49,930 nt of DNA from an uncultured Thermogutta sp. (GTDB lineage Bacteria; Planctomycetota; Planctomycetia; Pirellulales; Thermoguttaceae). The stretch lies in NCBI GenBank assembly GCA_937128505.1, contig CAKZMM010000068.1:1-49930 (forward strand), in the 5' to 3' direction. This document shows, piece after piece, positions 1-49,930 of the stretch (the first letter of the stretch is position 1; the number at the start of each line of letters is the position of its first letter). The notes beneath the pieces were generated by a model that was not told where the DNA came from, searched no databases, and was given only the letters and a program-made list of their open reading frames with translations. A program made the position numbers and the translations under genes.

Positions 1-329
1 TGACGTTAAGTAAAAACGGTGAAAACAGGCAAACCGCCCAGGGCGGCGATTCAAAATAGGTAAACCCCCGCCCCGGGGCCGAACTTATAAGCAATTTCCC
101 ACCTACAATCAAGACGCACACACCAACCAATGCATCCACCTTTACAATACGAATCTGCGAACCGATAATAGTACTTTTCGCGGCTTACCTACCCAGCTTG
201 CCGGACGCCGGGGTGGCGAATCACAAACTCCTTCCTTAGTTCGGGGTTTCCAAGGCAGCATACGATCTGGGTTCGCGCAAACCCTAAGTGCCCGGATTTG
301 CCTCGCGTCCGGGCTCCGGTAAGAATGGC
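1..329. other. intergenic, two GC-rich hairpins
   Basis: No gene is visible here. Two short GC-rich inverted repeats follow one another about 31 bp apart, CCGCCCAGGGCGG near 34-46 and CCCCGCCCCGGGG near 65-78, each preceded by a similar A-rich stretch (AACAGGCAAACC / AATAGGTAAACC). They could be the end of a transcription unit lying outside the window, but neither has a T-tract, so termination is only a guess. Confidence 0.35.
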
Positions 330-1355
330 TCAGAAGCCCAGGCCTTTCGTCCGCGTTTTAATACGGCAGAGATACATGTCCGCCGTGATGTAAAGCGTCG
401 ATCCATCGTCCCCGAAACAGCAATTGGCCGTGGGGACACCCGGATTGATGCGTCCTAAGAGCACGCCTTCAGGAGTAAAGATATTCACGCCCCCGGGGCC
501 GGTCGCGAAGAGGTGCCCTTGACGGTCAATGGCCATGCCGTCCGGTAAACCGACGAATCGCTTTTCTTTAACCCACGGGGTAGCATCGTAGAAAATGCGG
601 CCTTGGCCAAGGAGTCCTTCCTCTGTGACCTCAAATGCCATCCACACAGCCCGACTTGGGTCGGAGTTGGCTACGTACAAAGTCTGCTCGTCGGGGGAAA
701 ACGCAATGCCGTTTGGGGCGGACATTCGGTCTGTAAGCAGGGTCAATTGCCCCTCCTTACTCAAACGGTAAACCCCACAAAAACCCAGCTCTCCCAGCCG
801 TTTTCGTTCTTCGCCCACCAGACCGTAAGGGGGATCGGTAAAATATAGATCCCCGTTCGACTTGAAAACCGCATCGTTAGGACTGTTCAAACGTTTACCA
901 TGGTAACGGTCCACCAAGGTAGTCCATCGGCCATCTTTTTCGACCCTCACAATCCGGCGGTCACCATGTTGGCACAGGATAAGCCGACCCTCCGGATCCA
1001 GGAGCAAGCCATTTGATCCCATCTCGCCGCCGCGGGGTTCACTACCCGTGTAACCACTCGGCTTCAAGAAGACGCTTACTCCTCGGCCTTCTTGCCACTT
1101 CATGACGGCATTGCGCGGAATATCGGAGAAAAGTAGATAACCTTCGCGGGGGATCCAAACCGGTCCCTCGGACCACTCGAATCCCTCGGCCAGCTTTTCG
1201 AGGCTTGCCCCGGGGGGAATAAGCTCGTCAAATCGTGGATCGAGACGCTCAATCGTGCCCAGACTGGGATACGGCTGAGCTTCAGAAATCGTCACGCCAA
1301 CAACCAAAATCGCGAATGCGCCGAAAAGAATTGCCCAGATGCGTTCGGTGCTCAT
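330..1355 (-). CDS. secreted SMP-30/gluconolactonase family protein
   Basis: Six-bladed propeller of the SMP-30/gluconolaconase/LRE family, which hydrolyses sugar lactones or other lactones and esters using one divalent metal ion. Family landmarks are all present: SEGPVW near residue 61 (metal-binding Glu), LNSPND near 160, APNGIAFSPD near 217 and LPDGMAID near 275 (Asn and Asp ligands). I chose the ATG at 1355 because GGAGG sits 8 bases upstream; an in-frame ATG at 1388 lacks such a site. From this start the protein opens with a clean signal peptide (residues 5-26, cleavage likely after SEA), so it should be periplasmic or secreted. Length, 341 aa, is normal for exported planctomycete members. 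The natural substrate cannot be read from the sequence. It is transcribed alone. Confidence 0.9.
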   Translation of the reverse strand: MSTERIWAILFGAFAILVVGVTISEAQPYPSLGTIERLDPRFDELIPPGASLEKLAEGFEWSEGPVWIPREGYLLFSDIPRNAVMKWQEGRGVSVFLKPSGYTGSEPRGGEMGSNGLLLDPEGRLILCQHGDRRIVRVEKDGRWTTLVDRYHGKRLNSPNDAVFKSNGDLYFTDPPYGLVGEERKRLGELGFCGVYRLSKEGQLTLLTDRMSAPNGIAFSPDEQTLYVANSDPSRAVWMAFEVTEEGLLGQGRIFYDATPWVKEKRFVGLPDGMAIDRQGHLFATGPGGVNIFTPEGVLLGRINPGVPTANCCFGDDGSTLYITADMYLCRIKTRTKGLGF

Positions 1356-1808
1356 TTGTCGTGCCTCCACTTTTTTCTGATGGCTCATGCAGGTGCGCTG
1401 AAGAAATTCCTCCGGCCGCTAGCGGGGATAGTCCCATGAATTAGTGGAATTTTTATGGGCCAGAAGATCCCGTTGTAAACGATCCCATGTAAACCACTGC
1501 GCGGATGCCCGACTGCCGACCATTACCACCCGGCTCTCAATATCATCTGCACCCGGATACAACCCCTGCTATCGGGGACGGCATTCGACCCGAACCTTAG
1601 ATCACCGCGCACAAGGGGCTGCCGCTCGGCGTTGAGCGGAAAACCACAAGTCATGTACTTTGATCACCGCGCGCCAAGGCTTTCGCCCAATATTTTTTCG
1701 TGGAAACGCACTGAAATAAAGAGCTGTGGCGACAGGCGGAAACTCACGTACGCGCAACCGGTTCCAATCCGATTTGGCCCCGGGCCAAAAGCAGGTCGGC
1801 TTGATATG
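1356..1808. other. intergenic with 62-bp-spaced repeat pair
   Basis: No credible gene. The stretch contains a direct repeat, CTTAGATCACCGCGCACAAG at 1596 and CTTTGATCACCGCGCGCCAA at 1658 (17 of 21 columns match), and a weaker possible third copy ATCATCTGCACCCGG at 1542. A strong hairpin at 1773-1789 follows the sigma factor gene. Confidence 0.4.
1773..1789 (-). terminator. hairpin downstream of sigma factor gene
   Basis: A near-perfect palindrome, TTTGGCCCCGGGCCAAA, lies 20 bases past the stop codon of the sigma factor gene on the minus strand. The stem is 7-8 bp. There is no long U-tract, so it may stabilise the 3' end rather than terminate efficiently. Confidence 0.45.
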
Positions 1809-3557
1809 TCAATCCAGGGGAGGCGGCGGATGATGTGGCGAATTAAGCATCGCTTCAACTTTTTCAGCGTGTTCGATGAAGCCGAGCAACTTTCGGGCCC
1901 GCATCGGGTGTTGCAGCTTGCGGACTGCCTTTGCCTCGATTTGCCGGACACGTTCGCGGGTAACAGAGAAGATTCTTCCCACCTCTTCCAAGGTGTAACT
2001 ATAGCCATCGGCCAAGCCGTAGCGTAAGCGGAGGATCTCACGCTCGCGGTAGGTCAAGCCGTTGAGCACCTCGGCAATTCGCTTTTTCAGGAGCTCATGG
2101 TGCATTTGTTGCAGGGGATCGTTCTCCCGATAATCTTCAAGGAATTCCCCGAAAAAGCTATCGTCATGATCTCCAACAGGCTGATCGAGCGACAAGGGCT
2201 GCCGGCTCATTTGTAGGGCCGAGGTGGCTTCATCCAAAGAAAGGCCGGCGGCTTCGGCCGTTTCATCTAAAGAAGGCTCGGCGCCCTTAATTTGCTGGAG
2301 GAACCGGCTGGCTGCACGCATCTTTCCCATGGTTTCAATCATGTGCACCGGGAGCCGAATCGTGCGACTTTGATCGGCGATCGCCCGAGTTATCGCTTGG
2401 CGGATCCACCAAGTGGCGTAGGTAGAGAATTTATAACCGCGGGCATACTCGAATTTGTCAACAGCCCGCATTAGACCCGTATTCCCTTCTTGGATGAGAT
2501 CCAAGAAGCTCAAACCGCGATTCCGGTAGCGTTTGGCAATGGAAACCACCAATCGCAAATTGCCCGCAGAAAGAGCTCGTTTGGCCGCCTCGTATTCCTC
2601 CAACAGGCTTTGGATTCTCTCCAATCGGCGACGCAAGGTGGTGGGACTTTCCAGAGTAATCCGCATCAGATACTGAAGCGCTTCGCGGAGCCGCCGCGCT
2701 TCTTGGGAGCGTTGAAGTTGGCCCGGCAGTTGGCGGAGCTTCACCAAAAGCTCGTCCATCCGTTGGGAAATATCTGTCAGCTTTTCCAAAAGCGGTTGTA
2801 GCCGCTGAGTCCGCAGCCCCAGTTCCTCGATCAGCCGAACGGCACGCCTTCGACGGCGGGTCAATCGATGCCATGCCTGCCGGCGTAAATGAGCCGGCTT
2901 ACTCTTGGACATGACCACTCGGAAGTCCTGCCGATTTCGCCGTAACATTTCTTCAAGGGTTTGCAGATTGGGCCCTAGGATGCGCATTACCCGTCGCTTT
3001 TCCCGCATATTAGTGACCGAAACCTCCACAGTTCGGTCCAAGCGAAGCCGACCATCGCGAATTCGCTGGGCCAAACCAATCGCTGCCTGAAGGACATAAT
3101 CAGTCTCGAGAATTGCATAGCGAAATCGACATCGGGCCCGTTCGATCCGCTTAGCTGCTAAGATCTCCTCCCGCCGGGTTAGCAGCGGGATTTCGCCCAT
3201 TTGCATCAGGTAGATTCGGACCGGGTCGTCAATGCGGCCATCCTCGTCTCTGCCCTCAAAGTCAACCTCTCCCGTAAAACCCTCCAGCAATTCGTCATCT
3301 AGGAGGAGGTCGTCATCGATTAAATCAAGATCAAATGGCGAGCGACCTGAAGGCCGGCCATTTGCCCGCCTCGGTTGCTTCAGAGCCGACTTTGCAGCCT
3401 TTTGACGCTTAGTTCGTTTAGCGGTAGCTCGAACCTTTCCATTAGCATTCCTCTTACTCAGACGAGAATGAAGCTTCGGCAAGTTGCTACCCTCACTAGC
3501 TAAATCACCGGCCCACGAAGCCAACGATCCGATTACTCGCTCGACAGGGGGGTGCAC
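1809..3557 (-). CDS. rpoD: primary-type sigma-70 RNA polymerase sigma factor
   Basis: RpoD/SigA-type sigma factor that directs RNA polymerase to promoters. Region 1.2 is near residue 110 ([18 protein letters not shown]). A non-conserved insertion of about 190 residues rich in Arg, Leu and Glu follows. Region 2 starts near 335 ([20 protein letters not shown], then the -10 recognition segment [13 protein letters not shown]). Region 3 lies near 415-470, and region 4 near 520-560 has the -35 recognition helix [20 protein letters not shown]. The N-terminus is basic and lacks an obvious acidic region 1.1. Start is the GTG at 3557: an in-frame stop lies at 3621-3623, no ATG occurs before region 1.2, and no clear Shine-Dalgarno is seen, so the start is uncertain. 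A hairpin lies about 35 bases upstream. It could be one of several RpoD paralogues, so the symbol is tentative. Confidence 0.93.
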
Positions 3558-4459
3558 TTCAGGTGCCGAGTCGTAGACGGAAAGGGGAATTTGTGCCGTA
3601 ACAACCTGCCATGGCGTCTCTTACGGCACATAAAGGCAGAATCCCATAACGGGGAGATCGCCTCGAGTTGTTTAATTCAGTCATCAATTTCTCACCGGTC
3701 TGCGGCCACGTATCAACATCGGGGCCATCCAGCCACGGGGGGAAACCTCCTAATTAATCCCGTCGAGTCAAATCCTTTATTCGACTTCTTTCGTTTAGTC
3801 AACCTGAACGACACATTTTCTACATTCATTTCAAGATATCAAGTCGTTGCATCTTTTTGGATAGACAAGCTGGGAATTTTGCACAATTTGAGTTGAATGA
3901 ATATTTTCGACAAAATGAGAAAATGTGTCGGGGGGCGGATAGACGCGCGGTCATCGCCAAGGGAGAGATTCCTCTGTTGCTGTCAATTGGCTTAAGTGCT
4001 ACCAGCCCAATTGCTTACGGCGGTAACGCGAATTTAGCCACGAATTAGCCGCCAACAGAGCGTGAGAAAGTCGAGGGCAAAGGACGATTTATCCATAGAG
4101 TTAAACATGTTCTTATAATAAAGATAATAAAATCGTATAATTCTGAAAAATGGTGAAAAATTGGCCAACTACTTAGCTTGCGCTAGCTAGTTTTTAGGTT
4201 CTCGAGGAAATTGCGGCGATTAGCTCTGTCTTGGAGGCTTACAGCCTGTTGCGGCTCCGACGAAATCCAGGTGCCGTTGCGGACAAAAGGGCAGTACAGA
4301 GCGGAAGCTCTCGCTGCTCAAGGGCAACCAGGGGAATCAGCCCAGGAAAAGTCACACGGGCTGGAGAAAAAACCAATGACGGGAGTGATGTCCGACGGAG
4401 TTCGGGGCGGTTCCTCGCGCAACATGTTTTGGCAATCGGTTTGATCTCGCGGCGGAAAA
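3558..4459. other. intergenic, AT-rich
   Basis: No convincing gene. The stretch 4080-4170 is very AT-rich (for example TTCTTATAATAAAGATAA near 4110) and could hold promoters. Near 4173 there is an imperfect palindrome, TAGCTTGCGCTAGCTA. Short ORFs between 4211 and 4470 overlap in several frames and have no ribosome binding site or family resemblance. Confidence 0.4.
3592..3630 (-). promoter_or_regulatory. stem-loop upstream of sigma factor start
   Basis: Perfect 10-bp inverted repeat TGTGCCGTAA (3592-3601) and TTACGGCACA (3621-3630) with a 19-base loop, 34 bases upstream of the GTG start. It could be a 5'-UTR structure or a binding site for a dimeric regulator. The in-frame stop codon for the sigma ORF lies within its arm. 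Confidence 0.45.
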
Positions 4460-6232
4460 TCACCTACTAAGCTCGAGCCAGGCAATGCTTTGCGGACCCA
4501 AGGGGCAAGGATCGGGCGGTGGATCGAGGGCACAACCCTCCTGGTTAAAAACAGGGGGGTTTAACCATCCCAAACCGCCGCTTGCCAATAGGTCTCTCTT
4601 GGCAGTTCGACCGCAGAGCTTTGCAACCGGCACTTGAGTTTCCTTGGCGGCGACATTAAAAAGGACCAAAATTTTTTGTTCACCGCTCAAGCTCCGCCTT
4701 TCGAAAGCCACCACCCCCGGATCATCGCAGGGCACCAGGTGTTGAACTGCCTCGGGGTGGAACGCCTCTTGATCGCGTCGCACAGCAAGGAGCTTTTTCC
4801 AGGCTTCAAAAATTTGTGAACGAACCGACTTCCCATCTGCAAGCCAAGCATCTAGCTCCTCGCGGAGGAATTTTCGGCGGTTAATGGAACGAGCTCGCCC
4901 TGTCTTGGCCAGCCCTTCTAGATCGTTAGGAGTACCGAAGAGACTCAGGAAGTATATCCCCGGGATCCCTCGTAAGGCCACCATGAAGGCCTGGCTAACG
5001 AGGAATCGCCGAACATGGTCCGGACAATTTTGGCAAGTCTGATCGCCGAGCGCCGAGTAATAGGTGATATTTAGCTCATACGGAACTTCACGCCCGGAGC
5101 CGGCCAAGCGCATGCTGATTTGCCCCCCACGTTCCCGGACAGCCTGACATAACGCTTCGAGCCTTTCGGACGGAATTAGGTTCTCTAATCCCCGCACGCC
5201 GATTCCATCATGAGATGCCGTGAAATTGAGGACCGTCGTGCCCGGGGGAGTCCGGCTGGCAATAGTCAACCATTTTTTCATCGGCGTCGCATCGCCGGAA
5301 AGAAAAGCCTCCAATAGTAGCGGTGCCAAGCTGAACTGATACACCATGTGCGCTTCGTCCCCATCACCAAAGTAACTAATGTTTTCCTCATGGGGGACAT
5401 TGGTTTCAGTGAGCAGAAGGGTGCCCGGCGCCACCGCGTCGACAACATCCCGGAAAAGCTTTACGATTTCGTGAGTCTCCGGGAGGTGAATGCAGGGCGT
5501 TCCTGGTCGCTTCCAGAGATAGGCTATCGCATCAAGGCGAATGATTCGTGCTCCATTCGCCACTAAAAGTAGGAGTATATCGAGCATTTCGAGTAGGACT
5601 TGTGGCTCCGCATAGTTGAGGTCGATTTGATCATCGCTGAATGTCGTCCAAACATACCGAGGCCCTCGCGAGGTTTTGACCTGCGTCAAGAGGGGTGTAC
5701 TTCGGGGTCTTACCACCTGACCGAGGTAGGGGCCGGGCGTCGCCTCGATAAAAAACCGCTGATAAGGTTCCTCCCCTGCCAAATACCTCTTAAAATATTG
5801 GTTTTCTTTGGAAACGTGATTCAAAACCAGATCAACCATCAGGTCATATTGCTCGGCCAACGCGCGGATATGTGCCCAATCACCATAATCAGGATGAACA
5901 CGGCGGAAATCGCTCACGGCGAAGCCGTCGTCGGAGGACCAAGGATAAAAGGGAAGGATGTGCAAAATGTTTACAAGCCCGTGAAGCCCGCTTAATGCCA
6001 GGAAATTGGCCAGCGACTCAAGCGCAGGACAACCGGCCGAGCGAACCTGATCCGGATAAGTAATGAGGATAATGTCTCGCTCATCCCAGGAGCGTTTCTT
6101 TCGAGGACCTAATCGGGGGGCATACTCCTCCATCAAACGAATGACTTGATCCGCCACGAAGGCCCCTCGCGGTCCGTAAAGCACCGCAAGACGCCGCCGC
6201 AACCGGTTAGCAAATCCGATATCATTGGCCAT
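4460..6232 (-). CDS. GH13 sugar phosphorylase (sucrose/glucosylglycerate phosphorylase-like)
   Basis: Glycoside hydrolase family 13 enzyme of the sucrose-phosphorylase subfamily (GH13_18), which cleaves an alpha-glucoside with phosphate to give glucose 1-phosphate. The (beta/alpha)8 barrel signatures are present: HILPFYPWSSDDGFAV near residue 90, VDLVLNHVS near 133, the nucleophile Asp in IIRLDAIAYLWK near 240, the acid/base Glu in LLLTETNVPHEEN near 280, and the transition-state Asp in NFTASHDGIGVR near 345. The ETNVPHEENISYFG segment is closer, as I recall the family, to glucosylglycerate phosphorylases than to classical sucrose phosphorylases, so the acceptor is uncertain. No signal peptide, so it is cytoplasmic. 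The ATG at 6232 has AAGGGGGAG 8 bases upstream. Length, 590 aa, is usual for the subfamily. Confidence 0.9.
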   Translation of the reverse strand: MANDIGFANRLRRRLAVLYGPRGAFVADQVIRLMEEYAPRLGPRKKRSWDERDIILITYPDQVRSAGCPALESLANFLALSGLHGLVNILHILPFYPWSSDDGFAVSDFRRVHPDYGDWAHIRALAEQYDLMVDLVLNHVSKENQYFKRYLAGEEPYQRFFIEATPGPYLGQVVRPRSTPLLTQVKTSRGPRYVWTTFSDDQIDLNYAEPQVLLEMLDILLLLVANGARIIRLDAIAYLWKRPGTPCIHLPETHEIVKLFRDVVDAVAPGTLLLTETNVPHEENISYFGDGDEAHMVYQFSLAPLLLEAFLSGDATPMKKWLTIASRTPPGTTVLNFTASHDGIGVRGLENLIPSERLEALCQAVRERGGQISMRLAGSGREVPYELNITYYSALGDQTCQNCPDHVRRFLVSQAFMVALRGIPGIYFLSLFGTPNDLEGLAKTGRARSINRRKFLREELDAWLADGKSVRSQIFEAWKKLLAVRRDQEAFHPEAVQHLVPCDDPGVVAFERRSLSGEQKILVLFNVAAKETQVPVAKLCGRTAKRDLLASGGLGWLNPPVFNQEGCALDPPPDPCPLGPQSIAWLELSR

Positions 6233-7430
6233 ATTCTCAGCTCCCCCTTAACGGTTGCCTGAGGCCCCAAGCTGGCGAGTCCTCTATCGCCTCAAACCGG
6301 ACCGGAAAACCCTCTCATCTAGTTCCAGCTACTGCACAAAATCCCGCCCAGCTGCCAATTTTTTGCTCTTTCTGAGAAAGATCTCCGAGTAATTTGAATA
6401 CCTTCGAGTCGTCTTTCCAAATGCAATCTTCGCCCTCCCCGGCGGAAAACGACGTAAAAATTCCGTCGCTCTAGGGCCAATCCGCGCCGAAAACTCGCTG
6501 CTTTAACTTGTCAGGAAATATAAGTTGCCGACAGCTCATAAGGCAGGACTACCAGGTATTTGTGCGAACTTAAACTCGCCGTGAGGCTGAGCCGGGATAC
6601 CCCGCCCTAACTCCTCTTATTTTGCTGGCTGCGAGGCGTGAGGTATAGTCCCCGCCGGCTGCAACCCAGGTCGAAGGCTAATCGCAGATGTGGCGGATCG
6701 GCTAAATTGGGCCCAATGGGAAGCACCGGGGAAGAATCATTTTGCCTCCAGAAGATCGGCGGGTCTTCAGGACCTTCTGGCCCCCCGAGAACTAATTTCG
6801 CTTTTCCGAATCGGCCGTCCCTCTACCCGTCAATACATAACATTAAATTGGCCGTCACAAGTTAAGATGTCTTGACCCTCGCACTGTGCCTAGCAAAGAG
6901 CTCACGCTACTTTTGTAAAAAGCTGAAAGGCGGTCTTGGGGCTTGCCAGCGTAGTTTCATTCGGCAACACGCTTGGCAGCCAAATCGGCAAATGCTATGC
7001 TTCGGAAGGATTAGAAGGTAGCATTGGGGGACAGCCCGAGTCGCAATTTGGAAGCCACCGTCAGTGCTTCCTGCTCGATTTGGGGCCAAGACAAAGGGGA
7101 GAAGTTCGCCGGGCTGATCCCTTGCATCCTGTGTTAGCTCCGGCATAGTGTGCTCCTTTTCGCATTCGGTTTCCGCTTTTTTCAGGGACATTGTCGGCTG
7201 CCAAAAGGCGCCAGATGTAAACAAGTCGGACCGGTTTGTGGGCAGAGGACTCGCAGCCGTTCCGCGGGGCTGATTTCGGCTGCTAAATTGTGAAGGCAGA
7301 AAATGCGGGCTCCTCCAGTTTCTAAAGTTCAGTTACTGCCGAATTTCACCGCGGAGTTTTTCGCGTTTCGACGGAAGAAGAGAGAAGAAGAGATTTGCGA
7401 TCTATTGTGATCGGCTCAGGAGATTCCACT
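6233..7430. other. 1.2-kb intergenic
   Basis: Nothing convincing apart from one weak small ORF on the minus strand (6907-7146) with a good ribosome binding site. The last 100 bases lead into the propeller gene. No repeats of note were found. Confidence 0.35.
6907..7146 (-). CDS. possible small protein, 79 aa, unrecognised
   Basis: A minus-strand reading frame starting MPELTQDARD at an ATG that has AAAAGGAG 6 bases upstream, a textbook ribosome binding site. The body resembles no family I know and its second half has an unnatural mix of Cys, Arg and Trp. Another frame, from an ATG at 7127 (MQGISPANFSPLSWPQIEQE, 38 codons), looks more protein-like and continues past its stop with plausible codons. 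This may therefore be a frameshifted remnant of a small gene. Low confidence; it may be noncoding. Confidence 0.22.
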   Translation of the reverse strand: MPELTQDARDQPGELLPFVLAPNRAGSTDGGFQIATRAVPQCYLLILPKHSICRFGCQACCRMKLRWQAPRPPFSFLQK

Positions 7431-8918
7431 ATGGGTAGCGACAAACATCGTGTTCGAACAATCATCGGGCGTTGGGGAATCGATCGAGCCTGTAAGGCGA
7501 TTTTCGTTTGCTTGGTAATGCTTTGGGCCGAAGCGATGCGCGCTGACGATTGGCCGATGCTGCGGCACGATCCAGCGCGCTCCGGGCGTTCAAGCGACAG
7601 CGTTGGGCCACCGTTTAACGTGGCTTGGTCGGTCGTCTTTCCGGAAGAAACTATCCCGACGCGGACGGAGCCCATCGTCGCCGATGGCCGCGTGTATGTC
7701 GGGACTTATCAGGGGCGTCTCTACTCCCTTCACGCCACCACCGGGGAAGAACTTTGGTCGGCCCGTTTAAAGGGGCCGATTCTGCACTCGCCCTGCGTTT
7801 TTCAGAATAAGGTTTACGTAGCGGGAGTTGGTGGCCTTTGGGCCCTGGACGCACAAACAGGTAAAACACTGTGGCATTTTTCGCCGCATCGCGCCGGCTT
7901 CTGCACCAGTCCTCTCGTGATGCAGGATTTGGTGCTTCTAGGGGGACGTGATGGACGTTTTTGTGCCGTCGACCGAGCAACGGGAAAACTGCGGTGGTCG
8001 GTGGGCACCGGTGGGCCGATTCGCACGTCGGCTGCCGCGATCAAGGACACGCTGTTTTTTGCCTCCGAGGACATGCATGTTTATGCAGTTCGCTTGGAAG
8101 ATGGACAGCTTTTGTGGAAAAGTCACAAACTCTCCGGGCAAAGCGTTCGCGATTACTACCCGCTGTTGCTGGCGGACCGAGTGATCATTCGGACCAATCC
8201 CGTGGAGCATTTCGCAACCCATATCGCGGGGGATACGGCCTTCTTAGCTTCCCAAGCGGGCCTGCCAGACAATCATTGGCAGACAATCGATCAATATCTG
8301 AAGAGCTCCGCAGTTTTCGGCACGCCGGAGAAAATCCGGGCAGAACAGGCTGCAATCCGCCGCCGCCTGGAGCAGTACCCGTGGTTGCAGACTTTCTTTA
8401 TCCTCGATGCCAAAACCGGGGAAACGGTTTGCATTCCGCCGGTGTTGTATGTTGGGGGATGTGCCGGGGTGGGCAATCCGCCCGTAGTGGTGTCGGAAAC
8501 GCAAGTGTTCGTGATCTATCGAACGGCATACACCAATTTCACGCTGGGTGTCGCCCCTTTTGTCGGGGTGGGATTGCTTGATGTGACCACCGGGCAAATC
8601 GAGCCAATCTTCCATCAGCACGGCCTTCAAGTTCCCTGGGATACATTCTGGGGGACTGCCGATGAGGCTCAGAATTTGAGCTCTGCCGGCCCGATGGTCT
8701 ATTTTTCCCATCAGGGTACACTCTCGGCCCTGGATCTAAGGAATAAAAAGTTAATGAATCTGGCGGGAAGGCGAGATACTTTCGGGGGCTTCCGCCGCGT
8801 GGATTGGGCACTCAATGAATGGCATGGTCCGGCCCGATCATCGGCCGCGATTGCCGGCGAATATCTGTATTGGATCACGGGAAGCCGTGTCATCGCGGTA
8901 AAAGGGGAGAAAGAGTAA
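7431..8918 (+). CDS. exported PQQ-like beta-propeller protein
   Basis: Secreted or periplasmic propeller built from pyrrolo-quinoline-quinone-type (BamB-like) repeats. An N-terminal signal peptide (hydrophobic AIFVCLVMLWAEAM near residues 23-36, then RADDW) is followed by DDWPMLRHDPARSGRS, the usual opening of this planctomycete group, and by repeats such as GRVYVGTYQGRLYSLHATTG, NKVYVAGVGGLWALDAQTG and GGRDGRFCAVDRATG. These are structural repeats; nothing shows cofactor binding or an enzyme activity, and function is unknown. The ATG at 7431 is preceded by CAGGAGA at 7417-7423, which fixes the start; a TTG 36 bases upstream is not needed. The next gene on the same strand, also exported, starts 345 bases downstream, so they may work together, but a hairpin lies between them. 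Confidence 0.88.
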   Translation: MGSDKHRVRTIIGRWGIDRACKAIFVCLVMLWAEAMRADDWPMLRHDPARSGRSSDSVGPPFNVAWSVVFPEETIPTRTEPIVADGRVYVGTYQGRLYSLHATTGEELWSARLKGPILHSPCVFQNKVYVAGVGGLWALDAQTGKTLWHFSPHRAGFCTSPLVMQDLVLLGGRDGRFCAVDRATGKLRWSVGTGGPIRTSAAAIKDTLFFASEDMHVYAVRLEDGQLLWKSHKLSGQSVRDYYPLLLADRVIIRTNPVEHFATHIAGDTAFLASQAGLPDNHWQTIDQYLKSSAVFGTPEKIRAEQAAIRRRLEQYPWLQTFFILDAKTGETVCIPPVLYVGGCAGVGNPPVVVSETQVFVIYRTAYTNFTLGVAPFVGVGLLDVTTGQIEPIFHQHGLQVPWDTFWGTADEAQNLSSAGPMVYFSHQGTLSALDLRNKKLMNLAGRRDTFGGFRRVDWALNEWHGPARSSAAIAGEYLYWITGSRVIAVKGEKE

Positions 8919-8919
8919 G

Positions 8920-8933
8920 CGAGTGAAAACTCG
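8920..8933 (+). terminator. small hairpin after propeller gene
   Basis: CGAGT-GAAA-ACTCG, a 5-bp stem with a stable GAAA tetraloop, starts 2 bases after the TAA stop. No T-tract, so it is a weak terminator candidate or an RNA 3'-end element. Confidence 0.35.
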
Positions 8934-9188
8934 AGCATCAGGGCCCAGAGCAACTTCACACTAGCCGTAACTCTGGCTCCAAAGGCTTAAGCTCGGAGGT
9001 ACGCAAACCGAACGCAACACAATAGCTGAGCTAAGTAGTTCGGGGTGTGCTGCTGAAACATCAGGTCTGAACGACATGCTTGAAAAATGGCCCCGAACGG
9101 TGGAGGAGCACGATGGGTATGATCGAAAGCCAAAACATCACGGGCAAAAACAAGTCAATATAACATCTGAGCCAAAAGCCAAGAATCC

Positions 9189-9246
9189 GAGGCAAAAACA
9201 ATAAGTTAGGAAATAAAGAGGCCAAAACAGCAAGTTAAAATAAAGC
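9189..9246 (+). repeat. tandem ~29-bp repeat upstream of 487-aa gene
   Basis: Two adjacent imperfect copies: GAGGCAAAAACAATAAGTTA (9189 onward) and GAGGCCAAAACAGCAAGTTA (9219 onward), both followed by an AAATAAAG tail. The second copy ends 17 bases before the ATG at 9264. Three further copies of the core (G)SCAAAA lie at 9129, 9143 and 9171. The array could be a cluster of regulator sites or an A-rich translation enhancer. Confidence 0.6.
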
Positions 9247-9263
9247 GCTCGGGGAGACATACG

Positions 9264-10727
9264 ATGCAAACATTCCAACGGTCGTTGGCTATCAATCCGA
9301 TTCCGAATGTGGTACAGACGCAAACTCAGCGACGCGATTGCCCCGGTCAATGTGGCATCAATGTGTATAAAAGAGGCTTTGAATTTCCGAGTTTTTGGCC
9401 ATTGCCGAAGGCAGCCTTGGGGCTTGCTTGCGCAGCGTGCCTAATGGTAAGTCTTCCAGCGGTTTGTTCCGAGCTCGTAGCCAATAAGCTGAATGAAGGG
9501 AACCTTGCCACCCCTCAACTCGGGGTAACCACGGTTTGCGAATTGGGCGGGCACCTGGTTGCGGTAGGGCTAAATCAAGGTCAACCGCTGGCTTTTACCG
9601 CTTGGGGTGAGCGAATCGCTTTTCCGCTCCGGGATACGCGAGAGGCCATTCCGGAGAACCTGCGACCTTTGCAATCGGAGCTCGATGCCTTTGTTGACGA
9701 GTGGTTAAAAGCGGAACTGCTGGCCCCGTTGCGGGTCGAAATAGGATTGTCGGGTTGCGAATATTTTTTTGACCAAAGCGGAGAGATTTTTTGGGCTCTC
9801 AGTCTGGCGTGGCCGCACCTTTCTCCAAGAACGCAGGGCGAGGTCCGCGAGTTTTTGGCGGCTCTTTGGGAAGAGTTCCCACCGTATGATGGCCGATGTT
9901 TTTTGCCGGTAGATCGCGGAGCTCGCCGGGAAGGCTACGTCCTGCCTAAGCTCCCCAGCCGTCGGGATGCGCGGGAGCGGCTACCTCATCCGTTCGCCAA
10001 CATGTATGGGATTTGGGCCTACGCTCACTACTTGGATGAATGGCCGAGGGTGCGAGAAAAATACGGGGAACTTCGGGGGTGCTGGCAATCGTTCAAGAAA
10101 TCAAAGCAGACTTGGTCCGCTCAAGAGAAGATGGAACACGAGGAACTTTTTGCCAATGCGTATTTGGGGGCGATGCTAGGTCTGATGCGGATCGGAAAGT
10201 ATTTAAACGACACTAAAACACAAGCCGAATTGGCATCGGAGGCTGACAAACTGGCCCAATGGACCCTCGAACGATTTCGCCGGAATACCGAGGAGCCGAT
10301 GCTTCCGCCGTTTGCCAACGTCAACGAATTCGATCGTTGGCGCGCAGAAGGGATGGGCGGGTTTTTCTGGCAGCAAACGCCTCACAAAGCGAAGCCCGTG
10401 CAGTTCCAAGGCCTGGTCCCGGAAGTAGGCAGTTGGCTCCGGGCAAACGCCCCAGATGCTGCGCGAAAGTATCTTGATTTTGTCGATCGGTCTTTGCCAG
10501 GCTGGTACTTAATGGCAGAAGAACGCCAGTTCCATTTCGGGGAAAACTACATCGATTTCCCCGATTTTTCTCTTTCGATCTTCCAGGCCAAAGCCTACCT
10601 CGGGGGCAGCCAGCCTGAGCAACTTGCCGAGTGGGTAGATATTCCGTTTTGTCCGGGAGATGCCTATTTTGTTGAGAAACTTGCCATCCTACTCCATGTT
10701 GCCGCCAACCAATCGCGGCTCAAATGA
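9264..10727 (+). CDS. exported protein of unknown function, 487 aa
   Basis: Not recognised. A hydrophobic segment at about residues 50-66 (ALGLACAACLMVSLPAVCSE) looks like a signal peptide or anchor, but 49 mostly polar residues precede it; a GTG at 9363 would give a more standard signal peptide, though the ATG at 9264 has GGGGAG 7 bases upstream. The rest is rich in aromatic and charged residues and predicted helices (VDEWLKAELLAPL, ANAYLGAMLGLMRIGKYLND, ELASEADKLAQWTLERFRR), with repeated patterns that could form an alpha/alpha-toroid like many polysaccharide-active enzymes. I see no catalytic signature. Its neighbour upstream is an exported propeller on the same strand; downstream it faces a convergent gene 88 bases away. 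Confidence 0.8.
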   Translation: MQTFQRSLAINPIPNVVQTQTQRRDCPGQCGINVYKRGFEFPSFWPLPKAALGLACAACLMVSLPAVCSELVANKLNEGNLATPQLGVTTVCELGGHLVAVGLNQGQPLAFTAWGERIAFPLRDTREAIPENLRPLQSELDAFVDEWLKAELLAPLRVEIGLSGCEYFFDQSGEIFWALSLAWPHLSPRTQGEVREFLAALWEEFPPYDGRCFLPVDRGARREGYVLPKLPSRRDARERLPHPFANMYGIWAYAHYLDEWPRVREKYGELRGCWQSFKKSKQTWSAQEKMEHEELFANAYLGAMLGLMRIGKYLNDTKTQAELASEADKLAQWTLERFRRNTEEPMLPPFANVNEFDRWRAEGMGGFFWQQTPHKAKPVQFQGLVPEVGSWLRANAPDAARKYLDFVDRSLPGWYLMAEERQFHFGENYIDFPDFSLSIFQAKAYLGGSQPEQLAEWVDIPFCPGDAYFVEKLAILLHVAANQSRLK

Positions 10728-10815
10728 GCTAAAGATCTGCTGCCGAAGGAGTTCCGAGGGGTTTGCCGAGATCAGCTACATGGAAGGAACTTAAGCGGGT
10801 TAGTACCCGGAGGAT

Positions 10816-12150
10816 CTACAACGGCTGCCAAGGGTCCACCAAGTACGGAGGGGCCTGACACGGATCGAAGAAATGAGCAAGCAGATCGGAGTGGGCGGCA
10901 AAGTACAAATGTACCAAACTCCCCACGGCCCGGTAGCAGCCAATCAGATCAAAGCGGTGCTCCACTTGGTGCACGAACCCGGTGGCACTGGCCGCCGGCT
11001 GAAAACACCAGCAAGGATTCCGATAACCGCGTAAGCAAGAATTCTCGGGGAAAAGCCAGGAGGCTAAGCGGGTACGCAACTCGACGGGTTGGGGCGGTTC
11101 GGAAGACTGATGCCAGCGGGCTACGGCCGGAAGCAAGCCCGCCATCGGATACTTGGAGCCATCGGGAGTTTCAATCCGCTGACACAGAAACGCGGCGCCC
11201 GCCCCCTCCGCATAGATCCGGAATCCGGCTGCAACATGATGTCGTAAGGCCGCCTTCATGCAGTGATTATTGGCCAGGGCCGGCAGATGGCGGAGCACAT
11301 CGCCGCAACCGATTATGACCAGCTCGGTTCCCGCCGGAAGTGTTTCATCATTTAGCGGAGAAAAATGCTCTAGCGTTGCACCCAGGGCTTCGAGCGCCGT
11401 GAAAACATCCGGGAAATAGCGATTAAACGCTTGATCAAAAGCCACGGCTACACGCAGATTCCTTTTCGCACAAAGCGTCGCTTCCCGGCATGGTTCCCAG
11501 GAACGCTGGGTCGCTAATCGCCAAAGTTGTTCGCGATTCCAATATTCCGCGAAGCTGCGGCCCAATTGTTCCCACCATTGACGCAGGCAAGCACCGTCGG
11601 TGGTGTGACGTTCGAGCTGGGAGCGCACTTCGGGCAAAGGTTCAAGTGCACCTAGAACTGGGATCCCACAAACCGTTTCTAGGTCTGTCTGAAGTTGGCG
11701 GAATTGGCTCCGGCTGCGAATCCGATCAAACAGGATTCCGTCGGTCTTCGCCGGCAATTTCGGAAGACAGCACTGATCCAATTCTTCCACATCCAGGACG
11801 ACTAATCGCGGCAAGTCGAGCCAATCACACAGTTCGTCCAGCCGCCCACCGGGAGTAATACTTGCCGGAATGCCATAGTGACCATCCACCACAATGAGTT
11901 GGTCCGGTCTGGTGGCCAGGCCGAATATCTGCTGACATTTTTCCCGTGACATCAGCCAACTATCGAGGTGGCGGACCGGACGCCCACAGATGGAGGGGGC
12001 CACAGGAAACCGGCAAAAACTAGCTTCCGCCCGGAAACTTTGAATCGGAAAACCCGCGCTTCGGAAGGCGGCCATCAAAGCCAAGCTGACCCAATTCGGC
12101 TCGCTCCGGGGACCCAAAGTTCCTATAGCAAGACGAGGATAATGCCACAT
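10816..12150 (-). CDS. CbiA/CobB-like protein lacking catalytic residues
   Basis: Homologue of cobyrinate a,c-diamide synthase (CbiA/CobB), which amidates the corrin ring using ATP and glutamine. The fold landmarks are clear: VRHLDSWLM near residue 58 (matches ARNLDSFML of CbiA), VAFDQAFNRYFPDVFTALEA near 230 (matches EAFNFYYPDN), HFSPLNDETLP near 260 and GSLVHLYFAAHSDLLAHFF near 415 (C-terminal His motif). However, the N-terminal P-loop, GxGKTT in the family, reads GTLGPRSEPNW without the Lys, and the glutaminase nucleophile motif YAECGG reads YAEGAG, so the Cys is gone. An ordinary cobyrinate amidotransferase reaction therefore looks impossible. It may be a regulator, a ligand-binding protein or part of a complex. 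No signal peptide. Start is ATG at 12150 without a clear ribosome binding site. No other cobalamin genes are in the window. Confidence 0.82.
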   Translation of the reverse strand: MWHYPRLAIGTLGPRSEPNWVSLALMAAFRSAGFPIQSFRAEASFCRFPVAPSICGRPVRHLDSWLMSREKCQQIFGLATRPDQLIVVDGHYGIPASITPGGRLDELCDWLDLPRLVVLDVEELDQCCLPKLPAKTDGILFDRIRSRSQFRQLQTDLETVCGIPVLGALEPLPEVRSQLERHTTDGACLRQWWEQLGRSFAEYWNREQLWRLATQRSWEPCREATLCAKRNLRVAVAFDQAFNRYFPDVFTALEALGATLEHFSPLNDETLPAGTELVIIGCGDVLRHLPALANNHCMKAALRHHVAAGFRIYAEGAGAAFLCQRIETPDGSKYPMAGLLPAVARWHQSSEPPQPVELRTRLASWLFPENSCLRGYRNPCWCFQPAASATGFVHQVEHRFDLIGCYRAVGSLVHLYFAAHSDLLAHFFDPCQAPPYLVDPWQPL

Positions 12151-14253
12151 ATATGAACCGGCGGGAATTCGCTTAGAACAGAAGACTTCCTGATCGACAT
12201 CTCACAGTTGACTATCGTTTGAACGGCGTAATTTCAATGATGTTTTTGGATGTTTTTGAGATAGCTATGGAAATAGCTCAGGGGGATGACACCATCGCCA
12301 AATCCACCCGTGTATAAACCTAAATCAAGCATACGAGCTAAATCTGAGTCAAAATCCTTTTGGATAAATCAACTCCCTGCGACTTAGCCCGGTAAACGTT
12401 GACCACCGCGAGGGACAACGATGCCGCGAAGGTTTCAGTGGCTATTCGCAAGCCGCTCGCCGTCAAAAGCCGAAGGTCTTGCCGAGCTTTTTCCTCGCCA
12501 TCAGGGCAAAATTGTTAAAAACCGAAAAATCCGAAAACGCCAAATTTAATTCAACTCAAACTGTTTGAACTATTACATCGCATCCCTTGCTTCGATGTAG
12601 CGCGTCGGTCCCAGATGCCTAAAGGTTTGAATTTCGGACTTTAGCGGATGCCGCTACCACTGCTCGTTCAATGATTCTAAGTTCCGTTGGGAAAATCGCC
12701 AGAAAATCCCGGCAACAACCCTACGCCTCGCTGTAATTCCTCATGGCCAAAAGAGTCCGCCGACAAATGACGCGGGTCACGGAGCTCGTGCAAGCATGGA
12801 ATCAGAACTTTCAGACTTTTTGAGGAGGTCCTAAGTCAACTGAGTTCCGTGTCAAAGCGAACCTTTCCGGTCGGTAAACGCCATCCAACGAACGCGAGAA
12901 AGAATTCTCCAATTATGCCAATCCAATGACATGTCTACCGTCAAAATAGTAGACTTCTGAACGCTTCGGTCAAGCCGGAAAAAAATCTGGGCTGGAGTAC
13001 GGCGCCTGACTGAGCTAACCGTGACCCTTCAAACCGTCCCAAATGATTGAATGAATAACAACTGCTTCAGGACGGTTTCACCCGGCAATCCGGCTCGGTC
13101 AAGCCCCCGCGCAGGAATGGGACCAAATTGCCAGTCGCATCGGTCCATCGCCTATGCAAACAAGCCCCCGCGCAGGAATCGGACAAAACTCAGAAACATC
13201 TGGTGGGGACGAGGCAAAACAAACCGAGTAAAAGGCTATTCGTTTGCGGAGCCAAAAGGTTGGGATTACTGGCGGGCGAAAATCTCGTGTAGTTTTTCGA
13301 TCGCTTTTTCGAAAAGGCTTTCAGGTTGTTTAGATAAAGTGTTTCCTATGTTTTAGGCCCTTTTCTCCCGAGAGGTTTTGGGTTCGCTACCAGGATCCTT
13401 CCTGACACGATAGCCGACTGTTCGTCTCGAGCACCGAGTTCAACTTATTCGTCCTCCACCCGCCTCATTCGTGTCAAATTGTCTCAATCGCCACCCTTAT
13501 GGTCGCTGACGCTGCATGTTCGGCCGGAAATAGCTTTTGCTTGTCTCATAAGCCTCTGAGTGAACCTTAGAACGCCTAATCTATCTTTCAACCCTTGAAT
13601 TTTGCTCTCAAGTACTAACTAAATTCTGAAATCTGACTTTAAGAAAGGCCGGAGCCAAACTGGTGGCACGGGTGAAGCATCCGCAACAAGAGTCCCGGCA
13701 CACCCGTAAAACCGTCTTTGAAACCGCCTTCCCGATTTGGACACCCGCGGATATCCGTCGATTTCCGTTATTTTTGACGAGATTCGATTTTTTCACGAGA
13801 TTCGATTCCTTCCACCTCCTAACCCACAGGCGACGAAGAATAACCACGTCGGAGTCAAGAAATGCCGCAGCCAGTTATGAAAGTTATGAAAAGGAGCAAG
13901 AAAGTCAACGGCCAATAGAACAAGCTAGCACATTTGCCTAGCAAGTACGTAGCCTAAGCCAAGGTTTCTCCGATGGAGCACTGAGGGCCACCTTGACCGA
14001 CAACCTGCTTGGGCTCAACCAGCAATCGCGTCGCTTAGCCTTGTCGGGAGCGCCTAGACCACCCGGCGGATCAATGCGACTCTCATGCGGGTCGCCTGCG
14101 CGGCACCCGTAGCAAAGTGCGTTCCAGAGAAAACAGGTTGCTTTTTGCCCTACACCAGCGGAAGTAAAAACCGATTCAAAAGGCCCCTTAAGGGAACAAG
14201 AGAGCTTTCAACCGGGAAACCGACAGCTCTATGGAGCCTATTACGGGAGCCTA
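12151..14253. other. 2.1-kb intergenic with repeats, no convincing gene
   Basis: All reading frames here are short and lack ribosome binding sites or family features. Structured elements seen: a 30-bp direct repeat with 61-bp period (13100 and 13161), a short tandem CGAGATTCGATT near 13779 and 13797, an inverted pair CACGGGTG / CACACCCGT near 13668 and 13700, and a tandem of GAGCCTATTACGGG near 14234-14262 just beyond the protease stop codon. The long spacer looks like decayed DNA. Confidence 0.45.
13100..13190. repeat. 30-bp direct repeat pair, 61-bp period (CRISPR-like)
   Basis: Copies at 13100-13129 and 13161-13190, both beginning CAAGCCCCCGCGCAGGAAT, match at 27 of 30 positions. The period is exactly 61 bp, as in the CRISPR array at 27.9 kb and as in type I-E arrays (29-bp repeat and 32-bp spacer). 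The CCCCGCGCAGG core resembles type I-E repeats. With two copies only, this is either a two-repeat fossil array or an unrelated duplication. Confidence 0.5.
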
Positions 14254-15801
14254 TTACGGGGAGGTGATCGTTATTTCGCGGATGCCATCCCGCGTCTCGA
14301 CGGTGAGTGGCACAGGCTTATCTTGCCCCCATTGTGTCAAGGCCTCGCGGAATTCAACGACATTTTCTACGGTTTTTTCGCCGATCTTTCGGATTATCAT
14401 TCCCTCGCGAAGTCCGCTGCGGGCAGCCGGTCGGCCCGAGTCCACGTGAATGACTAGTACGCCACTTGTGGCCGAAAGCCCTAACCGGCGTGCCATTTCC
14501 TCGGTCAAATCAACCACAATGAATCCCCAGCGCCGATTCTGATAAAAGCTGCTCATGCCCGGCGGAGTCATTGCTCGGGCACCAAAATCCTCCGGCATGG
14601 CCCGAACAATTACCGTTAGCTCCTGAGCCTTACCGTCGCGGATAATCTCAAGCTTGTGTTCACTGTCGGCCGGGGAGCGCTCCACCAATTCCTGAAGATC
14701 GGCGGGCGAGCGAATAGAGCGGCCATCGTACGAGACGATTAAGTCGTTACGCCGCAAGCCGGCAACTTCCGCGGGCGAGTTGGGAAACACCCTGCCGACT
14801 AAAACACCCTGGTTTACTTCCAGGCTCAATCGCTTAGCGGCCTCGGAGGTTAACTCCAAAAGTTCGATTCCCAAGTAGGCCCGGGCCACGCGGCCCGTCT
14901 CGAGCAGTTGCGGCACAATCCATTTTGCCAGATTAATGGGAATCGCGAAGCCAATTCCCTGATTGCCCCCGGTGCGAGAAAAAATCGCCGTATTGATTCC
15001 CACCACTTCCCCCTGAAGATTAACCAAAGGACCCCCGGAATTACCCGGATTTATGGCGGCGTCCGTTTGCAGAAACCTCGCCCGGCGCACCGCTCCAAGG
15101 GTCCGCCCTTTTGCGCTGATAATACCGGCGCTGACGGTTTGCTCCAACTCGAACGGGTGCCCGATCGCAATCACCCAATCACCGATGTCCAATTGATCGG
15201 AGTCACCGAGTGACGCAGCAGGAAGGGGCTCTGGCGGCTCGATGCGCACCACGGCCAAATCAGTTTCATCATCGCTTTTGACATCAACGGCAGTGAGTTC
15301 GCGGCCGTTGGCAAGTTGAACGATCACCTCCTGGCTATTCTCCAGCACATGCCGATTGGTAAGCACAATACCCGAAGGGTGAATAATGACCCCCGAGCCG
15401 AGGCCTGCCTGAGGTGGCGGCACCAGGTCTTCCGACTCGGGAAAAAGATCTCGCCACGGAAATAGCGGCGGCTCGTTCAAGTTGCCGCGCTGCGGCCGCG
15501 TGACGGTGCGGATTTTCACTACCGTGGGCAAAACGCGTTGTGCGGCGTACCGAAAGGCTCGAGAAAGCGACTTCGCTTGTTCCACGGCCATCAAATCCGC
15601 CGGGTCGGTCGGCCCAGTACTTTCGGCGCTAGAAAACAAATCCCGGGGCACCCACGCAGAAGGGGTTACTTGGGCCGCTTCCGTATGCACCCCTAAGTGG
15701 GGCCGTTGCAGAGCCAGCAAGTTGCCTAACGTCACCAAGAGGGCAACCCAACCCGTCCACACCAACAATCGCCAAACGAGAAAGCCTTTTCTTCCGGTCA
15801 T
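14254..15801 (-). CDS. HtrA/DegP-type serine protease, membrane-anchored, two PDZ domains
   Basis: Periplasmic quality-control protease of the S1C (HtrA/Deg) family. One N-terminal membrane segment (about residues 8-28, LVWRLLVWTGWVALLVTLG) anchors it. The trypsin-like domain spans about 85-310 with His in LTNRHVLE, Asp in DDETDLAVVRI and Ser in NPGNSGGPL, so it should be active. Two PDZ domains follow, with carboxylate-binding loops near AYLGIELLE and RRWGFIVVDL. Start ATG at 15801, with AAGG 9 bases upstream. Length (515 aa) fits the DegQ/DegP class. It is transcribed alone; upstream there is a 63-bp-spaced direct repeat (TTTGGACCG...) that could be an operator pair. Which Deg paralogue it is cannot be told. 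Confidence 0.95.
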   Translation of the reverse strand: MTGRKGFLVWRLLVWTGWVALLVTLGNLLALQRPHLGVHTEAAQVTPSAWVPRDLFSSAESTGPTDPADLMAVEQAKSLSRAFRYAAQRVLPTVVKIRTVTRPQRGNLNEPPLFPWRDLFPESEDLVPPPQAGLGSGVIIHPSGIVLTNRHVLENSQEVIVQLANGRELTAVDVKSDDETDLAVVRIEPPEPLPAASLGDSDQLDIGDWVIAIGHPFELEQTVSAGIISAKGRTLGAVRRARFLQTDAAINPGNSGGPLVNLQGEVVGINTAIFSRTGGNQGIGFAIPINLAKWIVPQLLETGRVARAYLGIELLELTSEAAKRLSLEVNQGVLVGRVFPNSPAEVAGLRRNDLIVSYDGRSIRSPADLQELVERSPADSEHKLEIIRDGKAQELTVIVRAMPEDFGARAMTPPGMSSFYQNRRWGFIVVDLTEEMARRLGLSATSGVLVIHVDSGRPAARSGLREGMIIRKIGEKTVENVVEFREALTQWGQDKPVPLTVETRDGIREITITSP

Positions 15802-15868
15802 ACAGCGGCCTTCATCATCGTTGTTAAAAGTTAAGTCCGGTAAATTAGAGGGCGGAACCTAGTTTTTA

Positions 15869-15956
15869 ATTTTTTTTGGACCGATATTTGGAGCCAATCT
15901 GCGATGCTCGGTGTAAACCCATGGACCTCGCATTAAATTTGGACCGCTATTTCGGA
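15869..15956. repeat. direct repeat pair upstream of HtrA gene
   Basis: TTTGGACCGATATTTGG at 15875-15891 and TTTGGACCGCTATTTCGG from 15938, separated by 63 bp and lying 68-155 bases upstream of the HtrA start. Placement suggests paired regulator sites; the spacing of about six helical turns would suit looping. No known box is recognised. Confidence 0.45.
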
Positions 15957-16623
15957 TTCTCCGCTCCGGCATCCCCAATTCAATAAATTAAATCTTGTGA
16001 TGGGGCGCCGTTTCGAATCCATGCCTTTTTGCCGATCCTTTACATATTACCCGGGAACCCCGTTTCCGCATTCTGCAAAACCTCGCCGACAACCGTTTGG
16101 GCAGGATAACAAGCCGAGCAGGAATCATTTTAACATAAGCGTCTACTTTGCCCCCGCAAAGTCAATGGAAATTCCTGCCGTACAGGCTTCCAACGCGCTT
16201 CCTAAACATATGCAAATTGAGCCCGTCGATTTCGGCCCTTTCCGGAACTGATAGCGCGATCGGACTTCGCGTCGCTCAACCGCCGCTCCCGAGCCAATCT
16301 TTCGACAAGTAATTCTCGGCCCGAAATTCCGAAAAGGCAAGGTTTTGCCGAATCTGGGCTTTTCAGACGTAAACTGCTGCAGAAGCAAATTTGACCCGTG
16401 TTTTTGCCGGCAAGCGACCGGAAGTGCAAGGTGCCGCAGTCAGGCGGCATCTACGTCCGGTTATTCCGCCCGGATAGCATCCAACGGAAGGGGCGTGCGG
16501 ATTTAACCGAATGTCGGATCGGCTTTCCTTTTAGATGGAAGCTATGCCCCTCAGTGATGTGACGTGGCATGCTATTTCCCATTCGTCCCTTTTGTCTCAG
16601 CGAGGAATCGGACAAGTGGTGAA

Positions 16624-16699
16624 AATCATCCGAAGAGGAGGATGATTCAAATCCACGGTTCAATAAAGGAAAAGGGCCGGTGGCTGGGGGCCACCGGCC
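16624..16699 (-). terminator. intrinsic terminator of the secretin gene
   Basis: A perfect 10-bp stem GGCCGGTGGC / GCCACCGGCC (16675-16684 and 16690-16699, loop TGGGG) lies about 70 bases past the secretin stop. Read on the minus strand the stem is followed by CCCTTTTCCTTTATTG, a U-rich tract. A second hairpin, AATCATCC / GGATGATT at 16624-16647, lies further downstream as a possible back-up. Confidence 0.8.
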
Positions 16700-16768
16700 G
16701 ATGGGGAAGGAGGGGAGCCATGGAAGGGGACCTGCCGGGGGGAGCAGGCCCGCCATCGTAGCGGAGGG

Positions 16769-19700
16769 TTATTCCTGGGCAATCCCCAACCTTTCTTCTT
16801 CCTCTTCTTGGATAATGATCCGCGGCGTGACCATCATCATCAGGCTTTGGGTTTCTCGGCCAATGCCCACGTTCTTGAATAGGCGGTTGACATAGGGGAG
16901 TTTATTCAAGATGGGCACACCGAATTCGTTACGGCCCTCACTAAGCCGCTTGATGCCACCCAGGAGCACCGTACCCCCGTCGGGAACGCTGACAGTGGTG
17001 GCAACGCTGATGGAAGCCACCGTGGGAAGTTGCACGGAGGTTCCTTGGCGGATTCGAGTGCTTTGCCGTTCCCGTTTGGTGTTATCGTTGGGGGTATCTT
17101 GGTTGCCCTGTTGGGAGGAGTTGTCGATCGTGGTTTCTGTCCCTTGGAAAGTGAAGGTATCGACCTTTTCGATGCGGCTGAAGTAAGGCACCACGGTCAT
17201 TCGGACAAATCGCCGATCTTGTGAGACGACTGCTTGCACGCTTAAGAAGGTTCCCTCGGAGACCACCACGATCACCGGCTGTTGGGCAGCCGCAAAGTCG
17301 GCCACCACCGGGATGAGGCTCATCACAAAGGGTGTTTGCGCGGCGTCCCATACCATTGCCATCTGTCCATTGAACAGAGTAACCTTCGGCGCTTGCAGCA
17401 CGTTGCTACGCCGGTCGCCTTGAGCGGCATTGATGAAGAAGAATGCCTCGATATCGCTCAGGATGGCAAATCCCAGCGAGGCACCGGCTGTCGCATCAAA
17501 CCCACCGAATTGCGGTACCGCCAAGGCAAAGCTCCCCTGCCGGAACGGGATATCCAAATCGGCGGAGAAAATTCCCGGTTGATCCAAACCGACGATAAGG
17601 CTGCGATCGTGGTCGACGTCCAAGGTATTACGCAGCGGCTCCCGGTTTTCTTCCGGATCACCGGTATCCAGCGGCTGGCCGAACACCATGAAGGGTCGGT
17701 CGATGTCGTCGTCGATATCAAAGTCGAAGTCTACACCGATTCGTTCGAAGAAATTGTCGTTCAACGTGATGAAACGAACTTCGATCGTCACCTGGAGGTC
17801 TTGGAGCCGACGAAGCTGCTCGAGGAGCTGCGCCACCTGCTCGTGAACTTCCTGTGTCTGGCTAATCACCAAGCTCAGGTTGGTCTCGAAAGGAGCGATC
17901 GAGCCGGGGCCGCCGACTTCTTCCCAGGTCGTGGGCGCCACCGTGGTGACGATTAGGTCGATGAGCGATTCGAAGTCAGCCATCGCGGCCCCGCCCATGC
18001 CCCCCGGACCAGAACCGATAGGTACATTGGTGGGAGCAGCCCCCGCGTTGGAGCGGCCTGGAATCTGGGCAAGCACCGCCGGGTTGATCGCCGCGGGCAC
18101 CGTCCGGCCATCACGGCTTGCCACCACGGTCACCGGGGCGATGGAGCCGAACGGGCTGCTGCCGGAAAAGCCTACGGCACCTAGGGCGTCGTGATAGGCT
18201 CCGGCCAGACCCATGTGACTACTCGGGGCAAAATTGGGGATCGGCAGCACCAAATCGGCCACGTAGTACACCCGACGGTACAGTTGTCCTTGGCGCCGCT
18301 GTTCACTGGTGATCTTCAACACCTCGTTTTGAATCATGTACCCGAGGCCGAGCGGCTCCAGGATCAAATTCAGGGCACTTCGGACCGAAATTTCTTGGCT
18401 CAAATTGATGGTCACCGGATCATCGGAAGACACGCCCATTTCTGCCAAGCCCTGCGGATCGAGGTGCATGTTGACCCCGGCCATCCTAGCCAGATAGTCC
18501 ATCACCTGACTCAATGGGGCATTCTGGAATTGCAGGAGCACAGGGGTTTTGAGTTTCTGCTCAATTTGCAGCTCTTGTTCGCTGCGTTCCAGTCGCCCCT
18601 CTTCGAGGTACTTGGCGCGACGTTTGGTCAACGCCTGCCATTCGCGGACATCGCCGTGAACGTACGGGATCATGTCGTTGAATGGAATTGCTGCCAGTTC
18701 CACCCCGCGCATTTGATCAATGAAACCTTGTTCGCGCTCGCTTTTCAGATTGAGGTTATCGAAAAACCGCCGGACCATCTTGGCGTTGAGCATAAGCTGA
18801 TGGACCAAGGGGTTATCCGGGTCCAGCTCGGCGGCGCGCTTGGCGATCACTTCGGCTTCGGCGAACCGCTGCTCTTCCATGCGTTGATTGAATTCCTCAA
18901 CCAGCCGAGCCAGTCTCTCCTGCTTTTCGAGGAGGCTCATTTCCGACTGAGCTATTTCGCGTTCCACGGCTTCATTGCGTTCGCGAAGTTCGATTTGGGC
19001 TTTATTTTTCTCGAGGTAGTCGCGTGTTTCAGCGATCGCCCGATCCAGCCGCGCTAGCAAGGTCTCGCGGAACCGGGAATCCAACCCGGAGGATTCGACG
19101 TTCTTGCGGGCCTCCTCGAGAACTCTTAGTGCCCCCTTTGGATCGTTGGCGAGCATCGCCTTTGCGCGGCCTTCTTGATGTGCCACATCCAAGGCAATTC
19201 GCTGGAATAGCTGCTGCTGTGCCGCCAAAGCCGGATCCAAGCTCTGCCCCGGAGGAGTTGCAGGCACCGCACCCGGCTGCATCATCGTCATTTGCAGACG
19301 ATCTTGCAGCCGTTGGGCCGTGATCGGATCCAGCTCGTTCATGTATCGGGCTGCTTGTTGGAAGTATTGGGTAGCAGTGACGATGTCGTGGTTACGAAGC
19401 GCGGTTTCACCTTGCTCAAAGAGCATACGGCCAGTGCCGGTGGGAACCGCCGCACCTGGAACGCCAGGGGGTGTGGTTTGCGCGGCGAATCGGTTATAGG
19501 TTGAGTCGGTAGCCGGATTGAAAATCGCCTGCGTGGGAGCTCCCCAGGTTGTGCCCGGGGAGACGAAGGCGGGTACTGTCCCCGAAGCCTGCATCACACT
19601 TGAAGCGGCAAGACCAGCACGCTGCAAGTCCAGCAGCAGTAAGCTCGGGCGATCTTCGCCAGGGCCAAAGGCGTTATCCGGGACTGCCAAGGCGGCCGCT

Positions 19701-20941
19701 TGCTGAGCAAATTGATACGCGCCGGCCAGGTCGCCTGCGGCCCAAGCACCCCGGGCTTGGCGCACCAGCATGCTTGCTTGGGCTTTGCGATCGGCCAAAG
19801 AGGCGAAATTGGCCGCGCGCGATTGTTGCCGCATGGTGGCGATCCGCTCCAGAATGTTTTGCGGCGTCGTTTCGAAGGGGCCGAAGGTCACGCCTTGTCG
19901 GCTCGCCAAACTGGCAAGATACTCCGCTTGGTCGAGGTCGCCATGGCGGAGCAACCCTTCAGCTTGCTGGACAAGAAGCCGCGCGTATTGGCTGCGATAA
20001 AGTTCGCTTTGGCCGCGATCACCTCGCATGGCCACCAATTCGGCATAATTTCGGATGTCGGCCTCGACCCTTTGAGGAGTGTCCTCGTGCGGGCTGTAGG
20101 ATACACCGAGGCTCCGAGCCCGATTCACCAGCTCCGTTGCCCGGCGTACGTCCCCTAAGGCTAAGGCGCGACGGGCCTCGAGCAACAGCCGATCACTTTC
20201 GGCCCGCACAGCCGGGTTCGTGGCGTGGGGCGATGCTACCGCCGGCGCCGGGGCGGTTGTGCTCGAAGGAGTTACGGGAGGTAAAGGCGTTACCTGGCTC
20301 AGTGTCGCAATTGCCGTTGAAGAAGGTATTTCCACGCGTCCCCCTTGGCGAACGATGTCGGCAGCAAGTCGTGCCGGGGAATCGTCCGTGTCGGTGAACC
20401 GAGCCGGCAGCTCAGCAGCCCGCCGACACCACTCGGCGGCTACGTCCAGATTGCCCGAGGCCAATTGCCGCCGCCCTTCCACCAAATATTGGCGGGCTAA
20501 AGCATCTGGATCGCCGGCTGCCGCAGCGGCGTTCGTGGAAATGAATGGATCGGTCACCGGCGGGGCCGTGCTTCCGCGACCTACCAGCGCCCCCAGTAGT
20601 CCCGAACCGCCTCCGCCCGGGTTCCGCATCGCCTGAGCTTTTCGCTCAAGATCGCGGCGGAGTTTTTGAGGGGTGTCGCCGGGGTAAAGCGGGCCGTATT
20701 CGACCCCCAAGGCTTCGGCCTGGCCTAGGAGAGCTCGAGCCGCTTGGAGGTCATTTTCCGCCATAGCTTGGCGGGCCCGACGCAGCAAATCGTCGCACTG
20801 GGCTCGAAGTGCCGCATTACCGGCGATTCCCCCCGCCATGGCATCGGTTGCCTGAGCAATACCCGAGCTAGTTCTGCCGGTAAGCCAGGCACTCATCGAA
20901 AGCAGTACCAACAACGCGACGGTCAATCTGTTGCTCGCCAT
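16769..20941 (-). CDS. giant secretin (type II/III secretion pore) with TPR-like N-terminal repeats
   Basis: Outer-membrane secretin family protein of about 1390 aa, roughly twice the usual GspD length. After a signal peptide (VALLVLLSMSAWLTGRTSSGIAQA) come about five copies of a TPR-like helical hairpin of the type LLRRARQAMAENDLQAARAL...LGVEYGPLYPGDTPQKL, within the first 480 residues, then low-complexity linkers, a coiled-coil stretch near 640-720, an N0/N1-like domain (QNAPLSQVMDYLARMAGVNMHLDPQG) and the C-terminal secretin domain (VSVPDGGTVLLGGIKRLSEGRNEFGVPILNKLPYVNRLFKNVG). It probably forms a pore for pilus or protein export. ATG at 20941 is used here; a TTG at 20947 has better spacing from AGGGGA and could be the real start. 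No other secretion genes adjoin, although a prepilin-peptidase-like gene lies at 44.8 kb. Confidence 0.92.
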   Translation of the reverse strand: MASNRLTVALLVLLSMSAWLTGRTSSGIAQATDAMAGGIAGNAALRAQCDDLLRRARQAMAENDLQAARALLGQAEALGVEYGPLYPGDTPQKLRRDLERKAQAMRNPGGGGSGLLGALVGRGSTAPPVTDPFISTNAAAAAGDPDALARQYLVEGRRQLASGNLDVAAEWCRRAAELPARFTDTDDSPARLAADIVRQGGRVEIPSSTAIATLSQVTPLPPVTPSSTTAPAPAVASPHATNPAVRAESDRLLLEARRALALGDVRRATELVNRARSLGVSYSPHEDTPQRVEADIRNYAELVAMRGDRGQSELYRSQYARLLVQQAEGLLRHGDLDQAEYLASLASRQGVTFGPFETTPQNILERIATMRQQSRAANFASLADRKAQASMLVRQARGAWAAGDLAGAYQFAQQAAALAVPDNAFGPGEDRPSLLLLDLQRAGLAASSVMQASGTVPAFVSPGTTWGAPTQAIFNPATDSTYNRFAAQTTPPGVPGAAVPTGTGRMLFEQGETALRNHDIVTATQYFQQAARYMNELDPITAQRLQDRLQMTMMQPGAVPATPPGQSLDPALAAQQQLFQRIALDVAHQEGRAKAMLANDPKGALRVLEEARKNVESSGLDSRFRETLLARLDRAIAETRDYLEKNKAQIELRERNEAVEREIAQSEMSLLEKQERLARLVEEFNQRMEEQRFAEAEVIAKRAAELDPDNPLVHQLMLNAKMVRRFFDNLNLKSEREQGFIDQMRGVELAAIPFNDMIPYVHGDVREWQALTKRRAKYLEEGRLERSEQELQIEQKLKTPVLLQFQNAPLSQVMDYLARMAGVNMHLDPQGLAEMGVSSDDPVTINLSQEISVRSALNLILEPLGLGYMIQNEVLKITSEQRRQGQLYRRVYYVADLVLPIPNFAPSSHMGLAGAYHDALGAVGFSGSSPFGSIAPVTVVASRDGRTVPAAINPAVLAQIPGRSNAGAAPTNVPIGSGPGGMGGAAMADFESLIDLIVTTVAPTTWEEVGGPGSIAPFETNLSLVISQTQEVHEQVAQLLEQLRRLQDLQVTIEVRFITLNDNFFERIGVDFDFDIDDDIDRPFMVFGQPLDTGDPEENREPLRNTLDVDHDRSLIVGLDQPGIFSADLDIPFRQGSFALAVPQFGGFDATAGASLGFAILSDIEAFFFINAAQGDRRSNVLQAPKVTLFNGQMAMVWDAAQTPFVMSLIPVVADFAAAQQPVIVVVSEGTFLSVQAVVSQDRRFVRMTVVPYFSRIEKVDTFTFQGTETTIDNSSQQGNQDTPNDNTKRERQSTRIRQGTSVQLPTVASISVATTVSVPDGGTVLLGGIKRLSEGRNEFGVPILNKLPYVNRLFKNVGIGRETQSLMMMVTPRIIIQEEEEERLGIAQE

Positions 20942-21656
20942 GTTCAACTCGGTTCCCCTTTCGAAACGCGCACGAGTTTAGACAAGTCTTGACCGATTGA
21001 TCTGACCTTACTGAACGCGGCGATCGGGTGCCCGACGGTCCTCGCGTGACTCACGAAGGGCCCTGGGCGCAAACCCGTCCGCCTGGGATGTATCCTCTCC
21101 AGGAAATTCGGGCCTCGGACAATTGGCTCGGATTAGTAAAAAAAGACGAGCTCTGAAACGGGTTTGAGTAACCTAACGGACACGTAAGACAAGCGACGCC
21201 AATAATTACAGGCCTCTTGAAAAGGGGTCAACCTCAGTTTTTTAAAAATTTTGAATACGAAGTGATTCCTTTTCGATCTTTTTAGAGCATGGACTTCGAT
21301 CGACGTTTTTCCCTTCATAAATGGCCGAAAATAGCTTTTACCGACAGAATCGGCAATCGCACTTTTCGCTAATTTCTCCATTCATTAGGAATTGGGAATC
21401 CGCTGGCGCTTTGGGACGTCGCGGGGTGACGAAAAAATGGACTCCGGTGCCAAGCGGCTGGTGCACCGAATCTGCAAGGATGCGGGAATTCGATTCTAGA
21501 AGTGGAAACACCCACAAATTTGCCGGCGGGAAATCCAAGGGTCCTGTTCCGAAAAGTCGGAATTTCAGGAGAAGGACGCCTGGTTATCGGCGGATTTCGC
21601 AACACCATGTGTTTTACCGAACCAAAACCCCCGACCTTTCGCTCGCAACGCCATCC

Positions 21657-21772
21657 CAGAGGCGAGGTGAGCTCTATCGTAGAGGAAATTTCGGCAAGGA
21701 CCACAAAGGGTACGCGATGCCCCTGGGTCAAAGGCGACGTGAAGTCTATCAGAGAGCAAATTTCCGCAAGAC
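21657..21772. repeat. 44-bp degenerate direct repeat, 72-bp period
   Basis: Copies at 21657-21700 and 21729-21772 match at about 34 of 44 positions; shared segments include AGGCGA, TCTATC, AAATTTC and GCAAG. No third copy was found 72 bp to either side. It could be the remains of a long-repeat CRISPR unit, a duplicated regulatory RNA or a simple duplication. Confidence 0.5.
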
Positions 21773-22100
21773 TTTGCCGCAAAAGGGGGGTTGCTTCAAG
21801 GGGTACTGCGCTACCTGCCGTCGCCCGTTGGTTTGCTTCGACTTCTCGAACGGAGAGCTACCCTAAAGCCGTGGGGTGACACGGATCAGCACTGGAGCTC
21901 AGCTCTCAGTAAATCGGAGGCAACCTCTGCCCATCGTGATAGTTTGGTTCCTTTAGATGGGACTAGCCCGATCCACTGAGTTGCGCTCCGCCGTCTTCCC
22001 TAGAGCCGAAGACAGGCAAGAGGAAAACGGCGCGGAACGCGATGCTCCCCGCCCCGCGGCGACACGGTTTCTTCCCGCTGAACTTAGTGGTCATTCTCGC

Positions 22101-22212
22101 GCCGCACTTAGTGCCCCCTGAAGGGGGAATAAGCAAATGCTACAAGAGGAGCTTCGCGAAATCAGGCGGCGTGCGCCGCAGTTAGTTCTCACCTGGGGGA
22201 TAAGCAAATCGC
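22101..22212. repeat. ~38-bp degenerate direct repeat, ~74-bp period
   Basis: Copies start GCCGCACTTAGT at 22101 and GCCGCAGTTAGT at 22175 and end GGGGGAATAAGCAAAT and GGGGGATAAGCAAAT. The second copy ends a few bases from the stop codon of the J-like gene on the other strand. Function unknown. Confidence 0.5.
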
Positions 22213-22215
22213 GGC

Positions 22216-23523
22216 CTATCGGGCTGCGACAGGCGGCGGAAATAGCGTAATCTCGGGCACTAAGAATTCACCTTCCGCCCCAACACGCTTCAACCGACGC
22301 GTTGCCTCCCGCCGATCACCCCATTGATCAACCCCGAGAAAGCTCCCGACCGCTAGGTCGAACCTGCTCTGCGAATTGGAAAAGCCGCGCCGCGCCACAA
22401 TCACGGCCCATCGAGCTGGGATATTCTCCAAAGAATACGTGATATTTTGCCCTTCCACCCGAAGCGTAAGGTTCGTGCCCTCGGCCTCCACCACCAAGGC
22501 ACGCTCTTCGCCGTTCACCAGTTCCTCGGCCGCATCCAGTTTTTCTAACCCGCGACGAAAGGCTGACCAAAACATCTCTAAGTGGTTCAGAAGCTGCTCC
22601 AGCCGGGCGAGCGATTGCGTTTCCGCCGGTTGGCCCCGGAGCTGCTTCGCTTGGGTCCAATACCCCCGGGCGGTTTCGAAATCGCGTTTGAATAACGCCA
22701 AGCGACATAGGGCTAGATTTCTGCCCAAAGGTGTTGCATGAGAACCCGCGCCGGCTTCGGAGGTTTGGTACAGCGGAGATGAAGACCCTTGATGAGGCGA
22801 TATATTCGGTTTTACCAGTTGATCGGCCGCGCTTTCGTCGACAACCCCCTCAGCTAAGGAGTCCGCCGGCGTTTGGAATGAACCTTGTTCTTGGGCCACC
22901 TCTCCCCGAGTATGAAGCAGTTTGCGCGTGATCCAAATGCCCGCCGCGGCCAAGCTTATCGCCAACAACACCCAGGTCCAAGCGACCAAAATTCGCCACC
23001 ATATGCTTTGTTTGGAGCGTGGGACAACCTTGGCACTTGCAGGCTCGAAGGTTTCCTGAAGAAGTTCTCTGCGAGCATCTACCTCCTTTGGAAGAACGGC
23101 AAAACTCGCGGCTGGTGGTTCTCCCGGCGGAGTACTCGGTCGGGGAGACACCGCCTTACCGCCTCCTCCGTCGGCAGGGAAGCGCTTGGGCGAACGAACG
23201 TCGGAGCTGTCCCGAAGCGCCACCGGATTTTCCTTTAGTCGCACTCCCTGAAAGAGCAATTGATCGTACGCCCGCTTGGCTATCGGACTAAGCAATACTT
23301 CGCCGGCAACCATCAGCCGACGCAGAATCCAGCGAATGGCCTGGGCGTTGGTGCCATCGTAACGGGAGTGGATTTGAGCAATGCGCAGCCTTAAAGCCTG
23401 GGCAATGAGAAGCCGATCCTCCTCAAAAAGTCGAATCCCCAGCAATCGGTAATAATGTGCCGGGAGCTCTTCCGGAGAGATACCCAGGTAACTGCGATAC
23501 CAATCGACGGGTTGATTACCCAT
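22216..23523 (-). CDS. divergent J-domain-like membrane protein, 435 aa
   Basis: The first 95 residues (VDWYRSYLGISPEELPAHYY, LGIRLFEEDRLLIAQALRLR, then LSPIAKRAYDQLLF) match a planctomycete-type domain related in pattern to DnaJ J-domains but without the HPD motif, so it should not activate Hsp70 in the usual way. A low-complexity stretch follows, then one membrane segment near residue 185 (ILVAWTWVLLAISLAAAGIW) and an extracytoplasmic part of about 220 residues without a known domain. It lies 76 bases downstream of the kinase/WD40 gene on the same strand, so the two are probably co-transcribed, and a link to kinase signalling is a fair guess. No clear ribosome binding site before the ATG at 23523. 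Confidence 0.85.
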   Translation of the reverse strand: MGNQPVDWYRSYLGISPEELPAHYYRLLGIRLFEEDRLLIAQALRLRIAQIHSRYDGTNAQAIRWILRRLMVAGEVLLSPIAKRAYDQLLFQGVRLKENPVALRDSSDVRSPKRFPADGGGGKAVSPRPSTPPGEPPAASFAVLPKEVDARRELLQETFEPASAKVVPRSKQSIWWRILVAWTWVLLAISLAAAGIWITRKLLHTRGEVAQEQGSFQTPADSLAEGVVDESAADQLVKPNISPHQGSSSPLYQTSEAGAGSHATPLGRNLALCRLALFKRDFETARGYWTQAKQLRGQPAETQSLARLEQLLNHLEMFWSAFRRGLEKLDAAEELVNGEERALVVEAEGTNLTLRVEGQNITYSLENIPARWAVIVARRGFSNSQSRFDLAVGSFLGVDQWGDRREATRRLKRVGAEGEFLVPEITLFPPPVAAR

Positions 23524-23599
23524 TTTGAGTTTCTGCTATGAGCGACTTGGTGTTACTGCTTTTTTCGAGGAAAGGATGGGAAGCGTCTCTCGCCAGGGG

Positions 23600-26500
23600 C
23601 TACGCATTCCTCGGCGGAGCTACTTGCCGCGAAAGTTCGCGCAACCGGGAATCCACCCCCTCGGGCCGCAGCCACCCGAATCCCCGCCACTGGAGTTCCT
23701 GCATCAGTTGCAAGAAGTCTTCGCGAGACCACAAGGGTTGGCCCGGGCGTATGCGCCCGGCCGATATCCCCTTGGCCCTAAGCCGAAGGAATTGTTCCAG
23801 ATAAGGTTGAGCCTGCGCGTGCCAATCGGCCCAACCGGGAAACTCGTATTCCCAGTCGACCTCCCAGATTCGAATGGTTTCATCTTCGCTGGCACTGAGA
23901 ATTCGACAACCGTCGCTGCTGACACACACAGCCCAGATTGCCCCCGCGTGCCCCTGAAAGACACGTTGACACTGCGCTGAGGCCACCTCCCAGAGCCGAA
24001 CGGTTCGGTCCTTTCCGCCCGAAACCAGAAAGCGACCATCCGGTGTAAAACAGCAACTATTGATTTGCCCTTCGTGCCCCTCAAAAACTCGGACGCACTT
24101 CCCCGACGCCAAGTCCCACAATCGCAATGTCCAATCTTTTCCGGCGGAAACGGCCCAGCGACCATCTGGGCTACTAGCGACATCCATAATCCAGTCATTG
24201 TGTCCGGCCAAGCTCTGCAGCCGATCGGGAAACTGGGTATCCCAAACTAGAAGGTGAGGATCCTCGCCGGCAGAAATAAGCCGGGATCCGTCGGGAGTCA
24301 ACGTCGAGGCATGAACATGCCTCTCAGCTCCCCGAAATACGGCCACAGGTTGGACCGTTTCGATTTCCCAAGATCGTACCTGTCGATCCCACCCCGCCGA
24401 ATAGATCAATTTTCCATCCGGCGCCCAACACAGGTCACTCACAGGACTGCCGGTAATGAGCGTCCGAAGAGCCTCCCCCGATTCTGCATCCCAAATCCGA
24501 ATGGTCTTATCCCAGCCGGCTGAAGCGACGTATCGGCCGCTGGGACTCCACCGTACCACGGTGACACAATCCGTATGCCCCACTAGGATCCGGCGGCTTC
24601 CCTCCGTGCTATCGGTCGACCACAAGCGCACGGTAGCATCCGCGCCCCCGGAGGCGATCCAGCGATAATCGCTCCGCACATCCACGGATCGCACCTCGCC
24701 GGCATGTCCCTCGAGGACTTGCAGGCACCAGCCGTCGCGACAATACTTGCGAACACACCGGCTTCCAACCCGGTTCCAAAGTTCGATCGCCTCTCGGGTC
24801 ATTCGATAGCCGGGCAGGGTGCGGGCGGCCCGCACGAATTCCAAGGCTTCCGCAAACCGATCGTTCGCCAAGGCCATCCGGGCATTCAACACCAAATCCG
24901 CATATTGAGCTTGGGCCCGGCTCGCTTCCTCGGAGGTGGTCACATAGCACAAGAGAATCGGCGAGACGAAACGACGCTCGGGGTCAGTAAGCGCCCCCAG
25001 GTACCAAAGTCGTAGCGTCCGCCCTGTACTGCACGAGAGGGCCCAGCGGGCATCCGGGCTTAAATAAACACCGGTGATCGGGTCCGTATGCCCCCGGAGA
25101 GTGCGAAGACACCGCCCCGTATTTATTTCCCAAAGGCGCAAAGTTTTGTCACTGCTTCCGGAAAGAAGCCATCGGACGTCGCGGCTCACCGATAAGGAGC
25201 GAACCGGCCCCGTATGACCGCGGAAAACTCGCACCAAATCCCCGGTCTGACTTTCCCGAAGCTCGATCAGTCCTTCGTCGGTGACCACCAGCCGATGCCG
25301 ACCCTCGGGCAGTAGGATATTCCCGGCCGCTCCCCAGGGCACCTGTCGAAAAACTTCGGCCGTATCCGGCATCGCCGATTGCTGAACAATTAAGGTCTGC
25401 CCATTGCGCCGCCGCAATTGCCAGCGTCCATCCGGACTGGTGTTTGATGCGCCATCGAGCGTGGGCATTTCGATCGTGGTGAGGGTTCTGCCGGTAGCGG
25501 CTTCCCACAAACGCAGCGAGCGACCGTCTAGACCTGAAAGAACCCGATCCTGCCGCTCCCCGAGGAATACCCCCGTCACGAATGGAGGCTGGCCAGCAAA
25601 AGACCGTAAACAACGAGGGGCTTCGGGGGCCAACAATCGCACCTGCTCGATTGCCGCACGCACTTCGCCCCCACCGCCCAAGCGCTCCGCCTCCTCAAAG
25701 GCACTCAGAGCCGCCTGGGCCTCGTGACGCTCTAATTGAGCCAAGCCGAGGGCATAAAACGCCTCCCAAGACTGCGGCCGGGTGCGGCACAACTCCTCCA
25801 TCTGTTGGACAAATTCAGTGTCGGTGATCCGACCGTATCGCCACTCCAGCAAACCGCGGTTAAAGGTCACCTGCGGCTGCCACAAATGCTCTTCCCATGC
25901 CAGATTGAAAAGTCGCAGTGCCTCCTCGAGCTTTCCCAAGTCCAAAAGCGAAGCCGCCCGGTTGTTCAGCGTATCAGCCTTTAATTCCGCAGCCACCGGT
26001 TGCTGCCGGGGATATCGGTTTCCGACAGTTTCCCGATATATCTGCCGGAGCCAGTCGGAAATCTCCAGCATATCCCGCGGACGCTCCTCCGGGTTTTTCC
26101 GGAAACATCGGTTCAAAAGCTCTATAAGCCCGGCCGGCATTTTCGGCAAGAATCGTTCCGGGGGACCCTGCTTGCGGTAAGTTTCAAAAACCTCTGCCCC
26201 GGTGTGCCCACCGAATCGACAGGGCGTCCGTCCCAAGAACATCGCCAGCACCGTGAGAGCCCAGGACCAAATATCGGTACGCCGACTCAGCTTGACGCGA
26301 TCGTCCACCGGAACCGCCGATTCGGCTTGAATCGCTGCCTGAAGTTGCTCCGGCGAGCAATAAGCAGGCGTCATTCCCCCCCAACTGACGGCGAGGCTAG
26401 CTTTCGTTGAATCGCTCGGCGCCGATGTGGCTGCCCAACGGGCCCTTGCCAAACCAAAATCCGTCACCTTGGGAACTTCGCCCTGCATGAGCACGTTCTC

Positions 26501-27214
26501 CGGCTTTACATCCTGATGGATTAAGCCTTGCTCATGGGCATGATGAAGTCCCCAGGCAAACTGAATGGCAATGTCCAGGATTCGTTGTAGACTCCTCTGG
26601 CGCCCCCCCTCATACAGGCGGCGGTCGCGAATCCATTCCCAGAGGGTGCCCCCTTCGACAAATTCAGCGAATACCCGCGGAATTCCCCCGATTCGCCGCA
26701 CGTAATAGCAAGTGACGATATTGGGATGCAGCCCCAGGTTGATCCACGCTTCGCACTCGCGCTCGAAGCTTTGCTTTCCTTCCTCGCTGCGGAATTCCGA
26801 AACCTTCGGTGACTTGACTGCTAGGTCGATATTCCACCCATGATGATGAACTCGATAGACGACACCCATGCCGCCTTCGGCAAACGGTTTATCCGGCCGG
26901 AGAGGCTTCACTTCGTAGATGTCGAGAATGATATCGCCGATTTTCCAAGTTTCTGCCCCCTCGACATCTTCGCCGCGAGAGGTTTCGGCCGATCGGCGTT
27001 CTGACCGCCGAAAAGTACGGGTAACCGCCTCGGGACTGGGGCTAAGAACAAACCGTGTGTCGCACTTGGTGCAGTGACCCGTACGGCCTAGGTGGCTAGG
27101 ATCTACCGAATATTCTGAAAAGCATTTTGGACAAACAACCCTGACCACCCTGCTGGAGCTCCTGCCCCCAGGGGTAACTCGTCGGCCGCTAGTTCTGCCC
27201 CCATTAGCAGCCAT
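23600..27214 (-). CDS. Ser/Thr protein kinase with zinc ribbon, TPR and WD40 repeats
   Basis: Eukaryotic-like protein kinase of 1204 aa. An MJ0042-type zinc ribbon lies at residues 28-51 (CPKC...CTKC). The kinase domain spans about 100-395: glycine loop FAEGGMGVVY, Lys in LAVKSPK, catalytic HQDVKPEN (Gln replaces the Arg of HRD, a non-RD kinase), DFG in VTDFGLA and the APE-equivalent CSPEQ. A TPR-like region follows near 430-560 (NNRAASLLDLGKLEEALRLF), then about ten WD40 repeats to the end (for example HTGPVRSLSVSRDVRWLLSG, SDKTLRLWEINTG). No membrane segment, so cytosolic. The ATG at 27214 is preceded by GGGGGGAAATT; an in-frame start 42 codons upstream adds only a non-conserved stretch. 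The WD40 array is probably a docking platform; substrates are unknown. Confidence 0.94.
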   Translation of the reverse strand: MAANGGRTSGRRVTPGGRSSSRVVRVVCPKCFSEYSVDPSHLGRTGHCTKCDTRFVLSPSPEAVTRTFRRSERRSAETSRGEDVEGAETWKIGDIILDIYEVKPLRPDKPFAEGGMGVVYRVHHHGWNIDLAVKSPKVSEFRSEEGKQSFERECEAWINLGLHPNIVTCYYVRRIGGIPRVFAEFVEGGTLWEWIRDRRLYEGGRQRSLQRILDIAIQFAWGLHHAHEQGLIHQDVKPENVLMQGEVPKVTDFGLARARWAATSAPSDSTKASLAVSWGGMTPAYCSPEQLQAAIQAESAVPVDDRVKLSRRTDIWSWALTVLAMFLGRTPCRFGGHTGAEVFETYRKQGPPERFLPKMPAGLIELLNRCFRKNPEERPRDMLEISDWLRQIYRETVGNRYPRQQPVAAELKADTLNNRAASLLDLGKLEEALRLFNLAWEEHLWQPQVTFNRGLLEWRYGRITDTEFVQQMEELCRTRPQSWEAFYALGLAQLERHEAQAALSAFEEAERLGGGGEVRAAIEQVRLLAPEAPRCLRSFAGQPPFVTGVFLGERQDRVLSGLDGRSLRLWEAATGRTLTTIEMPTLDGASNTSPDGRWQLRRRNGQTLIVQQSAMPDTAEVFRQVPWGAAGNILLPEGRHRLVVTDEGLIELRESQTGDLVRVFRGHTGPVRSLSVSRDVRWLLSGSSDKTLRLWEINTGRCLRTLRGHTDPITGVYLSPDARWALSCSTGRTLRLWYLGALTDPERRFVSPILLCYVTTSEEASRAQAQYADLVLNARMALANDRFAEALEFVRAARTLPGYRMTREAIELWNRVGSRCVRKYCRDGWCLQVLEGHAGEVRSVDVRSDYRWIASGGADATVRLWSTDSTEGSRRILVGHTDCVTVVRWSPSGRYVASAGWDKTIRIWDAESGEALRTLITGSPVSDLCWAPDGKLIYSAGWDRQVRSWEIETVQPVAVFRGAERHVHASTLTPDGSRLISAGEDPHLLVWDTQFPDRLQSLAGHNDWIMDVASSPDGRWAVSAGKDWTLRLWDLASGKCVRVFEGHEGQINSCCFTPDGRFLVSGGKDRTVRLWEVASAQCQRVFQGHAGAIWAVCVSSDGCRILSASEDETIRIWEVDWEYEFPGWADWHAQAQPYLEQFLRLRAKGISAGRIRPGQPLWSREDFLQLMQELQWRGFGWLRPEGVDSRLRELSRQVAPPRNA

Positions 27215-28891
27215 AATTTCCCCCCAATGATTCCGCGAATATCCATATTTACTCAAAAACGTACTTTTTCCACCCACCGCTGCACGAAAAGTCATTCCGG
27301 AGGCAGATCGGGGCCAGGAACCGATCGGAGACGATAACAACCCCCTCCCCGTCTTCTGAAAATCATCTTAAATCCTGGTGCTTGGAGTTTCAACCGGCGG
27401 CGTGCACTTTCGAATGGCCCAATACCCCCCATTTTGATGATAATTAACCCGAAGGAGGAACGAATTCTCGCTTTGTGAACTTCTAGCACGGGTTTTAATT
27501 GTGCGATCGGTCGCAATTCGGCAATCAGCCGCCGTAAGGAGGGAGATCTCGAAGCGCATCCAAGCATTTGTCACCAAAAAAACAGTACTCATTTATCCGA
27601 CAATTATTTATCCGAAAAGCCAATATTTGGAATGAGAAGTAATTAGGTCAGGAAAGGAGGTGAAAAAGCCTTATTTGACGATTGACTTCAGAATGTAGTC
27701 GAGACCACTTCGAAATCATTGAGGACGACTGCCGCGGCCAAGATTTATCATGCTTACCCAAGTTAGCATTCAGTAGCACCATTCCAAGACGTAGAAATCC
27801 GTAACCTTAATGCCTTCGAAAAAACTGGAGTCTCCTCACACGCGTGAAATGCGCATTAATGACCTTAATGGAAAATAAAAACACGAAGGGTTGTTCCCGC
27901 ACGCGGAGAGAGCGCTCCTGCTATCGAGCACAACCTTGGCGGCACCTATGGTTGTTCCCGCACGCGGAGAGAGCGCTCGACGATGAGCGTCAGCACTACG
28001 ACTAAAGAGGGGTTGTTCCCACAATCGGATGGCGCGCTCAGCGTTCCTACTACCCCAGGTCTCCCGCGATCAAAAGTCACGAAAATAGAAAGACTGTCGT
28101 CTGCCCTCATAGCCGCGAGTCGGTTTCGGATCCCCTAAGCCCCTCGGGCCGCGGGCAATGATCGGGTAAAACCAACCGGGCAGTTTCTCCGCAACCTCGC
28201 CCATTGATATGATATTTGCGGCACACACACGGTTAGCTTTTCGTGAAACCCGCATTCATGTTTCGACCCATCGCCCAAACGTTTGAGAGTGGGAGTCGCG
28301 CAGGCAGCTTTCCTGCTCGAGGTTGACGGGGGGAACGTTTCGGCTCTTCTGGATGTGTATTCTGTTACTGGGAGTTCTGCCCCCCCAACTCATTAACAAG
28401 CCAATTCAGCCCGCAGCATTTCTATACGCGCAAAGTTCCCCCTCACAAATCATCGAGCCCAAAACTCGGTGCTATCGTCCCCAACACCCGTGCACGGACT
28501 TTTTTTTGCGCCCTACGGACTCTTTTTGGGATTCAACCCCGTGCCGCGTTCCAGCTTCATAATGGTCCGAAATGCAAGAACCCTCAAATTTTCCCACACC
28601 CGCTTTTCCCACACCCGCGTGTTTCTTTTTCACTCGCTCCTGAAATGAGAGATTCGCCGTTCTAGCCGCCGGTTGAAATAGCCTTACCCCGAGTTTATGG
28701 TGTGAAAAATGGATTCTGCTAAGGTATACTTTTGCCAGTGACATCCGCAAAGAAGGTCCGACCTAAATCCAATCCGCCCAACCAGCCGTGATTTCCGGAA
28801 GGTTTTTAGCGATTAATGCGTGAAACCCACGCTTTTCCTTGCCGCAGGTTGCAGCCATCTGGGGATAGTGTGATTTTTGAGGAGGCCTAAC
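27215..28891. other. 1.7-kb intergenic holding a CRISPR array
   Basis: Apart from the CRISPR array, no gene is supported. A frame at 28323-28562 begins with a signal-peptide-like stretch but has no usable ribosome binding site and ends in unnatural sequence. A perfect 15-bp tandem, TTTTCCCACACCCGC twice, lies at 28589-28618. Confidence 0.45.
27828..28039. CRISPR. minimal CRISPR array, 29-bp repeats and 32-bp spacers
   Basis: Two identical 29-bp repeats at 27889-27917 and 27950-27978 (beginning GGTTGTTCCCGCACGCGG and ending GAGCGCTC) and a third, degenerate copy at 28011-28039 (23 of 29 matches; both ends kept, middle changed). Spacers are 27918-27949 and 27979-28010, each exactly 32 bp and unrelated to each other. 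A further, strongly decayed copy lies in phase at 27828-27856 (16 of 29, with CACGCG and GCGC aligned). Geometry is that of type I-E arrays and the GTTCCC start fits that class when read on the plus strand. The sequence before the first good repeat is AT-rich and could instead be a leader. No cas gene is in the window, so it is an orphan array or depends on cas genes elsewhere. Confidence 0.85.
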
Positions 28892-29671
28892 ATGCTGAGT
28901 AGCAACTGCATAAGGCGTCTTATGATAGGCGCGCTCCTGATCGCAATTGCGGGAGGGTCGTCCGTCCCTTGGCAAAACGCGGCTTTTGCCCAAGAAAAAG
29001 AGCCGCCCAAGGTTCGCATCCTATTGACCATCGGTGGGCACGGCTTTGAGGAAGAGCCGTTTTACCAAATGTTCGCCGCGATGCCCGGTGTCACTTACCG
29101 CATAGCGAATCTCCCCCGCGATGCCGCTTTGCTCAAGCCCCCGCTGCGGCAGGAGGTTGATTGCCTGGTGATGTACGACATGGTTCGCGAAATCCCGCCC
29201 GAATGCCAGGCAAGCTTCTTGGAGTTGCTGCGTCAGGGAATCGGCGTCGTATCACTTCACCATAACCTGGGGGCGCATCCAGGTTGGGAAGAATTCCGCA
29301 GGATCATCGGCGGCAAATTCATGCTCGAGCCCGGGGTGATTGACGGCCGGTCGTATGCCCAAACTCCTTGGTCCCACGGGGAGCATCTGAAGATCCAAGT
29401 GGTCGATCGTGATCACCCCATCACTCAGGGGGTAGGGGATTTCGAGATTCATGATGAAACTTACGGGATTTTCTACACGGCCCCCAATATTCACGTCCTT
29501 TTGAAAACCGATCATCCGAAGAATAACCCGATCCTCGCTTGGACAACCGAGTACGCCGCAAGTCGCGTGGTTTACCTTCAGCTCGGGCACGACCGCGGTG
29601 CCTACGAAAATCCGAATTACTGCAAGTTGCTCTACCAAGCAATCCTTTGGGCCAGCGGAGTCAAACCATGA
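28892..29671 (+). CDS. exported ThuA-domain protein
   Basis: ThuA-like (class I glutamine-amidotransferase fold) protein, a family linked to trehalose and other sugar use and very common in planctomycetes, with no firmly known reaction. A signal peptide covers residues 1-32 (LMIGALLIAIAGGSSVPWQNAAFA). The domain follows: VRILLTIGGHGFEEEPFYQM, DCLVMYDMV, GVVSLHHNLGAHPGWEEF, ILAWTTEYAASRVVYLQLGHD. The usual ThuA His-rich motifs are present. The ATG at 28892 has GAGGAGG 6 bases upstream; a TTG 15 bases earlier is not the start. Its stop overlaps the next start (ATGA), so the two genes are translationally coupled and both products are exported, suggesting they act on the same substrate. Confidence 0.9.
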   Translation: MLSSNCIRRLMIGALLIAIAGGSSVPWQNAAFAQEKEPPKVRILLTIGGHGFEEEPFYQMFAAMPGVTYRIANLPRDAALLKPPLRQEVDCLVMYDMVREIPPECQASFLELLRQGIGVVSLHHNLGAHPGWEEFRRIIGGKFMLEPGVIDGRSYAQTPWSHGEHLKIQVVDRDHPITQGVGDFEIHDETYGIFYTAPNIHVLLKTDHPKNNPILAWTTEYAASRVVYLQLGHDRGAYENPNYCKLLYQAILWASGVKP

Positions 29672-31014
29672 GCTTCTCACAGCATCCCGCCCCGGTAAGT
29701 TTCGGTTCTCGATACTCTCGGCGCACGTGGTTGAAATGCTTGGGAGGCGCAGTGATCCCGGCAGCCGTGGGGATCGGTCTCGGCTCGCGGCATAGCTCGC
29801 TGGGTCAGGCGCCCACGCCGAAAGGGGGCTGGCTACCCGGGATCCTCGGCGCACAAGAGCGCAACCCCGAGCCCGCATCGTCGGTCGTTCGAGTTCGTCA
29901 GATAACCCGCGGGCCAAAGCATCATTGGTTCGGGTATTACGATAAGTGGCAATTCGACCCATCCGGGCGATTTGCCCTGGGAATGGAAGTGGACTTTGAG
30001 CATCGCTCCCCCCGACCGGATGATGTGATCAAAATCGGGATGGTTGATCTTCATGAGGGTGACAAGTGGATCGACTTGGACCGCAGCTCGGCCTGGTGCT
30101 GGCAACAGGGGTGTATGTTGCAATGGTTGCCCGGTTCCGAGAGCCAGATCATTTGGAACGATCGTCAGAACGATCAGTATGTAGCCCACATTTTGGATGT
30201 GGCCACGGGCCAAAAACGAACGATCCCGCACCCGATTTATGCGGTTAGTCCGGATGGCGGTTGGGCGATCTCGACCGATTTCCGCCGGTTGAACGACGTG
30301 CGACCGGGGTATGGTTACGCGGGTATCCCGGATCCACATGCCGACGAATTAGCGCCGAAAGAATCCGGCATTTTTTGGATCGATTTGGTCACCGGAGACG
30401 CGAGGTTAATCATCTCCTTGGCCGAAATTTCGCAAATCCCCTTTCCGCACGGTGATTTATCCCGCGCTAAACACTGGTTCAATCATTTGCTGGTCAATCC
30501 GGACGGTACCCGGTTCGTCTTTTTGCATCGGTGGCGTGAACCGGGGGTTCCGCGGTTTCTGACGCGGATGATCACCGCCAAACCGGATGGATCCGATCTA
30601 AGAATCTTGGACGATTGCGGGGTTACGTCGCATTTCAATTGGCGCGATGCCCAACACATCTTGGCGTGGTCGCTGCGCGATCCGGCGGGATTCTACCTTT
30701 TTGAAGATCAGCCCGGTGGGAAGGTCGAATTGGTTTACGCCGAACGCGATGGGCACTGTTCCTACCTGCCAGGAGGCGAGTGGATCGTCTGCGATACTTA
30801 CCCCGACACCAAGCGGCTCCAGCATGTCTACCTGTACCATGTGGCGACGCGACGGCGAGTGGAGTTAGGAAGCTTCTTGTCGCCGAATGAGTACCAGGGC
30901 GAATGGCGTTGCGACACGCATCCGCGCATTGGCCGCGACGGCAGGTGCGTCTGTATCGATTCACCCCACACCGGCGAGGGTCGGCAAATGTTCCTTTTAA
31001 GTTTCGATCTGTAA
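29668..31014 (+). CDS. Tat-exported beta-propeller protein
   Basis: A twin-arginine signal is clear: SRYSRRTWLKCLGGAVIPAA at about residues 12-31. The mature part looks like a six- or seven-bladed TolB/oligogalacturonate-lyase-type propeller with blades such as GYYDKWQFDPSGRFALGMEV, YAVSPDGGWAISTDFRRL, HLLVNPDGTRFVFLHRW and ERDGHCSYLPGGEWIVCDTY, plus conserved His and Asp residues (KHHWFGYYDKW, HFNWRD, DGHCSY, DTHP) that could bind metal or sugar. Tat export suggests folding with a cofactor in the cytoplasm. The activity is not known; oligogalacturonate lyase is one possibility, not shown. The start ATG at 29668 overlaps the ThuA stop by four bases; earlier in-frame starts would lie inside the ThuA gene. 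Confidence 0.85.
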   Translation: MSFSQHPAPVSFGSRYSRRTWLKCLGGAVIPAAVGIGLGSRHSSLGQAPTPKGGWLPGILGAQERNPEPASSVVRVRQITRGPKHHWFGYYDKWQFDPSGRFALGMEVDFEHRSPRPDDVIKIGMVDLHEGDKWIDLDRSSAWCWQQGCMLQWLPGSESQIIWNDRQNDQYVAHILDVATGQKRTIPHPIYAVSPDGGWAISTDFRRLNDVRPGYGYAGIPDPHADELAPKESGIFWIDLVTGDARLIISLAEISQIPFPHGDLSRAKHWFNHLLVNPDGTRFVFLHRWREPGVPRFLTRMITAKPDGSDLRILDDCGVTSHFNWRDAQHILAWSLRDPAGFYLFEDQPGGKVELVYAERDGHCSYLPGGEWIVCDTYPDTKRLQHVYLYHVATRRRVELGSFLSPNEYQGEWRCDTHPRIGRDGRCVCIDSPHTGEGRQMFLLSFDL

Positions 31015-31644
31015 ATGGGTTATTGAGTTTACGTATTGATTTGACCTTTTGTAAAAGCAAAGCTCCGGGCTTCGATTGAAAACGGTCTAAAGGCGGGTCA
31101 ATAGGCGCACGAACGCCCCGGTAATCAACTTCAGCGTCCCCGGTTATCGACCCTGCAAATCGACGTGCTCCCCTATCACAGCTGCTGGCAAAAATTTAGA
31201 AATTCTGAGGCGCGGGTGACTGACTGGTACCGTGGAGGCGTTCGAACCGACTTTTCGCGGTCACGGGAGAAAGAAGAGCTCAACGGATGCCGGGATAAGT
31301 GAAGTCTAAACGCCTCGCGAACGGATTGCCGACGGGCTTCTGGTGCGGCTGCTTCCGAACATAAAATTAAAATTCTCGACCCTCCGAAAAAGTTGCCGCG
31401 TAAACTAAAGGCGCCGTTTAAATTCTTCTCTAGTGCCCTTCTTTCGCTTCGCACTGTCCTTTTGCCTGTGTCCGGACGATTCTAGGATCAAGCCTCCACG
31501 CAGAGCCGCAGGGACAAAGAAACTGAAGCTACCCGCTAGTCAACCTTTTAAGCCCGTGCCTTTGGTGACGGATCACGAGAGATTTCTCATCGCGGCTTAA
31601 CAAGGGGGGAAAATCAATCGAAGAAAACAACTGATGAGGGGATT

Positions 31645-31773
31645 TCCGGTTTTTATCCGGATGCGATTGATGTTTTTCCGATTCCTGGCTCAAGGAATCG
31701 TATTAAACTTGTATTGAGGGGGTAATGGGAAAGTCGTAAACGCGTAAAGCAGGTTCATCTCCGACCCCCTCAA
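31645..31773 (+). ncRNA. candidate structured RNA with three hairpins
   Basis: Hairpins: TCCGG/CCGGA (31645-31661), CGATTCC/GGAATCG (31679-31700, 7 bp perfect), and TTGAGGGGGT/ACCCCCTCAA (31714-31723 with 31764-31773, 10 bp perfect, 40-base loop). They sit about 300 bases before a 78-aa gene. No known RNA family is recognised; function and strand are guesses. Confidence 0.3.
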
Positions 31774-32015
31774 ACCGGTTTAATCTTCTTTATTAAATTG
31801 TGCTCCAAAGCTCAGTATATACACAGATTTTATGACTGTTGTTAATGTTTACTTCCGGCTCGAAACACTCTTAAAAACGACCATAAACTTATCAAATTAG
31901 TCGGATTTTTGATTCAGAAATTTATTTTTTGTTCGCTTGAACTACTCAACCGGCCAAGTTTCGCTAGGTATGAGCCGTTTTTGCGGAATTGCTCAACTAC
32001 CTTATCCTTATTTTT

Positions 32016-32060
32016 GGTAGCGCAACATTACTAATGTTTTCGGTATTGCAACATTACTAA
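32016..32060 (+). promoter_or_regulatory. paired 19-bp operator-like repeats
   Basis: GGTAGCGCAACATTACTAA (32016-32034) and GGTATTGCAACATTACTAA (32042-32060) differ at two positions and lie 26 bp apart. The first also forms the palindrome AACATTACTAATGTT (32024-32038). The second copy runs straight into the ribosome binding site GGGGGGAG, so a bound protein or RNA fold here would block translation or transcription of the next gene. It could be autoregulation by the encoded zinc-ribbon protein. Confidence 0.6.
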
Positions 32061-32071
32061 GGGGGGAGCCG

Positions 32072-32308
32072 ATGGAATTTGCAGCTTTCGACACGGTGTC
32101 CGAGCCACCGGCTGAACGAGAGGTACCACAAGCGTTAGTCGGGCGGCCGTTTATCGGGGTACACTACCGCTGCTGCGGAGTTTATAGCCGGGTGTACATC
32201 AACCGGCGCGGGACCGCTTACGAAGGCCGCTGTCCCAAGTGTGCTCGCTCGATTCGGATAAAAATCGACCCCCGCGGAACCGATTGCCGTTTTTTCGAGG
32301 CTCTCTAA
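32072..32308 (+). CDS. small zinc-ribbon protein, 78 aa
   Basis: A 78-residue protein with four cysteines in two pairs, HYRCCGVYSRVYINRRG at about 28-44 and RCPKCARSIRIKID at about 52-65, as in a zinc ribbon or rubredoxin-like knuckle. Small proteins with this pattern (FIGV..CCGVY.RVY.N..GTAY.GRCPKC) are, as I recall, found widely in planctomycetes with no known role. AAGGGGGGAG lies 4 bases before the ATG. It stands alone with long spacers on both sides, and the doubled operator-like repeat before it suggests tight control. It may bind nucleic acid or serve as an electron-transfer protein; neither can be shown. Confidence 0.8.
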   Translation: MEFAAFDTVSEPPAEREVPQALVGRPFIGVHYRCCGVYSRVYINRRGTAYEGRCPKCARSIRIKIDPRGTDCRFFEAL

Positions 32309-32886
32309 ACTTCTAATTTTCCGAGGTTTCGCTACCGGCGCGCTTCCACACCCACACGCGTAGCCCCTACCAGCCCATCCGGGCAGACGGACGCCCTGGC
32401 GCAGATTTCTTGAAGGACACTCGGCCCTTCACCCCAACAAGGTGCTGATATCCTTTCCCGGTAAACGCTTTGCAATTTTGTTTCGGCTTAAGGAGCTTCA
32501 GAGCTGCAACCGAAGTCCGAAAAGGCCACAATCATATATTGATTACTAACGTATGCCAGTTACGGAAAGGCAAGTGATGGCGAGTTAGCTTCGCCCTGGC
32601 TTATGAGCGCGTGTCAGCTTTGCCCGGCTGAAACGAGTGTGCCAGAATTCGCCTCGTTTAAAAAGAGATCGAGGAAAATCCTAGTGATCCGACCCAGGAG
32701 CCAGTTTCGCTGCCGCGCCGAAAAGTCAACGCCGAATCGACGCGAAGGAGCTACCCGACGTCGCGTTCACTAGAAGGCGCACTCAAAAGAAAGTAGCCAT
32801 CCACTTGGCCATGGTGCAAGCCGCTTCGCCATGGCCGAAAGATGAAGATTAGACCTCCGAGGTCCCCACAACACCCAATCTTTGCA
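32309..32886. other. intergenic
   Basis: No gene. A perfect 8-bp inverted repeat GGCCATGG / CCATGGCC (32807-32814 and 32829-32836) lies about 50 bases past the stop of the DksA-like gene and may mark its transcript end. Confidence 0.4.
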
Positions 32887-33339
32887 CTAGGAGACATCGA
32901 CCTCCAAGTCATTGATCGTGATGTCGATGTCTCGGGGCTCGGCGTCGACAAGCCTACTCCAGTCGACCTCCTGCCGCTGGGTGCCCACCTCGCGCTCCAA
33001 TTGCCGCTGGCAATGGACGCAAAGTGTGGCATAAGGTAGCGCGTATAACCGAGCCAAAGGGATGTCGCATCCACACTCTTCGCAGACGCCGTACTGACCC
33101 TGCCGCATCCGTTCCAAAGCCTTTTCAATTCGGGCCAATTCGCGACTTTCGACCTCGGCCAGCTGGGAGGTGATTTCATCTTGGACGGAGTCCAACGCGA
33201 AATCCACCACATCCCCACCGGACCGCGAACCAAGCTCCCGAAGAAGGCTCAAATCCCCGGCCAACGCACGACGCAAAGCTTCGCGGCGCTTCAACAGGAC
33301 CTCACGCATGTTGCTGATAGCTTGCTTGCGACTCTTCAT
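32887..33339 (-). CDS. DksA/TraR-family zinc-finger protein
   Basis: 150-aa member of the DksA/TraR C4 zinc-finger family, whose founding members bind the RNA polymerase secondary channel and tune transcription initiation. The N-terminal two-thirds form a predicted coiled coil (LLKRREALRRALAGDLSLLR ... EITSQLAEVESRELARIEKA); the zinc finger CEECGCDI...CVHCQR has all four Cys. The coil tip carries Asp residues (GGDVVDFALD), similar in spirit to DksA, but I cannot say that ppGpp-type function is kept. A 35-residue acidic tail follows (VDWSRLVDAEPRDIDITIND). GGAAGG is close before the ATG. Monocistronic. Confidence 0.9.
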   Translation of the reverse strand: MKSRKQAISNMREVLLKRREALRRALAGDLSLLRELGSRSGGDVVDFALDSVQDEITSQLAEVESRELARIEKALERMRQGQYGVCEECGCDIPLARLYALPYATLCVHCQRQLEREVGTQRQEVDWSRLVDAEPRDIDITINDLEVDVS

Positions 33340-35586
33340 GGCTCCTTCCAGAACTCCGACGTTGGCCGCCTTGAAGGATTGCCCCCCTTCTCAGCCTTGC
33401 CGTTTCGAAGCTCTTCTGCTCCTCCTTTCTAGCTCTGAAGGTTAACCGACCCCAAAACTCCCAAACCACAAGTTACGTTAGTAAGCGAAGGAAACGTCTC
33501 AGGTTGCCTCCGCTAATTGTTGGCTCCTCATCTCGGGCAAATGCCCCGATTAAAGACGCTGCCACTAAGTCCCTCTCGCCCATATCTTTCCTTGAGAGCG
33601 GAATTATCCGGAACTTTACGAAGGAAACTTATCTAGCCCGCTTTACCCACCCGGCAAAGAACTTATGTACAGGTCAGCTTAGTTAGATAAATTCCCTGAT
33701 GTCCCACAACCCAACTATAGTACGTTTCCACCAGCCGCGAGGTCACAATAATTCGTAAATTTTTCGGCACTGGCCATTCGTCCGATTCCGGGACTACCGA
33801 TTCAATCGAATATTCGGCAGATAGGGGCTCCCTTCTTCGCTCTTAATTCGCCGGGGAATTTTGCTCAGCAAATTCGGAGGCGAACCCAGCTCACAATCTC
33901 CGGAACAACTTGCCATGAACTCTCTATGAATCTTTCGCAACTACCGCGCAAAAGTTTAGCTGGATCAACCGCGATTCTTGCGTACATTGCAATTTCGGGG
34001 ACCGTGTATCAAGAACACTCCAAGTGGAGCGGTGAAAAAGTTACTGTATTCCCCGTAATACTTCATTCTCCGTAATACTTTTCGATGTTACGCTGCTCTG
34101 ATCCTCACCAAGGTCAACTAACTTCGGCGATCTTTCGAGGAAGGGGCCCCTTTTTTGCAAGGCGCTAAAAAGCCGGAAATCTGACTGGGAATCTGAAAAA
34201 AGTTCGTTTTCCGAACTATTTGACATGCATTGCTTAAGGCTTCTACCATGCCTTGCTCAAGGCTTGCACCGTTTAATGGAAAACTTGCTTCATGAGAAAA
34301 ATGAGTCTACGCCCTTACCGGCCAAGAGATGCTCATTTGCCCTGGAGGTAAGAAGTCAAGCGCGTAGCCCCAAAACAAACCGACGGCAATAGAGGATACC
34401 CGCATCTCAGCATCCCTTTTTGCGGGCAAGGCTAATTCCCGCGTTCCTTTTCCTTGATTCTTCGGCCGGATTATGGTTTCACCGGATAATGGTCTTGCTT
34501 CTGGATTAACGGCGTTTGCATCCCACGGAGCCAACTGCCAAACCAACTCCTAGATTCGTAGGAATTACCTCCATTACTGCCCCAGGATTTGCTCGATTCA
34601 TTTGGAGCACTGGGGGCGGTTTTTTAAATCCAAACCTGCGGATGCTGATCGCTTCCGCCCTCACAGAGGGCAATCGCATGTCTACCGGATTGATCCGCGC
34701 GGAAACTTTGCAAACTTCGATCCACCGTAGCGATACCTCCGAGCCCAAGTGCACGCGGGTAACGTCGCTGTCATCGCCGCCAGGAAGCAATCCACCAGCC
34801 AAGCTTATAAGCGCGGCCTATGCCAGTCTCGGCAGATGCTCCGGCGACAATATGAGTTTCCTATGTGAAAGCCGTGAGTTTTCGGAGGCGGAAAACCCGC
34901 CTGGAACCCGAAAGAATAGTGACCGAATAGCTAGGCCATCCAAGTTCCTGAACCCAATGCCGTCCTCGCCCCCGAAAAGATTTGCGAAAGTTGTAATGCG
35001 ATAATCGTCAAAACCGGCAGAATTCTGAGACCTTTTTCCCTGGTATTTCCGAGGCCGCCGTCGTACTGTGCCCTGACCCCCAATTTTGGCGAGCGATAAC
35101 CCATCACAACCGTAGATTATCATTAAACTTGTAATCTCAGTAATTTTGAGTTTATGGGGGTGTCAATCCCTCCGAAATTTTGCTTATTTGCCGACGAATT
35201 TCAGTACGATCGCAAGCCTTTTTGCTCATCCGATCTTTGACTACCAGCATTCCGCGGAGTAGTAGTTGGTGAGGCAGTCTGGTGTTTGCGAAATGTCCGC
35301 TGCTCGGGGATCATCACACTGGCGATCGGCACACTTTTCGCCGAGGGCGATGCCAACGGCGCTCCACAAAATGGATGGCTTTTGGCGAGTCGGTCGACTG
35401 GACAGGATCGGTTGACGAGGTCGGATGCGTTCCGGGAGGTGCGCAAACTACTTGGTAGGCGGGGAATGCCCACCCGCAAGTTTTTTAGCACGAATACAAC
35501 GGCTGTTTTACGTCAACCAAAACTGAGACCGGGTAGTCAACCCCCGAAAATTTTTACAAAATATCCCTATATCTACAAGATTAGTA
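33340..35586. other. 2.2-kb intergenic, short tandem repeats, possible decayed ORF
   Basis: Nothing convincing. ATTCYCCGTAATACTT is repeated at 34048 and 34065. A 23-bp unit starting CATGCATTGCTTAAGGC is repeated in tandem at 34224-34246 and 34247-34269 (four changes), and its second copy contains the hairpin GCCTTG-CT-CAAGGC. Minus-strand frame 35123-34506 is open except for one stop at 34818 and has fairly protein-like content; it may be a dead gene, but I recognise no family. Confidence 0.4.
34224..34269. repeat. 23-bp tandem repeat, two copies
   Basis: CATGCATTGCTTAAGGCTTC and CATGCCTTGCTCAAGGCTTG begin the two adjacent units. No gene boundary is near, so it is probably a replication-slippage product or regulatory remnant. 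Confidence 0.55.
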
Positions 35587-38475
35587 ATGATGGCCGCAGG
35601 CCGCATCGGGAAAAAGACTTACTCAGACCTATCTGCTTCGGGCTTAACGGCGGAGGGGGCCCCCCGCCTCACGAAGGTACCAAGCGGGTACCCCTACCAG
35701 ATTTACTTACGAGTCTTCCACCTGAAGCGTCAAATCCTGCTTTCTCCCCTGATCAAGCGAAAGACGTGGATTGGCTCAAGTCCAACTTGCGGCCTCCGGT
35801 TCCCGGGGAACCAAATTTGGCCTAAACATGCATTGATAATTCAGGAAGCTGATAAAGTTTATCTAAAATCTTTTGGAGCGCCTGTTTTTCTAAAAGGCAA
35901 GTTGGTGAGCGAGACCCGCTTAATGTCTGGGGAGCGCTTAACCATCGGTGAATATCAGATCGAATTGGTGTTCTCCGCGGCGAATCCCGAGTCAAGCGCA
36001 GGGGCTTCGCGCGATACCCCATCGGAAATCGGGTTCACTGCCCATGATCAAAGTCATCCTGGGGAATCGGAAGTCCCGCGCTCAGCGGACAATCACGGAG
36101 ATCAGCCACTTTCCGCCGTGACGGCAGTGACTTTTGCCCCAACTGTGGCGAGCCAAAATCAATATATCGGAGTTGGGTTTGAGGGAACACTTTGCGTCGA
36201 ATATCAACCAGATTTGATTCAAACCTCAACTTCCAGCGCTTCTCTGCGGACTTTGCCAGATTTGGATGACCGGGCTCAACCCGGATGGTGGTATCCTCCG
36301 GAAAATCTCGCCACTACGCCGATTGCCCCGACAAGTCTCCCCATAGTGGTCCCGGTCAATCCAGCCACCTCCCCGGAGTTGGAATCCGGCTCCTGGCAGC
36401 AGGAGCTCCCCAGGGATTTGTTGGCCCGTTTCTTGCAGGCGGTCGAGTCGCTGGAAAAGCGGTTGGTCGCTTTGGAATCCCATTGGGCCGACAAAGGCAG
36501 GGAAGATAATCCGGCGGTCCAAGGACCCAAGCCGACCAAATCTTCATCTTCGGGCATCGAGGATGATGATCAAGTTACGGACGATCGTCAGTATGATGGT
36601 CAGGATAATGGCTCCTCGGGCGGGACAAGGCCTCGAGGATTGATCTCGTCGGTCGAGAGTCAAATTCTCGAAAGCCCCTCGGAGGCCCGCGCGGGGATTC
36701 GGCAAATTAGGTTGCCTAGTCCCCTTGGAAAGCTCGTCGATCAACCGCCGGCGCAGGATCTGCAACCGACCGAGGGCAGCTGGGCTTTCGCATCGGAGAA
36801 AGCCGAGCAGAATTCGGGGAATCGTCGAGCTTCGTCAGCGCATCAGCCGGATTCGATCGAAGAAGCGGTTGACCGGAAGCAAAGTGCGGCGGATGTTCCC
36901 GTGTCCGATTCAGCGCTGCGAGCCAAAACCGAGTTATTGCCGAGCGCTCGGATCTCAAATGAAGCTCCTGAAGCTGAATCGGCTCAAAGTACGGAGGGGC
37001 ATGACACGGAGAGCGCAACACAGACCGGTTCCTGGACGCAGTGCGTCGTGCAATCCGAAGGCGGCAACCGATCTCCGGACCTCAAATCGCATCAAAGGAC
37101 AGCAAAAACCCTGTTTCACTCGATATCCAAGACGGCTTTGTTTAATTCTTCAAGAACACCAGAAGCAGAAACACTTATTAAGGCGGAGAGTCGTTCCCAA
37201 GACTTCTCTGAGGCAAATCAGCCTGACTTATCAGGGGAAGCCGGGTCGCAATTATCCCATAAAAACGCGGAGCCTTTCTCCGAAACAAAAGGAAATTGCG
37301 TATGTCCGGGGAAAGGGGAAATACCCTCAGATGGGAAAATTGCCTTGGGGGCCAGTTTCGCCGGGAGCTTAGGGGATGCGGCTTTCGAGGCATCCGGCTC
37401 TAACACAGCTTCCGGCAGTAGAGAGGAGCCTAATTCCAAAGCGATGCCGGCGAAGCAGGAATCCGTTGCGGATGTGCTCCGCCGGATGGGAATGTCGCTC
37501 AATTATCTGGACGCAGAACCGCAAGAGCGTCAAGGAAATCTCGGCCGGCCGGAAAGCCTCTCGGCCTCTCGCGATTTACCCGGTCAGTCGCTTGGGAAAC
37601 GAATGTGCGGCGACTTGCGGAACGAATTTTCCCCGATGCGTTCAGTGGGCGAAAGTGAATTCGAGGCGGGGGCGTCATTGAAGCCACCTACCTTCGGGAA
37701 CGCGGCGGCAAGTACCCACAGCGATCCCAACGATTGGGGGCACCCAATGCAGATGTCTGCTGAGCGGACCGCAGCTTGCGACGGTCAGTCAGGTGATGAG
37801 ATCACCGAGTATATGAACCGCTTGCTGGAGCGACTGCGGCAAGAAAGCTCGAATGCACCGGTCACCCAGCAGCGGGCGAGATTTGACGTTTCGAAGGCAA
37901 ACTCCCCAGTAAACGAAGCGGCCATTCCCAAAACTGCCTCCCCAGTAAACGAAGCGGCCATTCCCAAAACTGCGAAAATGGCCGACGTTGCGATGGAGCC
38001 CGCTCCACCGGTATCCCCCGTCAAAAAGGCAGAGGCGGCCTCCCCGGCGAAGTCGCAACCGGACTCAGCACAGTCGGAACGACTGGGCGCCGATCGTCTT
38101 TCGGTCGACCCCGCAGAGTTACCCGATCGACAGCTTGATTTGGCCAGCATTAGGCACTTATCCAATGTTTCGGCACGGCATGCGCTGAGTCAGTATGCGC
38201 GGCGTCGATTGAGGGAATCGGCCCAAGGGAAACTTGTGGTCTCGGGAGTGGCGGCCCTATGTGCTGCGGCTTTAGTTTGGATGGCCCACCGCCCGGGTGC
38301 CCATCCGCTGATTGCTTACTCCGCCGTAATGATTTTACTTGTCTCCGGCTTGTGGCTTTTCCAGTTTTTCGCTTTAGCCGGTCGATTGGCGTGGCACACC
38401 TTTGCGGATCGGTTCAAACCGTCAGTGTGGTTCGAATGCTCCGCCACGGCTTCAAAGCCGAAGAAGGATTCTTAA
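35587..38475 (+). CDS. FHA-domain protein with C-terminal membrane segments, 962 aa
   Basis: Residues about 45-140 look like an FHA phosphothreonine-binding domain: LLSPLIKRKTWIGSSPTCGL, then LKSFGAPVFLKGKLVSETRLMSGERLTIGEYQIEL. The expected Gly, Ser, and final Gly of FHA motifs are seen, though N/H motifs are weak. Then come about 700 residues of low-complexity, charged and Ser-rich linker containing an exact-looking 12-residue tandem repeat, and two membrane helices near the C-terminus (VVSGVAALCAAALVWMA, LIAYSAVMILLVSGLWLFQFF). It is thus likely anchored by its tail with the FHA domain in the cytosol, a layout that would fit the protein kinase at 23.6-27.2 kb as a source of phosphosites, an inference only. 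Start ATG at 35587 lacks a ribosome binding site and is uncertain. Confidence 0.8.
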   Translation: MMAAGRIGKKTYSDLSASGLTAEGAPRLTKVPSGYPYQIYLRVFHLKRQILLSPLIKRKTWIGSSPTCGLRFPGNQIWPKHALIIQEADKVYLKSFGAPVFLKGKLVSETRLMSGERLTIGEYQIELVFSAANPESSAGASRDTPSEIGFTAHDQSHPGESEVPRSADNHGDQPLSAVTAVTFAPTVASQNQYIGVGFEGTLCVEYQPDLIQTSTSSASLRTLPDLDDRAQPGWWYPPENLATTPIAPTSLPIVVPVNPATSPELESGSWQQELPRDLLARFLQAVESLEKRLVALESHWADKGREDNPAVQGPKPTKSSSSGIEDDDQVTDDRQYDGQDNGSSGGTRPRGLISSVESQILESPSEARAGIRQIRLPSPLGKLVDQPPAQDLQPTEGSWAFASEKAEQNSGNRRASSAHQPDSIEEAVDRKQSAADVPVSDSALRAKTELLPSARISNEAPEAESAQSTEGHDTESATQTGSWTQCVVQSEGGNRSPDLKSHQRTAKTLFHSISKTALFNSSRTPEAETLIKAESRSQDFSEANQPDLSGEAGSQLSHKNAEPFSETKGNCVCPGKGEIPSDGKIALGASFAGSLGDAAFEASGSNTASGSREEPNSKAMPAKQESVADVLRRMGMSLNYLDAEPQERQGNLGRPESLSASRDLPGQSLGKRMCGDLRNEFSPMRSVGESEFEAGASLKPPTFGNAAASTHSDPNDWGHPMQMSAERTAACDGQSGDEITEYMNRLLERLRQESSNAPVTQQRARFDVSKANSPVNEAAIPKTASPVNEAAIPKTAKMADVAMEPAPPVSPVKKAEAASPAKSQPDSAQSERLGADRLSVDPAELPDRQLDLASIRHLSNVSARHALSQYARRRLRESAQGKLVVSGVAALCAAALVWMAHRPGAHPLIAYSAVMILLVSGLWLFQFFALAGRLAWHTFADRFKPSVWFECSATASKPKKDS
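37903..37974 (+). repeat. 36-bp in-frame tandem duplication inside FHA gene
   Basis: Units 37903-37938 and 37939-37974, both starting TCCCCAGTAAACGAAGCGGC, differ at one position and encode SPVNEAAIPKTA twice. Near identity including third codon positions points to a recent slippage event. Confidence 0.9.
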
Positions 38476-39169
38476 CCGCCGAAGGGGAAAGGCCTTCGTG
38501 GGGAGGCATTTCCGCCGCCGAATCCCTTCGAAGATCCGAACTCTCGTTGCCCGGGTAAAGTTGACGGGAATTAATTGAATTTTGGCTTTCCCGAGAGGAA
38601 GCTGCTAATCCCAAAGCCGCTAGCACTTCTTTCTGAAAACCTTTTGTACTTATTCTGGTAAACATAGGGACGAACTTAGTTTCGTGAAAGTCGGGAGGAG
38701 ATCCCCAAAAGGTCGGAACGGACATGAGAACCTCTTCTCTCACTTCCTCCGGGCCCTCGTCCCCGCAACTAAATTGCTCTGTAACTTCGGAGAAATCTTG
38801 ATCGATTAATCCGTAGTGGGACCCCAAAAGGAAATGATCCGGGCAAAGGGGTCGAAGCGTAGAGCAACTCCCTCTAAAGATTTTTTCGTTCAGAGTAAAA
38901 GGTATTCCCGAATCCGAACCCTTATCGAACGGTTCTTTGGTTGTTTTAAACGGTTTTTTGAGCTCAAATAAAATTTTTGTTTTGGGTGCCGAGATAACCA
39001 CCTCGCCGAATTGCTTGCCGCAATCTTTACTTTTCGCTGGCGATTTTCGCCTACCCAGTCCCCTTGCATTTGTATCTTCTGCATCTTCGTTGTCCCAAGA
39101 AGAGCGCGCAACCGGGACAGATTTCCGCCACGATCCCACTTCCAGGGAAGCCGCAATGAATTGGGCCAT
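38414..39169 (-). CDS. hypothetical protein, 251 aa, doubtful
   Basis: A long open frame that overlaps the end of the FHA gene by 62 bases on the opposite strand. It has no ribosome binding site before the ATG at 39169 and no motif I know. Internal segments (FGEVVISAPKTKILFELKKP, EVLMSVPTFWGSPPDFHETK, ALGLAASSRESQ) read reasonably like protein, and 756 bases without a stop is more than I would expect by chance in this spacer. The C-terminal part, opposite the FHA gene, is Ser/Pro rich and less protein-like. Could be an orphan gene, a decaying gene or chance. Confidence 0.35.
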   Translation of the reverse strand: MAQFIAASLEVGSWRKSVPVARSSWDNEDAEDTNARGLGRRKSPAKSKDCGKQFGEVVISAPKTKILFELKKPFKTTKEPFDKGSDSGIPFTLNEKIFRGSCSTLRPLCPDHFLLGSHYGLIDQDFSEVTEQFSCGDEGPEEVREEVLMSVPTFWGSPPDFHETKFVPMFTRISTKGFQKEVLAALGLAASSRESQNSINSRQLYPGNESSDLRRDSAAEMPPHEGLSPSAVKNPSSALKPWRSIRTTLTV

Positions 39170-39834
39170 GCCAACAATGAACCAAATCCCGCAACTGCCC
39201 TTATTAATTCTGCAAGTTATTTCGGCTGCATAGCCTTAAGTCGCGGCCGGGTGCCGCCGTTCATGGCGGCTCTATCAACATCGCCGGAGGAAGATTGTGC
39301 TGTACTCAAATCACCGAAAAGGACTCGAGCTTGTCAAGCGTCCTCGAGGGTAGGGGCCTTTAGCAAGCGGCTTTCTAATGCTCGTAGCTGCCTAGGGGAC
39401 GTCTCAACCGTTAGTTACGTAGACCTGAGTTAGCATCGAGGAGGGATGGCCTTCCAACGCCAGGCGACCGGTAGCTCGTCGATCGAACTTGGATCTCGTG
39501 GTTTCCTAAGATTTTGCTGACGGGCAAGTTACGCCAATTCGAATTGGGTTTTTTGGAGCGCGAATCGGTCTGATCCGCTCGGTTACAGTCGGGTAAGGTA
39601 TTTCGTTGACACTCGAGAATTGGCAACTTACAATCGGGATAAGGTTACTGCCTTAGGTAAAGATTGAATCATCGGGGAAGATGATTCGTTTTTCCGAATT
39701 CCCATATTTTGGGGCAAGGATCCGAAGGTTCTTCGTACGAAATTTCTCTGAACAGGCCTTTCAGAAGCCGGTCGCTGGGCCCATAACAAACGATTGGGAG
39801 GAATCAATCCTCGGCTCTTAGGAGTTGACCATTC
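38476..39834. other. intergenic with doubtful ORF and terminator
   Basis: Contains the doubtful minus-strand ORF above, a GC-rich hairpin GCCGCC/GGCGGC (39253-39270), and an intrinsic terminator at 39666-39693. The ribosome binding site AGGAG for the next gene is at 39820-39824. Confidence 0.4.
39666..39693 (+). terminator. intrinsic terminator-like hairpin
   Basis: GAATCATC-GGGGAA-GATGATTC followed by GTTTTT. It lies 140 bases before a plus-strand gene and not after one, so it may end an unannotated transcript or act as an attenuator. Its stem is the same octamer seen in the back-up hairpin downstream of the secretin gene (16624-16647). Confidence 0.6.
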
Positions 39835-41247
39835 ATGGCGCGAGAATCACAGGGACTCCAAATAGCGTTGATCATTTTCGTGATTCTGACCCTTCTCCTC
39901 GGGGTATTGAGTTTCTTTTTCTATCGGCAGTATGACGAGGCCTTAAAACGGGCGATCGCTGCGGAAGAAGAATCCAAGAAGAATAGCGAGGCTGCTCGGA
40001 ATACGCTCAGCGAAAACGAACGGCTCAAGCAATATCTTGGAGTGCCTGAGTCTATGCGGGCAGATGAGCTGGGGGAGGAAGTTCGGAAGGATTTCGAAAG
40101 CTATGCGCCGAATTTCCCCGGCGAAACGCGAACCTATCGGGCGGTGGTGGAGTATTTGGGCAAGACTTTGGGGAGTGTGAATGAGTCTTTAGCCGCAGCA
40201 CAAGCAGAAATTGCCAATCTCAATGCTCAGATCCGGCAACTGGAAGCGAGCAAGGCCCCATTGGTCGATCAGCAGCGTGCGCGAGCCGATGCTGCCAATA
40301 CACAACTGGCGATGGAGCGGACCAAATTTAGCGATGACCGGCAACGGCTTCAGGATCAAGCACAGCAGCTCCAAGCTCGGATTGACACTGTGCAGCGGGA
40401 AGCGATGAAGCAGGTGGAAGCGGTTCAGGCAGAATTGCAGAAGAAGGAAAGAAGCCTGCAAACCACCATTAGCTTATTGCGGGATCGGACGGAGACACTC
40501 CGTCGGGTAACCGAACCGACTTTCGAACGCGCCGACGGCACAGTGCGCTGGGTCAATCAGCGAAATCGGACGGTTTGGATCAATTTGGGCTCAGCGGACG
40601 GTTTGGGGCGGCAAACCACCTTCTCGGTTTATGCATCAACTGTTACCGATGTTGGTAAAGCCCCCCGAAAAGGAAGCATCGAAGTTACGGACATTTTGAC
40701 CGATCATTTGGCCGAAGCTCGCATCTTGGAAGATAATCCCGCCGATCCGATTATGCCCGGGGATCAAATTTATACCCCGGTTTGGCGACCCGGTGAGCGC
40801 ATCCGCTTTGCGTTGGCGGACGGAATCGATATCGATGGCGACAAAAAGAGCGACTTGGACACAGTGATCAACCTGATTACCTTGAATGGGGGGATTGTCG
40901 ATTTTTACCTCGATGACGAAGGCAATAAAACTGGCGAAGTCACCACGGAAACACGGTATTTAGTGTTGGGAATCACACCGGACGAAACAGCAACCGAAGC
41001 GCGGCGCAATGCCCGTACGGAGCTGTTGCGAGTTGCAGACACTTACGGGCTGACACGAATCACGCTTCAAGAGCTTCTCAATCGTATGGGTTGGAAGAAC
41101 CTCACTCCGGTAATTCGGTATGGAGAGGGAGCTAATCCCGCCGATTTCCGAGCAAAACCACCGGAGGGGCTGCCCCGCGTTTCCACGGGTACTGTCAGTC
41201 CAATTTTCCAGCCGCGAACACCATCGCCTCGCCCCAGCACGCGGTAA
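39835..41247 (+). CDS. membrane-anchored coiled-coil protein, 470 aa
   Basis: One N-terminal membrane helix (residues 8-31, LQIALIIFVILTLLLGVLSFFFY) with a short cytoplasmic tail, then a coiled coil from about 33 to 220 (AQAEIANLNAQIRQLEASKA, ERTKFSDDRQRLQDQAQQLQ), a beta-rich domain near 230-325 (GTVRWVNQRNRTVWINLGSA ... GDQIYTPVWRPG) that resembles the C-terminal module of envelope/flagellar assembly proteins, and a domain near 325-440 that I do not recognise (ALADGIDIDGDKKSDLDTVI). A Pro/Ser-rich tail ends it. Seems to be a planctomycete envelope protein; partners unknown. The ATG at 39835 has AGGAG 10 bases upstream. A hairpin GAATGG/CCATTC at 41256-41275 lies right after the stop. Confidence 0.85.
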   Translation: MARESQGLQIALIIFVILTLLLGVLSFFFYRQYDEALKRAIAAEEESKKNSEAARNTLSENERLKQYLGVPESMRADELGEEVRKDFESYAPNFPGETRTYRAVVEYLGKTLGSVNESLAAAQAEIANLNAQIRQLEASKAPLVDQQRARADAANTQLAMERTKFSDDRQRLQDQAQQLQARIDTVQREAMKQVEAVQAELQKKERSLQTTISLLRDRTETLRRVTEPTFERADGTVRWVNQRNRTVWINLGSADGLGRQTTFSVYASTVTDVGKAPRKGSIEVTDILTDHLAEARILEDNPADPIMPGDQIYTPVWRPGERIRFALADGIDIDGDKKSDLDTVINLITLNGGIVDFYLDDEGNKTGEVTTETRYLVLGITPDETATEARRNARTELLRVADTYGLTRITLQELLNRMGWKNLTPVIRYGEGANPADFRAKPPEGLPRVSTGTVSPIFQPRTPSPRPSTR

Positions 41248-42318
41248 GCGGAGCTGAATGGAGGAGCACCCATTCGATCGGCAACCAGCGGTAAAGGGGC
41301 AGTGCTATCTCCGTTCAAAAAGCGACCCAAAGGCAATGCAGCGATAAGATTTTCGGCGCACCCCTTCTGCTTGATGCTGCGGCGCACTCACAGGGGGGTA
41401 ACGTAGACGGCTCGCCGTAAGATGTGGAGGTCTTACAGGGCACATCACTCCGAGGCGTAGGTGTGAGGCCCCGAACAGAGCATAAAGCGGTAAGTTCGGG
41501 CAGGCTCCATTCCAAGTTTGACCGGCGCCTCGCCTCCGGCATCGAAATCCCGCTTAACAGCCACAGCAAATCGGGGGCAGCAAACTTCGCCTTTCTGGCA
41601 GTAATCCTTCCGATTCTGGCCGCGATCTTAGCCCAACCAACCCTGTCGCGCTGTATAAGCCTATTGCTTCGGCAACAAGAACGCCGAGCTTACCGGAGCT
41701 TTGTCGTGGTCTGGATTTCCGGCTTCCTCACCAAAGTGCTACGTTCCACAGTAGTCGTAAGCGTTCGGGGTATCAGCTTTGCCAGCCGTATTCTCACGTG
41801 GGTGGCTGCTCCGAGGTGCAGTAGTGTGTAGTAGTATGAGGTGAACGCTGGCCTTAAGCTGCCAGAAGAATGCCGTTGGGGGCGGGTCACTTGAGTAAGC
41901 GGCATGTGGGGGATACGCGGACCGATTGTGGGTCACAAAACACTTGCGGCAAAAAGCAGGAAGGGTTCAGGGGGAGGCGGTTGCCATCTAAACCCCGCCT
42001 ACGCCGCGGCAAATACTCAGGAGATACGCTTGGGAAGAATTCGAGGAGGAGCTAAACGGATACAGCCAACGGTTCTTGCCGGTTTGAAACCGGGGTTTTA
42101 GAATTACGCTCTTAACTTAGTGGCGGAGCAAGAGACGGAACATTTCCTAGTGGACTTGCAACTGAGCGTGGGCTTCTTCCTGCGGTAACACCGGCGTTAT
42201 TTTTCGTTGTGGGAGAGTAAGTCGAGGGATCTTTTTTTGAGTAGTCCCTGTCGCTTGTGAGGTGCGTCTTGCCCGGGCATAGCAGGTTTTTTATTGAAAA
42301 TGGTTGGGAAAGGTGAAG
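41248..42318. other. 1.1-kb intergenic
   Basis: No gene supported. One plus-strand frame (41424-41831) contains a hydrophobic run but lacks a ribosome binding site. Hairpins: GAATGG/CCATTC (41256-41275), CCCGAAC/GTTCGGG near 41473-41502, and CCGGTTTGAAACCGG (42079-42093). They may be pieces of an untranslated RNA, but no known class is recognised. Confidence 0.35.
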
Positions 42319-43413
42319 ATGAGTACTGAACAAATTTCGGCCTCCCAAAAAGTTTTGAAGATCGCTGTCATCGGTGGGGATGGCACTGGGCCAGAGGTCG
42401 CTGCCGAAGCGGTCAAGGTCCTCAAGGCCGTAGCTGAACTCGAAAATATTTCGCACGAAATGCAGGAGTTCGATTACGGCGGAGAACGCTATCTGCGAAC
42501 CGGGGAGGTTTTACCGGAGGGAGCTTTAGAAGAGCTTAGGAAGTTCGATGCCATTTTGTTGGGGGCGATCGGTCATCCGCAGGTCCCCCCCGGAATCCTA
42601 GAGCGAGGTTTGCTTTTAACCCTTCGTTTCCATTTCGATCAATATATCAATCTGCGGCCTGTGAAACTGTATCCCGGGGTTGAAACTCCTTTGGCGGGAA
42701 AAGGGCCGGAGGATATCGACTTCGTTGTGGTCCGCGAGAACACTGAGGACCTCTACTGCGGCATGGGCGGGTTTCTTAAGAAGGGCACCCCGGACGAGGT
42801 GGCCACGCAAATTGCAATCTACACGCGAAAAGGGTGCGAACGCTGTATTCGTTGGGCTTTTGAGTATACCCGCAAGCGGAACAAAAAACGCAAGCTCACG
42901 CTGGTAGCCAAGACGAATGTTTTGACGTATGGTCACGACTTGTGGTGGCGGACTTTCCAGGACGTAGCCAAGGAGTACCCGGATATTCAAACGGATTACA
43001 ATCATGTGGATGCGTGCTGCATGTGGATGGTTAAGAATCCGGAGCAGTACGATGTCATCGTTACCACGAACATGTTTGGGGATATCATTACGGACTTGGC
43101 AGCTATTATTCAGGGTGGGATGGGTGTTGCCGCCGGGGGAAACATCAATCCTGAGCCCGGGGGAACCAGCATGTTTGAGCCCATGGGCGGAAGCGCTCCC
43201 AAATACACGGGTCAAGGAGTCATCAATCCAATTGCAGCTATCGCCGCTGCCGGTATGCTTTTGGAGCATTCCGGGTATCCGCGGGCTGCGGAGCGGATTA
43301 ATCGGGCGATTCAAATCGTCACTGGCACAAAAATGAAAAGCCAGGCCGCGGGACGGATGGGTTATTCCACCAGCCAGGTGGGTGATTTGGTCGTGCAACA
43401 CTTGACCGCATGA
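42319..43413 (+). CDS. leuB: 3-isopropylmalate dehydrogenase-type NAD-dependent dehydrogenase
   Basis: Member of the isocitrate/isopropylmalate dehydrogenase family, 364 aa, the usual LeuB length. Oxidative decarboxylation of 3-isopropylmalate in leucine synthesis is the most likely reaction. Motifs: [13 protein letters not shown] near 10, [20 protein letters not shown] near 78, [18 protein letters not shown] near 100, [12 protein letters not shown] near 130, [12 protein letters not shown] near 195, and the metal-binding [11 protein letters not shown] near 250. The NAD specificity loop near [15 protein letters not shown] fits NAD rather than NADP. The ERGLL and ENTEDLY variants leave tartrate- or isocitrate-type specificity possible. 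ATG at 42319 is preceded by GGAAAGG; a TTG at 42304 is less likely. No other leu genes adjoin; a terminator follows. Confidence 0.88.
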
Positions 43414-43784
43414 GCGACCGCGACTCAAAAGCTTTTAGAGTTTTTCTTGACCTAAAAACCATAAGAACAAAGTTGGCGTTAATCGTGGGCCGCATGATGC
43501 CGCGGGGGGCGAGCCATTGCAGGAACGAAGCCTGTGAGTCGGTTTCCTACTGTGTCTGACTCAGTGGCGATGCTTGGTGAAGGGGAATAGCGCCGATTGA
43601 GCAAACTGCACCCAATCGGAACACTCCTGGTAGAAAAAGCATGGAAGCTAGCATTAAAGGCTTGACGTGGTGAACCGATTACACGATGTTCGCCTGTATC
43701 CCTACCGAAACTATGTCTCCAAAGGCTTGTGAGCTGCACGGCATCTCATTTTTTTCGGGCAGATTTTGCATCTAAGGAACAGCG
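43414..43784. other. intergenic with terminator
   Basis: After the terminator at 43424-43446 nothing distinctive is seen up to the AAGGAA ribosome binding site of the reductase gene. Confidence 0.4.
43424..43446 (+). terminator. intrinsic terminator of isopropylmalate-type dehydrogenase gene
   Basis: CTCAAAAGCTTTTAGAG hairpin followed directly by TTTTTC, starting 11 bases after the stop codon. Confidence 0.65.
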
Positions 43785-44555
43785 ATGATCGAAAAGCTTT
43801 TTGATCTTTCTGGTAAGGTGGCCCTGATAACGGGAGGAAGCCGCGGGATTGGTCGGGCAATTGCCGGGGGATTCGCCGAGGCAGGGGCCGATTTATTTCT
43901 TTGTGCCCGAAAGGAGGAGACACTCCAGGAAGCAGCCGGGCAGATCGCAGGGCAAACCGGGCGGCGGGTGGAGTGGCTTGTGGCTGATATGGCCGTTCGG
44001 GGAGAAGCGGATCGTGTGGCTCGGGAGGCCTTATCGCGCTTTGGGCAGGTGGACATCCTTATCAATAATGCCGGCTGGAATATTCCACAGGCAATCGACG
44101 AAATTCGGGACCAAGACTGGGATTATCTTCTGGAATTGAATTTGACCAGCGTGATGGCCTTGACTCGGGCTTTGGTCCCGCAAATGAAACAGCGTCGCTG
44201 GGGGCGTATCGTGCATATTTCGTCGATCATGGGTTTGGCAAGCACCCCGAAACGGAATGCATATTCAGCTACGAAAGCTGCTTTGATCGGAATGGCACAA
44301 GCGAGCGCGTTGGAACTGGGGCCCTTCAACATCACGGTGAATTGTATTGCGCCCGGACCGATCGCTACGGAAATGCCGATGTCGCTCCTTTCCAAAGAGC
44401 AGCAGGACGCACTAGCTTCGCGGACAGCCTTGGGTCGTTGGGCGGAGCCGGAGGAGCTGGTGGGGCCCGCGTTGCTTTTGGCCAGCGAAGCGGGACGGTA
44501 TATCACGGGAACTTGTCTTGTCGTGGATGGCGGCGCCTTAGCCCGGATTTTTTAA
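43785..44555 (+). CDS. short-chain dehydrogenase/reductase, FabG-like
   Basis: Classical SDR of 256 aa. NAD(P) motif ITGGSRGIGRAIAGGF at about 15-30, NNAG in ILINNAGWN near 90, catalytic Ser in HISSIMGL near 145 and YxxxK in NAYSATKAALIG near 158-170. The C-terminus ends ITGTCLVVDGGALARIF, as in 3-oxoacyl-ACP reductases and gluconate/glucose dehydrogenases; which of these cannot be said. Cytoplasmic. AAGGAA is 6 bases before the ATG. The next gene starts 201 bases downstream on the same strand, so a shared transcript is possible but unproven. Confidence 0.92.
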   Translation: MIEKLFDLSGKVALITGGSRGIGRAIAGGFAEAGADLFLCARKEETLQEAAGQIAGQTGRRVEWLVADMAVRGEADRVAREALSRFGQVDILINNAGWNIPQAIDEIRDQDWDYLLELNLTSVMALTRALVPQMKQRRWGRIVHISSIMGLASTPKRNAYSATKAALIGMAQASALELGPFNITVNCIAPGPIATEMPMSLLSKEQQDALASRTALGRWAEPEELVGPALLLASEAGRYITGTCLVVDGGALARIF

Positions 44556-44756
44556 AGCCGTCCCACGCACAGGTGATTCGTCCGAAGGATACTGCAGGCT
44601 TTTTCCATGCGGTCGCAACCACCGCGGATGTGAGTCAACCGCGGGAAGCAAACGCACGGATTTTATGCTTTTTGCCTCGGGGAAGAAACGAAGTCCGAGA
44701 TTCGTTCCGCTAACCGGCGGCACGATCGTGGCGGCTTGCAGGGTGGGAAGTCTGCC

Positions 44757-45647
44757 ATGGGTATCACGGCTGTGGCAATTTTCGGAGTGTGGATCTTTGC
44801 TCTAGGGGCGATTATCGGTAGCTTTTTAAACGTAGTGATTTATCGCCTGCCGGCCGGGAAAAGCCTCGTATTCCCCGGTTCACGGTGTCCGAATTGCCTA
44901 TCGCCGATTCGGTGGCATGACAATCTTCCCATTTTCTCTTGGTTCATCTTGGGGGGGAAATGCCGCGATTGTCGTGCGGCGATCTCGGTGCGGTACCCCT
45001 TGGTTGAAGCTGCCACGGCCCTGATGTTTCTCTCAGTCGCTTACGTCCATTTTGGGGTAACCACTGTGGCGGGTGATCGTGGGGCAATCGCGAAGCAGGT
45101 GGACTCTGCGGAAGAAGGAGTCTTGTGGGCGGGTGATCCAGGCTGGCCCATCAAGCTGAGCCGCTCGGTTCGCGATTGGTTTCTCCTTTCCACCCTTTTG
45201 GCCGGTTCGGTAATAGTCTGGGATGGCCGGCGGGTACCCTGGCAGCTTTTCGCACCGGTTTTGATTGGGGGCATGACGGTGGCGCTTGCAGAACCGTGGC
45301 TTAATCTCGGATGGCGAGCACATCCCATGCGGGGAATCGATCCGATTCAGCTCTTTTTTTCTCTAGCCACCGATCTTGCTGTAGGGGTGGCCATTCTCGT
45401 CGTGGTGGGAATCGTTCTTGGGGACAGCGCATCCCGGGGGTTGGGTTGGGCCATCATAAGCACAACTTTGATCGTTGGCTGGAAGATTGCGATAGGTGCG
45501 GCCGTGGTGGGATTTATTTTGTCTACGATAAGCTGGGTGGCCTACCGAATCCTCCGGGCGGAGAATCCTGGGTTCTTTTTGCCTTGGTTTTCGATAGGGG
45601 TCTTTGCTTCGGTTGTCGTCGAGCCGATTCTGCAAGCAGTTTTCTGA
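44757..45647 (+). CDS. prepilin peptidase-like membrane protein missing second catalytic Asp
   Basis: Polytopic protein of about 296 aa related to type IV prepilin peptidase/N-methyltransferase (PilD, family A24). The N-terminal methyltransferase domain is intact: GAIIGSFLNVVIYRLPAGKS, the zinc cysteines CPNC and CRDC near 48-80, and ISVRYPLVEAAT. The first peptidase Asp seems kept in VIVWDGRRVP near 145. The second motif, GxGDxK in active enzymes, reads IVGWKIAIGA near 240, with Trp in place of the Asp. Aspartyl cleavage is therefore doubtful; the protein may only methylate, or be a degenerate paralogue. ATG at 44757 is chosen because GGGTGGGAAG precedes it. It could act on pilins exported through the secretin at 17-21 kb if that belongs to a pilus. 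Confidence 0.85.
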   Translation: MGITAVAIFGVWIFALGAIIGSFLNVVIYRLPAGKSLVFPGSRCPNCLSPIRWHDNLPIFSWFILGGKCRDCRAAISVRYPLVEAATALMFLSVAYVHFGVTTVAGDRGAIAKQVDSAEEGVLWAGDPGWPIKLSRSVRDWFLLSTLLAGSVIVWDGRRVPWQLFAPVLIGGMTVALAEPWLNLGWRAHPMRGIDPIQLFFSLATDLAVGVAILVVVGIVLGDSASRGLGWAIISTTLIVGWKIAIGAAVVGFILSTISWVAYRILRAENPGFFLPWFSIGVFASVVVEPILQAVF

Positions 45648-46755
45648 GGCGCGCACTTGAGTTAGGACAAGAGTAAAGTATTCCTGTTCACATTGCGTCG
45701 GCGGTCCTTGCTCGTAGAGCTGGGTTCGACTTTTTGATCACGATTTGAGCTTGATCCCAAGTTCGGCACTCTTACTCCAACTTGTGGAGCGTATTAGCGT
45801 TGACACTTAGCCGCTGTCGTTCGTTCCGCAGTTCGCGCTACTCATGCACCGCGGTTACCTGCACAGGAGGAGAGGCTATCGCGATGAGCGTCTTCGCCCT
45901 GCTCATGCACTGGGGGTTACCCTGCCCGTCTTGCTTGTGTGTCCGACGACACCATCCTTGATAGTTATGATCAATACTAAAATCATGATTTCAGGAATGG
46001 ATCGACAAAAGAGGCTAACGGTATGAGTACACGCTTTTTAGAGCTAACAAAATTGTGATTACCGAATTGATGACAATTAGGTTAAGAAGCGCTCAACTGA
46101 ATTTGACATCTGGAGCGATTAATCCAAATTGATCTCAGAACGTCGTGTGGTAATCTAACCCTCAAAAAAGTTTGGGAAAAATCTAGATCGTTTGGGCCGA
46201 TATTCACCCTCTTCCCTAGCAATTGGAACTTACGATTCTCTTTCCTCTTTCTTCGCCCTTTGGTTTGCTTTTTCTTCGGGACCACAATCAGATTCACCCC
46301 CTTCCCCGCTTGTTTTCACTTAGACTGCCATCATCTTGATTATAATAAGTGATATTGCCGCTTTTCACGGACATAGGTATTCGGGCAGACGCCTTCCTCC
46401 CGAAAAACAGCGAGTTGCGTTAGAAAATCGCTTTTCCAAGTTAAACCACGAAGCGATGAACTCGTTGTGATTGAACCGAACCGGTCGGCGAATGATTGCA
46501 GTGGCTCAGGCGGGCGAAAAGAAATAAAAAGGTTGATAAGTATTGAAGTTAAGTGAGATAAGTTTTGGAAGTTCAACGAGACGTTTGAGGTTTCCGAATA
46601 ATACTTCCCTTAAAAAGTTGCCCCATTTAAGCGGGTTTTTCAATGGCGCGCAACGCGTATGAAGTCCGCCGGTCTCACCCTGTTTTTGGCGATAAGTTTC
46701 CATTGGTTTTCGGCCATGAGGGATCGTGGCCCCACAATTTTCTGGAGGCTCATGA
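45648..46755. other. 1.1-kb intergenic with 61-bp-spaced repeat pair
   Basis: No gene. A hairpin CTCCA-ACTTG-TGGAG lies at 45775-45789. A direct repeat of about 29 bp recurs at 45832 and 45893. The remainder to 46740 is AT-rich in places and holds only chance ORFs. Confidence 0.4.
45832..45921. repeat. ~29-bp direct repeat pair, 61-bp period (CRISPR-like)
   Basis: TTCGCGCTACTCATGCACCG at 45832 and TTCGCCCTGCTCATGCACTG at 45893 open two units that both end in GGTTACC; 24 of 29 columns match with one single-base gap. Period, unit length and the GGGGGTTACC end resemble decayed type I-E repeats. A weaker possible third copy lies about 61-70 bp upstream. Confidence 0.42.
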
Positions 46756-47631
46756 ATGGCTCAAGCGGTTCCGGTGAATTCCCATTCGGATGACGAGGCG
46801 GAACGGCGTCGAAATCTCGAGCGGATTTTGCAATCGCCGAGTTACCGTGTGGCTTATCGCGATGTCGAGCTATTAAACGATCCTCGTCTGCGGCCGACGC
46901 GGATGGAGCTGGAATTGCTGAAGACCGAAATCATTTTTCAGGAACACAATGTTCGTTCGACGATTGTGGTATTTGGAGGGGCTCGAATCGTGGAGCCGGC
47001 CCAAGCGCGTCGAAATCTGGAACTAGCGCGGGCACGCTTGGCGGAAACTCCTAACGATCCACGGCGGCAGCGGGCAGTGGCGCGGGCGGAACGCCTTTAC
47101 GCCAAGTCGCCTTATTATGACTTGGCTCGTGCATTCGCTCGTTTGGTTTGTGAGGAATGCAAAAAAAACAATCAATGCGATTATATTATTGTCACCGGTG
47201 GTGGGCCGGGGATCATGGAGGCAGCAAATCGTGGAGCGTACGACGTAGGCGCAAAATCGGCAGGTCTGAACATCCGTTTACCTCACGAACAACTTCCCAA
47301 TCCTTATGTAACCCCCGAGCTTTGCTTTCAGTTTCATTACTTCGCGATGCGGAAATTCCATTTTCTGCTTCGGGCGAAAGCTCTGGTGGTGTTCCCCGGG
47401 GGGTTTGGCACAATCGATGAGTTGTTCGACGCGCTCACCCTTCGCCAAACCCGCCGGATGCAGGAAATTCCGATAATTCTTTTCGGCCGAGAGTATTGGA
47501 GCAAAGCGATCGATTTTCATTTTTTGGCGGATGAGGGGGTGATCGACGACGAGGATTTGGATCTAATTCAATATGCCGAAACTCCGCAGGAAGCCTGGGA
47601 CATAATCCGACGCTTCCACGGAGCAGTTTAG
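46756..47631 (+). CDS. LOG-family (TIGR00730) protein
   Basis: Rossmann-fold protein of the LOG/cytokinin riboside 5'-monophosphate phosphoribohydrolase family, formerly called lysine decarboxylase-like; characterised members hydrolyse nucleoside 5'-monophosphates. Motifs: TIVVFGGARIVEP near 75, VTGGGPGIMEAANRGAYDVG near 150, GLNIRLPHEQLPN near 175 and the signature VVFPGGFGTIDELFDALTLRQT near 215-240. Most family members are about 190-220 aa; this one, 291 aa, has an N-terminal extension of about 70 residues, as in the longer bacterial class. Cytoplasmic. GGAGG 7 bases before the ATG. Confidence 0.9.
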   Translation: MAQAVPVNSHSDDEAERRRNLERILQSPSYRVAYRDVELLNDPRLRPTRMELELLKTEIIFQEHNVRSTIVVFGGARIVEPAQARRNLELARARLAETPNDPRRQRAVARAERLYAKSPYYDLARAFARLVCEECKKNNQCDYIIVTGGGPGIMEAANRGAYDVGAKSAGLNIRLPHEQLPNPYVTPELCFQFHYFAMRKFHFLLRAKALVVFPGGFGTIDELFDALTLRQTRRMQEIPIILFGREYWSKAIDFHFLADEGVIDDEDLDLIQYAETPQEAWDIIRRFHGAV

Positions 47632-47782
47632 CAGGATTGACCGAGATGGCGTGACGTAGGCAAGAAGCCGCCGTCGTGGAGCCGAGCACTTCTTCTGGAT
47701 AGGCTGAAGCGTGCTTTTCGTAATCGAGGATCCGATTAACTGCCGAATATCGAGGTGCAAGCCACGCACTCGGCCGTGGGCT

Positions 47783-48826
47783 TTATCCGTTTGGATGGAT
47801 GACGACCTTCATACCCTCCCGCGACTCCGCCACCGAGAAGGCTTTTTCGATCTGGTCGAGCGAAAAATGATGGCTGATCAATTCTTTAACGCGGATTCGG
47901 CCTGATTCCAGCAACCGTACCGCCATCTCATGATGCCGCGGCACGCACCCATGAGACCCCGTCACAAAACATTCTTTGTAATGAATTGTGTTGGAAAGGA
48001 CGCTCATCGGGCGGGCCGTCTTCGGTAATCCACCGAAAAGATTCACTACACCGCGATGGGCCACCATTTCAATGGCTTGCTCGTGGGCTTCAACCGCTCC
48101 ACAGGCGGTCATGACCACATCGGCCCCTTCTCCGCCGGTTTCCGCGAGGCATCGCGACACCAGGTCCTCCTCTTCGGTCGCCACGTAAACGTCGGCCCCG
48201 AAGGCGCGGGCCATTTCCAACCTACGGCGGCTTCGTTGGGCCGCAATAATTTTTCCTGCCCCCATGAGGCGAGCCACCTCGATCAGCATGCATCCCACGG
48301 GACCTAACCCGATAATCACCACGGTTTTGCCCAACCCCATTTGGGCTAGTTCTAAACCGTGGATCACGCACCCGAGTGGTTCGGCCAACGCGGCTTCCGC
48401 GAAACTCAAGGAATCCCCGAATGGGGTGACCGGTCCTTCGTCCAGCACCAACTTGGGGAGCTTAATAAATTGGGCGAAGCCGCCGGGAATTTGGTAGCCG
48501 ATTGCATAATTGATGCGGCAGTTATTGCCCAAGCCGTTGCGGCACCAAGGACATTGGCCGCACGGCACATCGGCACCGATCGCGACCCGGTTCCCGGGCT
48601 TGACCCGTGTGACATTTTTCCCCACATCGACCACCACCCCGGCGATTTCGTGACCGATTATCGCCGGCGGCTGCACGCGGGGATTGCCGTGATGAAAGAT
48701 GCGGATATCTGATCCACAGATCGCTACCGCTTCCACCCGCACTAAAGCAGAGTCCGGATCCAGCTCGGGATCGGGGACTTCTTGCACCCGAAGATTTCCT
48801 AACCTTTCCAGAACGGCGGCTTTCAT
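47783..48826 (-). CDS. zinc-dependent medium-chain dehydrogenase (sorbitol/threonine dehydrogenase-like)
   Basis: MDR-family alcohol dehydrogenase of 347 aa. Catalytic zinc residues: Cys in AICGSDIRIF near 38 and GHE near 60. The structural zinc loop CGQCPWCRNGLGNNC at about 92-106 has all four Cys. Cofactor domain: VVIIGLGPVGCMLIEVARLM near 170. The residue ending beta-2 (IIAAQRSRRRLEMA) is not the Asp usual in NAD enzymes, and the Arg residues after it hint at NADP. It resembles polyol dehydrogenases and L-threonine 3-dehydrogenase; the substrate is not determinable. It faces the LOG gene (convergent, about 150 bases apart). No good ribosome binding site is seen before the ATG. Confidence 0.9.
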   Translation of the reverse strand: MKAAVLERLGNLRVQEVPDPELDPDSALVRVEAVAICGSDIRIFHHGNPRVQPPAIIGHEIAGVVVDVGKNVTRVKPGNRVAIGADVPCGQCPWCRNGLGNNCRINYAIGYQIPGGFAQFIKLPKLVLDEGPVTPFGDSLSFAEAALAEPLGCVIHGLELAQMGLGKTVVIIGLGPVGCMLIEVARLMGAGKIIAAQRSRRRLEMARAFGADVYVATEEEDLVSRCLAETGGEGADVVMTACGAVEAHEQAIEMVAHRGVVNLFGGLPKTARPMSVLSNTIHYKECFVTGSHGCVPRHHEMAVRLLESGRIRVKELISHHFSLDQIEKAFSVAESREGMKVVIHPNG

Positions 48827-49596
48827 CGTGTTATCGGTACCCTCGCCAAGCGTGCCTAAAGAGACCTATCCCTAAGTACATCAACCCAAAAAAGTTCGGG
48901 TTTAAAAGTATAAGGGCTAAGCAACGGTCTCGCAATCCGCGGTTGCTATGTGGCAAAGATCACCGTTGCTAATAGTGGCGTCATGTGAGCTTTGCGCTTT
49001 GGTTGGTTCTTTGGCTGGGCTTACAGAACACCCTGTGGAAGCCAAGATATAAACCAGCGGAGTTGCAACGCAAACGGTTCATGTTCGCTTCCTGCGTCGG
49101 CCTGAAACAACAGGCGGTGCCCCTTTTGATGCAAAGCCTGGCACGGACCCGGTTCGCGCCCTGTGGGGGCCAGCTACGGTGGCTGGTGGCGGGACGAACT
49201 CGCTGGGGCAGCCGCCGCACAGGTGCAGTTCTTGCACGCTGCACCGCCGCATCCGCGCCGGCGCCCGCCCGGCTATTGCTTTGTTCGGGAAACAGGGTAC
49301 ACTAACTAGTAGTCCGTGGACCTCCGGATTGGCGGCAACCGTGGTATCATATCCACCGCCGAGCGACGGGTTCGGCGGCCCGCAGAGCGTGTGCCTGCGC
49401 GGCCGGCGTGCGGCCCATGCCGGATGTTTCGGTGGCTTCCGGTTGCAGGCGGCAGTTGTGCGCCGGTGGGCACGTGTGAGCTGCACGGTTGTGCACCGGC
49501 GCAATGCAGCGTGAATGCGGCATTGGAAGTGGTTTCTTGGCAGAATAACGAAATAGGAGGTAGTTGCAGCTTTTTTGGCCGTAAGGGGGGCAAGCG
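48827..49596. other. intergenic, becomes GC-rich after about 49100
   Basis: No gene supported. After 49100 the composition shifts toward GC, with runs such as CGCCGGCGCCCGCCCGGC and an inverted repeat GGTGCAG/CTGCACC (49222-49245). Several long overlapping frames on both strands there reflect high GC, not coding. Confidence 0.4.
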
Positions 49597-49930
49597 ATGC
49601 ACAGTCTGTACCACGATGGCGGCGGGCAAAGTATGTGCTTGGCGATAGATGTGTCGTTGGCCGGGATTGTTGTGCTGCTTCTGATGGGCGTCTGTTTCCA
49701 GGCGGGCGGCGGCCCACTAGAACCCCTGTTTACCCTAATAGACACCGTGCTTGCCAGAGCGGCGCTGGAGCGGGCCAACGCGCACCTTAACAAGGGCCAG
49801 TACGACCGGGCGATTGCCGATTACAACCGGGCCATTCGGCTCAAACCCGATTACGCCGAGGCGTACAACAACCGGGGCCTCGCCTACGCTCGCAAGGGCG
49901 AGTACGACCGGGCGATTGCCGACTGCTCCG
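49597..49930 (+). CDS. TPR-repeat protein, 5' part, cut by window end
   Basis: An open frame from ATG 49597 (AAGGGGGG 6 bases upstream) to the window edge. Residues 14-37 form a hydrophobic stretch (LAIDVSLAGIVVLLLMGVCF) that can be a signal or anchor. From about residue 55 tetratricopeptide repeats start: LERANAHLNKGQYDRAIADY, NRAIRLKPDYAEAYNNRGLA, then YARKGEYDRAIADC, with the regular 34-residue spacing and near-identical repeats, as in long TPR arrays. Codons are more GC-rich than in the neighbouring genes (CGG, GCC, TAC, AAC dominate), as is the sequence upstream, which could mean recent acquisition or repeat homogenisation. Role unknown; protein-protein interaction presumed. Confidence 0.8.
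   Translation, partial: MHSLYHDGGGQSMCLAIDVSLAGIVVLLLMGVCFQAGGGPLEPLFTLIDTVLARAALERANAHLNKGQYDRAIADYNRAIRLKPDYAEAYNNRGLAYARKGEYDRAIADCS

What the first reader, a model, noticed from the sequence alone, without database searches (positions are those of the whole stretch)
27828..28039. Orphan two-spacer CRISPR array eroding at both ends
Seen: two identical 29-bp repeats, one 23/29 copy at the right and one 16/29 copy in exact phase at the left, with 32-bp spacers, and no cas genes within 20 kb either side. A type I-E-like geometry with near-identical inner copies and decayed outer ones suggests a shrinking or frozen array, or a mini-array kept for another purpose, such as a crRNA-like regulator. 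Known: outer repeats of arrays decay first, usually only at the leader-distal end; decay on both sides is unusual.
Basis: partly seen in the sequence, partly recalled or inferred. Interest (0 to 1): 0.62.

Follow-up and report, generated by a model that had tools for sequence, protein, structure and literature searches.

The report
Scattered mini-CRISPR arrays across one genome
The tiny orphan CRISPR array is real, and it is one of dozens of tiny arrays scattered between the genes of one bacterium, each with its own private repeat, as if the CRISPR machinery had been writing immune memories all over the chromosome instead of in one place.

Summary
The array is real: two identical 29-bp copies (27889, 27950), a 23/29 copy (28011) and a diverged in-phase copy (27828), spaced 61 bp. 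It is not an isolated relic. The genome carries a complete type I-E cas locus on another contig, with its own array and a different repeat. A scan for 28-bp direct repeats at many spacings found a sharp excess at exactly 61 bp: 38 pairs against a mean of 1.35 at control spacings in 654 kb, and 11 against 0.40 in 287 kb fetched afterwards. These make 39 small arrays in 17% of the genome, one more of them in this window (13100-13188). Each has its own repeat, loosely like the canonical one. 39 of the 41 unmerged arrays lie outside long ORFs; 43 spacers tested have no second copy in the genome. A family member without I-E shows no excess and one congener a weaker one; another congener and two other I-E carriers show none. 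Best explanation: repeated ectopic spacer integration by the resident Cas1-Cas2, making 'neo-CRISPR' arrays that can grow and then decay. Transcription and immunity are untested; no empty site was found.

The parts
27828..27856 (.). Diverged in-phase repeat copy (16 of 28 matches)
   Evidence: chance of >=16 at a random place 0.67%
27889..27917 (.). Repeat copy 1, identical to copy 2 over 29 bp
27918..27949 (.). Spacer 1 (32 nt with a 29-bp repeat, 33 with 28)
   Evidence: a 22-nt core has no exact match in IMG/VR; no second copy in the own genome
27950..27978 (.). Repeat copy 2
27979..28010 (.). Spacer 2
   Evidence: a 22-nt core has no exact match in IMG/VR; no second copy in the own genome
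28011..28039 (.). Repeat copy 3, 23/29
13100..13127 (.). Second mini-array of the window: repeat copy 1, a different private repeat
   Evidence: lag scan, 26/28 at lag 61
13128..13160 (.). Its 33-nt spacer
   Evidence: a 22-nt core has no exact match in IMG/VR; no second copy in the own genome
13161..13188 (.). Second mini-array: repeat copy 2

Best explanation
The array is one of many small 'neo-CRISPR' loci made in this genome by ectopic spacer integration. The Cas1e-Cas2e integrase of the complete type I-E system on contig C102 inserts ~33-nt fragments not only at its own array but at scattered intergenic sites that loosely resemble the I-E repeat. It duplicates the local ~28 bp at each site, so each locus gets a private repeat. 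Some loci then gain further spacers at whichever copy is still a good substrate, with no fixed leader, and the arrays decay by mutation. Shown: the geometry, the excess at 61 bp, private repeats, scarcity in long ORFs, a motif like the canonical repeat, cas genes over their cut-offs, and spacers (43 tested) without a second copy in the genome. Inferred: that Cas1-Cas2 did it, that the spacers are foreign, the order of events, and that the sites were single-copy before.
For: Pairs of 28-mers with >=22/28 identity at lag 61: 38, against a mean of 1.35 (max 8) at 20 control lags in 654 kb; 11 against 0.40 in 287 kb fetched afterwards. Identity is ~0.9 over 28 nt and ~0.25 outside. Array flanks are not homologous to each other apart from overlapping neighbours and one 24-nt repeat, so no carrier element is seen. 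Repeat motif 11.2 bits against 6.1-6.6 in 6 null sets; 30 of 39 repeats reach the null's 95% point for likeness to the canonical repeat. The 9 arrays with 27-28/28 identical copies are only 11-16 of 28 like the canonical repeat, hard to get by drift from it. Eight I-E cas genes, each over the cut-off of at least one NCBIfam model. G026, same family without Cas7e: 0 pairs >=22/28 at lags 60-62 in 400 kb; congener G001 with I-E: 2/4/1 pairs at lags 60/61/62 against 0.00 at control lags in ~406 kb without its canonical array.
Against: No empty site was found among the held sequences. No protospacer was found, so no PAM and no proof that spacers are foreign. Private repeats fold only slightly better than their own shuffles (-6.8 against -6.0 kcal/mol; 21 of 39 below), far weaker than the canonical -13.5, so function is doubtful. 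Congener G002 has Cas1 and Cas7e but no lag-61 pair >=22/28 outside its canonical arrays in ~214 kb; G019 and G030 with Cas7e showed none in ~166 kb, so having I-E is not enough. With ORFs >=120 aa, 8 of 30 arrays fall inside one. The genome is a fragmented assembly, and the sampled stretches, mostly contig starts, were not random.
Confidence: 0.72

Rival explanations
1. Dispersal and drift: fragments of the canonical I-E array were scattered long ago by rearrangement, and each copy drifted to its own repeat while still taking up spacers.
For: Private repeats keep a loose likeness to the canonical repeat (30 of 39 at or over the null's 95% point), and some arrays have 4-6 copies with large internal divergence, so they look old.
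Against: The six two-copy arrays with 27-28/28 identity have repeats only 11-16 of 28 like the canonical one; no shared flanks mark a dispersal event.
Confidence: 0.15
2. The array is kept as a source of crRNA-like RNAs that guide Cascade to own genes (CreTA antitoxin, or self-regulation of cas genes).
For: Degenerate ectopic repeats are described as a common feature of creA and similar RNAs (abstract and passages of PMC9458426); another mini-array lies ~0.8 kb upstream of cas3 on C102.
Against: Spacers match their own 1.5-kb flanks no better than spacers of other arrays do: mean longest exact match 8.36 against 8.25; 8 of 73 reach 10 nt against 8.3% of controls; the two window spacers reach 8 and 7. 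Tens of such arrays with unrelated spacers do not look like tuned regulators (inference).
Confidence: 0.07
3. An ordinary leftover array of a lost second I-E system, unrelated to the other 61-bp pairs.
For: Repeat unlike the canonical one; no Cas1 or Cas7e on the contig.
Against: It would need dozens of lost systems in one genome, since nearly every array has another repeat.
Confidence: 0.05

Closest known systems
Off-target ('neo-CRISPR') spacer integration by Cas1-Cas2 (Nivala et al. 2018; its content is recalled, the paper is not held; passages citing it seen in PMC11788318, PMC9456107 and PMC11687729)
   Same: Spacer insertion at non-array sites (as the citing passages say); repeat-spacer-repeat made at sites that resemble the native locus (recalled)
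   Different: As recalled, described after overexpression in E. coli and as a few putative natural cases; here 39 arrays in 17% of one natural genome, ten with 4-6 copies
Canonical type I-E CRISPR array (C102, repeat GTTCTCCCTGCACACGCAGGGATGATCC)
   Same: 28-bp repeat, 33-nt unique spacers, 61-bp period
   Different: No Cas1 or Cas7e on the contig, private repeat, weak hairpin, copies diverged at both ends
CreTA (creA) modules
   Same: One or two degenerate ectopic repeats outside arrays in a genome with type I cas genes
   Different: No local exact complementarity of the spacers above control; toxin RNA not searched for
Virus-borne mini-CRISPR arrays (passages of PMC8616872)
   Same: One or two spacers
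   Different: Neighbours look like cell genes (kinase-WD40, ThuA, secretin), and the repeat does not mimic the genome's canonical repeat

Membership tests
Type I-E CRISPR array | Direct repeats of 28-29 bp at a 61-bp period with unique 32-33-nt spacers | tested here: met
Type I-E CRISPR array | Repeat shared with a cas-adjacent array of the genome | tested here: not met
   16 of 28 to the canonical repeat, 17 with wider shifts
Type I-E CRISPR array | Repeat hairpin for Cas6e | tested here: inconclusive
   window repeat -6.7 (plus strand) and -5.1 (minus) kcal/mol against -13.5 for the canonical one
Type I-E CRISPR array | Transcription and processing to crRNA | not testable with these tools
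   no RNA data
Ectopic (neo-CRISPR) integration product | ~28-bp duplication around a ~33-nt insert, with a repeat private to the locus | tested here: met
Ectopic (neo-CRISPR) integration product | Resident I-E integrase | tested here: met
   Cas1e and Cas2e over the NCBIfam cut-offs; activity not tested
Ectopic (neo-CRISPR) integration product | Sites resemble the native repeat | tested here: met
Ectopic (neo-CRISPR) integration product | Empty site with a single repeat copy in a relative or paralogue | tested here: inconclusive
   9 non-self matches of the joined flanks among the held sequences, none an empty site; no close strain was at hand
CreTA | Spacer partly complementary to a nearby toxin promoter | tested here: not met
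   exact-match test on 1.5-kb flanks equals control; mismatch-tolerant seeds not tested
CreTA | CreT toxin RNA | not tested
   no search made
Virus-borne mini-array | Lies in a virus or provirus | tested here: not met
   8 large ORFs scanned against PHROGs: 5 without a match, 3 matching kinase, M13 protein IV (secretin family), protease and two families of unknown function; Pfam names secretin, trypsin-PDZ, GATase_3, kinase-WD40, ThuA, FHA

The most novel reading that the evidence does not exclude
This lineage keeps a distributed CRISPR memory: its I-E integrase has loosened its tie to one leader and writes foreign spacers into repeat-like sites between genes all over the chromosome, where neo-arrays are born, extended at internal repeats, used for a time and lost, so that all stages of array birth can be seen in one natural genome.
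Probability: 0.22. Interest if true: 0.92.

Novelty: new variant of a known kind. Interest (0 to 1): 0.72.

Why it matters
How new CRISPR arrays arise is open; off-target integration is known, as I recall it, mainly from overexpression. A natural genome with about 40 small arrays per Mb sampled, each with its own repeat and at many stages of decay, would let the birth, growth and death of arrays, and the site preference of a wild integrase, be measured directly. It would also mean that tools that look for one conserved repeat per genome undercount such loci.

Tried and rejected
Same repeat elsewhere: no exact match in genome contigs, none in 59 relatives at up to 3 mismatches; no Rfam match in the window. 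Self-derived spacers: the 43 spacers of the first array set, joined and searched in the whole own genome, gave their own loci plus one 18-nt match. Phage origin: no match in INPHARED for the first 296 nt of the joined spacers, i.e. 9 of 43, nor an exact match in IMG/VR for 22-nt cores of three window spacers and one canonical spacer. Loss of the HU/IHF family as cause: not supported, PF00216 has two matches in this genome and at least one in all 60 searched. A mobile carrier: array flanks are unrelated. Contig ends: 8 of 30 arrays lie within 300 bp of a contig end against 0.87 expected; I first took this as strain variation, but six contig starts carry a shared ~25-nt sequence that I read as the edge of an insertion sequence (inference), two of them with an array close by, so I draw nothing from it. 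Ectopic arrays near I-E loci of other taxa: 45 neighbourhoods, 743 kb, 8 candidates, which by eye are register shifts of the local canonical repeat; this covers at most 10 kb on each side of cas1. Syntenic array sites in congeners: only short matches in or near genes. Smaller counts at lags 72 (8) and 76 (6) in G000 were listed but not worked out. Rows dropped: low-complexity pairs in the lag scans from then on (except one search's print-out of other taxa, which used the same filter); in forming array sets 5 of 35 groups and 2 of 13 groups, those with only lag 60 or 62 pairs below 25/28; the canonical array was excluded. Because only lags 60-62 were used to define arrays, the spacer lengths (33 nt in 38 of 43) are partly set by the method; the free spectrum of lags is the fair evidence.

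Full report
What is there. The window is a whole contig (C68) of a 5.58-Mb, 198-contig genome. At 27828-28039 lie four in-phase repeat copies at exactly 61 bp: 16 of 28 matches, two copies identical over 29 bp, and one of 23/29. They sit in a ~1.3-kb gap without a long ORF between a kinase-WD40 gene (23600-27340, minus) and a ThuA-domain gene (28877-29671, plus) that point away from each other. The 28-nt core has two places in the genome at up to 3 mismatches and none in the 59 relatives of that search.

The genome is not without cas genes. Cas7e has one match, on contig C102; Cas1 matches lie on C102 and C122. The C102 locus holds cas3, cse1, cse2, cas7e, cas6e, cas5e, cas1e and cas2e, each over the curated cut-off of at least one NCBIfam model, followed by an RNase_H_2-domain gene. 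Its array (repeat GTTCTCCCTGCACACGCAGGGATGATCC, three copies held, at the contig end) has the same 61-bp period. The closest Cas1 relatives in named genomes are two Thermoguttaceae assemblies at 73% and 70% identity; their contig lengths equal those of the congeners G002:C7 and G001:C16. The window's repeat matches the canonical one at 16 of 28, or 17 with wider shifts.

The unexpected part. A scan of the window for 28-mers matching themselves at a fixed distance showed a second pair at 13100, 26/28, again at 61 bp, with another repeat. I then took stretches of the genome. In 654 kb, pairs with >=22/28 identity number 38 at lag 61, 8 at lag 60 and 2 at lag 62, against a mean of 1.35 (max 8) over 20 control lags between 50 and 72; at >=26/28 there are 16 at lag 61 against 0.20 (canonical array left out). 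In 287 kb fetched afterwards as a check there are 11 at lag 61 against 0.40. Grouping, dropping weak groups (5 of 35 and 2 of 13), extending in phase and merging gives 39 small arrays in 942 kb, 17% of the genome: 21 with two copies, 8 with three, 6 with four, 2 with five and 2 with six. From the control lags I expect roughly five of the 61 pairs at lags 60-62 to be chance. Simple scaling gives about 200 per genome, but the stretches were mostly contig starts and not a random sample.

What the arrays share. Copies agree at about 0.9 over 28 nt and at about 0.25 outside, with sharp edges; the 28-nt window itself was chosen by score, so the exact edge is soft. Nearly every locus has its own repeat; oriented by expectation-maximisation, the repeats of the 30 arrays of the first set share a motif of 11.2 bits (six null sets: 6.1 to 6.6) that reads much like the canonical repeat. 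30 of 39 reach the 95% point of random 28-mers for likeness to the canonical repeat. With ORFs of 120 aa or more, many of them doubtful, 8 of 30 lie inside (random 0.665). Flanks of different arrays are unrelated apart from overlapping neighbours and one 24-nt repeat. None of the 43 spacers of the first set has a second copy in the genome beyond an 18-nt match.

Where else. G026, same family without Cas7e, has no pair >=22/28 at lags 60-62 in 400 kb. Congener G001 has 2, 4 and 1 pairs at lags 60, 61 and 62 against 0.00 at the control lags, its canonical array left out; one of the seven lies inside a long ORF. G002 has one lag-60 pair, inside an ORF, and no lag-61 pair outside its canonical arrays. 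G019 and G030 have none at lag 61 outside the canonical array and two at lag 60, in ~166 kb together. So the excess is seen in two of three members of this genus and not in the other I-E carriers sampled; I-E alone does not bring it.

How it most likely works. A type I-E integrase inserts about 33 nt and duplicates about 28 bp (established knowledge, recalled; the 61-bp period is seen in canonical arrays of other Cas1e loci). That regions within I-E repeats act as rulers for the place of integration is stated in passages of PMC6895254, which also reports in-vitro off-target integration by a type II integrase at sites that resemble its leader-repeat junction. Integration outside arrays in cells is cited to Nivala et al. 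2018 in passages of PMC11788318 and PMC9456107 and PMC11687729; the paper itself is not held, and that it found a few putative natural cases is recalled. The arrays here have the expected scar: private repeat, 28-bp duplication, ~33-nt insert without another copy in the genome, motif like the native repeat, intact integrase genes. The youngest-looking arrays (27-28/28 identity) have repeats only 11-16 of 28 like the canonical repeat, which fits birth from local sequence better than drift from a dispersed canonical array.

Decay at both ends. Of 10 arrays with four or more copies, 6 have their most alike neighbours strictly inside, with less alike copies on both sides, as in the window (neighbour identities 19/28/26 in L062, 17/26/23 in L066, 16/28/22 in the window); 4 have them at an end. 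I read this as insertion at whichever copy is still a good substrate, without a fixed leader. Ten arrays are few, and weak outer copies depend on a threshold of 16 of 28.

Function. The private repeats fold only slightly better than their shuffles (21 of 39 below the shuffle mean) and far less well than the canonical repeat, so processing by Cas6e is doubtful for many. Spacers do not match their own neighbourhood above control. Whether the arrays give immunity, or are scars, is open.

Limits. One assembled genome, non-random stretches, my own ORF calls, no close strain, no RNA, no protospacers. In the listings of ten literature searches I saw no report of a natural genome with such a number of ectopic arrays; they cover open-licence papers only, and three listings were capped (20 of 62, 8 of 8,479, 15 of 498).

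Noticed in passing
L022 (G000:C102) 10249-10451: A mini-array of three detected copies plus a fourth 52 bp further, ~0.8 kb upstream of cas3 and reading the other way; its repeat ends in a handle like the canonical one. Could be a self-regulating mini-CRISPR; not tested.
   Followed up: partly
L079 15648-15979; L051 14253-14585: Six-copy arrays whose neighbouring repeats fall into two related but clearly different sequences in nearly unbroken 61-bp phase, as if insertion had happened at two places of one array.
   Followed up: partly
L023 (G000:C122) 16102-16287: A separate array with 37-nt repeats about 2 kb from another cas1 gene: a second CRISPR type in this genome.
   Followed up: no
starts of L049, L051, L060, L071, L080, L196: The same ~25-nt sequence lies near the start of six contigs, probably the edge of an insertion sequence that breaks the assembly; two of these starts (L049, L060) have a mini-array close by.
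   Followed up: partly
L022 234-1055: An RNase_H_2-domain (possible exonuclease) gene follows cas2e in this genome; by eye, similar genes stand beside the I-E loci of G001 and G002 in the DNA printed.
   Followed up: no
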